From Strobilurus pachycystidiatus (taxonomy: Eukaryota; Basidiomycota; Agaricomycetes; Agaricales; Physalacriaceae), in NCBI GenBank assembly GCA_019915135.1, contig JAHLMK010000009.1, positions 682,001 to 746,000 of the forward strand: a stretch of DNA of 64,000 nt. Direction: 5' to 3'. Positions 1 through 64,000 of the stretch are shown here, in pieces (position 1 is the first letter of the stretch; each line of letters begins with the position of its first letter). The notes beneath the pieces are model-generated. The model saw only the letters and a program-made list of their open reading frames with translations, did no database searches and was not told where the DNA came from. The translations under genes were made by a program, and so were the position numbers.

Positions 1-86
1 GATTGTGATCTAAAGTTATTCATATGCTATGTATAATGTACGTCGAAGAAGATAAAAAAGCATAATTAACAACTATTGGAAGCGAG

Positions 87-275
87 ATGTACACAGCAAC
101 AAAAGCTCTTATGCGATGGTGGCGTTTTCTACTCGCATTGCTTCTTCTGATCTGGCCTGCAAGTAATGCCTTGCCCTACGTCCCCGTTTCATCTAGCAGT
201 CCCTTGCCATCGTCTCGGATAGCAGTCCGCCAACTTAGGGCACGTTCGCAGACGCGACTTCGTGTATTCAAGTGA
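87..275 (+). CDS. possible small secreted peptide (weak)
   Basis: A 62-codon open frame. Its N-terminus has a basic start, a Leu-rich hydrophobic run (about residues 14-23) and a plausible signal-peptidase site after PASNA, followed by a Ser/Pro-rich then Arg-rich tail. No family is recognised. It may be a real small secreted peptide, one exon of a larger gene, or chance. Only the signal-peptide-like start supports it; no splice partner was found downstream. Confidence 0.2.
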   Translation: MYTATKALMRWWRFLLALLLLIWPASNALPYVPVSSSSPLPSSRIAVRQLRARSQTRLRVFK

Positions 276-815
276 ATGGGAGTCGCTTCTCCAGTTTTCA
301 TCAATCAACGCACCCAGGTCGAACCCAGATAACAATGGCCTTAGCATTGGAGCATCACGACCCCATCCTCTCCTCGGTGAGTCGCAATAGATTGTTCATA
401 TTCACTCTTCCACTATGTACGTACCTGCTCCGATGATCAAATCCCACTATGCTGATCATCACTTGTTGTGTTCTTCGTCAGAAGGAGATTCCCTCGTTGT
501 GATATCAAGAGACATATCATCATCACAACCCCATTTTCTGTTCACTAGAGTCGAAAATAGGCGCGCTTCAGCCTTCTATGTATTGCATGAGATACACACC
601 ACCACTTGCTGATCCATCTGCGATTGATTGAAATCCTCCGTCCCCACCAGCGTGATATCAAGACACGGATTGCCGGTAGGCGTGTTGAAGCGTATCTTCT
701 CCCGCTCGTCATCTCTCTGGAGCACAGTTGCCGATGGCGTGTGTTGTTCCATCCATGCATATATGTAGCACAGCGCTGTATGAGCCTCTCGTCTACTACT
801 CACTCCTTCCAAGCC

Positions 816-2062
816 ATGTCCGCACCTGCACTCACGGAAGCAGATGTGATTCATTATCTGCGAGACAATCTACATTCTTGGATATTGGAGATTGCCTGTT
901 ACTTCTTCTACACAGCCGTGTATCTGTACACGATCCACACAATTGCCACGCATTGTATGTGTTGTCAGACATTCATCTTGGCAAATGCTGACTGATAGTG
1001 CCTCACCACCAGGTTCATCTAAGGCAGAGTTCCGAGGGCGCATGGGCCATGTTGTGCTCCTCACACTTATGTGGTTGCTCCTGACGGTCAGGACTGGCAT
1101 ACTCTGGGACGTCATTGACGACGTCTACATTACTCACGGTGCGACACGAGGAGATGTTTTCCAAGCAGTATCTTCAGGTGGACCCCCAGAGAAATTGAGT
1201 ATTGCAGCTGCAGTCGTCCGCCAGATCAATGTCCTTCTTGCCGAGGGTGTCATGGTAAGATCACTTATGATGCTGATTGTTCACTTGACGATTCTATGTA
1301 GATTTGGCGATGCTGGATTATATGTGGACACTCGTGGATAGTTGCTCTCCCCGTGCTCTGCTGTGTTGCTGAAACAGGTGGGTAGAAAGCTTGATGTGAC
1401 TCCTCCTACCATGATCTGAAACAGTCCAGTTTCTTTCATTGTATATGATGTGCAGTACTATGCCACTGCCATAGGCAATGATGCTATCGAGACTTCACTG
1501 GCCCACTGGAATATGGCATATATCTCCCTGACGCTTGCCACAAACACCATTAGCACTGCCTTGGTTATCATCCAAATTGTGCGTGTTACGGGGGTCGGCA
1601 GCAGGACATATGCAGGGATTATCGAAATTCTGGCAGAATCATCATTCATCTACTCTGTCATGCAACTGGTGTATCTCGCGCTATATGTGCATGACATCTA
1701 TGCACATTACTACAGTGAGACATATTTCTATCCATCAGCAATGCTGGGCACTGTCACTGTGAGTCATCTTAGGTTTTGGCGTAACGGCCTCCTTGCTCAC
1801 GCTCTGCTATCAGTGTATTGCTCCCGCCTTGATCATTGCACGCGTTGCCTCAGGAAATACGCGTCCAAACGACTCGTGGAGAAACAGCTCACGCGCCGTG
1901 CAATCCTCGCTGCGCTTCCAGTCCGTTGCGCACAACGTCACCACCAACGACGCGGAAAGGCCGGACACCGACAGATCTGAAATTGACAGTATCGGATCTC
2001 CTCCGTCCGTTGGTGAATTTGGCAAAGTCAAACCCGAGCAGGACAATGGCCCCGCCGTCTGA
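816..2062 (+). CDS. seven-TM-type Agaricomycete membrane protein, copy 1
   Basis: Predicted 347-aa integral membrane protein in five exons: 816-954, 1013-1254, 1302-1381, 1425-1758 and 1814-2062. Each junction keeps frame, and the paralogue at 5538-6817 has the same pattern. About seven hydrophobic segments are seen, with the motif IWRCW at the exon 3 start, and a Ser-rich cytosolic-type tail after the final helix (PALIIARVASG followed by RPNDSW). I recognise this as the large, poorly characterised family of multi-pass membrane proteins expanded in Agaricomycetes, where such RCW and ARV-x-G motifs recur. Its function is unknown; a receptor-like or transport role would be guesswork. The start ATG follows a short leader and is conserved in the paralogue (MSA-x-A-x-TEA). 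Confidence 0.8.
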
Positions 2063-3479
2063 ACGACCGGCAAAATTCGCAGAAGTATTACGCCGCGCGT
2101 CTTAGCACGATCGAAATGAATCAACCTTATTTATAAGACCATCTCCTCCTTAGCGCTCACTAGCGCTCACTGGCAATGTACTATGATATCATGTAACACT
2201 AGTTATCTACAGGTACCATCGATTCTCAAAGGCGACGGGATCACCTTTTGCAAGTGACCACCAATTTCTTCTCACTAAAACCCTGCCCACCTCTCTGTAC
2301 CGCAAATCACCGCTAGATGTGTAACATCGCTACTGCGACTCTACACACCTACTCGTGACACTCACAACCTCTCACTGCTGATGTGAAGCGTACCAACGCT
2401 GCAAGATGGTCAACCCTGTGCAGCAAATTTGAATGTGGTGCACAGATTGATTATTTCGATGCTGATGGCGACAGACTTGACTGCTATCAACGATGCCGTA
2501 TAAGACACGATAAAAATCCGAATTTTTGACAAATCTCGATGCTGACGGTCGAGACATGGGTCACTACTCAACCGGCCCACCATCTGGCCGCACAGCTAGT
2601 CGACCTCGAACGCCGCGTCGGCACCACACCTGGTCTTCACACCTCTTGGCAGGTGCAGGCATGAACGTGACAGTAGCCTTTGTTCGAATACGCTGCGGCC
2701 GGAAGCACGGAGGGCGTTTCTCTTGGTCAATGAGGACTGAATAGCCACTACTGCGCAGTCTCTTCGCGGAAAGTTCAGGGAAACGTGCGAGGCTCGAAGG
2801 AAAAAAGTGGGCATCTAGCGTATGCAAACATCGGTCCGGAATGTACCAGTTGGTAACCGACGGAGGCGCTGAATCATTGCATTTATTACGAGTCCCCAGT
2901 CACTGATCCATGCCAAGTCGTTCCGTTCCGTCGATGTATCCAAGTTAATACAATGTCCTGGTGCTGGTGGTTCGAAGGCATGAGGTATCAATGTAACATG
3001 AGCTTTGTAGCGGTGACAAAATCAGTATATTTCAATGTAAAAACAGCTCGTTCGTATCGACGTCCGAGATAATCCAAGTCGAGATCACTTACACGAGTAA
3101 AACCGCGCCACACCTACCTTGGAGTAAGTCCATGGCTGCCGTGGTCCCCTTTTTGTGATCTGCATAGTAAAATGAGTCAGTGCTTATATGTAGCCCACAC
3201 AGTCGCTCCAAGGGTGCTGAAAGAGCTAAAAGTGACTGCCTAACCCTGACGCCAATCGGAGCCCGTATCACGAATTTGGCGGGGACTGCCTGCCAACACC
3301 GAAACGCGAAACCCTGCGCGTATGTGTCCAGATTGGGCGCGCAAGAGTGCATCAATCCGACCCGAGGGCGAAATTGAACCACGCCGTAGCTCAAGCTCAA
3401 GACCCGCTCGTACCATCGAGAGCTTGCCCGCACGCCCGTTTTGCACACGGTCCCTTGAACAACGCCTACAGACCCTTCT
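2063..3479. other. intergenic stretch without a supported gene
   Basis: No frame here shows a recognisable domain or a consistent set of splice sites. Open frames at 2526-2827 and 3089-3625 overlap each other on both strands. Part of the latter belongs to the decayed DnaJ copy to the right. Confidence 0.5.
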
Positions 3480-4085
3480 CTACCTCCTACTCTTCGAGCT
3501 TCTTGCAATCTTCCAAAAAGATATATTTGCATCAAAACGTTCTTGAACCCAATGGCTGATCTGAGGGTGGAAGATATTCTGAGGGCGCAAAAGAAGAGAG
3601 GGAGCGTACATTTCACTGTATACAAGGTATTTGCCCTAGACGTTGCTTAGCCAGCCGCGTACACCGATAAAAGACTGGTTTGTTGCCGCGAGGTGGCGTT
3701 GCTCCTGGAAGTAGACGAATTCGAAGACCTGGAGGAGCTCGACACCTTTCGGGGACAAGGGTTAATATTGCAAAGTTGAGTCGAGAAGGAGACACCCACC
3801 TGTATGACTACCCGCAAAATCGCGCCAAGAATTCCCCCATTTTGACGACCCTCTGTCCAAGGTTATTGTACTTTTTGCGTGGCGTGTCATCGGACAGCGT
3901 CTGGTAAATATCTGATAGGCAACCACATCTTCATTCACGCTTTCCGCGGCGTGCAGATCGTCCGGGTTCTTGTCAAGGTGGTGCTTGAGCGCGAGGCGGC
4001 CGTACGTTTTCGTGGTTTCCACTGATGTCGCCGTTACTGGCACGCCCAAGATGTCATGATAGCCCGTCTCTAGTGGGTTTCCTGT
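3480..4085 (-). pseudogene. DnaJ (Hsp40) family pseudogene
   Basis: Read on the minus strand, 4085-3790 encodes a clear J-domain beginning LETGYHDILGVPVTAT, with helix II, the loop and helix III in order. The invariant HPD tripeptide reads HLD (KHHLDKNPDD). The helix III region then shifts frame inside an apparent short insertion (AYQ, then YQTLSDDTPRKKYNNLG in another frame) and hits a stop soon after. Further down (about 3725-3480) matches to the fungal DnaJ-X region appear in changing frames (NQSFIGVRGWLSNV, then STLRSAIGFKNV). The order of segments is that of an ordinary cytosolic DnaJ protein. With the HPD change, frameshifts and stops it cannot make a working co-chaperone. Confidence 0.75.
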
Positions 4086-5139
4086 GTCCTAATCTTGCGG
4101 CCCTTTCGGGCAGATGTCGGCGGTGCTGTCCCGGCAACGATGACGAGGAGGAGGCGGCGGCGGATTTACTGGTGGTAGGTATTTGGCCGGGGTGAAGTGT
4201 AAGATGATCTTCTGAAGAGCATCTGTTTGAAGCATTTTCGATGGCTTGGACTGAGGCAAGGGTACAGGAGGAGGTCGGGGACGGCCTTGCATCGGTCGCA
4301 CGACGTCGGGATGTGCGGGAAATGGGGCGGGAGTGGAGGACATTTGAGGACGTGGTTGCAACAGGTTGAGATGATGACGGCCAAATCGAGCCTGCCGACA
4401 GTGCCGACCATGCAGATGATGCCAGTGAACGTCGGGCCAAATGCCGCAGTGAAAGTCGCCTCTTGGCCTCGTTCTCTCAAACTAGTATCGTTTGGCACTT
4501 GGAACTGCGGCTTCGGCGGGGAAGACATATAGATATAGGCACTTCGCCGATTTGTGTGACCGCATCAACAGCAGGCCGCCAATGTCGGGGCGAGGGGCCG
4601 CGAGGGACATGCTTGCGCGGACACTACATAAACGTACAGGGTGAGAACTTTGCCTTGCTTATCTCGCGTACAGAGGTCATTGAGCAGTCATGTTCGTGTC
4701 CTATCAGTGCTTGGCATGTTTCCATTGTCTCTATGGTCTCAGTTGTTCATCGAATCTTCATCAATCATGATCAAAGCCCAACCGTACTACTCGAGCCCGG
4801 ATAGAATAGCATTCCGCATACGACCGTCCTAACATTCTCTTCTCTTTGCTGAGTCGATTGAGGTCGTTGATACATCTTTGCATCTGTTGAGTTGTCTGAT
4901 CATTACATCTCACCACCTGTCGCCTTCCTTCAAGTGTCAAATGAACTCCTCCGTATTCAACAGCGCAGGATAAGAACATCGGTTGCCATGGGACTGGACA
5001 GATCTCCTCCCGCTCATATTTCTGGAGCACGGAGATGGACCAGTCGTTGTTGATGATGGCGTGAGTGGCTCCATTTCTAGTATACATATATCAATCACAC
5101 CGTTAAACGAGCTTGTTCGCTACTCACTTCTTTCAAGCC
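4086..5139. other. no supported gene; proline-rich frames and duplicated leader DNA
   Basis: 4089-4530 has overlapping Pro/Ser-rich minus-strand frames that may be the former 5' part of the DnaJ copy, but no domain is seen. From about 4980 the DNA matches the sequence just upstream of the 5538 gene (the second copy lies at 5371-5460), so it is duplicated promoter/leader. Confidence 0.4.
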
Positions 5140-5270
5140 ATGTCCTCCTCTGTATTCAACGAAGTAGACGTCATTCATTATGTGCGAGGCACTCTCCATT
5201 CTTACATAGTGGAGATTGCCTGTCATTCCTTCTATACAGCAGGGTATCTATACACAATCCACGCAATTGG
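5140..5270 (+). pseudogene. orphan duplicated first exon of the seven-TM gene
   Basis: The ATG at 5140 opens a frame (MSSSVFNEVDVIHYVRGTLH, then the hydrophobic segment) clearly homologous to exon 1 of the genes at 816 and 5538. It ends at a consensus donor (GTAAGC). No exon 2 follows; instead the leader and exon 1 of the intact gene begin again about 390 bp later. It is therefore a tandem duplication of promoter plus exon 1. It might serve as an alternative first exon spliced to 5738, but otherwise it is a dead fragment. Confidence 0.65.
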
Positions 5271-5537
5271 TAAGCATCGTATGCTTTGCTTAGGCATTCA
5301 TCTTGACCAGTACCAACGCCTGTCGCGTTCCTTGTCAGACGAGCTCCTTTATTTACGACAGTGCGATATCAGGACATCGGGTTGCCGTGGGACTGGACAG
5401 ATCTCCACCCGCTCATCTTTCTGGGGACGGAGATGTACCAGTCGTTGTCAACAGTTAATCATGGCGTGCGTGCGCTGTTCCAATCCTTCATATAATAAGT
5501 GCCCCCATGCACGAGCACTAATCACCTCCTCCCAGCT

Positions 5538-6817
5538 ATGTCCGCAGATGCAATAACCGAAGCAGTTGCCACTCATTTTCTGCGGGACAATCTTCATTCT
5601 GACATATTGGAGATTGCCTGTTATTTTTTCTACACGGCAGTGTATCTGTACACTATACACGCAATTGTCACACATAGTATGTTTTGCACAGGCACATTCA
5701 TCTTACCAGAAAGTGCCTGATATTGCCTCATCAGTAGGTTCATCTAAGAAAGCCTTCCGAGGGCGCATTGGACATGTTGTGCTCCTCACACTCATGTGGA
5801 TGCTCTTCACGGTCAGGACTGGCTTCATCTGGGACGTCATTGACGACGAGTACATTGTTCACGGTGCAACACGGGGAGACTTGTTCCAAGAAGCTTTGTC
5901 GGGTGCACTTCAAGAGAGATTGGGCATTGCGACTGGAGTCCTCCGCCAGATCAATGTCCTTCTTGCCGAGGGTGTCATGGTTAGACTGCTCATGGTGCTG
6001 AGTGTTGCCTTGACAATTCTATATAGATTTGGCGATGCTGGATCATATGTGGACACTCCTGGACAGTTGCTCTCCCCATTATCTGCTGCGTTGCCGAAAC
6101 AGGTATGTAGAAACCTCAATGTGATACTGTTCCGTGACACTCGATCTAAATCAGTCCAGTTTCGTTCATTGTATATGAAGTGCAGTATTCCACCGCCCTT
6201 GGTACAGCTGTCCTGAGTACTTCGGTGGCCAACTGGAATTTGGCCTATATGTCCCTGACACTTGTCGCAAACACTCTTGGGACCGCCCTGGTTATCATCC
6301 GTATTGTGAGTGCTACTGGAGTTAGCAGCAGGACATATGCAGGTATTATCGAGATTCTGGTAGAGTCGTCAATCCTTTACTCGGTCACACATTTGGTGTA
6401 CCTCGCAATGTTCGTGCACGACCTCCACGCACCATATTACAGTTTTGCAAGCTACTATCCAGAAGCGATGCTGACCGCTGCCACTGTGAGTCGTCTCTGG
6501 CATTGATGTACTCGGCTACATGCTCAATTTCTCCTGATCAGTGTCTCGCTCCCGCTTTGATCATTGCACGCGTTGCGTCAGGAAAGACGCGTCCAAACGA
6601 CTCCTGGAGAAACAGCTCCCCCGCTGGCAGCCGCCAAGGCGGCTCTCACGCCGTGCAATCTTCACTGCGCTTCCAGTCCGTCGCGCACACTATGACTATC
6701 AGCGATGCGGAAGGGCAGAACACCGACGGACACGAAGTTGGCAGTGTCGGAGCTCCCCCGTCAGTTGAGGACACTGGTAGAGTCAACCGAGAGCAGGACA
6801 ATGGCCTTGCCCTCTAG
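5538..6817 (+). CDS. seven-TM-type Agaricomycete membrane protein, copy 2
   Basis: Predicted 355-aa paralogue of the protein at 816-2062, with five exons at the same phases: 5538-5676, 5738-5979, 6027-6106, 6155-6485 and 6542-6817. The same landmarks occur: a hydrophobic first exon, the block AFRGRIGHVVLLTLMW, the IWRCW motif, and PALIIARVASG before the tail. The tail is slightly longer, with an extra Ser/Gly-rich segment. The pair arose by tandem duplication; a partial third copy of its first exon sits just upstream. Splice placement is well supported because both copies give the same protein with no stops. The biochemical role is unknown. Confidence 0.8.
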
Positions 6818-6996
6818 ACAAGTAGCCGACACTCGCAATCATACCGCGTCGTAGATCGACCGGAATTGACTGTGACCTTATCTATGATATCCTCCTCTCG
6901 TTTGGTTATTAATTTAAAGTTGACATCACAGCGCCGCTCGGACATCAGCCTATTAGCAGCACAGTACCTATTACCCGGGAGCTCACATATGGCACA
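6818..6996. other. short intergenic gap up to the element border
   Basis: No gene. It ends in the AT-rich TATA target-like sequence (6997-7000) that abuts the large mobile element. Confidence 0.4.
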
Positions 6997-7011
6997 TATA
7001 ATGTAACAAAA
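6996..7011 (+). repeat. left terminal inverted repeat
   Basis: ATATAATGTAACAAAA is the reverse complement of 19239-19254 apart from one base. The inner 10 bases (7002-7011) match exactly. Confidence 0.75.
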
Positions 7012-7012
7012 G

Positions 7013-7290
7013 TTTTATACGCACACATGCAGTTCTCGTAGTTTTACGCACCCGGATTAAATGAATCGCCCTGTTTCAATCCAGTTTCTCAATTCACGCA
7101 TGACGGATATTGCCGACGTCTGATTTCACGCACCGTCCCCCATGTCATTCAATTTCACGCAGGTCGACTGATTGATACATCAAATGCGCGCACAAGCAGC
7201 ACTCGTTGTTCAAATTCACGCGACCTATGAGATGTATCTTAAAACTCACGCAACCTGGTTCACTGTAGCGTCAAACTCACTCATGCGATG
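7013..7290 (+). repeat. left subterminal array of TTCACGCA-type words
   Basis: About nine imperfect copies spaced 20-40 bp, for example around 7041 (TTTTACGCAC), 7091 (AATTCACGCA), 7121, 7151, 7211 and 7241 (AAACTCACGCA). The same word in the opposite orientation fills the right end (18912-19225). Subterminal repeats of this kind are commonly transposase binding sites in DNA transposons; that role is inferred here. Confidence 0.75.
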
Positions 7291-7996
7291 GATGTCCTAT
7301 GCAAATCAAGCATGACCTCGCATAGGACAAGTCAAATCAGCGCAAAGTCCATACCTCCAAGGAGTCACATCACAGTGTCCGGCTTCGGCGGCGGAGTTCG
7401 AAATCATTACTCATCCTCCGGCTGTCAAGTACAGCCTTGCTCGTCGTTTGCTTTGACCCACACTTATGGTGGTGCTGCTTTCAAGGATCAGAGCCGACGT
7501 TCTACAGCATCATTTTCGAGGCGCCTCATCATCATGGTCTTCAGCCCGCACCTATAGCATCCACCCGTTCAACCATACGTATTCCTGTGTATCTTGATAT
7601 CTATCTTCGTCTGAATACTGATCTTTGGCGCGTCGATCTGCGTGGCACTGGCAAGAATATGTGAAAATGGAAGGTTTGGACACTGTATGACGGAACAAAA
7701 CGCGTCACTACGCGTCCTCCTTCCTGTCCCCTGTGCAAACCTCTATCACTCACTTGTGGCCGCCGTGGAGCACTGTGGCGTTCTGCTAATCGAGCCAAGG
7801 CAAGGTGGGGCATTATCTTGGTGAATTGCTCTATCTAACTGACGTCTGGCCATGGTAACCAGGTCTCCTAACTTGGGTTTCGTCATATTGGACTCCAAGG
7901 TATGAAATAGGCAGAAATCTGACTCCAGCAGCTCCAATGGGATTGTCAGTATAAGAATCTGTCGTCGGCCGTTCTATCTCATTGCTTCCTCCCCAG
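7291..7996. other. leader region of the large element gene
   Basis: No domain is recognised. An 89-codon plus frame (7288-7557) and shorter frames exist, but none joins convincingly to the gene that follows. It probably holds the promoter and 5' leader. Confidence 0.35.
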
Positions 7997-10900
7997 ATGC
8001 ATCGAAAAAAACCCAATCTAGTAGCATCCCACCCCGATGGAATCTGTAGCCGCCTTCTTCACTGGCTGCTTTCCATGTTCTTCGTTCTTTTGATTCCAGT
8101 TATCATCGTCCTTGCTCTCTGCCACTTCAAGACATCGGCTCTGGCTCTGCATGCCTGCGATCTACCGATGGCTTACACCGTCCTGACTGGACACTTTTTG
8201 GCTCTTGTCTATACTCTTGGTATGTCTCATCATTGTTCAATTCTTCTTCTTGTTGATGTCGCTCCAGTCTCCCGTTCTTTCCCTTCGCAGTTTCTTCTCA
8301 GTCACATTATACCTCGTGGACGTATCCGATATTGCCGGGACCATATCTCTCATGCCAGCCAGCGCCGTCTTCGACGCATCATTGCTTCGAGACCGATGAC
8401 CGTCTTTGTACTAGGAGCCGCTCAGTCGTCTGTTCCTATCTGTAAGTACCATCATATGTTCAGTCTCATTCCTTGGACTCATTGTGTCGAGTAGCGGTCA
8501 CAGAGTCTTCCACGTTATCCGATGTTGTAGATGCCCTCCGAGAGCGCTCTTTGATCCCGTCCGGATCGTTCATCCTTTCATCCCTCTTCTTTCACTTTCC
8601 CGGAACTCTCATGGCCCTCCCTGTCACGAGCACTATGCGCGACATTGGAGCGGGTCCACTCTCGCATCTTCATCTCCGAGTCAGGCTTCTTGGAGGCGGC
8701 GGCGGATGTCGCAACTTCAAGGGCAATCACCCTTGTGGGTGTCGGGGTTTCTGGGCCGACGAAGTCACTAGTCCCAAGTCTTCTCGTAATCCCGGAACTC
8801 CCTGTGGTGTCTGTGGCTGTCCGCTTGGTATACACGATGAGATCTCCTCGCCTTCGGTCAGTCCATGGCCTTTGATTTCTAATTCTATCTAACACTTCTC
8901 ATAGGCGCTACCAACTGCTGCTGCGACGAACTCAACCCCCATGCAACCCCCACCATCTATACCCTCGGCATCTACAAGCTCGTCGACGTACAACTCTCTT
9001 TTTGGGTCCCGTACTGCCCCTTCCACTTCGACCGATCCTTCTCCTCGGCCATCATCGTCAAAGGACTACGGGGCAGCGCCCTTCAAAGCAACTGCTGCGG
9101 CTCTTCAACGAAATGAGGAGGTGGCAGCGGCTGGCAGTGGGTCCGACTTTGTCGAAGGCCTCAAGAGCCAGGCTAGGGATCGAAGCGCTCGATTTCATCC
9201 TGCTCAGACGGTGAGTATCTATGATGGCTACTGCTCTTCTCAGCTGATCTTGTCTTGAGTATCAGGTAGCCGCTGACCTTGATCATACTGGTCGTGGTGA
9301 GGGTTATAAGCATCGTAGCAAGAAACGCGGCACCAAGTCGGCCAATACCTCAGCGAAAACAAAGGCTCCTACCGTGAAGACGCGCAAGTTCACGGTCACA
9401 CTTGTGGAGGGAACTAAAGCTGTCGCAGTCGGTGAGTACGAGAAACCAAATGAGAACAAGTATGTCCTTTGCTGCAATGTTGTTGAATCGAACTGATTTG
9501 GGCTAGACATGAGCATGAATGTCGGATATTTTTGGATATTTCAATTATATTCGTATCCGACATCCGAAGATATTTGGATGTCGGATGTCGGATACCTTTC
9601 GGATGTCGGATACCTCTCGGATGTCGGATGTCCACTTTCTGAGCAGACATCCGAGACATGATAGTGTGGGCTGTAGTATATGAGTGTTCTGTGTTAGCTA
9701 TGTGACTCTAATTGACATTTACACACAGTATAATATCATAACTTCATAGTAGGTATGGTTTCAGGCTGCTCTTGATGCAATATTATGCCAATACTCATGG
9801 ATATTCAGATATATTCGAATATATTCGGATGAATATTCACAAATATTCGGATATTGGACAATTCTCTCGGATGCAATGTCGGATATCCATCCGAATACGA
9901 ATATCTGGGTTTGAGGTGCACATATTCGTGGTTCGGATGTCAGATACATCCGAATAGACACTCGTGATCATGTCTAATTTGGGCGTCTCCAGAATCAGCA
10001 TGCTTGTGAGCGAGGGCTATATCACGTCAGTCGAGGCAGCCGAAGATTTATCGGGCTTTGAAGTCGATGCCTGTATTGAGGATGGCTTCGACGACATTCT
10101 GCCGCATCCTCTGCGATACTATACTGGATGGCGTGTTCTCACCGTTCAAGAGTCGACGATAACCGTCAAGCGATCAGCAAAGTCAGTCAGAACGGGCCAA
10201 ACCCTGAAGACAGAGCTCAGCACACGGAGACGCCTAGGAGTTGCTCATGTTCTTCGCCCAATGACTCTGAAGGGCGGGAAGCATCTGACAGTAGACCAAC
10301 TACTCCAGTACGTTGATTCTTATCTGTGCACAGAAGTTCAAATCAAGTCTTACTTGCTCGTCAGTGCTTCAATCAGTGGCGGCGTCCGGAACAAGGCAAA
10401 AATATTCCCAAATATGATCTATATTGCCCTCGATCCCGGAGAGCCTAATCTTCCACTTGGCGGCGTAACAAGTCAGGATTACGCCGATGTTATACACGAT
10501 CTAGACCCGAAGGAGATCATGGAGCGTACCGTTGTCTCCGACTCTGACTCTGCATCGGACAAGGACGACTCTGCAATGGAAGATTCCGAGGAGTTCAAGC
10601 CGAAGCCAAAGGTTTCTTTAGATCAACTTGAGTCGCCTCTCTTACTGATATAGATCTCAGAGGAAGTCTGCAAGCCAATCTGGACCATCTCAGCGCAGAA
10701 AGTCGTACCCAATAGCAGCCGAAAGCGACGACGACGGGGATTCTTCGGCTACGCCAGCTCAGAATCTACGTAAGCATAGCCATGTAAGTACAAAGCCCCT
10801 TCTATTGAACCGTGCTCATTCTCTCTCTCATAGAACAAGTCGTCTGCGAGGCAGACACACAAGACTCACACCAAAGTACGAGTTCATCTATGCATCGATG

Positions 10901-13900
10901 ATTTCCTGAGCTTGACTATTGCAACAGGAATCTCGGAGCCGGGACGACGAGGACGAAGCAGCACCCAGTTTCAGCACTAAACCGACGACTTCAAGACCAG
11001 GGCTTCGCAAGCACAAGGTGAGATCAAACTCATCCTTCACTTTGTCTCTACTGCTCTAACACTGAGATAGTTGGATGACGACACACGTTCTGCGTCGGAT
11101 GATGAAGGTCTAAAGTCACCCAGAAAGCCTCGTAGAAAGCGTAGCAGAGTCTCAGTCGGCAAGATGACAGAGGATGAGATACATTCGAAGGGCAATAATC
11201 AGGTTTGTGTCACTGCACCTATCATACACTTAGCTAATGCTGGCCAATTAGCCGCAAGTGCCAGATGACTCCGCGGATGAGGCTTCACATTCGAAGACCA
11301 CCAAAGATAAAGGGAAGGAGGTACATGCATCCAGCCTTGTGCGACTTGTCATTCACTAATACACCTGTTAGCCCTTGTTCATGTTCTCCTCGGATGGCGA
11401 AGAAGATCAGCATCCATCAGATGGGCGTGGCTTTCGGGATGCAGACGTACGATCCAGTTTTTACTGTAGTGTGCTATTGTCTCATCATCGTCCCAGTTCA
11501 TCCACGACGACGACGACTTTGATATGTCAGCCTTTCCCGAGTTTTCGACATCCAGTACATCGACCTCGTATCATGATACACGTTCTGGTCATGGTACTGC
11601 GAGGCAGTCTACACCAGGTCCCTCTGGTTTTAGGCCCTCTCCGGCACCGTCGGCAGCTGCGCAGTCATCGCCGCCACCGCCATCGCCCCCAATTGCAGAA
11701 CCCTTCACTGCACCCAAACCAATGGGAGTTTCGGCGCCGTCTCCTCCTTCTGAGCCTACCCAGCGAGGAGAGCCTGACTCGCCTGTGACATCGCATGACA
11801 TGTCATTGTACATTATCCCTTCAACACACTGTTCTACTTTGCGATACCTTTCGAACATGTCCCGTCCGGCGGTGTCTACAGAGAGCATGCGATCTACAGG
11901 CTGGGTAAGTCATTTCACAAACTCTTGTCTCACTGTCTTGATAACACCGGAACACAGTGGAGGGACAAGGCCTCGCCCGAGTATACACATATCCAGGAGA
12001 GCCATACTCGTATTCGAGCATGGCAGGAGCTGGTGCTAGGACGGGAACCACCAGCGCTCAACCCGGCGAATCTTCTGGAGGAGGTTTGGGGCGCGCTGAA
12101 CACAAAGTTCTTGTCAGATGTTGTTGATCTCTCCCAACGATGTGGTAGTACGGGTCAGCCATTTTTACGCCAGGAGGACAACCTGTTCTTCGAGCAGTAC
12201 ATAGTCCTTGGCAGTGGCGGTCTCTGTATTCTTACAGACTTCTTGACGACTCTCTACACCATCCTTCCCGCTTTGGCCGTCTTCCCTCCTAGCTCATTCT
12301 CCTCGCTCCCAACTGTTCCACAGGCCTTTTCTCGATGCTTGAAGATCTCGAATGCGGTATATGCTCTGATATCCTATTTCCGCTCGCACTATTCTCGTGT
12401 TCAGTGGGAGGCAGAGGGCTTTCGTAACCTTGCCGCAATTCTTTGCTCGCAATCGCATAAGTTTCCGGTGTGTACAAGCGACACGTCTCTATGTATTACT
12501 CTCCTGACTATCTCTACAGACGGCGTCATCGGCTTCTCGATTCTATTCAGAGCTACAGACCTTGTCAGGTGGTTGTCTCAAGCCCGGTCTCGATCTCTCT
12601 GCATGCTTGGAAAGCCTTTTTGGAGATCCCGGCAAACCACAGCATATGAATGAAGATATCCTCTATGTCGGAGAGTTCGGTCTTTCCGGATTCTACAGCA
12701 ATGTTGTTGTTCGCTTTCTTGACGAGGAGAGCCGCGAACAGCCCGGATACGAGAAGGCATATGCTCTTCTGAAAGAGTGTTGCGAAGCTGTTGCGCGAAA
12801 GCTGAGGAATCAAATCAAGGTAAGCACTCTAGCAAGCGGACATCAAGTATATGCTGATATACATTCTGACAGCGTCCAAAACAGTACAACAAGGGAGCAG
12901 ATCACGCAACTGCGAAGGATGTTGCCGATGCCGACACTGAAGCGCGTACACGTCCGAAGACTCGCGCTACTGCGTCTCAGAAAGTAAGACTCACCTGTTT
13001 AACCTGATTATATACTCATGCTCTTACAGGCATCCTCCGAGAAGGTCAATTCGAAGGGAGATGAGGATCAGAAGAGGCGTCGTAACCGAAAGTAATCTCT
13101 ACCTTTCCTTAGTGATATTCGTCCGTTTACAAATATATCTGCTTCTCCTTTAGAACTGGTAATTGGCGTTTCCGACCTTCATATCAAGTCGGCGAGGACT
13201 ACTACGAAGTTCATGAGACTGATAGTCCTGACGGTATGTTTCCCTTATGATATGTACGACGCCATCGAGTCTTACTATGTCAGATATGTCGAGTACGGAG
13301 TCCATTGGGAACAGCACATGGTTCCTTGATGAAAACTTGATTCCAACGGACCAAACTGCGTCAGAGGCAAGAGCAAAGCGGAAGAAAGGCACGTCCAGTT
13401 ATATCTGTTCTCAGTCTATCATATTCACCAGTTATCAGATCGTGAGGAAAGAGCGAGACCGAAGCCTAATCCAACCGCAGGTACAAGAGGTCGCGGTCGA
13501 GGAGGCAAAGGAGTCCCAGGTTCTTCTTCGCATGGCCAGACCAGTCGCACTCCGGTGACACAACAGGAGAAACTAGCAGCATTGGCACGGTGGTTTGTGA
13601 CCAAACCAGGATGGGAGGATGTTGCAGAGAAGATCGTACTGTGGTTTCCTCATCCTCTTGTTCTAAAGCGCCTTACATGGTCTACCATGAAAATCCTTTC
13701 GCAGAAGGAGCAGCGGCGCATGATATTGATGGTTCGTATCATAAAGCGGTATGATTGTGTATCCCTTCTAACAAGATCTATAGGCGTATCATCCTGATCA
13801 CAACCCGAAGGACCAGAAACAGTGGGGGTTGTATTCGTCAGAGATTATGAAGTATGTGACCTTATTCAAAGTTCGGCCTGATGGAAAAGTTTCACTGTAA
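7997..13900 (+). CDS. large multi-exon element protein with ubiquitin-like domain and C-terminal HPD motif
   Basis: About 21 exons joined in frame give a protein of roughly 1,460 aa. Segments in order: a hydrophobic first exon (7997-8219, one likely TM); a ubiquitin-like domain (8396-8697) that opens MTVFV and closes LHLRVRLLGG; a Cys-rich stretch (CGC, CGVCGC); Ser/Pro linkers; a mixed domain (9266-10611, interrupted by an intron holding a MITE); short charged Ser/Lys/Asp exons (10661-11446); a Pro-rich linker; a helical region (11958-12820); an Arg/Gly patch; and a final exon with YHPDHNPKD and a following helix, which resembles helix III of a J-domain. The ATG at 8396 is an alternative start placing the ubiquitin-like domain first. 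The intron near 13390 appears to use a GC donor. The function is unknown; it looks like an accessory or regulatory protein of the element. Its stop overlaps the end of the convergent integrase gene by 9 bp. Confidence 0.65.
9506..9974. mobile_element. 469-bp MITE in an intron, TA target duplication
   Basis: TA (9504-9505 and 9975-9976) flanks an element whose ends are inverted repeats of the form GACATGANCAYGARTGTC (15 of 18 match). The inside is unusual: dense repetition of CGGATGTCGGAT and TTCGGATAT words on both strands. It lies wholly within the intron 9460-9992 of the large element gene, so splicing can remove it. TA duplication is typical of Tc1/mariner-type movement. An element at 62031 shares the same left terminus. 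No coding capacity is seen. Confidence 0.75.
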
Positions 13901-15514
13901 TTTGGCGGTTAGAGTAACTACTGCTTCACAATAGACTTCGATTCCCCAGTTTCCGTCATCTCTATCAAAGTCAAAATCCCTCATGAGAGCTCGCACCTCC
14001 TCTATCTCATCATCCTTATTCAACAGTAGCCCTCGCTCACGTTGCGTATCCAAATCTATATCAGGAGGAATATCTTCACGCTGCCCTTCCTGGTGATCGT
14101 CTCCGGTGAATGAAGACAATGAGTCTATGCCATATTGAGGGTTGTTCTGTACGTCCTCCAGAGGGTCACCGGCGTCGCCTGTCCAATATCCACGGTTGAT
14201 GGCCTGCTCTCGACTGAGCTCATATATGACCACCGGACTACGGTTCCTATCGGTGCGAATCTTGTGATGATTCCAGGCATCAAGAACACGGTTCAGTGAG
14301 ACCTGGATGCGTCGCTGGAAGGTAAGGAAGAGACATAGGCGATGGATGTCATTCGCCATATCCAGCAAGCTAAGTCATTCGAGATAGAAGAAGATCTGGC
14401 GAAAGGCTTCGATGCAATCCTTCCTGATGTCGCGCCAGCCTCTTTCCATTCTAACATTCCCCGTAGATCTGAATTCAAATTGAGAGCAAGTCATACATGG
14501 AGCTTTGTCAACTCACTGGCCACGAATATAGGCATTGTGTAGTTCGCCCCAATGACGAATCATCTCCTCCTCTATACCGTTGTTCTCTCCTCCATAGTCA
14601 CCGCGAACGCGGCTAGGCCATCCATAAACACCTATGGCATCGAGGAAGAACTTTCGAACGGTGTCTGACCTCTTGTTGCTTGTGCACTCCAAGTAGATAA
14701 GAAGGCGAGAGTGGCCGTCGATGCAACCATGAATATAGAAGCCCCAAGGCCTGAGTTTCTCGTTTCCATCTTGATGCCACAAAGCATTCGCTCCGCGCAC
14801 TTTGTATACGGTTCTAGACATCAGAGCACCCCATCTGTGAAGCTTGTCTCATACTATCCAATACTCGAGTAATGATTGCACATACCTGGTAAGAACACCA
14901 ATTTCGTCAACTCTCTGCAGACTCTGCTGAATTCGGCGCAGGGGCAGGTGAATCTGCCTTGACTCGAGCAGACCTTTGAGAATAATGGACCCGCTGAATG
15001 GATGTTCAAGAGAGAGCTGGGCGATCTGCTCATCCAGCTCTTCGTCTGACATGATGGTGAACTCTCTGCGAGTACCCCCTAGACCAGCTTGAGTCAGATG
15101 TCGCCAGAGGGTCTGACGACTGATACCCATGGCATGAGCAGTGTCATTCCAGCTTGCACCGAGCTCATGAAGCAATAGAGCGCGTTGCAGATTGAGGATA
15201 TAGCGAGGTCGACCCTGTGTGGGCTGATACAGTCTGGGAACAAAGTCGGATGGATCTGGAGGAGGCCGCTCGAGGAAGGCGACCAGAGGAGAGATGAGAG
15301 TGTCAAGGTACTCGGAGAGATCCTGACCATTGTCAAGTTCTCCTTGAATAGACTGGAGAATAGTGCGCAACGCGGACAGAACATGTAATGCCCGTTCCGC
15401 TGCATCCAATTCTGCATTTGGGATACAGTTGATGACAAGCAGAGCTCGTGTGGATGCTCTGTGACATTCCATAAGGAACTGGTGAATCGAGGGTGAGCCA
15501 TGACTCTCGGACAT
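13892..15514 (-). CDS. DDE integrase-type transposase
   Basis: Predicted start is the ATG at 15514 (an upstream in-frame one is at 15613). The first exon gives ~220 aa with a helix-turn-helix-like segment (NDTAHAMGISRQTLWRHL). After an intron comes the retroviral-type integrase core: ALWHQDGNEK with the first Asp, FYIHGCIDGHSR, then VRGDYGGEN with the second Asp. A further exon gives RMERGWRDIRKD with the likely catalytic Glu, then a C-terminal region ending in an acidic tail. The three acidic residues and their spacing match the rve/IS3-like fungal integrase-core family that recurs in Agaricomycete genomes. It is the probable mobility enzyme of the 7001-19249 element. Its stop (13892-13894) overlaps the last codons of the convergent gene. 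Intron boundaries in 14300-14560 are less sure. Confidence 0.75.
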
Positions 15515-15654
15515 GATAGTATCAGAGAAAGAGCCGAATTTCAAATGACTCAGATCTGAACCGATAAGGACCAGGGATGGAAAACAGCCAACAGAGCGAG
15601 CAAAGACACCCATGAGCTATGAGAATGGTACTCTGACTGTACCACAGATACTAA

Positions 15655-16540
15655 AACATGTACCACTTTTGCCTCAGAGAGTTTAGTGGCGCAACTTCTT
15701 TGATGTTGATCATTCCTTGAAGTCTTCTGCTACTTGGTGCTATTTGTAGAGTAGAATGAGAGTGCTCATACATCTGTATGACACGTGACTGGTGTGACTG
15801 CGCCACGTACCTTGAGTGAAGTACCACTTCTGCTCTAGGACCCGCAGTGGCGCAATTCCTTCAATCCTGACCTTTCCTATATGCCTTCTGTCACTTGGTG
15901 GTGTTTGTGGAGTGAATTTCAGGTACTCGGATACCCTCGCGACGCGTGACTGCGCCACGTACCTTGAGTGAAGTACCACTTCTGCTCTAGGACCCGCAGT
16001 GGCGCAATTCCTTCAATCCTGACCTTTCCTATATGCCTTCTGTCACTTGGTGGTGTTTGTGGAGTGAATTTCAGGTACTCGGATACCCTCGCGACGCGTG
16101 ACTGCGCCACGTACCTTGAGTGAAGTACCACTTCTGCTCTAGGACCCGCAGTGGCGCAATTCCTTCAATCCTGACCTTTCCTATATGTCTTCTGTCACTT
16201 GGTGGTGTTTGTGGAGTGAATTTCAGGTACTCGGATACCCTCGCGACGCGTGACTGCGCCACGTACCTTGAGTGAAGTACCACTTCTGCTCTAGGACCCG
16301 CAGTGGCGCAATTCCTTCAATCCTGACCATTCCTAAATGTCTTCTGTCATTTGGTGGTGTTTCTGGAGTAGTATTGGAGTACCCGCATCCCTCACGATGC
16401 GTGACTGTGCCACACATGCTGAGTGAAGTACCACTTTTGTCACAGTGGGTCTAGTGGTGCAATTCCTTTGCTCTTGACCATTCCTATATGTCTTCTGCGA
16501 CTTGGTAGTGGTATGGAGTGAGAAATGAGAGTATTAATAT
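15655..16540. repeat. tandem array of a 152-bp unit (about six copies)
   Basis: The unit is repeated head to tail with a 152-bp period. Three central copies (about 15811-16266) are nearly identical, differing at single bases such as tatatgcc/tatatgtc, and the copies at either edge are diverged. Each carries the word ACGCGTGACTGCGCCACG and the pair GTACCACTTCTGC and GTGGCGCAATTCC. Minus-strand frames of 60-80 codons across it are products of the repetition, not genes. It lies between the integrase start and the end of the next minus gene, so it may contain the integrase promoter or a protein-binding array. Confidence 0.85.
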
Positions 16541-16637
16541 CTCAAGCTATAAGCTCTTGTTCACATCAAGGAGTCCAACTTTAACTAGTGAGGTGGTTTA
16601 CCATTTACCACTACAACTCGATAAATACATATAATTA

Positions 16638-18774
16638 TTACTCATCGTCATCATCGTCGCCCTCGTCCATCTCCTCCAATTCCTGTAATAGCTCATCTCC
16701 TATGTCGTCGTTCTGGGACTTGTACAACAAGCAGCCGCGCGATTCAACCTTGGACCTCTTTGCTGCTCGCTCTATCTCCCTCCTAAGATCGCATGCAGCC
16801 GCTCTCTTTCTCACCGATTTCCCAAATATCTGCGGTGTCCGCTTTGTTGCAGGCAGATTCTCCACCCGGTCGGCTGTCCATACAGCAGACACAAATACTT
16901 CGAAACTATAAGGGCCCGGCGTCGTATTATGAGCGACGACAAGGACATCCTCAGTCGGCTTCATTTGAAGGAAAGACTGCAAAGGATTAGAAGAGGAGAA
17001 AGTCAGGCGTCAAAAACCTACATAGATTGGCGTATTCCATGACGCAGGTATCTTTGCTGTGATGGGCGTATAAATATTGACGGTCTTTGCTGACTTGACA
17101 CCGCGAGAAATAGAGAGGCGAAAGATCGGTAGTTTGAGCTTTTTCGTGCGATTGTCCATGTTGCGGATAGTTGGTTCCAGGCCAGGATGATAGAATGGTT
17201 CGTCATGGGAGTCTAAAAAGACTATAAGTGCGTATACCACTGGCTTTGAGAGGCTTACCAGTCGTCACGGATGCAGTCCCATCGTCGTTGAGTGTCGCGT
17301 CTGAGTTCAGCAGATCAGTGTCTCGCAGCTCCTGGAACTCCTCCTTTGAGATCCATACAGTGTCACGTCGGTAGATGGGGACGGTTCGCAAGAAGCGCTT
17401 GTGAGCATCTGCATTGAAGGAGAATGCACCAGGTCCTGACGTATGTGCGAGTGGAGTCTCGGCAAGCATCGCCAGACGCCCAAGTTGGTAACGCCTGTGA
17501 TGGTCAACAAACTGACGCCATAGAGAATCAAGCGAGGCAAGTAAATAGATAGGCATGATAGGATGAATACGTGCGTGCCAGAGCATGTCAGTCGTCTCCT
17601 GGGCACCGTAGCCGTTGTTGACTAGCTGGTTGCCCTTGACAGCGACAAAGATCGGAGTACGATCTTTCGATGCCAGGATTTGCGAGCGCCAGAGACGAAG
17701 AGCCTCCATGGTCTTCTCCGGCTCCAGATGATGTACTGGACCATGGGAGGAGGACCAGAGATACGGCCATATCTACAGCGTCAGAGATGAGCAAAGATTG
17801 CGATGATAAGAAGCAAACTTACCTCCGAATCGGACAGAAAATCTGAGGGAGTACATGGTCGGCGGAGACGCATAACATGAAAGGAGATCATGACGTTATG
17901 GTCGAGAAGAATTAACGTCCACTTGCCCCGTCGAAAGTACATCTGGATCGAGGCGTAACCAGTACTGTTCGGCGGTCCTTGGAACATGTCAGCGGGAACC
18001 TCGAACGATTTACTCTTCTGTCCCCGCGCCACAGGTGGGCTCCCAGTGAGCTCATCGAACTGGGCGGTCGGAATCCAAAGTAGATGGCCCTCGAGTCCGA
18101 AACATACGCGAATGACAAACTAAATGTACTTATTAGTGGTATAACGGACAGTGAAATAAGATCATACGTCGTCAATGCCAAAGACAAGCTCCTTGCCTCG
18201 ACAGCAGTGAAGGAGCTGGCCTTTGAGCTCAAGTCCATTGAGAATGGCCGCGGCGGTCTTGTTGTTGAGTGTCGAGTACTTGTTCTTCTGGAGAAGAGAT
18301 GAGGACCAAGATACAGAGGAAGACAGATGATACTCACAATGTCGTCGGGCGTAGTAGTTCCGGCTTGTGAGGGCGGCTTGAAGGGCATAAGACATTTTAA
18401 CTAGAAGTGAGGTGTGGATGGACTCACAGAGACGCATCGTGTACAAGCCGATGTCGTCGATGTTTTCTTCTTCTTGCCGGCACTACTCCGTCGTGCAGAT
18501 GTCCGTGGTTTGGCGATGGGAAGGAAGTATGGGTCGTTGTCCAGAGGGTTGTGAATGGTCACAGACTGGCGGGCACCATTTGACCGCGCCAAAGTCGCCT
18601 CAAACACGCCAAGGCGGCCTGGAAAGAAATCAGATACAGAGATATTATGACGAGAACCATGCCGAGCTTACCAAACTCGGAAGGGTCACTAGCGGGCAGC
18701 CCAGTGCTCCCTTTATCACTGGCATGAAGCGCCACCTCGTTGTCGAAGTACTTGATGACTGTGAACTCCGGCAT
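16638..18774 (-). CDS. conserved element-associated protein, function unknown
   Basis: Starts at 18774 (MPEFTVIKYFDNEVALH) and runs through about eight short exons to an Asp/Glu-rich C-terminus (stop at 16638). Recognisable blocks include LDNDPYFLPIAKPRT, a YALQAALTSRNYYARRH helix, KTAAAILNGLELKG, NNGYGAQETTDMLW, then SLDSLWRQFVDHHRRYQLGR, RFLRTVPIYRRDTVW and TPGPYSFEVFVSAVW. I have an impression that this family accompanies integrase-core genes in Agaricomycetes, but no function is known. One junction near 18440-18470 changes frame (from the Lys-rich stretch to DDIGLYTMRL) without an obvious intron, so there may be a frameshift and the copy may be inactive. Confidence 0.6.
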
Positions 18775-18911
18775 GGCGGACGAGGGAGGACGCGATGATG
18801 GCGGTTGGAAATCAACAAAGACGCGACGCGTCGTCACAGTCACAAAGGCCTAAACAGATCGCGGAGCCGAGGGTTCAACCCAGCGTGAAAACAACCCTTT
18901 TCCATACACTA

Positions 18912-19225
18912 GTGCGAATCGAGAGGTATTCCGAGATAGTGAGTGCGTGTTTTGAGAGAAAAACAAAGGGTGTGTGAATTTAAGGAAACTACAGCTGGCA
19001 TGTGTGAAACTCTCGATGCACACATGTGGTATGCGCGAATTTGAACACTTTGTAAATCAGGTGCGTGAATTTGAACGCGTGTGTCATGGGGGTGCGTGTG
19101 TTTTGACTGCCGCCTTGATGGTTGTGCGAAAGCGTCTTGATGCTAGCAGAGGTGCGTGATTATTGAGCAAAAGGCGGCCAAGTTGCGCGCAAACGACGAA
19201 AAAGCGGACTTTGGTGCGAAAATAT
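18912..19225 (-). repeat. right subterminal array of TGCGTGAA-type words
   Basis: About nine copies of the reverse complement of the left-end word: for example around 18943 (GTGCGTGTTTTGAG), 18971 (TGTGTGAATTTAAG), 19031 (ATGCGCGAATTTGAAC), 19061 (GTGCGTGAATTTGAAC), 19091 and 19151. Orientation is mirrored relative to 7013-7290, as expected for the two ends of one element. Confidence 0.75.
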
Positions 19226-19238
19226 CAAGAAATTGTAT

Positions 19239-19254
19239 TTTTGTTACACTATAT
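19239..19254 (-). repeat. right terminal inverted repeat
   Basis: TTTTGTTACACTATAT is the reverse complement of 6996-7011 with one mismatch. A TATA direct repeat (19250-19253) sits at the edge. Confidence 0.75.
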
Positions 19255-19488
19255 CCGCCACACTCACAGTACATGCAACGTTACATAGCGTTTTGTGCCC
19301 ATCCTGTATCGCTTCTTTCGCTTTTGAGATGAAACGGCCCGCAAGTAGATCGTGGCAGACGTGATCGCACATCAGTTCTATCATGTCATTTCGCTGTTCC
19401 TAACACCATATACCTTGGCAACGTCTTCTCCTCCATTCTCGTCGACGCGATCTCAAAATCGCCATTGTCGTGATTGCCATCAGTATCC

Positions 19489-21558
19489 CTAGACGTGTTC
19501 GAGCTCTGTCAGTGCCTCTCCTCGTAAGTATTCTAAATCTGTGAGCAAGACGACTCGAAAGCACTCACGCATCTCACAAAAGTCCAGTAATTCAACCTCA
19601 ACCAGCCGCGCTTGTACGCGACCTCCATATAGATGTACATGTACAGCCAACGGCGTTTGTATATTGCCAGCGCGTGGGGGTCGTGAAAGGCGGGATAGCG
19701 CTCTTGTAGTGAGGCTATCAAGGCAGGTGTCCAGTTTTCTTCGAGGCGTCTGAGAACAGCAGTGAGCACTGGTGGGAGTACATAGAGAACAAGAACTTAC
19801 CGAGCCCATTCCCTCAGACAGCGAAGGTAGTCTACATTGAAATGTCCATCAGTAACGTGAATCGGACTTTGCGAAACTTGAAGTGGACTTACGATCAGAG
19901 TGGTTCTCGACCGAACCGACGTCAAACATGCCTGTGGACGTGAACTGCTTGATGAGCCAGGTGGCAGAGGGAGGGATTGTATGAGGCCAGTGATATTTTC
20001 GAATGAAGTCGTCCGCTCTGGAGAAAGTGTGTATACCATTTAGCGCAGGTAACGGAGACCTAAGCAGAGAGATACAATACACACTGAAATTCGGTGAACG
20101 TGGTATCAGGGTAGGAAGTCGCGGAAAGAACGACGGCGGCGTCCGTGTCCTTGAGTGCCCAGTCGAGTATGCGCACGAACGTGGGCATGTACGAGACACC
20201 AACTGCCTGTAGCCATGTTCACAAGACACGCTGGTCGATCAAAGGATATAGATGCGTACCTCAATCATCTCCAGACTAACACACGCGTCGAACTGCTTCT
20301 CAAAACTAGGCGGCATGCTTCTGTAGTCCATCAAATGAACTGTAATTTGGTCCGAAAATCCCGCTTCGGCAATTCGTTCTTCCGCGAGGGATTTTTGTTC
20401 TACGGAGAGCGTGAGCGTGTCCACTGTACATCCTCGGCTTGCAGCCTGTCTCCAATTCGTCAACCTCGAAATAGTGAAATAATGTAAGTTTCGGTACGTA
20501 CAGCAATGGACAGACTGCCCCACCCACTCCCAATCTCCAATAGACGATGTCCAGGCTTTACCCGAGCGTGGTTGAGGACCCATTGTATCTTGTTCGCCTG
20601 TGCACGTTCCAGGTCGTCAGTGTTTCGACATCCACGCAGGTCACCCTCTGGTCCACCGTCTTTCTCCAGCCAGAGCGGACATGAGTATTGCATCTCGGTG
20701 CTGAGGAAAGCCTGACGTTTTGTTTAGATCGTGCGTTGAGAAAATGAACTAAGCGACGCGCCTGGTAAAGCTCATTGGAGGCATCATATCCCGCGACCTG
20801 AGTAAGTAATCAGAAAGGATTTTGGTTGTGAGGAAAGGGAACGGACGTTGTCGACGGATTGTTTAAAACCATGGCTCAGAAAGCGGTGGATGACAATATC
20901 CACGAAGGATTTGAGTTGGTAGGTGAAGGACCAGACCATCTTGGTCTTGATGAAATTGTACACGTAGAGCTAGTATATCCGTCAAACAAGTCAGATCGAA
21001 GTGAGCAGATAGACGTACAGTCAAGACATCCTGTAGGGATGGCGAGCTGATATCTCCGTTCATGTACGCCTCTGAGACTGTTTCCAATCCTCGTAAGTCC
21101 TTGCAGAGTGCGATACGGAGAACACGCACACCCCACATCGTAGTTCACCCACGTCCTGACCCAAAACATCTCACTGTGCACCACCAGCCGCGCCTCGATG
21201 GGATGCTTCTTCGTTTCGGCAGTAGTTCCAAATCGGTATACAACCGGTTCCGAGTCTGACGTGGTTTCGTCGACGAGCTCGAACGTGCCCTGCTTGACGC
21301 CCTGTTCGAGCGCGTAACATATGGTCTTGCGAGCTGCCGGGACTTGAATGATAGGAAGTGTAGATAGATACCGTGTGAGAGCTTACCGAATGAGACGACC
21401 TTGGGCCAGATATATGGATGGCGGAGGTAGGAGTAGGATGGGAGAGGCGTGAGAGCATATGTATCTGCGAAGGACTTGAACTGTTTTTCGGAGTCCATGG
21501 TGGGGGGGAAGCGGGGTTGGAAGCTAGTCAACTCAAGATCATTGGTGGGTGTGTCCAA
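19489..21558 (-). CDS. cyclopropane-fatty-acyl-phospholipid synthase-type methyltransferase
   Basis: Minus-strand gene of about ten exons from 21558 (or the second Met at 21498) to the stop at 19489-19491. The N-terminal part carries the acyl-domain pattern ending SEAYMNGDISSPSL. It is followed by YSCPLWLEKDGG, the SAM-binding motif LLEIGSGWGSLSIA, DYRSMPPSFEKQFD, CVSLEMIEAVG, then DDFIRKYHWPH and a C-terminal block with YKRRWLYMYIYMEVAYKRGW. These fit the CMAS family that transfers a methyl/methylene group from S-adenosylmethionine to unsaturated acyl chains of membrane lipids. Length and order match fungal homologues. The intron near 21090-21130 is uncertain. A decayed partial copy lies at 28340-28960. 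Confidence 0.85.
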
Positions 21559-22408
21559 CTTCCCATCATGTGCTGGGAATCAGGTTCTTCGATGGGATCA
21601 GCCTTAAAGTTACACGGTCGATTTCGTACAGCAAGGGAACCTGAGCCGTACCGGAGCCTACATCATAAGGCCTTGAGCAAGATTCTGAGCAAGAAAGCAA
21701 AGTTGGCGGATTATGTAAATCCGGAAGTCTGTGCTGAGTCAGAGTAGGTTGTATCCGCAACACGCCTCGAGTCCATTTTTGATGAGTCTGATCGCATTTT
21801 TTTGGCAGGCGCCCGCGCCAGGAAACTAGAACGAGTTGCGGATACACCCAAGGTGGTGGAAAAAGCCGACGTTGAACTGTGAACACCATGGTCGCACCAC
21901 GGTGCCCCATATGAATATTACTTACGGCATATCGACTGCCTGTCACCGACCCTATACTCACTTTTTGCCTGCAGTGCTTCCTACAACATACATAATCGTG
22001 CGACGAACGGAGTCAAAGGACGCGCCTGTGAAGAAGGCACCTTTGTTTGACACTGACACCAATTCCGAGACCTGGGATCTTCGACTGGAAAGTGGCGTTG
22101 GGCTAACGTCGCGTGTAGCCACGAGCCTCCGAATCACACCCAGTGCTGCACTGTTATCCTACAGACTACAGTAACATCAGCTTTCAGCACAGGTTCAAAG
22201 TTCAGCATATTGCGCTGAGAAGGATCCGCAGTTGCAAAGCGAGCACTCTGATTGGATCAGAACTGAATCGACACTGTCTGCCAAGCAATTCGGGACGCGC
22301 GCAGCCGTCCGTTGGGACGGGTGATCGCTCATTCTCTGCTTTTTGACGGTGCTTCTCACTGCGCTCGTTCCCGCTATATTATTATCCTACTGCGCACGCT
22401 CAGGATGC
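21559..22408. other. divergent intergenic region
   Basis: Lies between the minus-strand methyltransferase and the plus-strand dioxygenase. Open frames on both strands overlap each other with no domain. It presumably holds both promoters. Confidence 0.4.
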
Positions 22409-22416
22409 TATATAAG
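22409..22416 (+). promoter_or_regulatory. TATA box of the dioxygenase gene
   Basis: TATATAAG lies about 85 bp before the ATG at 22497. A pyrimidine-rich stretch just ahead of the ATG suits a short leader. Confidence 0.5.
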
Positions 22417-22496
22417 ATAGTCTTTCGAAATGGCTTTCCGACATCCAAATCCTCCCGGACTTTCACACTCTATTTCGCCCTCTTTACCAGTCCACC

Positions 22497-24008
22497 ATGC
22501 TTTCCCAACTCGTACCTATAGCAGTGACTGTCGCTTCACTGGCACTTTCCGTATCGGCACATCCTCATCTTGAGCCCGGAAGCATCGAGTACAGCAAACG
22601 CGCCCTTTTCCAGCTGAATGCGCGTGGCTCCTTGGCGCAATGTCAAGACCACCTTTCGAAGCGTGGTGGTCTCTATGAGCGCTCTCGACTGCGCCGCGAA
22701 GAGTTTGCCAAAAAGGTCCGACGCACACGCTCACTCGGTCAGTGTGCTCTTTTACTTCATCCTTTTCGCGATGCTCATTAGTATATTCAGAGACCAATGT
22801 TCCTTTCAGGCGCGACCTGGCCTCTGTCATTGCCACTGACCATCAGTCCAACTTAACTGGCGTCACGAACAACACTGACGCTGCCACGCTCTTCGACGGA
22901 AACAGCTCTTGCGTCCTTGCTCCCGAAGTCACTCAAGGACCTTATTGTGAGTCTTATATCACGAAGGCTGTTCTGAGTTCTTATTCCGCCCTTCCAGACG
23001 TTGATGGCGAGTATGTGCGCTGGGACATTCGCGAAGATCAAGAGGGAGTCGACACCTACGTTGACGTTCAACTCATCGATGTCAGCACTTGCGAACCGGT
23101 TTCCAATGTCTACATCGACTTTTGGCATGGTCGGTTTTTTTCGTTCTATCGCTATTTCCGAATGCTAATATGTCCATCCAGCCAACGCAACTGGAGTGTA
23201 CTCTGGAATAGTCGCCAACGGGAATGGAGACAGCAGCGATGACACAAACCTCGTAAACATTCTTCTACTACCTCGCATTCCTTGAGACTAACGTCCTGGT
23301 GATCTGTAGGACTCTACCTTCCTACGCGGTATCCAGCCCACTGACGACGATGGTGTCGCACAGTGGTTAACCATCTTCCCCGGCCACTACACCTCCCGCG
23401 CTACCCACATCCACATCGTTGCCCACCAAAACGGAACCGTCTTCGACAACGGCACGTTCACTAGCGACACCGTGTCGCACGTTGGACAGATCTTCTACGA
23501 CCAGGACCTCATCACCGCCGTTGAGGCGACGGAGCCATACTCCACCAACACCCAAGACCTCACCGAGAACGAGGACGATACTATCTTATCAGAGGAGGCA
23601 GATGAGATCGATCCTTTCCTCGAGTACGTCTACCTCGGTGACGATGTCTCGGACGGTATCATGATGTGGGCGGCTATCGGCATTGATGTGTCCAGCACGT
23701 ATACTGTCAGCCCTGCCGCCACATTGACCGAAGACGGCGGTGTTGCCGACGAGTCTAGCGGTGGAATGGGCGGCGGCAGCGGCGGCCCTGGAGGAAGTGG
23801 CGGTCCTCCCGACTCTGCCTCTGCTGCTGTCTCCAGCTCCTCCATTGCCTCCAGCGCTAGCACATCCTCCACTGCCTCCGGCACATCCTCCGCTGCCTCC
23901 AGTTCTTCCTCCAGTTCTTCCTCGGACGCCTCCGGCTCTTTCTCTGCTGCTTCAGCTCTTTTTTTACTGCCCCTAGCTCTTATTCCGCTACTTGCGATTG
24001 ATATGTAG
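22497..24008 (+). CDS. secreted, probably GPI-anchored intradiol dioxygenase-like protein
   Basis: Five exons (22497-22737, 22791-22946, 22998-23129, 23182-23252, 23310-24008) give 432 aa. A signal peptide (residues 1-19, ending VSA) precedes a pro-like region with basic pairs. The dioxygenase domain shows GPYYVDGEYVRWDI (split by intron 2), FWHANATGVYSG and GHYTSRATHIHIVAH. The two Tyr (GVYSG, GHY) and two His (HIH) are the non-haem Fe(III) ligands known for intradiol ring-cleaving dioxygenases such as catechol 1,2-dioxygenase. After it comes a Gly- then Ser/Ala-rich stalk and a C-terminal hydrophobic segment, the pattern of a GPI anchor signal. Likely role: extracellular or wall-bound oxidation of catecholic, for example lignin-derived, compounds. 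The exact substrate is unknown. Confidence 0.85.
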
Positions 24009-25002
24009 AGTACGTATAACGAACAGTTCTAATGTTACGAACAAGGACTCGTAGTCCCTCTATGTTACAACACTTTGAAAGCTTGCACTTCATTACAAGT
24101 CGTCTAGTATTACCAATCGTAAATATTACACTCTTTTGAAACAACGTTGAGCCTCAACCGGTCCTCGATTTTGAAGTAACACGATGGCGTCGCTTCTTCC
24201 CTACATAACAGTACAATCCTTGTCCTCACAACTTGAGAGTTTCGTGAGCAACAGTGCGGTAAACGCGCCTCAAGCACGGAACGCACCTTTCTGGCGAATG
24301 TGCGGACGAGTCTAACATTAGCGTCAATGGGCGTCGCGCTCGTCCCTACGAATTCTCACAAACCAAGTAAGTGCAATAAATTTAATCGATATGATCTCAA
24401 TTCTACCACGAACGCTTTACAGAAAAATACACAAGCTACATAGAGTATAGAAATCAGATCAGGACAAACTCCCGCAAGACATGGGGGGAATAACTAATGT
24501 AAAGATTGGGGGGGATGGGGAACGATTAAACGCTGAGGGAGAGTCGGAGAACGTGTACAGATATAAGGCGATGGATAAAGAAGTTTTGCCAACAACAAAA
24601 TTGTGCCGATGCTTCTAATAAAGAGGATGAGAAAACGCGCAATATTAGGTAGAGTCGTCTATTTTTTGTTGATCGTTTATGTGGTGGGTGGAAGGTGGCG
24701 GTGGTGGGGAAGAACGAAAAGGAGGGTGAAACGAGGAGGTTTATGTACTTTTTGGTTGTACAGTATGTACAAGGTGGCTGACGGATTGGTCAGACCACCT
24801 GCATCAGGCCTTCGAATGTCGCTTTGTAGCACGAGACAGCCGTGGCCAGAGAAAGCCTGGCAGGCGAATAGAGGGGGAACTGTAAGATACGCTGGTCGAA
24901 TACGAGGAGAAATCAAAGGCGGATAGACAGATCGTGCGTTGAGGGGGGATTGCGACAGACAATAAGGTGTGCGTATGATATACTTTTGAGAGGCAATCAC
25001 GT
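24009..25002. other. intergenic region between convergent genes
   Basis: Holds the 3' ends of the dioxygenase and zinc-finger genes. No coding signal is seen. A G-rich patch (about 24480-24530) and low-complexity frames are noted only. Confidence 0.5.
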
Positions 25003-27393
25003 CTAGCCAGCCATGGAGACGTCTAGGCTGACGGAGGAGGTCGGCGTGTACATCATCGGGGCATATTGCTGCTGGTGCGGCTGATGCTGGACTACGATCT
25101 CCTGCGGCGGCTGGTGGGGCTGGTAGTGCTGCTGCTGAGCGAACTGAGCCCGCTGGTGATCTACATAGCGCTGCTGGTAGGCAAGATGGTTGGGGAATTG
25201 GGTGGATGGAGCAGCACCCCCGGCATACTGCGGGTGCTGGGCAGCGGAGGCAGGGTTCATCCCGCTAGCCGAGACGGGCGTCGAGGTCCGACTGAGACTC
25301 GTCGACCGACTCGATGGCGAGCTCTTCGTCGACTGACGCGCTTTCCGGCCCTCTCGCTCGCCTCTCACAGCACTGGCCTCACGGCTATTGCTGCCGCTGC
25401 CAGTGCCGTTGCCTAAGCATTCGTGGACCCCACTCGCAAGCATCGCCAGGCCGACAGCTCCATGCTCTCCGGAATGCTGGTAGTGGTATCGCAGGCCGTT
25501 CATGTTCTTGTAGCGACGCTGGCAATCGCCCACACCACAGGCGAAGGGTCGCAGACGCCGCTCAGCCTCACGCTCTACCTCGCGCATCTCGGCATCAGTA
25601 ATTTCCGGATACGGAGACGTGGGTGTCGAGGGACCGGAAGGAAGAGGTGTGGTGGGCTGGGATTCACCCGCGGCCGCTGCCCGATCGCGTCGCTTCTTAT
25701 CCAACAATTGCTGAACATGTTCGAGATCTTTAGGTGGTGCGAAATTGCAGCTTCCGTGCGTCATGTGGTATTTGAGACCTACGAAAGCATTAGACAAGAG
25801 CAGACTATCAAAAGAATAACAAACCATTCGCCTGCTTGTAACTCTTGTTGCAGTTCGGCTTTGGACACTTGAAAGGCTTCGAAAGTAACAAGGACGTTGC
25901 CGGCCGTTGCATCGAAGCCGTCAAGCGAGCCGCAGCTTCCTTTGGCGCGTTCGAGAGCGCAGGTACGGCCGCATTCGTCGAGGCAGGGGCCGGGGAAGGC
26001 TTGCCTGTGATCACGTTCGACGGTGGCGCCTGATTCTGGGGTGATGGGACTCGACTCGTGCTAGGGGTACTCTCCGGTGTCGCCGTATTCGAGAACAGCA
26101 GCGCGGGCGGAACGCATTCCTCGACAGCTCCAGCGAGGCTGCTGCTGCTGGTCTGAGCCCTAGCGGCATCCATCATGCCATTGAACTCCATACCCTTCTC
26201 AGCACCTGGCATGCCAACCATATATTCCGCAGCGTACCGGCCATAGGCGTTGAAGGGGTCGACATGAGGGCTATGGGGTGTGTTGGGGTGACTGTGGGCG
26301 TTATTCGATGGGAACGACAGGTTCAGGGTAGGGCGGCTGGGAGGGTTGGTGGCGACAGGTGTATTCGCGTTGGCAAGGGACGAAGGAGTGACGGACGTGA
26401 CAGCCCCAGGCGATGAGCGACGGAGGAATGTCTTCGTATCGAACGCTGCCACTGGCATCCCATGCGAAAGACTGTTGGGCGATGACGGCTGGGAAACATA
26501 GGGTGAGTGGGTATGACCTTGACTGTGGATTGAGATTTGTACTTTTTCCATATAGAAGCCCGCCTGCTGACCATTTATTGCGGGAGATGAGTACGGTGAC
26601 AAGGGTGTAGACAGCGGTGTGTCTGGGGGACTGGGGGCTCCGGGGGACGAGCGAGCGCTTGGCGTCGCCGAGGGCGGAGGACCCTCAATGTCCATCTCGT
26701 CCGGATCAAAGGCAACATGGTACGACTGGGACTGCTGCTGCTGCTGCTGTTGCTGTTGCTGGGCTTGCTGCTGGGGAATCGGCTGGGCCTGATTGGCCTG
26801 ATATTGAGGCACAGAGGTCTGCGAGACAACCTGTGGATTGAAGGGGACCTGGAGCTGGGCCTGGGGGGACGACTGGTCGATGACGACGACGTGGACCTCC
26901 TCGAAATGCTCGAGCAGAGCATGGAGATCGTTCAGATGTAGACCGCAACAGCTGTAGTCACGGCACTAGAGGCGCAATTGAGATGTTGGGCGAAGCACAC
27001 AGCGCAGATGCTTACGAATTCCCTCTCTCTGTCAAGCACTCCGTATGCATTGACGACTTCAGAGTCAAGTGTTGCATTCTGAGGTTTCTGACTAAACATG
27101 CCGGGAGCGAGATGAGGACGTGTACGGGGAGGCGGGGAAGATACGCACTCTGCAGAGTCAATTACACGGTCCATGGGGCTGCCTTGGAAGCGGCGGCCAA
27201 GTCCAAAGGAGGTCGACCGCCACGAGATGGGCGATCCCAGGAAATGGCGGGTGTATGAGGCGGGATTGAAGGAGCCATTCCCCGTCGAGCCGGTGTACGA
27301 GCCCGACGACATGATGTAGTCGGCATTGATGGAATTAGCGATGTGATTACGGGGGCTGCTGCGGGATGGGAGCGCGATGGGCTGGGTAGACAT
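25003..27393 (-). CDS. Sfp1-like C2H2 zinc-finger transcription factor
   Basis: Three exons (27393-27016, 26965-25825, 25778-25003) encode 764 aa. The first finger spans the first splice junction: CRDYSCCG then LNDLHALLEHFEEVH. A long Gln/Ser/Pro-rich middle includes an uninterrupted Gln run near 26735. The C-terminal pair is FKCPKPNCNKSYKQANGLKY with HMTHGSC, and FACGVGDCQRRYKNMNGLRY with HYQHSGEH. This layout, a split N-terminal finger and a distant C-terminal pair, is that of the Sfp1-type regulators that link nutrient/TOR signalling to ribosome-biogenesis genes in yeast. Target genes in this fungus are inferred by family only. The tail is Ser/Gln-rich and ends DVSMAG. Confidence 0.85.
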
Positions 27394-28339
27394 TGGCGGC
27401 TATAGAGCTATAAGGTATTATGGATACAATGATACAGGGACCGAGCAAGACGGGAGAGACAGTGACAAGCAGAGCAGCGCACACGTGGGCTACAGTGGCG
27501 GCGGCGGCGGCGACGGCGGCAGCAGCGCGGTAGCGGGGGAAGGAGGGAGGAGAGGGGTCGGGCGGACGGACGGAGGTGGGAGGTCGAGAAGCAAGTTCTA
27601 TTTAGAACACAGCCGAAACACATCTCCCAAGCCGTTGCCAAGCACAGCCAAACATCACCAAGGCATGCGGTCCGACTCATACCCGATTGGCGGCCATGTA
27701 CCGCCACAGCGTTCTCGGCTGAGTAAGGCGCTGGTCGGACGCAGTCATTCCTGCGGGTGCGCGGACGCTCGCTGTGCCCGACGCTGAGTGAGTTGATAGC
27801 CGCCATATCTGACTTGGACCACCCAGAGATCGCTTTGAAATTCACTCCCACGTGAAACAACACGCTTGAAACGGTTGTCCAGGGTCGCTAAGCGGCTCGA
27901 GCGTCAACGCGTCGCTGTCTATAACAGTGTGGATCAACATGAGAATCCTCTGCTACCTCGCGCCCACCGACGCAACCATGTCAATCCAGGTACTGTAAAT
28001 CCCCAGCGCTGTGTATGTATCCACTGCAGTCACCGCTATCCACATTCAGTGCTGTCATACCGCCCCACGCTCACCCACACAAGGGCCAAATCGGCTTACC
28101 GCCACACTGCATTCGGTAGAAAGTTGATAACAGGTTCGGGCCGATCCCCGAGGTATTCATTAGCGGCGCCATTTGACCCCTTCATCGCTTTGAAGAGCGA
28201 GAAGCCAATCTTTCACATGAGTTCTAGGCCTTCGTTACGGCTCGGTTTCTCATGCATGTACTGTGTATTCCGAGCCGGCGATCAACTTGCGATCATCTAC
28301 ACCATGGACTGCAAGCAAGAGCGCCGCTTCGTTCGTTCC
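27394..28339. other. intergenic, GC-rich leader then no gene
   Basis: Immediately upstream of the zinc-finger gene is a GC-rich region with (GGC)n-like runs (27490-27530). Beyond it nothing coding is recognised. Confidence 0.45.
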
Positions 28340-28960
28340 CTCTAACAAAGCAGTGTCCCGGAATAGGCTTTCCTTGTCCGCTCTGCGGCTGGAGAAAGAC
28401 GGTGGATTAGCGGGGTATGTCTACCGTGATCTGGAACGTCGGACAGGATCCATTGGGTCCCCAACACGCCCGGGCTGTACGTACCGAAACACACATTATT
28501 TCGCGGTTGACAGTATTTTGAAGATGATAGGCTGCAGGTGCCAAGCCGAGGATGTACAGTGGACACGCTCACGCTGTATGGTCACTCGCGGAAGTACGTA
28601 TCGTATCGGACAAATTAACCGCTCACTTGATGAACTACAGAACTGCTTCTCGAAACTAGGCAGCATGCTTCGACGCGTGTGTCAGTCTGGAGCTGACTGA
28701 AGTGTGTGTATATCTTTTATATCGGCCGCCGCGTCTTATGGACTGGCTACAGGCGGTTGGCGCCTCGTACATTCGTACGCATTCTCGACTGGGCACTCGA
28801 TGACTTTCTGCGACAAGCTAGTACCCCGATACCACGGCGTTTGCTCGCCTCAGAGCACTGGACGAGTTCATTCAAAAGTATCACTGGCCTCACAGCCGCC
28901 TGGCATGTTTGACGTTGGTTCGGTCGAGTTGAACCACTCTGATTGTAAGCCCTCTATTTT
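28340..28960 (+). pseudogene. decayed partial copy of the CFA synthase-type gene
   Basis: Fragments matching the gene at 19489-21558 occur in order but in changing frames: LEKDGG (about 28390), then nucleotide-level similarity through the former intron (GTACGTACCGAAAC) and the block reading GCCGAGGATGTACAGTGGAC (about 28550), then NCFSKLGSML, FVRILDWALDDF, and finally GMFDVGSVELNHSD (about 28910). The 5' third and 3' end are missing. Retained intron sequence shows that it came from DNA duplication rather than from mRNA. Confidence 0.75.
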
Positions 28961-30410
28961 CTCAACTACAATCCTCGTCTGTTTAGGCCCGCAACAGCCG
29001 ATCCAGACGAGGACTATGTCCTGCGGTGAAAATATGCTAAGCTCAACGTCGCACTCAAGCAGGAGCGCACAAACCATACAACTTCCCATGAGCGCTGAGA
29101 TGATGAGCGGCACTGACGTGTGGTGAGGATTGAGGGCATAGCTCAATTGCGTTCGAAGCCTTACTGATGACGAGCGCAAGATTACGACCACTAGCATTTG
29201 AGGAGGATGTATGTAACAGGGAGGTTACGGCCATTCTGTAGAGAACGGCTGGGAGCTCAGATTCCTGGGAGACCAAGTTCAACCTACACGATACCAACAA
29301 TCAATATGATTGCCATGAGTATGTTCCTCCGGATGAATGACAGCATGCTGAAGGCACTCGTTGTGTCCTCTTCCGGAAGATACTGACCAGTCCTCTGCTT
29401 GTGAGCGTAGAGGATGACAGCGTTCCAGACTTGGGAGGTTCATAATAGCTTGCAGGAAGTGTTCCAATTGACTCACTTGAGAAAAGAACAAGGAGGACTT
29501 CGGCAATCAGAGCACTGAGGGCACTGATGCAAGGGCTGTGGGCGATAATAATGAGATCTTGAGACCAGGGAGGAGCTTGATCTTTGGCTTACCCTTGCAA
29601 GTATCCAAGTTCTGCCAAATATCTGAGGTGGCAGAACATGTGCGTTGAGTCCAGCTCAATCAGGTCCGGGTGTGCCACTCCAATCTGTAGCAAAAACGGT
29701 TTTGGTGCGTTCTTTGTTAACCCACAGACTTCTTACCCCGATAATCGAGCCAAAGACAGTAAAGAACATTCCGACAGGGAACAGAAGGACCTTGATATAA
29801 TCTCGTCATTTTGGGAACTGAAAGCGAAGGAAGGCCGGACCAGATAAGTACATCTGCGACCACTGAAAGGCTGGCAGCACGCAGCGTATCTCAATTTGAT
29901 GAAAAGTTGTGGCCCATGTCAGTGCCAGAATTGCATCTCCTAAGTACTAGGATGATGATGATGGCGGCACCGACGAACCTCAAATACCAGTGAGACAGCA
30001 GCGCTTAATACACTAGAACGGAGGTTCAATACCATTGAGCGATGTAAACTTACACCGTGACATACAGCGGATTGATGGCGTAGATCATTGAGGCTTGGAA
30101 CAGGCAGAAGTTCCTGTCAGGCGCCGGGCCCGTGTGTCGTCCGATCAAAAGAAGATACGCGATAGACCAGACGAGAGAGCTACCCATAAACGAGTACCAT
30201 GTCGGTGACCGGGTTATGGTCTTTGACACGGCGGCAGTGGTAATTGGCGAAAATGTCCATAGAAAGGCGAGAAATTGGGTAGCATCGAAGAAAACGAGGA
30301 CACTGTCGTCAATGGGAAGATTCGTGTTGGAAGTCTGCACTGTTCAATGTAGGTTTAGGACAAGTCGAGGGAGGAGGTGGGTAGGAGTTCTTGCCTGCAG
30401 AGAGGATCAT
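28868..30410 (-). CDS. seven-TM membrane protein, second family, copy a
   Basis: Starts MILSA at 30410; the 16-nt first exon is followed by an apparent GC-AG intron, as in the paralogue at 53999. Next comes TSNTNLPIDDSVLVFFDATQ, then a chain of hydrophobic helices (VWSIAYLLLIGRHTGP, FCLFQASMIYAINPLY), AHPDLIELDSTHMFCHLRYL, KRRTGQYLPEEDTTSAFSML, RRNILMAIILIVGIV and DIVLVWIGCC. About seven TM segments in some eight exons. It belongs to another multi-pass family expanded in Agaricomycetes, of unknown function. The C-terminal ~25 residues are read from DNA that, on the other strand, is the end of the decayed methyltransferase copy, so this tail is new compared with the paralogues. Confidence 0.7.
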
Positions 30411-31389
30411 GTCTGGAAGAAGGGAAGAAAGAAGAAGGCGACACTAGCACCAAGTTGATTTGGGTATACATATAAGGGTGTATCAGGATACACGCTGAGA
30501 CACCATCTGCGTCGCAGTGATGATAGTATCCTGCTTCGTGGGAGTCGAATTCATCTGAGAAAGGTTTCTGTGATCATCTGTTTGAGCGAAGAGTGGGCCC
30601 GTATCAAAGTCGAGTACGATATTTCTGATCGTCGCTGGACGAAGGCATTCGCCCCATGATTTAATCAGGTAGAACGCCGTTCCATGACTCGGAGTTCTGG
30701 GTGACGGTATTCAGAGAGATAAGTGATTCGGCGAAGTGACTCCTGGACGGGCCACGTCATTGCAAGTCGGTGAAGGCAAAGCGGAGGGAGAACCTGCCTT
30801 AGCTGTGCCATGCAAGTGACAGCTCTTCGCTTGATTGAGGTTGGTAGGAAGCTAGGTAGGTAGAGATGGTGGAGATCGAAACTCGACAGAGACGTGTCCC
30901 GGACGTGTCGATGATCGACGTCGTGTCACGGTGGACCTCGGACCGATTATGTATCTTGTCCTTGACCACGAAGCTCTCTATGCGTGCGTTGTATTGATCT
31001 TGAACCCATGGAAGCTCATTCTTTCCGTTCCGACCGATGACAATGAGTAGATGATGAGCTCAAGCCCTTGGCTAGGCCGCGCGGACCCGCGGATCTGTCG
31101 TGATTCTTCAGCAGTTGGAAGGCCGGCAGCTGGTAAATCTTCTCGTGGGTATTTTTCTCACTGTCACGGTGCGTACTCGTCCTAGGCCTCAGCTCAGTGC
31201 CATCTTCGACGAAGCTATATCAAACGACTCAAAAATAGTAGCGCATTGAGTATGCAACATCAGGCAGGGCCGATCATTGCATATAAGTGTCATCGGAGCA
31301 CGTTGCCCGAATCATGCAGATCGTTGGTGGAGTGATGTTCAAATGAGGCGTTTGTGCTTTGAAACTATCACAGCGCTGGAGAGGGTGTC
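30411..31389. other. divergent intergenic region
   Basis: Between the minus-strand seven-TM gene and the plus-strand transporter. No gene signal was found; it presumably holds both promoters. Confidence 0.45.
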
Positions 31390-33226
31390 ATGGCCCACAC
31401 CTACACGCCACTCGCTGAAAGCGCTGAGTCCCCTCCACCTAGATTTCGATTTCCCCTCGTGTCGAGACTGGTGTCATCTGTGCAAGACTTCACGCACGAA
31501 AATGCCGGTCTGCTCCTGATAACCGCGTCGCAGGCGTTCTTTTCGCTAGTGAACGTCGCAGTGAAGACGCTGAACGGCATAGACCCGCCTGTCAATACGC
31601 TAGAGGTGTGCCATCGTCTTTTATGCTGACATCAAAGGCTTACCTTCCTCTTCAGCTCATCGTCGTTAGAATGGTGCGCACCGTGCATATGACTCTTGTT
31701 CCAAAAATTCTCATACCGGAACACCTCAGGCCATAACATACGTCTTCAGTGTCGCCTACATGTAGCTATCTCATTGGTTCTCACCTCAAATGCTCTAATT
31801 TGTGTCATCCCCAGGCTCATCCGCGGTGTAAACGATCCATGGATAGGTCCGAAGGACGTTCGACTCCTGCTCTGGTTCCGCGGATTCACTGGGTATGCTC
31901 TCGTCCACCCCACACCCCCACGAACCTCATCGATACCGCTGGCAGGTTCTTCGGCCTATTCGGCATTTACTTCTCCCTGAAGTACCTCTCTCTGTCCGAT
32001 GCTACCGTCCTCACTTTCCTCGCGCCCTTCTGTACCGGAATTGCTGGCGCGGTATTCCTCAAAGAGAAATATACATACAGAGAGGCACTCGCGGGATGTG
32101 AGTTTCTATCCTTGTGTGTAGAGGTATATTGGCTGATGGGAATCTACGACAAAAGTATGCAGTCTTTTAGGAGTGGTCCTTATCGCTCGGCCCGCGTTCA
32201 TCTTCGGACACCTTTCCGCCAGCCCAGAAGTCAGCCCCGTAGGAGACGGTGGTGTTCCCTCGGCCGAGGACGATACCTCTGTGCAGGGTGCCACACCGGA
32301 GCAGCGCCTGATGGCGGTGGGGTAAGAGAAATAATGTCCAGGGTATTTGCATCCTGGAATCTTAGTCAATCTTACTAGGGTTGCGCTCGTGGGTGTGTTG
32401 GGTGCTACGGGTGCTTGTACGTTGTCCATGCTTCATAGCGTTTCTGTTTGTGTTCACTGACGATTGAATAGACACGACCGTTCGAGCTATTGGAATGCGC
32501 GCACACGCACTGCACTCGTTAGCGTCTTTCTCAATGCAGAGTGTCATCGCAGCGTCTATCGGGTAAGTCAGTTCTCACCTGGATCCTACTCCAGTTCGCT
32601 ATCATTTGAACGCTTACCGTCTCCGATACTCAGGATGATCATCAAACGCGTCCCCTTCGTTTTTCCCACTCGAGCTTTATGGGGTCTTCTGCTAGCCGAA
32701 ATAGGCGTCTTCGGATTCATAGCTCAGGTTCGGCGGAAAACACTGCAATTTGGATATGCGCTCATTTACCCAACCTAATAGTTCCTTCTTACTACCGGCT
32801 TGCAGCGCGAGACGGCTGGAAGGGGCGTCATGGCGGTCTACACACAGGTATGCACCCGAATCTTCTGAGTAAGCTTCCCGAGAACAGATGTCTGTAGGTT
32901 ATATTCGCGACATTTGCTGAACGAGTATTCTTCCACACGACTCCGTCGGGACTCTCGGTCGTGGGGACTCTCATAATCATTGCCGCCGCTATCTACGTCG
33001 CTGTAAGCTGTGCGCCAGTTCTTCGCCTTCTGAGCTAACATATCGTTTACAGCTCACCAAGACGAAGGAAAAGGTTTATTCAAGACCGGAGGACATTGCG
33101 CTCGAAGAAGGTCTGCTCAGTGAGCATGCGGAAGAAAAGACCATAGATGGCAAGGACTTTTATAAGATACAAGAAGACGATAGTGACGAAGGAGGCCCAT
33201 CTAGACCGCCGAAGATAGAAACATAG
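31390..33226 (+). CDS. EamA/DMT-family membrane transporter, copy 1
   Basis: Start at MAHTYTPLAESAE (31390). Many short exons give a ~10-TM protein: GLLLITASQAFFSLVNVAVK, then NGIDPPVNTLE; a tiny exon LIVVRM; ITYVFSVAYM; DVRLLLWFRGFTGFFGLFG; YFSLKYLSLSDATVLTFLAP; GAVFLKEKYTYREALAG; the second repeat with RAIGMRAHALHS; and GVMAVYTQVIFATFAERVFF near the end. An acidic cytosolic tail ends PPKIET. The two EamA repeats and the motif LSLSDATVLTFLAP identify the drug/metabolite transporter superfamily. The substrate is unknown. Two closer relatives lie at 45073-48850 on the minus strand. Confidence 0.8.
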
Positions 33227-33278
33227 ACGACATAGTAATGTCTTACGGACTTCCCACACGATACATACATGATGGATT

Positions 33279-35381
33279 TTACAGTCTCACACCCTGGTCT
33301 GGTACAGGCGGAGACGCGCCCGAACCAACCATGACCTGCGTCCCAGTACTGCTGACGTTGTCCACCGTCAAAAAGATGAATGCTATAGGCCGCTCAGTTG
33401 TGGTTGCCCATCCATCAGGAACACGATAAGAACGTACCCGGACCAGGAGGATAAACTCTGTTATTCGGAGGACTCGTCACTGTGAGTTTGGTTTGATCCT
33501 TGGACAAAGTCGCTGTCATGAAAACTAGGCGTGCGCTCGAATGGAACGCGTGCGAAGAGAATCCCAGATCCATCAGGGCAACTGACAGAGATGTTCGTCA
33601 CGTTGAGACTCATAAATGAACCGCTGGGACCACGAACCTTGGATATTCGATGCCTGCAAGCTTCGCGGAATGCTGACTTCGATCGTGAATGCCTCATGGA
33701 ATCCAATCTTCTTGGGTACACTACGCAGAACAGGGCGATCCATTGTTATGTAAGGCGGGTTGAGGTATTCGACGCGGAACTCTCTGTGAGGGAAAGTCAC
33801 ATCAGCGGAAGGTTTTGAGGGTTGCATGAAGATGACTGACGAAGGGAACTTGACGCCACTGGTAGTGATCAAGCCGTTGGGGTTGGACCCAGCTAGGAAG
33901 ATGTTTCTAGATACCAGGTGAATGAGAGATGAAAGGCGGAACGATACAACGTACCCCATAGGTGTTAGTGAAACAGACGAATGATACATCCTAGGGATAT
34001 TTGTGGTTGGCAAACCAGCGTTACTGATGCGTGCACCCAATCTCGCAGTGGGCGTATATAGTGATGGTGTTAGCCTAGACGATACATCAGCAAAACCCTC
34101 CCATATCCTGAGAAGAACACACTCACACCGCATGATCGGCATTCGAGCTGCCCACTGGATTACCGACACTGTTTAGCGCCGCATATCCCGTTCCCGCCCC
34201 GTTCGTAATCAGCACTTGTCCATTGGGCAACAAGATCATCTCCGGCATCAGGCGCCGCTCCAGCAGCTTCTCCACCACCCAGCCACGCTTGATACCCTCC
34301 GCGGTCAGTGTTATGCGACTACACTGATTCGACGCTGGAGTTTGAGAAGACAGGTTTAAGGATGGAATACTGTCGTCGGTTTGTGACCCGCCGCAGATCA
34401 GAATCTCGGGAATGAAGTCCGGTGGGGAGAGAGGGAGTAATGCGGCGGTACCGTCCATCGGGTTGGTGACGCGCACGCCGTTGGGAATATCTGGGAGAGG
34501 TGTTTCGGTGCGGGTTTCGATATTGTAAATGACAGTCCGGTTGTTGGCCGCGATGAAAACTGTGCCATCCGGGAGAGCGAAGGCTCTGGAAGGCGTGTTA
34601 GGGCGGAGACTGGAAAACGGTGCAAGCAAATCAACCTTGGAAAGAGGTTGGTGGGCAGACTACGTTCCAAGAAGGCAGACGGGCGAGGAACTCCCCCATC
34701 TTTGGGAGGGAAGAATTCGAAGGTGTTGGCCGGGTCCGTATTGTAGAATGGGGTGTTATTATGTGTTCCACCAACAATCATCTATGAACGAACAGGTCAA
34801 CGACTGGACCAAAAAAAAGTTGCACGACATCGACCTACCAAAGATCCGTCAAATATACGGGCACTGGAAGGGTACCACCTGTTCTCGGCCAGGTGCAAGT
34901 TCTCTGGATCCTCGAACAGCGTGCAATTCAGGCCAGCAGGATCCAAGCACGGCTCAAAGATTCGGATGCCCATTAGGCCGTTCTGGTCCGGTACGAGGTC
35001 GAGGTTTTCTGGGGGCTGACCGCCAACACTGAGCTGAAAATAGCCTCTAGTCAGGTCTCGGAACCTGCAGTCGAATATGCGACCCACCATAGTACCGTTA
35101 CTGAGGAACGCCCCGGATGCGCAGAATGTATCCGTGAGGACGTTGAGTGGAGTGGCGGTATTCGTCTCAAAGTTCCACAAAGCACCCCAGGCGGAATGGC
35201 CATTGATCTGGAGAGGGTCATTTGAAGCTCGGTCAAACATGATGGCCAGCGTCGGCGACACAACCATGGCCTCGAGAGCCAGAACGCCAGTGGTGCCATT
35301 CTGCACGAAATGCCAACCAAGGTTCTCGGCTGCGGAGACTTGGTGGGCGATGGAGAAGGCGGCAAGGAGAAGGGCGAGCAT
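33279..35381 (-). CDS. glyoxal oxidase-type copper radical oxidase (AA5_1)
   Basis: Start at 35381 with a signal peptide ([17 protein letters not shown]). About ten exons cover the full family length and end [15 protein letters not shown]. Key positions of the copper-radical site are present: the Cys of [14 protein letters not shown] and the Tyr of NRWYPSSAR (thioether pair), the Tyr-His of RMYHSS, and the His of [11 protein letters not shown]. The Kelch-type repeats show GGTHNNTPF and [11 protein letters not shown]. Such enzymes are secreted, oxidise small aldehydes such as glyoxal or methylglyoxal, and supply H2O2 to lignin peroxidases. The chosen last two introns (donors within CCAAG/GTTCGT and CCGG/GTACGT on the minus strand) restore the usual C-terminus. 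Confidence 0.88.
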
Positions 35382-36609
35382 GTTCGTTCCTCGGTAGACC
35401 TCGCTTGGAAAGTTGCTTTTAAGTGAGATCGCCAAGGCATTCTTGTGAGAATAGCAAGTAAGGTGAGGACTCGCTATGAATGAATCAGGGGAGAAAGGAT
35501 GGGAATACGATCATGGGGTACAAACGATCTGACCACCCTAAGGGAAAGCGAGGACTGAAGCAAGTGTGAGTCAAAGGTTCACGGATCGCCGCAAAAGAGA
35601 CTCTCTCACAAGATATAAGCCTGTACTAAACTTGTGAGAGCGAAGCTGCCAATCATGTTACAAGAAAAGTATGCACGGTTCCATATTGACGCAGTCCATG
35701 TGAAGTTGGGCCCATAATATACACGAGATCCCAGGCGTGTCAAGACCGAGGAATATTATGTGTGAGGCGAAGCCGCAAGAGTCGGGACGTATTCCTGCCG
35801 TCCGGGAATGCTCGTGCGTTTGTTCAAGATCGTATTGCGGAGACAATGGCACACCACGCTATTTACATCTAGTGAATAGCAGATGGGAGGACACTGGTGC
35901 ATAAATTGCGTTGAGGTTCAGAAATGTACATCTTAAAACTAAGAGCAAGGCCACGGGACAACACGAAGGAAAGGCACCACTCAACTCTATTCAGACTTCG
36001 GCCACGACAACTCCGTTGGCCCATAGAGACTCCAAAACGGAGCCCTACGGCGAGGTCGTCGCGACACATTCATCTTCCACCGACGTAACAGGCTCTGCTT
36101 GGGAAGATGGCAGAAACCTTGACTTGGTCTGTGGGTTCACTCGGTGAACAGCGAAAAAGAAAGAGCGAGTTTATTGCAGGCTGAGGATGGTCGGAGCAGA
36201 CGAAAGGAAAAGGAAAAGAAAATTCGCAGTATATATACCGTGTCGCTGACCAATCTTCCCACGGAGTGATCAATTCGGAGGTCGGACCGCTAGCGTGTCC
36301 TCCTACCGCTCAGTTTCTGTTGTCGAACCTCAGGCTGCTTGGATGTCAGGCTTGTCATGTAGGGCCAGTCCAAGTCTCACGTACTCTTGTGAACTCGGGA
36401 TCCACCTACTATTCTTGAACTCCGCCCATCGACCTGTCTGCCACTCTTGTTTTTGTTCTGAATCTTCTTGCTTTGGAGGGCGTACGGTCAATCTTCGGCC
36501 TCCAGGCTCTCATGGGCACGCCCGTCTGACTGATGACGGTGCTTGCGCCTGGAATAGCAACACACACGTTCTGTGGAGACAACCATAGCCGACGTCATTC
36601 TTTGGATCC
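35382..36609. other. intergenic region
   Basis: No frame with domain, signal peptide or coherent splicing was found on either strand. It contains the glyoxal oxidase promoter. Confidence 0.4.
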
Positions 36610-36616
36610 TATATAG
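36610..36616 (+). promoter_or_regulatory. TATA-like box of the small membrane protein gene
   Basis: TATATAG lies about 70 bp upstream of the ATG at 36684. Confidence 0.4.
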
Positions 36617-36683
36617 TCTCGCATATGCGTCGGAGCATCCAGAATACCCTCGTCAACTTTGTCTCTATAACTTCTTCACCACC

Positions 36684-37089
36684 ATGGGGTGAGGCTATTT
36701 TACATTGACTTCTCTGAAAGGTTTGACTGACGCTGTCCAAGTTGTATCGTAAGCTGCATAGCAGGTGTGTCCCATGACAGTTTCGAAGAATAATCCGTGA
36801 TGTTCATCATTTCCATAGGAATATTTGAATGTATCGGGGACTGCATCATATCTATCGTGGCGTTAATTGCTGGGTGTCTTGAGTGCATTGTCAGCGGTAC
36901 GTTTGAACTCCGGGCTTTTCGAGTCGTTGCTTATTGCAGGATTGCCGACTAGCCATAACCGGTGTTATTGTTTTCATTGTTGACATTCTTACATGCCGAT
37001 GCTGTCGAGGAGGGTGAGTCCTATCTCATACATATACGACCCTCCAGACTGACCTTACAATGCGTAGAAGTACGGCGAGAACATATTAG
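36684..37089 (+). CDS. 62-aa Cys-rich small membrane protein in five exons
   Basis: Exons 36684-36688, 36742-36764, 36819-36896, 36953-37013 and 37068-37089 total 189 nt and join in frame: MGCIVSCIAGIFECIG, then two hydrophobic helices (IISIVALIAG; ITGVIVFIVDIL), then TCRCCRGGSTARTY and stop. All four introns are GT-AG and about 53-56 nt long. The pattern MGC, two TM helices, Cys cluster and Arg/Thr-rich tail is that of small Agaricomycete membrane proteins of unknown role. No single exon is long enough to be noticed as an open frame, so ordinary gene callers would miss it. The N-terminal MGC suggests lipidation; that is inference. Confidence 0.75.
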
Positions 37090-37792
37090 CAAGACTGCTT
37101 CCGGCAACAACCATGTTCGTCTACTTGCAAGTCAGATCGCCCGTATCTAGTATACCCAGCTCACGTCGTATTGTTAACATGTTGTACAATGAACCGAAAT
37201 TCCTCATTCAATGTTTTGAAGCTCGTGATGTCGTCGAATGATAACGTTTCCTTCCGTGAAGTCCTCGGCGAACTCATGCAGCTGCCAGCAAGCAGTTTGA
37301 GAAGAGAAGCATTCTGTTTGTCAATCAACGAGGAATTTGAGTGCTTTCTCTCACGGATCTATCTCCGGCTCTTTCCACCACCTGCTCAAGCCTGCACAAA
37401 CTTGACATGGGCATGCCACTTATGGTAAAAAGCATAAGGCTCGGACGCGATAACCAGCCTCCCTGTGTATTTATCAAAGTGCCCGAGTTCAACCCGAGTT
37501 ACAAGGCAACGACTGAGAATGTGACACGAGTAGAAACATTCATCAAGTCCAATGTCGATTGTAGCTTATGGACTGTCCTTCTCCGCGCCGCTTGCTTCTG
37601 CTGTCCACAATCTTGATTATGGAAAGCCTTCACTTCCCCTCCCGGACAGATTTGGGCCGCTTTCCAGTCCAGCGTTTCATCTCATGAGATGCATCCCCGG
37701 ATCTTTTATACTATAGCAGGAGGACGCGTGTTCCTAGCGCGTCTACCTAAAAACCCTGCCGGTTGCCTGCTGGCCTCGTTGACACAGACTTC
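37090..37792. other. intergenic region
   Basis: Plus frames at 37171-37616 have no recognisable features. A TTTATACTATAG stretch near 37707 may serve the next gene. Confidence 0.4.
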
Positions 37793-38966
37793 ATGGATCG
37801 CCCCCCAGTGCCATCGAATGACCCTCCCTCTTCGCCCTCGGACAATGGGCAAATGCCCATGCCTGTCCCAAACCCTGCGTCGGCTCTACCACCACCTCCC
37901 GCTCGTGATCCGCCGCCGCCGCCCCCGCACATCCGCGACCCGCCTCCCGAAGCCGGACCTTCATCTCCTCCTCAACGTCGTGGGACGCATCCATCCGTAC
38001 AACGCGCTTCCCCTCTATCATTCTACGAATCAAGATCGAATCACGAAGGGGAGGCTCACGAACCTCAAGGTGTGGGTCAGAGCCAAGGCCACGCAACCGC
38101 TTCCACCAACAGGTCAGGCCAACCACTATACCACGCCCTCCCGGCACGACCAATCCCCGTGCGCGCCATGACCGGTGAAACTAACTTGCCAGCGAAACCG
38201 ATGTCGGAGGTAGACTGGATTATTCCCGTCGCTGAAAAGGTGAGGATTGATTTCATTGTGACATCGATCATGAGCTCAATGTATGTGATAACTTCCTGAT
38301 TCGACAGCCTTTCCGCCCCAAAAGCGTCGGCGAGCGCCTCCAGCCGACACTGAACACAGCCGAATCAGAAAAGACCAAGTACGCACTCAAGGCGAAAATG
38401 ACGGGGTATGCGTTGAACATCGCTATTGGTAACTTCTTCAGTCAAGTATACTGCTTCCTCTGACCAGTCTGATCGGTGTAGGTTTACAAGTCCTATTGGG
38501 AGCTTTAACGACGGGAATCTCGGCGGCTACGACCGGGAGAAGTGTGCGTGATCCTAGCTTCCCTTCTCTTCCCCCAACTGAACTTCTGTAGACTTCCATT
38601 GGCATAACCGTCATCGGTGCGTCCTCGTCGCTGGCCAGTGCACTGCCATGCACACGTAATTGACCGCCACTAGGCGGCTTCTCTACAATAGTCGCATCCT
38701 ACCTCGCGCGAGCGCGCGGTTCCAACGAGCCCGAGCTCTCTATTACACGCGTGAAAGATCTGGAGCAGTTCATCCGGGAGTGCCAGGCGTTTCAGATGGA
38801 CCACGGACATTGCACGGGAAATGAGTTCGATGCGGACTTGGAGGGATTGAGGAGGCGGTTCGAAGAGCTGCTCGGTAATGCTAATGGGTGAGTGAAGAAG
38901 TAACAATATACAAGAGTTGCGCTGATTTCGATAAATACCAGGGAGCGCAAGTTGTCACCAGTTTGA
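37793..38966 (+). CDS. SLATT-domain two-TM protein
   Basis: Starts MDRPPVPSNDPP. A Pro-rich disordered N-terminus of about 130 aa precedes MSEVDWIIPVAEK, then KYALKAKMTGYALNIAIG, LQVLLGALTTGISAATTG, a third short exon TSIGITVI, GGFSTIVASYLARARGSNEP and a coiled-coil-like end, FIRECQAFQMDHGH and FDADLEGLRRRFEELLG. This is the SLATT (SMODS and SLOG-associating 2TM effector) fold in its fungal form: a cytosolic helix, two TM helices, then a helical hairpin. In prokaryotes SLATT proteins are predicted pore-forming effectors in nucleotide-second-messenger conflict systems. The role in fungi is unknown. Five or six exons; the stop is at 38964-38966. Confidence 0.75.
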
Positions 38967-39578
38967 CCACGAATACGATGCAAGAAACACACGTAATTTA
39001 TTTGTACAGTGGACGTACTTGTCACTTATGGAATGTATGCCAATATACCTCGTAATTTGGGCAAGATCCGAAAATCATCAAGCGCCACATAAGCTCGTCG
39101 GCCTTTACCAGAATGCATACGGCACTCTGTACTTCAGCTGCACGTCATCATTTTCCTTCCGTAAAAATGTCCAAAGTGGCCTTGATCGGTTCACCATTCG
39201 CTTGGTATGCCTGTTGAAGTTTGCGCCACTCAGAAGAAGAAGTTGTCTAGTCCTTCTACGGCGTACTCAGAGGTCCCAGCTGGTGATCGGGGTAAGTACC
39301 CTCAGCTGTAATACCGGGTGACCAAGACATGATTTACCTTCGTGAATTGCTGATATCAATAACCTTCCATCCAAGAACTCCAGTTGGCGAGGTGCGCCCA
39401 GAAGCGCCATTGCACATACTTACTCTCATTCACGAGCCCCCGTGCCTCTACGCACGGACTGGCGTGGTGCAGACCGGGGCACTCGTTTTGACGTGTCAAG
39501 CTTTATACGTTGATGTATTCGTACTAGTACCTGATAATACACCTTCTTCATGGCATTACATTCGCGCCCAGAGCACAT
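38967..39578. other. intergenic region between convergent genes
   Basis: Contains the 3' ends of the SLATT and UBX genes. Plus frames at 39019-39763 have no coding features. Confidence 0.5.
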
Positions 39579-41339
39579 CTACTCCTCATCACTCTCCGTC
39601 TCATACCCATCCCCGTCCTCACTACTCCTCTTACTTCCCTGGCTCTGTGAGTCCATCTCGACGATCAGCTGCCCCCCGCCCTCCCTCAAACACGCCACAT
39701 CGCCCAGTCTCGTATCCGACCTCCAGGCCACCTCCGCTCTTGGGTACGCCGACAACAGCTTAAATCCCCACCACCCGCGCTCGCCGCCCTTCTCGAGGAT
39801 TAGGCGTTCGGCGTCCTTGGGTGCTGGTGCTTCGAAATGACCAAGGTTTACTGCTTCGTCAAGCGGGATAAATTCCTTATCAACAAACGTGTACAACGCC
39901 GTCAATGTCGCGTCATTCCCGAATCTGCGCGCGAGGCGCGAGCCGTTCGGGAGGCGGATCGCGATGCGCAGCGTGTCGGAGGACGGGTTCTCGGGCGGGA
40001 TGAGTGCGTGTTGGGCCCAGCGTCGCCACGCCATGCGCTCTTCGACCAGACGCTCGCGCTCTTCTTCTTCTCTCTTGATACGGAGTGCTTGCTCCTCCGC
40101 GCGCCGCGCCTCTGTTTTCCGGTCTTCTTCGGCTTGCCTCTCTTGCGCCATCTTCGCTAGGATACGATCGGTGTCGCGTTTAGCAGCATCCTGGAACGCT
40201 TGATCCTGTTGCTGGCGGAGCATACGATCGTGTTCGAGCGCGCGCTGGGAGTCAATGAGACGCTGTAGGTACGGCTGGACGCGTGGAAGGAGATTGCTCG
40301 TCAAGTGCTCGACCAGTTTTGTTGGGGTGGTGTTGCTGGCACCTTGGTGCCGTGATAGGACAGTCAGCGTCGGGGATTGCGAAGACGACGACCGCGTAGG
40401 CTGGTTTGATACGAATGCGACGAACGGGTAGGTCGTAGCTTGGAGTTTCTCCGAGGCAGAGTACGCCTCGAGATCGCGCACGTCGCCGCCCCAGACAATG
40501 AAGTTGCTGTCTGTGAGCAGATTGACGAACGTCGGGTCGGTGAGGGTCGTCCGCTTGAACTCGGCATCGTCGTCGTGCTCTTCACTGACGAGGATGATGC
40601 AGCCAACGCGGTTCTCGCGCTGACAGCGGCGCAGAGTATCCTCGTATGAGCCTACGACAAAGTTGGGGAGGTGTTTCTGGCGTGGAGTGAAGGTAGAAGG
40701 GCCGGCGATGCCCGACGCGACGGCAGAGGAGGCAACTGCGCCAGTTTCCTCTTCGAGTTCGCGTATCCAGCTATCAATTCCCCGCGACGTGGCCCTCGTC
40801 GGACGCAGCGGGCGATAGAAGTTCAGCGAGAGGAATGGGATGTAGGGTACTGGTATCCTCAGGACAGAGAATATAAAGCGGAAGATTGAGGACAGAAGGC
40901 CAATGGGGTAGCTGAGCACAGAGATGATGGCCGACGGACGTGGATTGGACGGAAATTCGCCTCCGTTGCGCTAGACAGCAATACAACAGCAATTAGCTGG
41001 GGGCATTGCATAGGCAGTAATGGTATGTACCTGACTCCAGTCATCCACTCCTTGTGCAGAATCATCGACCTCAAAGCGCTCAATGTGTCTCGGAGCTGGT
41101 GGTGGCGCTGGAACAGACGGCGGAGGCGGAGGATGGGAAGGACCGGTGCCAAATATCATGTCTGCTGCTTGCTACAGGGACGGAGTCAGAGTCGGGCACA
41201 GAAGGCTAGCAGAGACACATACATGGACATCCCAGTCGACGCTGGAGAGCACGCTGATGGCGACGTCGTCGTCGCCGCCGTTGGTGAGGTCACGGAGCTG
41301 GTTCAGCGCCGCGAGCTGCGGCGGAGTCAGGTCGTCCAT
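39579..41339 (-). CDS. UBA-UAS-UBX protein (FAF2/Ubx2-like, ER-associated degradation)
   Basis: Three exons (41339-41223, 41171-41031, 40970-39579) give 549 aa. The UBA domain spans the first two exons (LTPPQLAALNQLRDLTNGGD to WDVHQAADMIFGTG). A hydrophobic hairpin (LSYPIGLLSSIFRFIFSVLR) is the membrane insert typical of FAF2/Ubx2. Then come a thioredoxin-like UAS domain (FVVGSYEDTLRRCQRENRVG), a long Glu/Arg coiled coil, and a C-terminal UBX domain (IAIRLPNGSRLARRF, ALYTFVD). The family recruits the Cdc48/p97 segregase to the ER membrane or lipid droplets to extract ubiquitinated proteins. It shares a 190-bp divergent promoter with delta-COP. Confidence 0.9.
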
Positions 41340-41529
41340 GTCGCGATGTTACACAGAAAGACGGCGCGTAGTCAATGCGGACAATGCCCAATATGTGGAT
41401 GCACAGTGAGCACGGCGGCGGCGGCTGTGTATAAGTGTGGCTCGTGGGCCGTGGCTGTCAGAGGGAAAGCTTGAGTAACCTTAACCCTAGCCCTGACACG
41501 TTTAATTCTCCTCTTCCCTTCATCACAAA
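41340..41529. promoter_or_regulatory. short bidirectional promoter (UBX gene / delta-COP)
   Basis: Only 190 bp separate the two opposite ATGs (41339 minus and 41530 plus). Both genes act at the ER/Golgi, so shared regulation is plausible but unproven. Confidence 0.6.
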
Positions 41530-43387
41530 ATGGCAAGCTGCTCAATATCACCGACATTTATCTCGAATTTATACCAATTTCCAGGTCGTCCTCGCAGCAT
41601 CGATATGCACCAAAGGCGGCAAAGGTGGGCGGTCCTACTGCCAGTGCGGCCGACGCTGAGCTGATCCTTTTCCCGCTCGCTGCAGCGGTCATTTCCCGCC
41701 AGTTCCGCGACATGTCACGGACGCGGATCGAGTCGCTGCTGGCGTCGTTCACCAAGCTGATCCCGACGGGCACACAGCACACGACGGTGGAGACGGCGGA
41801 CGTGCGCTACGTCTACCAGCCGCTGGAGGACCTGTACATCATGCTCATCACCAACAAGGCGTCCAACATCCTGCAGGACATCGATACCCTCCACCTCTTT
41901 GCCCGCGTCGTGTCCGACCTCTGCCGCTCCGCTGACGAGCGCGAGATCCTTACCAAGGCGTTCGAGATCCTCGGCGCATTCGACGAGATTGTGTCGCTCG
42001 GATACCGGGAGAACGTCAACCTCATGCAGGTCCGCAGCGTGCTCGAGATGGAGAGCCACGAAGAGAAGATACAGGAGATCATCGCCAGGGTATGTGCATT
42101 GCCGTGGCGTAATTATCTCATTGACACAGCGATAGAATAAAGAAGCCGAGGCCAAGGAGGAGCTCAAACGACGCGCCAAGCAGCTCGAAATGCAGCGTCG
42201 GGATCAGCAGCGCCGCGCCGCCTCCGGTGGCGGCAGCGGGGGGATGTACGGCGGCATCACCGGCTATTCCTCCGTTCCCCGCTATGAGCAGCCCGATCCG
42301 ATACCGACGCGCGTCACCACCTCTTCGCCGGCGCCTACGTCGTCTCGTGCGCCTGCGTTCAAGAGCTCTGGCATGAAACTCGGCAGCAAAAAGACGAAGC
42401 AGGCCGAGCTACTCGATGCGCTCGGCGGAGAGGCGCTGGCTTCGCCCATGCCGGAACTATCTGCACCGTCCACTCCTACAGTTTCCGCATCTACTTCCGG
42501 GCCCATTCACAATCAAGACAAAGGACGCGGCAGTGTTCCAGAAGTTGACGCTGAGAGGTACGTATAACATCTCGCTATCCTTCGCCGCTAATTGTCCTGC
42601 AGCGTCCACGTTGTCATTAAAGAGCAGCTCAACCTCAGCATTCTGCGCGACGGAGGCGTGCAGGCCATGGAGCTCAAGGGCGACATGATCCTGAACATCT
42701 CTGACGAGGCCGTCGCGCACGTCAAGCTCGTGCTTGCCTCCCCTTCAACCGACTTTGGCGGCAGCAGCCTCCAGTTCAAGAACCACCCCAACACGAACAA
42801 GTTCACCGCCACCCAAGCCGACAAGGTCATCGCGCTCAAGGACTCTACCAAACCCTTCCCGCTCAACCATGGGATCGGTGTCCTCAAGTGGCGCTACGCG
42901 GGCATGGACGAGAGTAATGTCCCTCTTTCCATCAACTGCTGGCCATCACCATCTGGCGACGGCACTTGCGAAGTCAGCATCGAGTATGAGCTCGAGACGG
43001 ACAATGTCACACTATACGACGTCGTCATCTCTATCCCTCTTCCGTATGTCGTCTTCGTTTCTACTTCTCTTCAATCATTATTGACTCCATCCTAGTTCCG
43101 GCTCCTACCCGACCGTCTCATCCCACACAGGCGACTGGGCCCTCGACTCCGGCTCGCACTCCATCGCATGGTCCATCCCCATCGTGTCCTCCGACGAACG
43201 CTCCGGCTCGATGGTGTTCAACGTCGGCGGGGACGACGTTGGTGCGTTCTTCCCCGTCCAGGTACGGTTCGTTGGACAGGGCAGTCTGGCGGGTGTGGGC
43301 ATCGAGGAAGTCAAGACGTTTAGTGGGGAGGATGTGCCATTCTCTGTGGATTCGGTGGTGGTGTGTGAGAAGTACGAGGTTGTTTAG
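41530..43387 (+). CDS. RET2: coatomer subunit delta (delta-COP)
   Basis: Six exons: 41530-41532, 41585-41624, 41686-42089, 42136-42557, 42603-43043 and 43096-43387. The first exon is only the ATG and is followed by an intron with a GC donor (GCAAGC), which gives the family's conserved start MVVLAASICTKGGKAVISRQ. The longin domain (to about residue 140), an Arg/Glu-rich linker, and the C-terminal mu-homology domain (VHVVIKEQLNLSILRDGG to VSIEYELE) are all complete. Delta-COP is part of the COPI coat that returns cargo from Golgi to ER and binds WxW-type retrieval signals through the mu-homology domain. The linker is rich in Gly/Ser/Thr/Pro as in other basidiomycetes. Confidence 0.92.
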
Positions 43388-43700
43388 TGGGTTTTGTGGC
43401 GGAATTAGATGCTTACTTGGAACTTGGGCATGGACTGTGTGCTCAATGCTGCTTGGGCTGCTCTTTGATGACATGAGGAACTCTTAGATTGACCTGCCGC
43501 GTCATATCTGTGGGGATTATTTTGACCGCGCATTGGAGCTATGGAAGCGACTGCCTGTTGAAAGCTGTGAGATTCTTAACGATGCTCGGCTTGGAGGTGG
43601 AGGAGACGAATATATAAAGCAGTGCAACAGAGAAAGCCATTCAATACAGACGTAAAGCTACAGTTCCGAATACAGGATGAAAGACGATTATAAAATAGCA
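43388..43700. other. intergenic region between convergent genes
   Basis: 3' ends of delta-COP and the NC2-alpha gene; nothing else is seen. Confidence 0.5.
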
Positions 43701-44399
43701 CTATGAAGACTCGTCGTAGTCGTCGTCTTGCTGGTGGCCGTTTGCAGGTGCATCTTCGTCGTTGTCGTTGTCTTGGTCCTGGTCCATCTCCTCGTCCACC
43801 TCCGACTTGACCTCCTCCTCGCTCTTCTTCTTTGTTCTACGCCGCTTTGGCGCGGCTGCTGTTTCACCATCTGCCGGCGCAGCACGCCTGCTCTTGCCGC
43901 CGCGCTTCTTCTTGGCTGCTGCCTCTGCGGCCTCGGCTTCGAGGTCAATAGTGCCGCCGTTGGACGGGTCGGGCACGGCGACGACGAGGTCTTTGAGAAA
44001 GTCGAGCATCTCCACTGTTTCCACTGCGTGTTTCCTGTCGACGCATGAATGAGCATGGCAACGTGCGGATGGGGGTATGTAACGCACAGATGATAGGCTT
44101 CGACCTTCTTGGATCCCCGTTCCGCGGTCACCTTGTGTGCCTCTTCGATGACGAGCCCGAGGAACAGCTCCAGGGCCTTTGCTGTCAAAGCGCGACGCGT
44201 TGGCGATGAGCAGAGCGACAAGGACAGGGCACGCACATATCACTATCGGCGTTGCCTGCGCGACTTTGCCAACCTCCTCGTCCTTCTGCATTATCTTCTT
44301 TATACGGGCCTAGCGGTCGATTAGCGCGGCGGGCAGTGGCGGTAGGGGCGGGGCGGGGCGCACCACGGGAAATTTCGTTTGTCGGTTCTTGTTCTTCAT
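43701..44399 (-). CDS. NC2-alpha (DRAP1/Bur6-type) histone-fold protein
   Basis: Four exons (44399-44364, 44309-44237, 44181-44088, 44034-43701) give 178 aa. The start MKNKNRQTKFPVARIKKIMQ leads into the CBF/NF-Y histone fold (DEEVGKVAQATPIVISKALE, FLGLVIEEAHKVTAERGSKK, AYHLKHAVETVEMLDFL). A Lys/Arg-rich then Asp/Glu-rich tail ends DDDYDESS. The fold is closest to NC2-alpha, which pairs with NC2-beta to bind TBP on promoter DNA and repress or tune RNA polymerase II initiation. DNA polymerase epsilon/CHRAC subunits share the fold, so that remains a lesser alternative. Confidence 0.85.
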
Positions 44400-44504
44400 G
44401 ACGGGAAGATGGCAAGAATGAGCCTGGAATTAGAGGCACTGTGATGGTATTGATATAGGCAAAGGCCAGGAGTAACGTAACTTTCAAAAGAGCACCACTA
44501 GCAC

Positions 44505-44586
44505 GGCCTGATGGTCTAGTAGTATGATTCCTTGTTAGGGTAACACTTAGTCGAGGAGGTCCCGGGTTCAATTCCCGGTTAGGCCC
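44505..44586 (+). tRNA. tRNA-Pro (anticodon AGG) with 10-nt intron
   Basis: The acceptor stem GGCCTGA pairs with TTAGGCC (44579-44585), followed by discriminator C. The anticodon stem CCTTG (44530-44534) pairs with CGAGG (44552-44556). The loop reads TTAGGG, with anticodon AGG at 44537-44539. A 10-nt intron (44541-44550) lies at the canonical position after base 37. The T-arm CCGGG/TTCAATT/CCCGG is intact, and a TTTT terminator follows at about 44590. D-arm box A (TGGTCTAGTAG) is present. Confidence 0.85.
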
Positions 44587-44593
44587 TATCTTT

Positions 44594-45072
44594 TGCCTCC
44601 CAGTTCGAACCTCAAGTTTCAAAGTTCAAGCTTTCAAGTCACTTACAAGGATATAAGGCCTATAGGCCATCGAGCATTGAACCCCAGTTGTAACAAGTGT
44701 GGACTCTCGAGATCGTCAAGAACGGGTAGAGACTTGTCGTGAGTACGAATGCGGACTCTGCACGAATCCGGTGCGGTACGCCTCAGAACTACAAGTAAGC
44801 AAAACAAATGTAGCAAATAGTGAACATACTTCAGTCGTCAACGTCGTAGTACGAGACCATGAGGACTGAAAAGAAAACGAAGGGAATGTATCTAAAGCGT
44901 CCGTATATGGCAGTCCTGCGAGCTAGCGCTCGTTGGTATCTACTCTAATCTACACCTTCCAACAGAGATATATACGCCGATCAAGAAATTGCAACCACGG
45001 ACACACGCCGCACACGGTCAAACATACCCAGACCTTTACCGTACGTAGCTTGCCACGTTACAACCGGATGGT
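44594..45072. other. intergenic region
   Basis: No gene or RNA recognised. Confidence 0.5.
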
Positions 45073-46660
45073 CTAAACTGCATCATCTTCAGATTCCACC
45101 TTAGGCTTTGCCTGCTTTGACACTGCGATGTACACCGCCGCCGTCACAATTAGCATCATGCCAGTAACAGACCACGGCGATGGCGCATACTCGAAGAATA
45201 TGTTCTCCAGGATTGTCACAAAGACAAGCTACACAACAGCGTCAGCCTGAGTGACATTCTCGCGCCAACCAACTAGCGACGACCACCTTTGTGTATATAG
45301 CTGTGGTACCTCTACTAGCGGTTTCGCGCTGCAGACCAAGGGTCAACAGGAACTGTTTAATTGGTCAACACGAGCAACAATGTCTCCTTGGTGGATTTAC
45401 CTGTGCGGTGAAGCCAAAAACGCCAATGACGCCAAGAAGCACCAGCCAGATTGGGTCTGTAGGAACGATGAACTCGGTTCGCATGATTACCATCCTATGT
45501 ATCGAGCGTCATTAGCAAGGCACTGGGGGAGGGAAAAGTGCTCTAGATTCATACCCTAGTCCAGATACCAGGACAGATTGGCCCGCAAAAGACGTCAGGG
45601 AATGGAGGGCATGCGCGCGGGAACCTATCGCTCTAATGGTAGTGTCTGCGCGCCGGGGAGTTATGTTCAGCGTCGGCAGAGAATACCTAACGTCGCGACT
45701 TACAGGCGCCAGTCGCGCCAAGACATGAGAATAGAGCCGCACTACGTGCTCATTGAGTGAAAGATGTTGCCGGGATAGGAGAAGCTCACCACACCGCCCA
45801 CAATCTATTGATCGCATCTTCAGGCGTCATGTCTTCTAGTCCTCCGAAGAGGAACTCCGGGCGCGCAATTAGCACGACTCCAAGCAGACTGAACCCTATT
45901 GAAGATCAAGTCCGCGTCGTGAGACTGAGCATCGCAAACGCCCACTCACCTCCTGCAATAAGCTGCTTAGCATACAGCTTCTCGTCAAGAAAGGCTGCAC
46001 CGGTGAGCGAGACCATGAAGGGTGTCAAGAATGTGAGCACGATGGCCTCAGATAGAGTCAGGTACTTCAGCGAGTAATAGGTCCCAGAAACGCCGATGAA
46101 ACTGTGCACTTATTGGCTTGGAACATAAAACCGGCGCCACGTCAAGATAGAATGCTCACCCAGCGATTCCGCGAAAGACTAGTAATAGCCTGACGCCTTT
46201 GGGTCCGATGAACGGGTGTGGTATGCCTCTGGCGAGCCTGGAACGGTCGTTATACAAAGGAGTCACTGCCAATTGGACAGTTCATTGACGGACATGTAGA
46301 TGATGCAGAGCATATAGGTGATAGCCTGCGCGATGTACACGTCATGGACCTCTTCAGCTGGCCTGGGGCGAGTTACTACACACCATTCTGACCAAAATCA
46401 ACTGCGAGAACAGATTGAGAACCTGAGTCCTAGTATCGCGCAGTGTGAGCTCTGCTCACCTGTAGAGTCGTAACGGGAGGGTCGATTCGGTTCAGCATTT
46501 GCACAGAGAGATCAACAATAGAGAAGAAAAACTGCGCCGCGACGACAAGGAAGAGGCCAACATTCGTCTGGTAAAATTCATGGAGGCCGTGTAGGACAGA
46601 TAGTGCATGCGTAACCGGTGCTGAGTCCAGCAGGGGGGTATCTTCGGTGTCTGCTGGCAT
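45073..46660 (-). CDS. EamA/DMT-family transporter, copy 2
   Basis: Starts MPADTEDTPLLDSAPVTH at 46660. The first exon has FLVVAAQFFFSIVDLSVQML then NRIDPPVTTLQ. Later exons give RLLLVFRGIAG, SGTYYSLKYLTLSEAIVLTF, LTGAAFLDEKLYAKQLIAG, and the last exon LVFVTILENIFFEYAPSPWS ending KVESEDDAV. Ten predicted TM helices in two EamA repeats. It is highly similar to the neighbour at 47293-48850, and both share exon layout with the plus-strand gene at 31390. The substrate is unknown. The whole block including its divergent neighbour's start is duplicated. Confidence 0.78.
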
Positions 46661-46878
46661 GGATGCTACGGGGTAAGGTCCAAGTTCTAGCTCTCCCTTT
46701 GAACCGCGGATTAAGCGTTGAATAGGAAGAACCAAGGAAGCTATCTCATGCTGACGTGATAGCGAAGGCCAAGCGCATCCTGAAGGAAGGAACAAGGTCC
46801 AAGCGCGTCCAACTTGATCACAGGAAAAATTTCGCATTGTCCCTTGTCTTTCGCCGTCATCGTCCTTGATTTCGTTCA

Positions 46879-47100
46879 ATGGTCATCCTAGTCTGCCCTT
46901 CGTTCTTTTTGATACACGCTCTCTACAGTATCCCACTCACTCGTGATTGTCCTCCTCCTGGTCCTCGGCACGGTCGCCGCAGTCTACTTGGGCATTGTCT
47001 ATTCAACCATACGTTCGATCCACAAAAGGCGGCAAGTGGGGAGACTTCTGAATGGGCCGGTGACGTCGAGGTGCGTACAAAGATTTCGTTGCTGTCGTGA
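46879..47100 (+). pseudogene. truncated duplicate of the 49086 gene's first exon
   Basis: 46930-47070 encodes VSHSLVIVLLLVLGTVAAVY, then LGIVYSTIRSIHKRRQ and NGPVTS. This closely matches the TM-containing first exon of the gene at 49086, including the same donor (GTGCGTACAAA). The rest of the gene is absent, because the next DNA is the 3' end of the second transporter copy. It is a by-product of the tandem duplication. Confidence 0.7.
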
Positions 47101-47292
47101 GAATGTACAACATTGTACATCTTTGTTGTAGAAGCTACAACTTAACATCGGGTTGTCTTGTTTTTACGATCGATCGTGCGACTCAGCTACTCGAGAGCGA
47201 CGCTGCGACGCATAAATTTCAAGCCGGTATAGGTGTTCCCTGTTGACTCACAAGATACGTAGGTCGCAAGCAGGCCGCACACAAACCATTGT
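47101..47292. other. short junction between duplicated blocks
   Basis: Joins the truncated exon copy and the end of the third transporter gene. No feature is seen. Confidence 0.4.
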
Positions 47293-48850
47293 CTATACCG
47301 TCTCTCCATCGACCTTGGGCTTCGCCTGCTTGGACACTGCTATGTACGCCGCCGCCACCACAATCAGCACCATGCCAGCGACAGACCACGGCGACGGCGC
47401 ATACTCGAGGAATATGTTCTCCAAGATTGTCACAAAGACAATCTATCGATATTGTCAGTGAAAGTCCTGTCTTGATTGACCAATGATGCCTACTTGTGTG
47501 TAAACAGCAGTGGTACCTCTACCGGCTGTTTCGCGCTGCAGACCAAGGGTCAAAAGAAACTGCCGAATCATTCATGATCAGCACAAATGATGACCTTCGA
47601 TCGGCGAATTTACCTGTGCAGTGAATGCGAAGACGCCAATCACACCAAAGAGCGCCAGCCAGACTGGATCTGTTGGAACGATGAACTCGGTACGCATGAC
47701 TATCATCCTGTGTACCAGAACGACATGTCAGCAAGGCGCCGAGGAAGAGATAAGCAGTCGTACCCTAGCCCAGATATCAAGACGGATTGGCCAGCGAAAG
47801 ACGTTAGGGAATGGAGGGCATGTGCACGAGACCCTATCGCTCTGATTGTAGTATCTGCGAGTTGTATTCAGCATCGGCAGAGTAAGTATACCTAAAGTCG
47901 CGACTTACAGGCACCAGTCGCGCCAAGACATGAAAATAGGCCCGCACTGCGTGCTCATTGAGTAAAGGATGGTCCGGGAATAGGGAGTAGTATGAGAAGC
48001 TCACCACACCGCCCACAATCTATTTATTGCATCGTCAGGCGTCATGTCTTCTAGTCCTCCGAAGAGAAATTCCGGCCGCGCAATTAGCACGACTCCAAGG
48101 AGACTGAACCCTATCGAGGATTTAGTATTGGTCGTGAACATCGCGAAGACCTACGAGTACTGACCTCCTGCAACGAGCTGCTTGACATAAAGCTTCTCGC
48201 CAAGAAAGGCTGCACCGGCCAGCGAGACCATAAAGGGCGTCAAGAATGAGATGACGATGGCCTCAGATAAAGTAAGGTATTTCAGAGAGTAGTAAATCCC
48301 AGAAACGCCGAAGAAACTGTGTAGTGATTAGAGTTAAGACCGACGCCACGCTAAGAATGCTCACCCAGCGAATCCGCGAAAGACTAGTAGTAGCCTAACG
48401 CCTTTGGGCCCGGTGAACGGGTGGGGTATGCCTGTAGCGAGCCTGAAACGGTAATTAGTCGAGTCACTGCCAGTTGGACGGTCAACCGACGGACATGTAG
48501 ATGATAGAGAGCACATAGGTGATACTCTGCGCCATGCAGATGTTAAGAGCCCTCTTGATCTCGCCTGAAGGGAGTTACACACCATTCTAACCAAAATCAA
48601 CTGCGAGAGTGTGAACCTGTTAGTATTTCGCAGTGTGATATCTACTCACCTGTAGGGTGGTGACGGGTGGATCGATTCGGTGCAGCATTTGCACAGAGAG
48701 ATCAACAATAGAGAAGAAGAATTGAGCTGCAACGACAAGGAAGAGGCCGACATTTTTCTGATAGAATTCGTGGAGGTCGCGAAGAACAGATGGTGTATGC
48801 GTAGCCGGTGTTGCGTCCAGCAGGGGGGTATCCTCAGTGTCTGCCGGCAT
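47293..48850 (-). CDS. EamA/DMT-family transporter, copy 3
   Basis: Starts MPADTEDTPLLDATPATH at 48850 and runs through the same exon series as copy 2: FLVVAAQFFFSIVDLSVQML, RLLLVFRGFAG, IYYSLKYLTLSEAIVISFLT, AGAAFLGEKLYVKQLVAG. The final exon ends AKPKVDGETV. Ten TM helices are expected. The protein differs from copy 2 by scattered substitutions and tail length. Intergenic spacing to the divergent gene at 49086 (about 235 bp) suggests that this copy kept the original arrangement. Confidence 0.78.
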
Positions 48851-49085
48851 GAATGCTACGTGGTAAGGTCCAAACCCTTGCTCGCCGGTGGGAACGGCAC
48901 GTAGATTGAGTCAAGTAAGATGAACCTAGGAACCTAAGTATCCGATGCTGACGTGATGGCAAGAGTCAAGCGCGTCTCAATCACGTGAAAAAGCTCGCCT
49001 TGTCTTTCGCCATCATCGTCCTTGCTTTCGTTAACGTTCATCCTAGCCCGCCTTTCGCTCTTTTCAACACACGCTCTTTAAATCT

Positions 49086-49829
49086 ATGCCTTCCATTGCT
49101 ACTCGCTCTTCGTCGTCTTTCGCAGTATCCCACTCATCGCTCGTCATCGTCCTCGTCCTCGGCACGGTCGGCGCACTTTACTTTGGCATTGTCTTCGGGT
49201 CCTACGTCTACTCAATCATCAATTCGATTTACGAAAGGCGGAAAGTAGAGAGACAAATGATAGGGCCGGTAACAAATGAAGTCGAAGTGCGTACAAACAG
49301 CTTGTCTCTTTCTTGGCTGACGCCCGTATCGTACCAGGCCCGTGCTCTTGCTCGCGCACTTTGCGAGTGGCCCTCAAGACTCAAGAAGGAAAATGTCAAA
49401 CTCGAGAAAGAAGACATCTTCACTCCTGAACATCTGCGCTTCAAGCTCCTCTGCCGCATCTTTCCTGGACGCCGCTGCTCCGCCTTTGCTGTGCGCCGTG
49501 TCCTGCACTTCACCTCATCCCCTCTTCGCCACGTCCTGTTCACCTTCGACTTTACCAGTGACGACGACAGCGACCGTGTTTCACCTCCGTTGTCTCCCGC
49601 CAAGATCTCAGCCCTTCAGCAAATCGCAGGAGAGCACGTCGAAGTACTTCCCAAGTCCGACGCATTCAAGCCCTTGTACAATGGCTCGTATCGATGGGGA
49701 AGCGTGGCGTACACCCTTGGAAAACCCGTCAAAGGCGTCTGTGGACCCCATTCCGGAGGAAAGGAGAATCAACCCATTCCCACCGTCCTGCTGACTAGTC
49801 CGACGAAGACCAAGGGATCTGTCAACTGA
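49086..49829 (+). CDS. single-TM protein of unknown function, divergent to transporter copy 3
   Basis: Exons 49086-49286 and 49338-49829. The 51-nt intron (donor GTGCGTACAAA) has no stop and is a multiple of three, so the frame also reads through it; the donor is conserved in the truncated duplicate. An N-terminal TM helix (LVIVLVLGTVGALYFGIVFG) is followed by a basic juxtamembrane stretch, then a soluble Arg/Ser-rich region with no known domain (EDIFTPEHLRFKLLCRIFPG) and a tail with KGVCGPHSGGKEN. About 230 aa after splicing. Type I or II orientation cannot be told. Function is unknown. Confidence 0.65.
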   Translation: MPSIATRSSSSFAVSHSSLVIVLVLGTVGALYFGIVFGSYVYSIINSIYERRKVERQMIGPVTNEVEVRTNSLSLSWLTPVSYQARALARALCEWPSRLKKENVKLEKEDIFTPEHLRFKLLCRIFPGRRCSAFAVRRVLHFTSSPLRHVLFTFDFTSDDDSDRVSPPLSPAKISALQQIAGEHVEVLPKSDAFKPLYNGSYRWGSVAYTLGKPVKGVCGPHSGGKENQPIPTVLLTSPTKTKGSVN

Positions 49830-50044
49830 CAAAGCTCGCTTTCGTTGGTTTTCTGCTGCTGTACTTCGCTATTTTCAACATCTCTACCTATCCATACCGT
49901 AATAATTTCTATCAAACACTGGTATACAGTATATTTCATACATTCACAGTCCGTAAAAACGCTACAGAAGACGCTACAAATGGTACAACATAAAGAGCGA
50001 TATCTAGATTGTCCTGGGTCCGAGCTTGAATTAGTCAAATCGTA

Positions 50045-51754
50045 TCAAGTTCGTCTCGCCTGTAGCATGCGGATGCGATCCTGTGTAGACATAGGACGCT
50101 GTGCTGCAGCAAGCTGCTTGTAAGGCGTGTGTGGATACAAATCCCGCTGAGGTCTGGAGATTCTGGAATCATTCAGGTCCCAAGACCGTCTCTCAACCAC
50201 GACGTCCATGCTGACCGCGACCGGGGGCAAAGGCTTGATTTCGTATCCGAACGGTAGATGGCCATCCGGTTGCCCGAATATCTCCCATTTCACACCTGCC
50301 TCTTCGTCTCGAGGCGTCAACTGGGTGGGTGTCTTGACGCTGGACCAAGCGCGGATGAATTCCTAGGAGAGTGTGATTGAGCGCTGTATTCTGGCGTGAG
50401 ATAGAGGTATGTACCATTCTGTATCCCACGACATACGCCACGATGAGCGGCACTGCAGGAAGACATCGATCAGGCAATGGTAACTACAAGGGAAAGTACA
50501 ACTCACTGGAAGCCAAAGCCAGATTCCACGCTGTCGAATTGTCTGAGTGCTCTGAGAATGCCAAAGAGCTCGTGGCCATACTGTTCGTCCTTCAATTGGC
50601 CGCATGCGAGAATCACAACGAAGTAAAGACCCACCTGATTCCAATCATGATCAAGAGAACGACGAGGACATTTCGTCGTACGAAATCTTTCCATGAGACC
50701 TTGGGACACTCAATAGCAATTTCGTTCAGGTATTTCCCGGTCTTGCGAAAATGCCAGTACGTCAGGAGTGCGTTCCAAACTTGGTCAAGAGTCAGTTTCG
50801 TGTTTTCAGGTTGAAGATCTAGACAGCAAACGCACCGGAGAAGGCCATAGTGAAGATACAAAGGAAGAGCGTCACGGCCGCACTGATGAGAAATCTATAT
50901 TGAAGGAAGGATCAAAAAAAGACGCATCAGCTTGTCGAAGATGAATACGAACGGCTGTCCTAGCCCCAGCTCCTCGGAATATTTGATGTGACAGAACATG
51001 TTTGTGGAATCTCGCTCAGCGAGGTGGGGGAATGCGGATCCACGCTGATAGATGATCAGAATCGAACCAACTGTGTTGCCTAGAAATGTCTTACCTGTAC
51101 GATGGAAGCAAAGACACTGATGAACACCACAGCAGGGAAAACTGAAATCTACAAGCAGAGATCGATGTGAGTAAGTATCGACTGATGATGTCCAAACCAT
51201 AGTGACGAACAGCGACAGTCCCTCTATTGCCCAAACTCGGTGCTGTCTTACGCGAAACGGACATGAGTTTGAAGAAAAGCTTGAGGACAACCATCAGACA
51301 GGAGATCGGATCACCGCACGGTTGAGCTCATACCTCCAGCACCACACCGAGAGAAGCTGCAACCACACTTCGAAACACGTCAATGCGATTAGCAAGGATA
51401 TAGAAAGATACTCTCACAGCGCATTGCAAGAATAGATGAGGGATGCCTGGACAACGCAGAGCGGCGTACTCGGCTCAGGACCGAATTGCCGCCCGAAAAG
51501 AATGAGGTAGGATAGCGACCAAACCAACACGCTGCCGACGAAGACAAACCAAGGCCAGGACCGGCTGACCTTCCTCGCCAGAGCGGCGGTGACGAAAACG
51601 GCCGCTAGAACAGCGAACGCCGCCGCCTGCAGGATATCGAACAGAATGACCCAACTTGAGGGGGATGAGTCGACATCGTTGTTCTGAGCTGAGAAGAGCC
51701 CCAGTGAGCTCGATAGTCACCACAAGTGCGCGAGGACGTACCGGACGAGCTCAT
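50045..51754 (-). CDS. seven-TM membrane protein, second family, copy b
   Basis: A 13-nt first exon (51754-51742, MSSS) joins to AQNNDVDSSPSSWVILFDIL, then AAVFVTAALARKVSRSWPWF, VWSLSYLILFGRQFGPEPST and CVVQASLIYSCNAL, as in the paralogues at 28868 and 53999. Later exons include DSTNMFCHIKYSEELGLGQP and an FRKTGKYLNE segment, and an unusually long cytosolic tail (about 90 aa) with FGYEIKPLPP, ending MLQARRT at 50045. Seven TM helices are expected. Function is unknown. Its start region is part of the block duplicated to 59700. Confidence 0.7.
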
Positions 51755-52174
51755 TGTTGCGTACAAAAAGGAAAGACAGAATGGGGACCAGACCCTAAGG
51801 ATATCACGACCTGTCGAAGACGAAGTTATATCATGTCTTGGGCCATCGATAGTTCGTATCCATGTACGTCCATCATCGCACTTTTCCCGCATTGACAGAT
51901 CCAATCAATGGATGGATCTCCCAGAGACAGCACAGGCGGCGTATGTCGTCCTGCATCGCTTTGAGATCAGTGACATCAATGAGGTTGCTCTGTACATACC
52001 TGGGTTCAGGGACTCACAATGCCAATGAGAGGTTCGTTGATGGACCATGGTGGCAATTGGCAACGCCACTTATCGCCACAATATCTCCACGTGGTCGAGA
52101 TGCGTGGGAAATGTCCGGGATGGGGACAGACGATGTGGGACTTCGATCAAATCCAACATTGAACAGTAACCGTC

Positions 52175-53403
52175 ATGTCATCGGGTTCGGCTCAGCCTAT
52201 TGGTCTTGGTGCTGCCACCAGCGCTAAAAAAGCAGCTTCTCAGACAACCTGGTCTCCACCCGTTGGACCCCTTCAGCTAAGAGTCGCTGCTGGGACTGTA
52301 CAGAACGTTAACTATTCATCACCACCCCCAACCATCCTCACCGCTGCAGATGTACAAGCCGCTTACACAACACTACCTTCGCTCAACTCCCAACCCATCC
52401 CGCTACTCTATGGTCCTGTCGCGGAGATGTGCCTATATTCTCGCGCCGAGCGGACAGGCTGGCTTCACGACATGGCGCACGATATATGCGACCCTGTCAA
52501 CAGAGCCGGTACGCTCTGGGTCCAAGATATGTTGAGCGGCAAATGGCGTCAGGCTTCTGCTACAGACCAGCTCCTTTCTGCGATATACGAATACCGCGCC
52601 CCGCCTGGCACATTTCTACAGCTATCCAAGTTCAGTCATCGCCACAAAAAGTCAGAAACATCAACTACTGGCGACGCTGCCGCCATGCGGGAGCGTGTTG
52701 CGGACCGCGACCAGGGCTGTTGGATCACGGGGTCGCCGGATGGGATGTCGACAAACAGCCATGTCTGCCCCAAGCGGATGGGTGACGCTATGGCAAGCCA
52801 CATCTACAATGAGTTCTGTGGTATCACCGCCAACCTTTCCATCTATGATTCCATTTTTGGACTTCTTCTCTCGACCGCCCTTGATAGAATTTTTGACAAA
52901 TATGAGCTAGGCTTTCGCCAGATTGGACACAACGTGAGTGTCTTTTCCGGAGAACTGTCCTCTTCTAACCCTTCCTGCAGCCTGATGTCTATGAAGCTCA
53001 TAACTTCTGGCCGGGACTCCCTATTGATCGGTTGACCATATATGGAGTGGACTCCTCTCGTCAAGCAGTGCCACTGCCAGTTCTCCATGGTTTCCAAGTT
53101 CATCCTCCCCAGCCTCACACCACTGACCCAATCCCTCCCCCCGGCCTGTTTCGGTGGCACTACATGCAATGTATTCTCAGGCGTTTTGGTACAGTTCAGT
53201 ACCGAGCATTACCAAACATCCTACATCATGAACTTCCCTTCCGCTCTGAAGACGACGAAGATGATCACTACGAAGATGATGGTAGCTTCGACTGGCCATC
53301 CGCCACTTTTGATCGTGGACGCATGGAGGCCAGAGTGAGGGCGGAAGAAGCTGAACACCGTAGCCGTGTTGTTCACTGGATTGCCAGTTCAGAGTTTTCA
53401 TAA
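52175..53403 (+). CDS. HNH-domain protein, intact copy
   Basis: Two exons (52175-52933, 52981-53403) give 393 aa. After a Ser/Thr/Pro-rich leader come PIPLLYGPVAEMCLYSRAER and WLHDMAHDICDPVN, then an HNH_2-like module: RDQGCWITGSPDG followed by NSHVCPKRMGDAMASHIYNE, where Cys and His occupy the metal and catalytic-type positions. Then YDSIFGLLLSTALDRIFDKY, PPPGLFRWHYMQCILRRFGT and an acidic C-terminus. This is the HNH-domain family common in Agaricomycetes. Whether it cuts DNA is unknown, and these proteins are not tied to a known pathway. About 420 bp separate it from the divergent seven-TM gene. The frameshifted twin is at 60203. Confidence 0.78.
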
Positions 53404-53998
53404 CGGTCTGTTTGGTGACGTTTAGACGTTCAAGTTAGAGCTTTCTGACGCGCCTGACGCTTCTGAAAGAAAGATACACATCGGTAAAGCTTGGGAAGGA
53501 CGCATCGTCACTTGAGCGCTAGCTTGAGCTGGTGTCCGGTTCAGCTTCGGTCACGCCGGCATGGAGCGATGGGAAGACTGGGTCCTCAAAGGAATGTAGT
53601 CGCCTGACTCGGCAACAGGGTGCATGACCCACGGATCGAACGCGTCTCGGTTCTGCTTGTGGTCAGTCAATCACTCACAGAAATCACACCCGATTCCTTC
53701 TCCAGGCACTCACTCGCTGATCCACCCGTTGGGACTGGCGCATCTCTTCTTTGTGTCACCTCACAGCTGGGAATATGTTAGACGTGAGGCTGTTGTCTTC
53801 ATCTAGCGGCCGCGGCCATCAGATTTACTTATTACACTCAGTGTACACTGAATCTCACAAAGCATGGCAGCTCACGATCAGAGATGGATACAATCATCAG
53901 CGTCATTCAGTCAAGACGACGTCTCAGCTCGTCCTCCCTTCTGATATACAGACTCGAGCCTACTCTGGGCTCGTGTGGCCTTTTCCTTCCTTTCAAGC
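53404..53998. other. intergenic region
   Basis: No gene recognised; leader of the next seven-TM gene. Confidence 0.45.
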
Positions 53999-55512
53999 AT
54001 GATCCCCTCTGCAGGCAAGACATTTCGAACACCTTTTCCCTCGACTCACACATCGAACAGGGCAGACTTCCAATACCAATGTCCCCGTCGACGACAGCGT
54101 GCTCGTCTTCTTCGATGCCACACAATGCATAGCCTTTTTGTGGACGTTTTCTCTCATTGCCACCGCCGCCGTGTCGAAGACCATTACTCGTTCGCCAACG
54201 TGGTACCTGTTCATGGGCAGCTCCCTCGTCTGGTCCATCGCATATCTTCTACTGATAGGACGACACACGGGCCCGGCACCCGACAGGAACTTCTGCTTGT
54301 TCCAGGCCTCGATGATATATGCCACCAATCCTCTGTACGTGCTACATCCCGATCGCGCATTACTCTCAGGAGTATTTACCGTCCTCCCTCCCAGCGTCCC
54401 AAGCTCCGCTGTTTCACTCGTTTCTGAGGTTTGTCCGCGCCTTCATCATGCTACCCAGATGCAATACCACCGATACACCGGTACCCACAGCTGTTTGTCA
54501 AATTGATATACGCCGCTCGCTGTCAGTCTTTCAACAGTCGCAAACTGTTTTATCTGGTCTGTCCTTCCTACGCGGCTTGCCAAGGAGAAACTAATTGACC
54601 TTGCATCCCTAGGTGCTCTTATTCCCCGTCGGGGTCTTCGCTACCGTCTTTGGGTCTATCGTGAGGGTAAGGTGTCCAAGAAACAATCGTCGCATCGTAA
54701 TCACCATCATCATAGATCGGATTGACGCACCCAGACCTGGTCGAACTGGACTCTACGCACATGTTCTGCCATCTCAAGTATTCGGGAGAGCTTGGATACA
54801 TGCAAGGGTGAGCCCCAAGGTCATTCATTCACCGGCTCTCGTCCTTATCATGATCCCCGGACCCCAGCTTCCGCATCAGCGCCATCAGCACTCTGATCTC
54901 CGAGCTCCTCCTCGTCCTGTTCTCAGGTGAGTCTCAAGTCTCCTCACACCCACCCTTCTTCAACCGAACCTAGTCTGGAACGCCGCGATCCTCTACATCC
55001 ACAAACGGCGGACCGGCAAGTACCTCCCCGAGGAAGACGCATCGAGCGCCTTCAGCATGCTGTCGTTCATCCGCCGGAACATCCTCATGGCCTTCATCTC
55101 CGTCGTCGGTATCGTGTAGGCCCAATATCTCCATCTCTCCTCAAAGTTCTGAACTGTATCACCTTGCAGGATGGCCGTGACATCTCTGGCATCCACGTCC
55201 TCTGCAAGCGCCAGCGGTCTGAATCTCGCACTCGTCATAAGTGAGTGGCACTCCTCCGCCCGGGCCCTCAATACACATGCTGAACCCGACCAGTGCCCCT
55301 CATCATCTCCGCCCTCATGGGAAGCCGGATGGTACGTCCTCCCCTCCCCCTCCTCCTGCTTCCTGATGCACCCTTCACAGGACATAGTCTTCGTCTGGAT
55401 CGGGCGTTGCGTGCCTCAACAACAGCGGCGAGACGACTCTCCGATATACATCGACCGGCTTGATAGGCGGCCCTCTGCGAAACCTCATTCTGACGTCGAC
55501 TCTTTGGTCTGA
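53999..55512 (+). CDS. seven-TM membrane protein, second family, copy c
   Basis: Exon 1 is ATGATCCCCTCTGCAG (53999-54014) with a GC-type donor (GCAAGA). Exon 2 gives GQTSNTNVPVDDSVLVFFDA and the helices LWTFSLIATAAVSKTI, VWSIAYLLLIGRHTGP and FCLFQASMIYATNPL. Further exons give LLFPVGVFATVFGSIVRVG, DLVELDSTHMFCHLKYSGEL, IHKRRTGKYLPEEDASSAFS, FIRRNILMAFISVVGI, MAVTSLASTSSASASGLNLA, VPLIISALMGSRM, and the last DIVFVWIGRC with a basic tail. It is very close to the copy at 28868-30410 over the first exons, so that duplication is recent. The function of the family is unknown. The exons at 54330-54600 are less sure. Confidence 0.68.
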
Positions 55513-55848
55513 TCGTTGTAGAAACAAGGACCATTCGTGTTCAGCTGGCTGCACGTTCCTGTCATTCGTATATCTTTCCAGTCGTCATTTGTACCTACTG
55601 TACGACAACTAGTCCTCAAATAATGAACGAGATCATGGCTAGACAAACTAACGCCGTGGGAGAAGACCTCAATCCGATGATTAACATTGTTCCTAGTCAG
55701 AATACTAGTACTCAGAGAGATCTCAAGACAAAGTCAGATCGCGCAAAACATTTGAGTTGAGAAAGAATCAAGATCGTATTTTACTATTACAACACTAAAA
55801 AGTACACTACAAATCTTCTTCGTTTTTAAGCTTCAGCCGCGCGGACAA
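55513..55848. other. intergenic region between convergent genes
   Basis: AT-rich 3' flank; nothing coding is seen. Confidence 0.5.
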
Positions 55849-58448
55849 TCAAACATCAAATGCCGAACTCCTCCAACCCTCCTGCCTTCTCTCCCTCTCC
55901 GACTTGGCCTCCACACTCTCCTTGAACGACTGCAGCTCCTTCTTCCCCTGCTTGATCATCCCCTCCGCGTCCCGCTTCAAGCTCGTCGTCTTCTGCCTCA
56001 ACTGCTCACCCGCCTCCGCGGCATCGTCAACATCAATGTCCTCTGGCGTAACCCCAGTCACATCCGCCAACCGCTCCGAGAGCGGCACAGACGCAGTCCC
56101 CTTCGGTCCCCGCTTCTCACCCGACAAAAGCTGCGGCTCCGCACCCATCGCGAATGCCGGCGCGCGCTTCCCCTCACCCTCAACGACGAGGCCCGTGCCA
56201 GTCCCGGACGCGGCCCATCCACCAGACGGCGTCCTACGGAACTTGCCCAGTTCACTCCACACAGCGCCTGCCAGCGCACCACCAGAGCCCAACCCAGAGT
56301 CCTTGAACACTTCAGACCGCTCGGACACGTCCCAAGCCAGATGGTCCGCCCACTCGATGGTCGCCCGGATCTGCTCCGACAAAGTGCGCTCGAGGGCTTC
56401 CCGGAAGCGCATCGTGAAGATGGGCTTGAACACACTGAGCAGCATGGAGTGGTTCGACTCCGTGATCGTCAGCTCGATGTCGCTCGTGATCTGAGCCTCT
56501 GAAAGCTCGACGACGTGGAACGCATGAAGAAGTTCGCGCTGGTTGGTCGCGAAGGTCTTTCCGGCGCTCGTAACCTGAGTAGTAGCATCGGCGGGGATGA
56601 GGCGCAGCTTGACGTCGATGTCGATGCCCTGGGGAGGAAGGGTGAAGCTGAGGAGACCAGAGAAGTCGCTGGGACCGAGGCCAGCGCGCTTGTCCTTGTA
56701 GAAGAACGACACTTCGTCGAGGGCGAGCTGGACGGCTTGGACACGAATGTGAGTGAGCGTGCCGACAGCAGTCTTGGCAGGTGCGGAAGTGTCGGATGTC
56801 TGGATGTCGATGTCGGTGATGTTACGGATGAAGACGTGAGCGGGGTTGATGTTGAAGGAGGAGATATCGAGGTTCTCGAGAACGAGTTCCATGTCCTCGT
56901 CCACGTATTCGGTTCTGAGGAATTGTTAGACCGGTGACCAGAAGAACGACGATGAGGGTACACACCTGGGGATAGGCACGTCCTTCATGAACGTCAATGC
57001 ACGAGGAACATAGACCTGGAAGATATCTCTCCAGAACCAGGATGCCTGATCCATCGCTGCTTGCAGACCAGACTTGGCCTGCTCCGCACCTTCCGACAAA
57101 CCCTCCTCGAGAGCCTGGCCAAGGTTCTTGTGCGCCTCGCGGACGCGGTTAAGATCCTTGTCCTGGGCGAGGGCATCCTCGAAGGACGTCAACTCCGTCT
57201 TGAACGCGTCCCAATCGTGCTTCCACTTGTTGTCATCCACGAAGAACTTCTTCCACCTGACGCGCAAGTCCTTGCGAGTCTTTTTGTAGTCGTCGCTGTT
57301 GGTGTAGCCAGATTCGTCCAAGGTGCGGCGGATGACCTTGAAGAAGTCGTGGAACCAGGTCTGGAGATTCTGATCGTTCTGGATGTGGACAGCGCATGCA
57401 CGACCCTTGTTGTAGACGCTATCGAGGGACTTGTTACCGGCGAGACGTTCGACGAAGGTCTGCAGACCCTTGAGGGCCTTGCTGACGTGCTGTTCGGGAG
57501 TGGGGTCGTAGATGAGGTTGTCAAAGTTTGCGGACTTTGCTGCGTCTTCGGAGCGAGTGAGCCATTTTTCGACGATGTTGATCATGGTGGTGATGGAATC
57601 GTGGTAGTCCTTGTCGTTTTGTGCTCGTTCGCAGATCTGGAAAGTCGCATGAGACGAGGTAGGAGGAAATAAGACGAGACACACCTTTGAGAACGCGCTC
57701 TGGAAGCGAGCAGATGTTCTCTCCGCGACGTCCTCAGCAGTGGCCGAGGCGTCTTGAGCGGTACCAATGGCAGATACACCCGCGCCCTTGAGAGTGTCCA
57801 TGCCATGCTCAAACGAGACCTTTACGTCCTGCTCCTCCTCCAGCCTCTGCTTGTCCCGGCCGATAGAATCGCGCTGTCCGTCCTGGACCTCGTCTTCCAC
57901 TTCGCGAAGGCTTGACTTTGCCCGCGATGCCTGTCCCTCGACAACCTCGGCTGCGTCGGCCAAAGCCAGACGTGCAAAGGAGGAAAAGTCGCGGAAGAGC
58001 TCGGAGCTCTCGGAGGAGATGCTGGTCCAGACGATGCTGATAAGTTCGCGGAGTGATTTTTGCACGGCTTGTAGGTCGTCTGCGGCTTCGTCCGCATCCC
58101 CTTCCATGTTGACGTCCGGCGAGGAGGCGGCCAAATCGCCTTGAGAGAGATGCCAAAGTGCCTCTTGCAGAACGTCATCGCCTGCGGTGGGACAGTTAGA
58201 AACGGCCAAAGCGACGCGAGCAGAGACGCACCATCTTTGTTGGACCCCAAGATCTTGTACGCGTCCAGGACGGCGCCGATGTGCTTGGCGAGCACGTCTC
58301 CCTGCGGGCTCAGCGCGGTACCGCCAGTGGCCTCCTTGGCCTGTGCGATGACATGTGCTTTGATGAAGTCGATGAATTGGTTGGTTTGCTGCTGCGACGG
58401 CAGTTTGCCTGCGTCGAAGGCTGCGATAACGTTTGTGATGTTTTCCAT
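55849..58448 (-). CDS. HAM1-like protein (lipid-binding fold, function poorly known)
   Basis: Four exons; start MENITNVIAAFDAGKLPSQQ at 58448, stop at 55849; about 800 aa. The helical N-terminal part has KAHVIAQAKEATGGTALSPQ, DDVLQEALWHLSQGDL and KSLRELISIVWTSISSES. The middle has YHDSITTMINIVEKWLTRSE and VRWKKFFVDDNKWKHDWDAF. The C-terminal part has NLDISSFNINPAHVFIRNIT and ISSF/NLDIS-type beta strands ending in a Lys/Glu-rich tail. This matches the fungal HAM1-like family, first noted in hyphal anastomosis mutants, whose C-terminal half resembles BPI/LBP-type lipid-binding modules. Membrane lipid binding is inferred from the fold. No TM or signal peptide is seen. Confidence 0.8.
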
Positions 58449-58740
58449 GATGGTTGAGAGTGGGCTCGCTTACTTTGTCGCGGAGGGTCTTATAGTATAG
58501 GCAAGGCCGCGTCAGGCGTAGTGTCTTGGGAGTGTCATCCGAAGGTGCATCATCGATAAGGTCATTTGCGATCACGCCCCAAGGTCACCGCAGACACGCA
58601 TGCCTCATCGATGACGTTACTGCGTCGATGCGGCGCTCCAGGGAACAAGTTTCGAGCGAGTTCCGAGCCAGCTCTTGAACTCAATTTGAAGTTGAGTCAA
58701 TGACATGGTCGACGACAAGTGTAAAGTGACACCAGGAAGG
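58449..58740. other. upstream region of the HAM1-like gene
   Basis: A TATA-like TTATAGTATAGG stretch at about 58490 is the only signal seen. Confidence 0.35.
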
Positions 58741-59116
58741 TTGGCCATGCCGAACAATTGACCCGGCAGCCTTATTCAGTTCGCCTCTTGACCGACATCG
58801 TCCACCACGATTCACGACTTACAGCCATATCGCGTGCAAATGCCGTGCAGCCGTCAAGTATGCTTTGGGCGGCACGACTTACACGTATTCAAGTAGACGC
58901 GTCACGAAGGCCGCCTAAAATTCACCAGTAGCTAGCCTTGTTCACCACGACGGGCACGTTCTTCTCAACTTTCCTCCGCTCCATTCTTGAGCTTCTACTT
59001 CCCGCTCCCTCGGATTACACATCTCGCATGGGCGAGGATGCCCCTCGGGATCCGATATGCACTACTTGGGTTACTATCCCGGCTGGGGCGAACATCAATC
59101 AACATCTTACATGTCG
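58741..59116 (+). repeat. direct repeat, left copy flanking the second HNH block
   Basis: Matches 61602-62028 over its length with scattered differences and two insertions in the right copy; for example CTTGGGTTACTATCCCGGCT and CAACTTTCCTCCGCTCCATT occur in both. Same orientation. It ends CTTACATGTCGC in both. Confidence 0.75.
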
Positions 59117-60202
59117 CCGTCTGCGGGGTTGTTGCATGTTCTTTTCTTGACTCTGACTTTGACTCACCACCTAGGCAGTGGCCGCCAGACTTGTTGCTGA
59201 AGCAAAGGTGCATTTGTGCCCCAGATACATCCTTCATTCCGAGTCCTGACTTTGACTTGGACTCGGAGAGTGGTCCAGGAATACGCCGCACATTGGAGGA
59301 CTCTGAAGCAGCTTATTTGAACTACCGTCGACCATGCCATTCACACTTCAGATTGGCGGTTGATCTACTCAAGTGGGCTCTCTCCGATGTAGCACTGGGC
59401 CGCTTGTTCTCTTGGTTTCGGACTGGTTTCGGACCTGATGGAGGCCGTTTCAATTTAGTGATGTCCAGCTCGGGTATCATACTGCATCAATTGATCCTCT
59501 CCGAGTCCTTCCTTCATTCAGTCGCAGTGATGCTCCTTTTCTACGTGATGCGGCCACACAACGCACGACAGTGCGTTTGCGTCCATCATCCGGCTGTGCG
59601 CACGGACCTAAGCTTGAGGAACAGCCGGAAGTGTTGACCTCGATTGCACGATGATCAAGCTCGTGCTCCTGCTGCTCTGTGCCGCTGCTGCGACGTGGGA
59701 GACTTAGCTGAGAGTTGGAGAGTGCCAGTGAGATCGGGAGTCACCACACTTGCGCGAGAACGTACCGGGCAAGCTCATTGTTGTGTACAAAAAGGAAAGA
59801 CAGAATGGGGACCAGACCCTAAGGATATCGCGACCTGTCGAAGACGATGTCATATCATGTCTTAGGCCATCGATAGTTGGTATCCATGAACCCATCGACG
59901 CACTCTTCCGCATCGACAGATCCAATCATTGGATGGGCAAGGGTGATCTCCCAGAGACAGGCAGCGTATATCGCCCTGCATCGCTTTGAGATCAGTGCAT
60001 AAATGAGGGCGCTCTGTACATACCTGGGTTCAGGTACTCACAATGCGAATCAGAGGTTCGTTGCCGGACTATGGGTAATGTTGTGGCAATTGGCAACGCC
60101 ACTTTTCGCCACGTGGTCGAGATGCGTGGGAAATGTCCTGGGTGGGGACAGATGGGGACGACGTGGGACTTCGATCAAATCCAACATTGAACAGTAACCG
60201 CC
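59117..60202. other. filler plus duplicated upstream block of the HNH gene
   Basis: 59117-59700 holds no gene. 59705-60202 is a copy of 51680-52174, including the tiny first exon of the seven-TM gene in diverged form (GGGCAAGCTCATTG at about 59769); the rest of that gene is missing here. Confidence 0.55.
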
Positions 60203-61424
60203 ATGTCATCGGGTTCGACTCAGCCTATTGGTCCTGGTGCTGCCACCAGCGCGCTCAAAGCAGCTTCTCAGACAACCTGGTCTCCACCCGCTGGACCCCT
60301 TCAGCTAAGAGTCGCTGCTGGGGCTGTACAGAACTATTCAGCGCCACCCCCAACCATCCACACCGCTGCAGATGTACAAGCCGCTTACACAACACTACCT
60401 TCGCTCAACTCCCAACCCATCCCGCTACTCTATGGTCGGTCCTGTCGCGGAGATGTGTCTATATTCTCGCGCCGAGCGGACAGGCTGGCTACACGACATG
60501 GCGCACGATATATGCGACCCTGTCAACAGAGCCGGTACGCTCTGGGTCCAAGATATGTCGAGCGGCAACTGGAGTCAGGCTTTCGCCACAGACCAGCTCC
60601 TTTCCGCGATATACGAATACCGCGCCCCGCCTGGCACAGTTCTACATCTATCCAAGTTCAGTCGTCGCCACAAAAAGTCAGAAACATCGGCCACCGGGAG
60701 AGCTGGCGATATGCGGCGCGACGTCGCGGCCCGCGACCAGCGCTGTTGGATTACGGGGGTGTTGCATGGCTCGATGACGACAAACAGCCATATCTGCCCC
60801 AAACGAATGGGTGACGCCATGGCGAGCCACATTTACAGCGAGTTCTGTGGTGTCACCGCCAACGTTTCCATCTATGATCCCATCTTTGGACTTCTGCTGC
60901 AAAATGCTCTTGATGGATTTTTTGACAAATATGAGCTAGGTTTCCGCCGGATTGGACACAACGTGAGTATCATTCCCGGAAAAGCTGTTCCTTTTACTTA
61001 CATTTTGCAGCCTGTTGTCTATGAAGCGCATAACTTTGACTTGAGCAACCCCATTGATCAGCTCACTGCATCTGGAGGAGCCCTCTCTTACATGCAAGGA
61101 CCACTTCTCCATGGATACCAAATTCATCCTTCCCAACCTCACACCACTGATCCAGTCCCTCCCCCCGGCCTGTTTCGGTGGCACTACATGCAATGTGTTC
61201 TCAAGCGTTTTGGTACAAATGTCTACAAAGGATTACCTAACATCAGCCATCTTGAAGAACCCTTCCGCTCCGAAGATGACGAGGATGATCATCAGTATGA
61301 AGATGATGGCAGCTTCAACTGGCCATCGGCTGCTTTTGATCGTGGACGCATGGAGGCCAGAGTGAGGGCAGAAGAAGCTGAACACCATGCCCGTGTTGAT
61401 GACTGGATTGCTGCTGCATTATAA
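60203..61424 (+). pseudogene. HNH-domain protein, second copy, frameshifted
   Basis: Homologous end to end with the gene at 52175-53403 (leader, HNH module with NSHICPKRMGDAMASHIYSE, acidic tail) and with the same intron (60962-61009). Relative to the intact copy it has four extra bases (GGTC duplicated) at about 60434-60441, between PIPLLYG and PVAEMCLY, which breaks the frame. Either a shorter protein starts at 60372 (M of a shifted frame, carrying the whole HNH module) or the gene is dead. The C-terminal half is otherwise open and well conserved, so decay is recent. Confidence 0.7.
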
Positions 61425-61601
61425 TTTCCAGGCTTTGTGTTTTTTTTATCTAGTACTGTTGCACCATACCAATTTTCATCAATGTTGAAATAGCAATTTG
61501 ACTATTGCATGTATGCCAGAAGCAAAGACTTATGAGTGTGAAGGTCAGTCAGCTGTTTGAACTTTGGTGTGCTCATCAAACAACAATTGCAAAGTCATGG
61601 A

Positions 61602-62028
61602 CTGGCCATGCCCAACACTTGATCCGGCAGCCTTATTCAATTGGCCTCTTGACCAGCTCTTGACCAACATCATCCACCACGACTCACAACTTACAGCCAT
61701 ATTGTGTGCAAATACTGTGCAGCGGTCAAGTATGCTTTGGTGGCACGATCTACACCTCTTGAAGTTGCAGGATCCATGTTGCGTAGACGCGTCACAAGGG
61801 CCGCTTGAAGTTCACTTCAACTTCACCAGTAATTAGCCTTGTCCACCACGACTGTATTGCAATGGGCACGTTCTTCTCAACTTTCCTCCGCTCCATTCTT
61901 GAGCTACTATCTCCCGATCTCTCGGATTACACATCTGGCATGGGAGGGGATGCCCCCGGGATCCGATATGCACTACTTGGGTTACTATCCCGGCTGGGGC
62001 AAACATCAATCAACATCTTACATGTCGC
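61602..62028 (+). repeat. direct repeat, right copy flanking the second HNH block
   Basis: Second copy of 58741-59116. The pair brackets the duplicated HNH segment (about 3.3 kb in all). No typical LTR ends (TG...CA) and no reverse transcriptase are seen, so an LTR element is not claimed. Confidence 0.7.
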
Positions 62029-62030
62029 TA

Positions 62031-62480
62031 GACATGACCACGAATAAGGAGTAAAGGAGAATATTCATGAATATATTCCTAATCTTATTCATGAATATGA
62101 ATATGATGAATATATTATATTCGTGAATAAGAATAAGTTGACAAATATAGAATATGAACCTTCAAGTTCACATAATCCTCAACTCATTCATGAGTGTCTG
62201 ACAATACTGAATTCTCAGTACTGAAGACAAATTTATGATAAATTTAGATGCTGTTTGAATGATTTATAGTTCATTCAATAACTTTAACTGTGATTTTGAG
62301 TGACATTGAGATGATTATACTTGTATATTCGTGAATATTCATGAATAAAAGCGAAATATTCGCAGTGAAGATTAAGTTGACGAATAAGATTAAGAGTATA
62401 TTCATGAATAACAATTATGACCCTTGGAGGGGGGATTATTCGTGTGCATGAATAAGAATATACTCGAATATTATAATTAG
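62031..62480. mobile_element. AT-rich MITE-like element made of TTCATGAATA words
   Basis: After TA (62029-62030) comes GACATGACCACGAAT, the same terminus as the MITE at 9506 (GACATGAGCATGAAT). The interior is packed with TTCATGAATA, TATTCGTGAATA and related palindromes. The right end is unclear; the last palindromic words lie near 62470. Non-coding. Confidence 0.6.
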
Positions 62481-62489
62481 GGTTTTAAA

Positions 62490-62712
62490 GTCCAGTCTGA
62501 GTGGACTGGTAGGACTGATGAACTGGACCGGACCCAGCTCCAGTTCTGACCAGTCCAAAATGGACCGGTCCGACCAGTTAGACCGGTTTCGGTCCTCGGT
62601 CCAACCAGATTGTGAAATTTTAGTGAACCGGTAAAGACTGGTTCAAACCGGTCCTGGACCGGTCTAAATGAGACCGGTCCGAACCGGTTATGGACCGGTT
62701 TGAACCGACTCC
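62490..62712. repeat. cluster of GGACCGGTCC-type palindromes
   Basis: At least ten variants of GGACCGGTCC / GAACCGGT / GACCAGTCC in about 220 bp on both strands. Non-coding. The design (dense short palindromes) is like the two MITEs, but the word differs. It could be the body of a repeat element whose head is the tRNA-like unit next to it. Confidence 0.6.
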
Positions 62713-62734
62713 CGGCTTACCCAGATAAAATGAC

Positions 62735-62815
62735 CCCCAGAGGAATTGATCCCGGGAGTCATGACCGGCTCAATACATAAAGAGCAGGCTTTTCCACTAG
62801 GCCAGACGGTCTTGA
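62735..62815 (-). repeat. tRNA-like SINE head (box A and box B)
   Basis: On the minus strand, TGGCCTAGTGGAAA (62804-62791) fits the RNA polymerase III box A, and GGGATCAATTCC (62753-62742) fits box B, 38 nt apart. Stems of a real tRNA are not complete, so this is best read as a tRNA-derived SINE promoter. Confidence 0.5.
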
Positions 62816-63041
62816 CGACCTTCAATTTTGGGCCTCTCTGTACTCTCCGACACATTGGGAAATTCGACTCAAAGACCATGAACTCAGGTAGGTTTACCAT
62901 ATCCTAGTTCTTGATTTTTTTTCGTCTTCAATATAAGGTCTAGTAATTTCTGGTAGTCTATGTAACTACATGAATATATGCTTTAACTAGTTTCACAGCA
63001 AGGCAACTACTCATAAATAATGTATTTAGCAACCTGGGTGA

Positions 63042-64000
63042 ATGGAAAATGATGGTGGCAAACTTACCGAAGTCATAGCCAAACATTCCGGTTTGAAAAA
63101 TCCCGATCGGGCTCTTGTATCGGTTTCCATTGGACTGGCTCACATCATCCCAATGGCGCGAGACGCAGACACTGCCACAAAGAAGGTACTCAAGCCTGTT
63201 GGTAAAGGAAAGAGCAAGCGTCAGCGCTCTCCTACACCGGAGCCAGAAAGCAGCGAACCTGGATCTGATGACGAGGACAACTCTGACGATGAGGAGGAGG
63301 AACCGGCACCCGATCCCGAACCTGCAGTCCCACCCACACGGAAAAGACGAAAAACAGCAAAGGCAGCGGAGAACAAGGCGGCGGCAGCACAGACAAAGGC
63401 AGCAAAGCCCAAGGCCAAGGAGAAGTCGAAGAAAAAGAAGACGGCAACCCCTCTGCAAGTGACGGTAACTGCAGAGGGTGAAGTTGTGAGTGATTATGCT
63501 ATGATGGTAAACTTACCGCTCACAAAGAGCCAGGACCTAGGCCACGCCACGGCCATCGAGAATGCGGTGGTGACAAAGGAGAAGGCCACATCATGGTAAG
63601 CTGACGTCCATGAGATTCGACCCCGCGGCTCGTCCTCAAGAGTTTTCTGAGGAGGGCGCTCTTGAGCATATTGCAAAATTCATTGTGTGCACTGATCAGG
63701 TATGTGCTAAACCAATGTAGACGGCGACACACCTAATACCTTTGCAGTCCTTTGCCACTGCTGAAAATGTGCACTTCCGCAATCAATTCGTCATCTTCCG
63801 CCCCAAGACCCGCAGCAACGAGCTCCCCACAGCCCACAAGATCAAGAACTACGTGCACAATTTCTATGTCACCACATTGCAGGAGCTGCGTGACGAGTAT
63901 GCGGTAAGTTTGCCATATGTCGATTTAGTGGATGGCTACTGACTGTTGCCAGCTTGCCATCGGCTTGATATCCACAGTTGGTGATGGCTGGTCGGCCAAG
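63042..64000 (+). CDS. hAT-family transposase, 5' part (runs off the window)
   Basis: An opening frame (63042-63599) has a Lys/Glu/Ala-rich, nuclear-localisation-like stretch. It reaches a stop right after a possible donor (ATGGTAAGC), then a further exon begins MRFDPAARPQEF, SEEGALEHIAKFIVCTDQ; after the intron 63691-63747 comes SFATAENVHFRNQF, LPTAHKIKNYVHNFYVTTLQ and, after another intron, LAIGLISTVGDGWSAK at the edge. The last motif corresponds to the first catalytic-Asp region of hAT transposases, with TVGDGWS for the usual TxDxWS. The joint between the charged exon and the hAT part is uncertain; they could be separate genes. Confidence 0.6.

Follow-up and report, generated by a model that had tools for sequence, protein, structure and literature searches.

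The element and its genes

The window, that is, the whole 64,000-nucleotide stretch of Strobilurus pachycystidiatus DNA that was analysed, contains a transposable element with terminal inverted repeats (TIRs), a 6-bp target-site duplication and three genes, here termed A, B and C (Table 1). An integrase-core gene accompanied by two other large, intron-rich genes was confirmed, as were the 16-bp inverted ends with one mismatch (6996-7011 and 19239-19254) described in the original prediction. Its borders, 6996 and 19254, had to be corrected, since each fell eight bases short of the actual ends at 6988 and 19262, and the TATA it had read at both edges proved to be internal to a 24-bp TIR. The two TIRs, TATGGCACATATAATGTAACAAAA and TGTGGCGGATATAGTGTAACAAAA, differ by four mismatches, and the element has TATGG at one terminus and TGTGG at the other.

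The mirror-image subterminal arrays were also recovered, in opposite orientation. The word WYRCGCR, which was picked post hoc on the same window in which it was counted, occurs eight times in the left 300 bp (shuffle mean 0.83; eight or more in 0 of 500 shuffles) and seven times in the right 300 bp (shuffle mean 1.32; seven or more in 0 of 500), with 0.11-0.34 occurrences per 300 bp in the interior of the element. CpG measures did not clearly differ between the element and its flanks.

Table 1. Features of the element; positions refer to the window.
Feature	Position	Strand	Details
Whole transposable element	6988..19262	.	12,275 bp; TIR pair and 6-bp duplication; ends match those of the two 19,174-bp copies on C1 and of three short ones
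Left target-site duplication	6982..6987	.	CTCACA
Left TIR	6988..7011	+	24 bp
Left subterminal array	7012..7311	+	WYRCGCR words, 8 copies
Gene A	8396..13900	+	about 1,350 aa in some 19 exons; own prediction with uncertain exon borders, above all in 13030-13500
Gene B, integrase/transposase	13892..15514	-	500 codons, 3 exons: 15514-14886, 14813-14517, 14468-13892
152-bp tandem repeat	15794..16521	.	4.8 copies, upstream of gene B
Gene C, predicted Fpg/Nei-like fold	16638..18774	-	597 aa, 8 exons; own prediction
Gene C exons	18774-18672, 18618-18428, 18376-18338, 18287-18168, 18119-17823, 17772-17259, 17212-17022, 16976-16638	-	
Right subterminal array	18939..19238	-	WYRCGCR words, 7 copies, opposite orientation to left
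Right TIR	19239..19262	-	24 bp
Right target-site duplication	19263..19268	.	CTCACA

The gene B protein consists of an HTH-like N-terminal part followed by an rva_4/rve core with a DDE triad, whose second aspartate and glutamate are separated by 34 residues and which is conserved in the aligned relatives; the window copy has an in-frame stop at 14377-14375, 3' of the catalytic glutamate codon. When the 7,994-7,995 candidates with the most shared words were scored, at least 64 integrase matches were obtained, of which 20 were aligned. Pfam rva_4 was matched both by pieces of the window integrase and by its relatives. The NCBIfam models were run on four relatives, the window protein being outside this set, and gave matches to IS481 (4/4) and IS3 (3/4) that were significant but did not reach the curated cut-offs. 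With the integrase profile, the top match in the PDB was Tn3 resolvase (E 7e-4), retroviral integrases appearing at E 0.04 and above. A pattern-based search of viral contigs gave no integrase relatives.

Gene A encodes, in order, a weakly ubiquitin-like N-terminus, a cysteine cluster, a low-complexity middle, a region common to a protein on contig C14, and a J-like C-terminus containing HPD. The two terminal readings are weak, given the E values of the N-terminus (PDB, 0.17; Pfam Rad60-SLD, 0.029, below cut-off) and of the C-terminus (0.2-1.3), and given that two of three J-like tails lacked any Pfam match. Single-sequence folding of one ubiquitin-like exon was uninformative (mean pLDDT 42). 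Among the 7,987 database candidates with the most shared words, no protein matched gene A at E <= 0.001, and tblastn against nine loci gave a remnant on C19 as the sole match, with none at the C1:5874470 and C10 loci.

Copies of the element and movement of the unit

A degenerate 21-bp end pattern had 16 mismatch-free matches in 51.8 Mb, 12 of which form six inward-facing pairs; at up to three mismatches there were 51 matches versus 35 for the reversed control, the latter being a total not split by mismatch. Perfect 6-bp duplications surround four of the six TIR pairs, namely, the window element, two copies on C1 and L024, and are missing from L025 and L026. The C1 copies are 19,174-bp relatives of the window element that differ from each other at six positions, lie 144 bp apart in the same orientation and are each flanked by a 6-bp duplication of their own; nearby is a related stretch that neither insert interrupts. 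Because these near-identical relatives have different duplications and a related insert-free counterpart, the unit transposes, as originally proposed: the whole unit is mobile and has been moving recently. An empty allele of the window site was not found in this assembly.

Three short copies, of 840, 842 and 890 bp, have the ends of the element, weaker arrays and none of the genes. Arrays without genes had been named in advance as an observation that would speak against a transposing unit, and in form they exist; these copies nevertheless look like ordinary non-autonomous derivatives, and the transposon itself stands. Several other candidates were rejected. The 850-bp repeats within the C1 copies resemble LTRs of another element, the candidate end pairs obtained on C36 and C6 by a 10-mer search have unrelated ends, and the apparent pair on C14 belongs to an inverted duplication of 8 kb, each copy of which has a single recognisable end.

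A second integrase lineage of this genome has a 6-bp duplication at its one paired copy, a short one with TATGG at both ends. In this fungus, elements like that of the window attain lengths of 12-19 kb.

Gene C and the role of the companion genes

The gene C family is predicted to fold like the Fpg/Nei (MutM/NEIL) DNA glycosylases and retains their main catalytic residues. Both profile comparison and the predicted structure of a homologue, rather than of the window protein, point to the two-domain fold. Confidence in the model of the homologue is limited, averaging pLDDT 56 with 266 of 581 residues under 50, and is highest at 117-350. At least nine homologues were obtained, again from 7,994-7,995 scored candidates with the most shared words, and eight of the nine matches were aligned, P0002 being left out owing to its mis-annotated middle. 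The Fpg/Nei profile contained 131 proteins, namely, 80 chosen from the 542 or more bacterial matches, all 49 matches from viral contigs, and Nei and MutM of E. coli.

Like MutM, Nei and NEIL1, gene C shares with these glycosylases, besides the predicted fold, an MPE start, a lysine in the N-terminal domain and an aligned H2TH region. The catalytic Pro2-Glu3 is present in seven of nine family members, including the window protein, and the database models of the other two appear to begin downstream. The DNA-contacting lysine, present in all nine, aligns with Lys53 of E. coli Nei, and we take Lys54 of NEIL1 to lie in the same motif. In contrast to these enzymes, gene C is transposon-borne, is enlarged by a long insert behind the N-terminal helix and by a long extension at the C-terminus, lacks the second of the two glutamates in MPExPE, with which E. 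coli Nei and MutM begin, and has no evident zinc-finger cysteines. Where a zinc or zincless finger with its DNA-contacting arginine is concerned, the homologue model has a confidence under 50 over most of the C-terminal part. The H2TH asparagine (GxGN in both E. coli proteins) is replaced by alanine, giving GxGA in all eight members that have the region. Because of this last replacement, we file gene C as an Fpg/Nei-like fold homologue and not as a proven member.

Two standard searches count against this relationship. Using hmmscan, eight gene C relatives gave no Fpg/Nei domain up to E 10, at settings whose filters drop most matches above 0.1, and no Fpg/Nei protein was listed when the gene C profile was compared with PDB sequences. 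The Pfam H2TH and Fapy models had no match in the genome and therefore miss gene C itself. A pattern-based search of viral contigs gave no gene C relatives.

The integrase would bind the subterminal and terminal repeats and insert the unit with a 6-bp stagger. The original prediction had the companion proteins helping in this, which is unproven: LTR insertions break both gene A and gene C in the 19-kb copies, which moved all the same, so that either movement can do without the companions or they work in trans, and neither seems to be needed intact in cis. Gene A might be a structural or regulatory companion common to several lineages. Gene C may act on the bases of the element's DNA, removing oxidised, methyl-derived or deaminated ones, and might thereby shield the element from silencing or mutation, by analogy with the TET/JBP genes of other fungal transposons, whose capture is described as a likely anti-silencing device in the cited part of that work (PMC12730594). 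In its most specific form, this proposal has a NEIL-type glycosylase of Agaricomycete IS3EU transposons excising, in trans, oxidised methylcytosines or other products of silencing or mutation, and so contributing the excision step of a demethylation route for which other fungal transposons carry the oxidising step, TET/JBP; we regard it as speculative and assign it a low probability.

Genes A and C could instead be passive passengers, captured without a role in mobility or protection, a possibility that we consider unlikely but serious. Besides the interrupted genes of the C1 copies, it would accommodate the dN/dS of 0.42 for gene C between the window and the C1 copies, which is based on few changes, and the occurrence of a gene C relative (C35) and of the gene A remnant (C19) where the integrase search gave no match. 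Against it, relatives about 31-36% identical to gene C still have its MPE start and lysine, gene A-like proteins adjoin a further integrase lineage of this genome and perhaps a second one, and gene A has a dN/dS of 0.22 at a dS of 0.89 over 1,097 compared codons. An equally serious, likewise unlikely possibility is that gene C is a catalytically dead, re-purposed protein whose binding targets are the ends of transposon DNA or intermediates of transposition. The replaced H2TH asparagine, the lost second glutamate and the unseen zinc finger are what such a protein might display, yet Pro2-Glu3, catalytic in NEIL proteins according to the cited passages (PMC8879280, PMC10164570), and the DNA-contacting lysine are retained. 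Finally, the C1 copies, being adjacent and in the same orientation, may have been homogenised by gene conversion after transposition, in which case the LTR insertions might postdate the last move; this is improbable, as a 19-kb tract including both LTR insertions would be required, yet the different flanks stay sharp.

Under the proposal of a base-acting gene C, the transposon-borne NEIL-like protein is a direct and testable candidate for fungal excision of oxidised methylcytosines. According to a 2022 study of these bases in two mushrooms, fungi had so far yielded no such excision activity (PMC8889193), and human NEIL1 is reported to excise 5-carboxylcytosine (PMC5566547). Movement with disrupted companion genes makes cis and trans requirements testable as well.

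Class of the element and comparison with known systems

The original prediction recognised no known class. By its integrase, 6-bp duplication and one TATGG terminus, however, the element fits the IS3EU/GingerRoot superfamily, and it is probably a multi-gene DNA transposon of this kind in an Agaricomycete, Fpg/Nei-like gene C included. The two TIR pairs without duplication count against this assignment, as does TG instead of TA at one end. Further points against the reading as a whole are the limited confidence of the fold model, the replaced H2TH asparagine and unseen zinc-finger cysteines of gene C, its dN/dS, the lack of a clear CpG difference from the flanks, and the interruption of genes A and C in the copies that moved. 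A categorically new class is very improbable: searches of the open-access literature gave no further element combining these genes, but the integrase family, the duplication, the TATGG end and the precedent of multi-gene members are all as in IS3EU. What looks new is the glycosylase-like passenger, the class being known but little studied; we found no description of a DNA-repair-glycosylase-like passenger in such elements in the open-access literature.

Mavericks/Polintons combine an integrase with protein-primed DNA polymerase and capsid genes. Pfam scans of the gene pieces gave none of these polymerase or capsid domains, nor TET/JBP or alpha-kinase domains. The element is presumably set apart from Starships, Helitrons and Cryptons, as well as from Mavericks, by their general features. 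Its separation from KDZ elements (Kyakuja, Dileera, Zisupton), already part of the original prediction, holds, with 6 bp here versus duplications of 7-8 bp in the cited account (PMC12730594).

In the parts of the literature cited, IS3EU/GingerRoot elements share with ours an IS3/IS481-kind DDD/E transposase, 6-bp duplications, a TAYGG-type end, here present once, and accessory genes; their termini are TA..TA (TAYGG..CCRTA) and, in GingerRoot, occasionally TG..CA (PMC10045372, PMC12730594). Our element differs by its one TGTGG end and by carrying an Fpg/Nei-like gene and the large gene A, with no TET/JBP or alpha-kinase domain matched in the Pfam scans. Rust IS3EU families, as far as the available descriptions go, have TIRs of more than 30 bp, longer than the mismatched repeats found here. 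Multi-gene members have been published, namely, Styx (PMC10853768) and the TET-containing elements of rust fungi (PMC12730594). The latter, known from rust fungi and Tuber, resemble ours in having captured a type of enzyme that acts on DNA bases, but theirs is an oxidising dioxygenase, whereas ours is a glycosylase-like protein in an Agaricomycete host (PMC12730594, cited sections). Styx of Zymoseptoria likewise combines an IS3EU-type transposase, a 6-bp duplication and several extra genes, and an integrase-dead copy is mobilised; in the passages cited it differs in its size, 7,927 bp, and in its accessory genes, which encode GATA, CCHC and DUF3577 proteins (PMC10853768).

Borders, copies and insertion sites

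The inverted ends of the original prediction are present in the window (C9:682001-746000 of this 51.8-Mb genome, whose origin, judged from homologues of the genes, is probably an Agaricomycete), but comparison with other copies places each border 8 bp further out (Table). A degenerate 21-bp end pattern matched the genome without mismatch at 16 places, four of them solitary and 12 forming six inward-facing pairs, namely, the window element, two large copies on contig C1, and three short copies of 840, 842 and 890 bp that lack the genes. With up to three mismatches there were 51 matches, against 35 for a reversed control pattern. Perfect 6-bp duplications flank four of the six pairs (CTCACA, CAATTG, CCAGTC and CAAATG); none flanks the short copies L025 and L026. 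WYRCGCR words, a motif picked on this window, are alike in orientation relative to each end and infrequent in the element interior. All three short copies and the left end of the C1 copies carry them too, but more weakly: 19 of 500 shuffles had at least the two words seen at that C1 end, and 57 of 500 had at least the two in the left part of L026.

The two C1 copies (19,174 bp each, six differing positions) are independent insertions, since they lie 144 bp apart with unlike duplications. Some 3 kb downstream lies an uninterrupted stretch that their joined flanks and spacer match (66% identity, query positions 8-378 of 378); in it, the first target hexamer occurs once, diverged and immediately preceded by a 9-bp gap, and the second target site aligns only loosely. 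Joined flanks of the window insertion matched the two flanks themselves and one partial place of 60 bases; thus, this assembly holds no empty allele of that site. Close relatives of the window element have moved, and integration proceeds with 6-bp duplication of the target, the units being bounded by terminal inverted repeats (TIRs) and subterminal arrays.

Table. Coordinates of the window element and of associated features.
Feature	Location	Description
Window element	6988-19262; ends TATGGCACATATAATGTAACAAAA (left) and, read inward, TGTGGCGGATATAGTGTAACAAAA (right)	12,275 bp, between two CTCACA copies
Degenerate GGATGTCGGATA-like repeats	window 9460-9990	predicted gene A intron; no alignment to C1 copies
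152-bp tandem repeat	window 15794-16521	4.8 copies, upstream of integrase; sole window array scoring >=120; repeated, partial alignment to C1 copies
tRNA-Asn (gtt)	window 44505-44586	
Lone repeat in C1 copies	element 3043-3893 (L017-L020)	same family as 850-bp repeats
LTR-like element in C1 copies	element 13807-18261 (L017-L020)	850-bp repeats, just 2.75 kb between; longest stop-free frame 232 codons
Inverted arms	C14:1055609-1063673 and 1066972-1075036 (L028, L029, L060)	8,065 bp, 10 mismatches between; single IS3EU-type end each; 2.8-kb short element between arms
Gene A relative's remnant	C19:29648-30465 (L062)	no integrase detected
Gene C relative	C35:123404-125566 (L056)	about 44-69% identity by piece; MPE start

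Broken genes and mosaic divergence

In both C1 copies, an 850-bp repeat, which we read as a solo LTR, splits gene A within its ubiquitin-like exon, and the third exon of gene C holds a 4.45-kb insert with an AGTAGT duplication and two repeats of the 850-bp type (99.6% identical to each other). In these copies, gene C has an additional in-frame stop, and the integrase frame is open. The window copy shows the reverse, with genes A and C open in our own gene models and an in-frame stop in the integrase beyond the catalytic glutamate. Unless gene conversion homogenised the two C1 copies after insertion, genes A and C were both disrupted before the unit moved.

The window and C1 versions have a mosaic make-up. 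Synonymous divergence amounts to 0.89 for gene A (1,097 codons compared out of the first 1,129), 0.18 for the integrase and 0.05 for gene C, with dN/dS of 0.22, 0.11 and 0.42, respectively. Identity steps up from about 77% to 92% around window position 13,990; window 7,027-7,987 and 9,488-9,987 do not align to the C1 copies, and 10,488-11,987 aligns partially.

Companion genes and proposed mechanism

The first 86 residues of gene A align weakly with ubiquitin across nearly the full length of this segment (E 0.17), followed by a cysteine cluster; the last exon encodes AYHPDHN, reminiscent of the J-protein HPD loop (E 0.2-1.3). A protein adjoining the C14 integrase matches gene A in one region and at its C-terminus (BLASTP E 1e-7 and 0.002, single comparison), and a similar tail, seen by eye and missed by tblastn, adjoins the integrase at C1:5874470. 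Both integrases are 43-45% identical to that of the window. Both ends of the C14 lineage have TATGGG, and a 2.8-kb copy at that locus lies between CCTTTT hexamers; no TIR of the C1:5874470 lineage was found within the fetched 10 kb.

Mechanistically, the integrase would bind the subterminal arrays, and copies might complement one another in trans. Gene C may act on DNA bases; the fold prediction and the catalytic residues point that way, as do the parallel with TET/JBP (PMC12730594) and the activity of NEIL1 on 5caC (PMC5566547). CpG content lends this role no support. An oxidising partner in this genome is possible, given that the TET/JBP family matched weakly at 13 places (E 5e-6 to 1e-3), none above the Pfam cut-off. 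The C35 relative of gene C, near which neither integrase nor TIR was detected, is a candidate host-retained copy.

Integrase and class

Two pieces of the integrase ORF matched Pfam rva_4 (E 3.6e-31 and 6.4e-11); rve and HTH_7 matched too, short of their cut-offs (E 2e-4). The integrase has at least 64 database homologues, the named ones mainly from Agaricomycetes, with a coral among the more distant, and the presumed acidic triad is kept across 20 aligned proteins. Of four relatives compared with NCBIfam, all matched the IS481 model (E 4e-10 to 2e-15) and three the IS3 model, in each case short of the curated cut-offs.

IS3EU elements, previously catalogued among the repeats of Ganoderma and Phlebopus (PMC8955403, PMC12411881), are described with 6-bp duplications and TA..TA ends, TAYGG..CCRTA in rusts, and GingerRoot termini are now and then TG..CA (PMC12730594, PMC10045372). 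On its integrase matches, 6-bp duplications, one of its two end sequences and multi-gene precedents, we file the element as putatively IS3EU/GingerRoot-type; the other terminus does not match. These precedents are Styx, of 7,927 bp and four genes, of which an integrase-dead copy moved (PMC10853768), and the rust elements carrying TET/JBP plus an alpha-kinase (PMC12730594).
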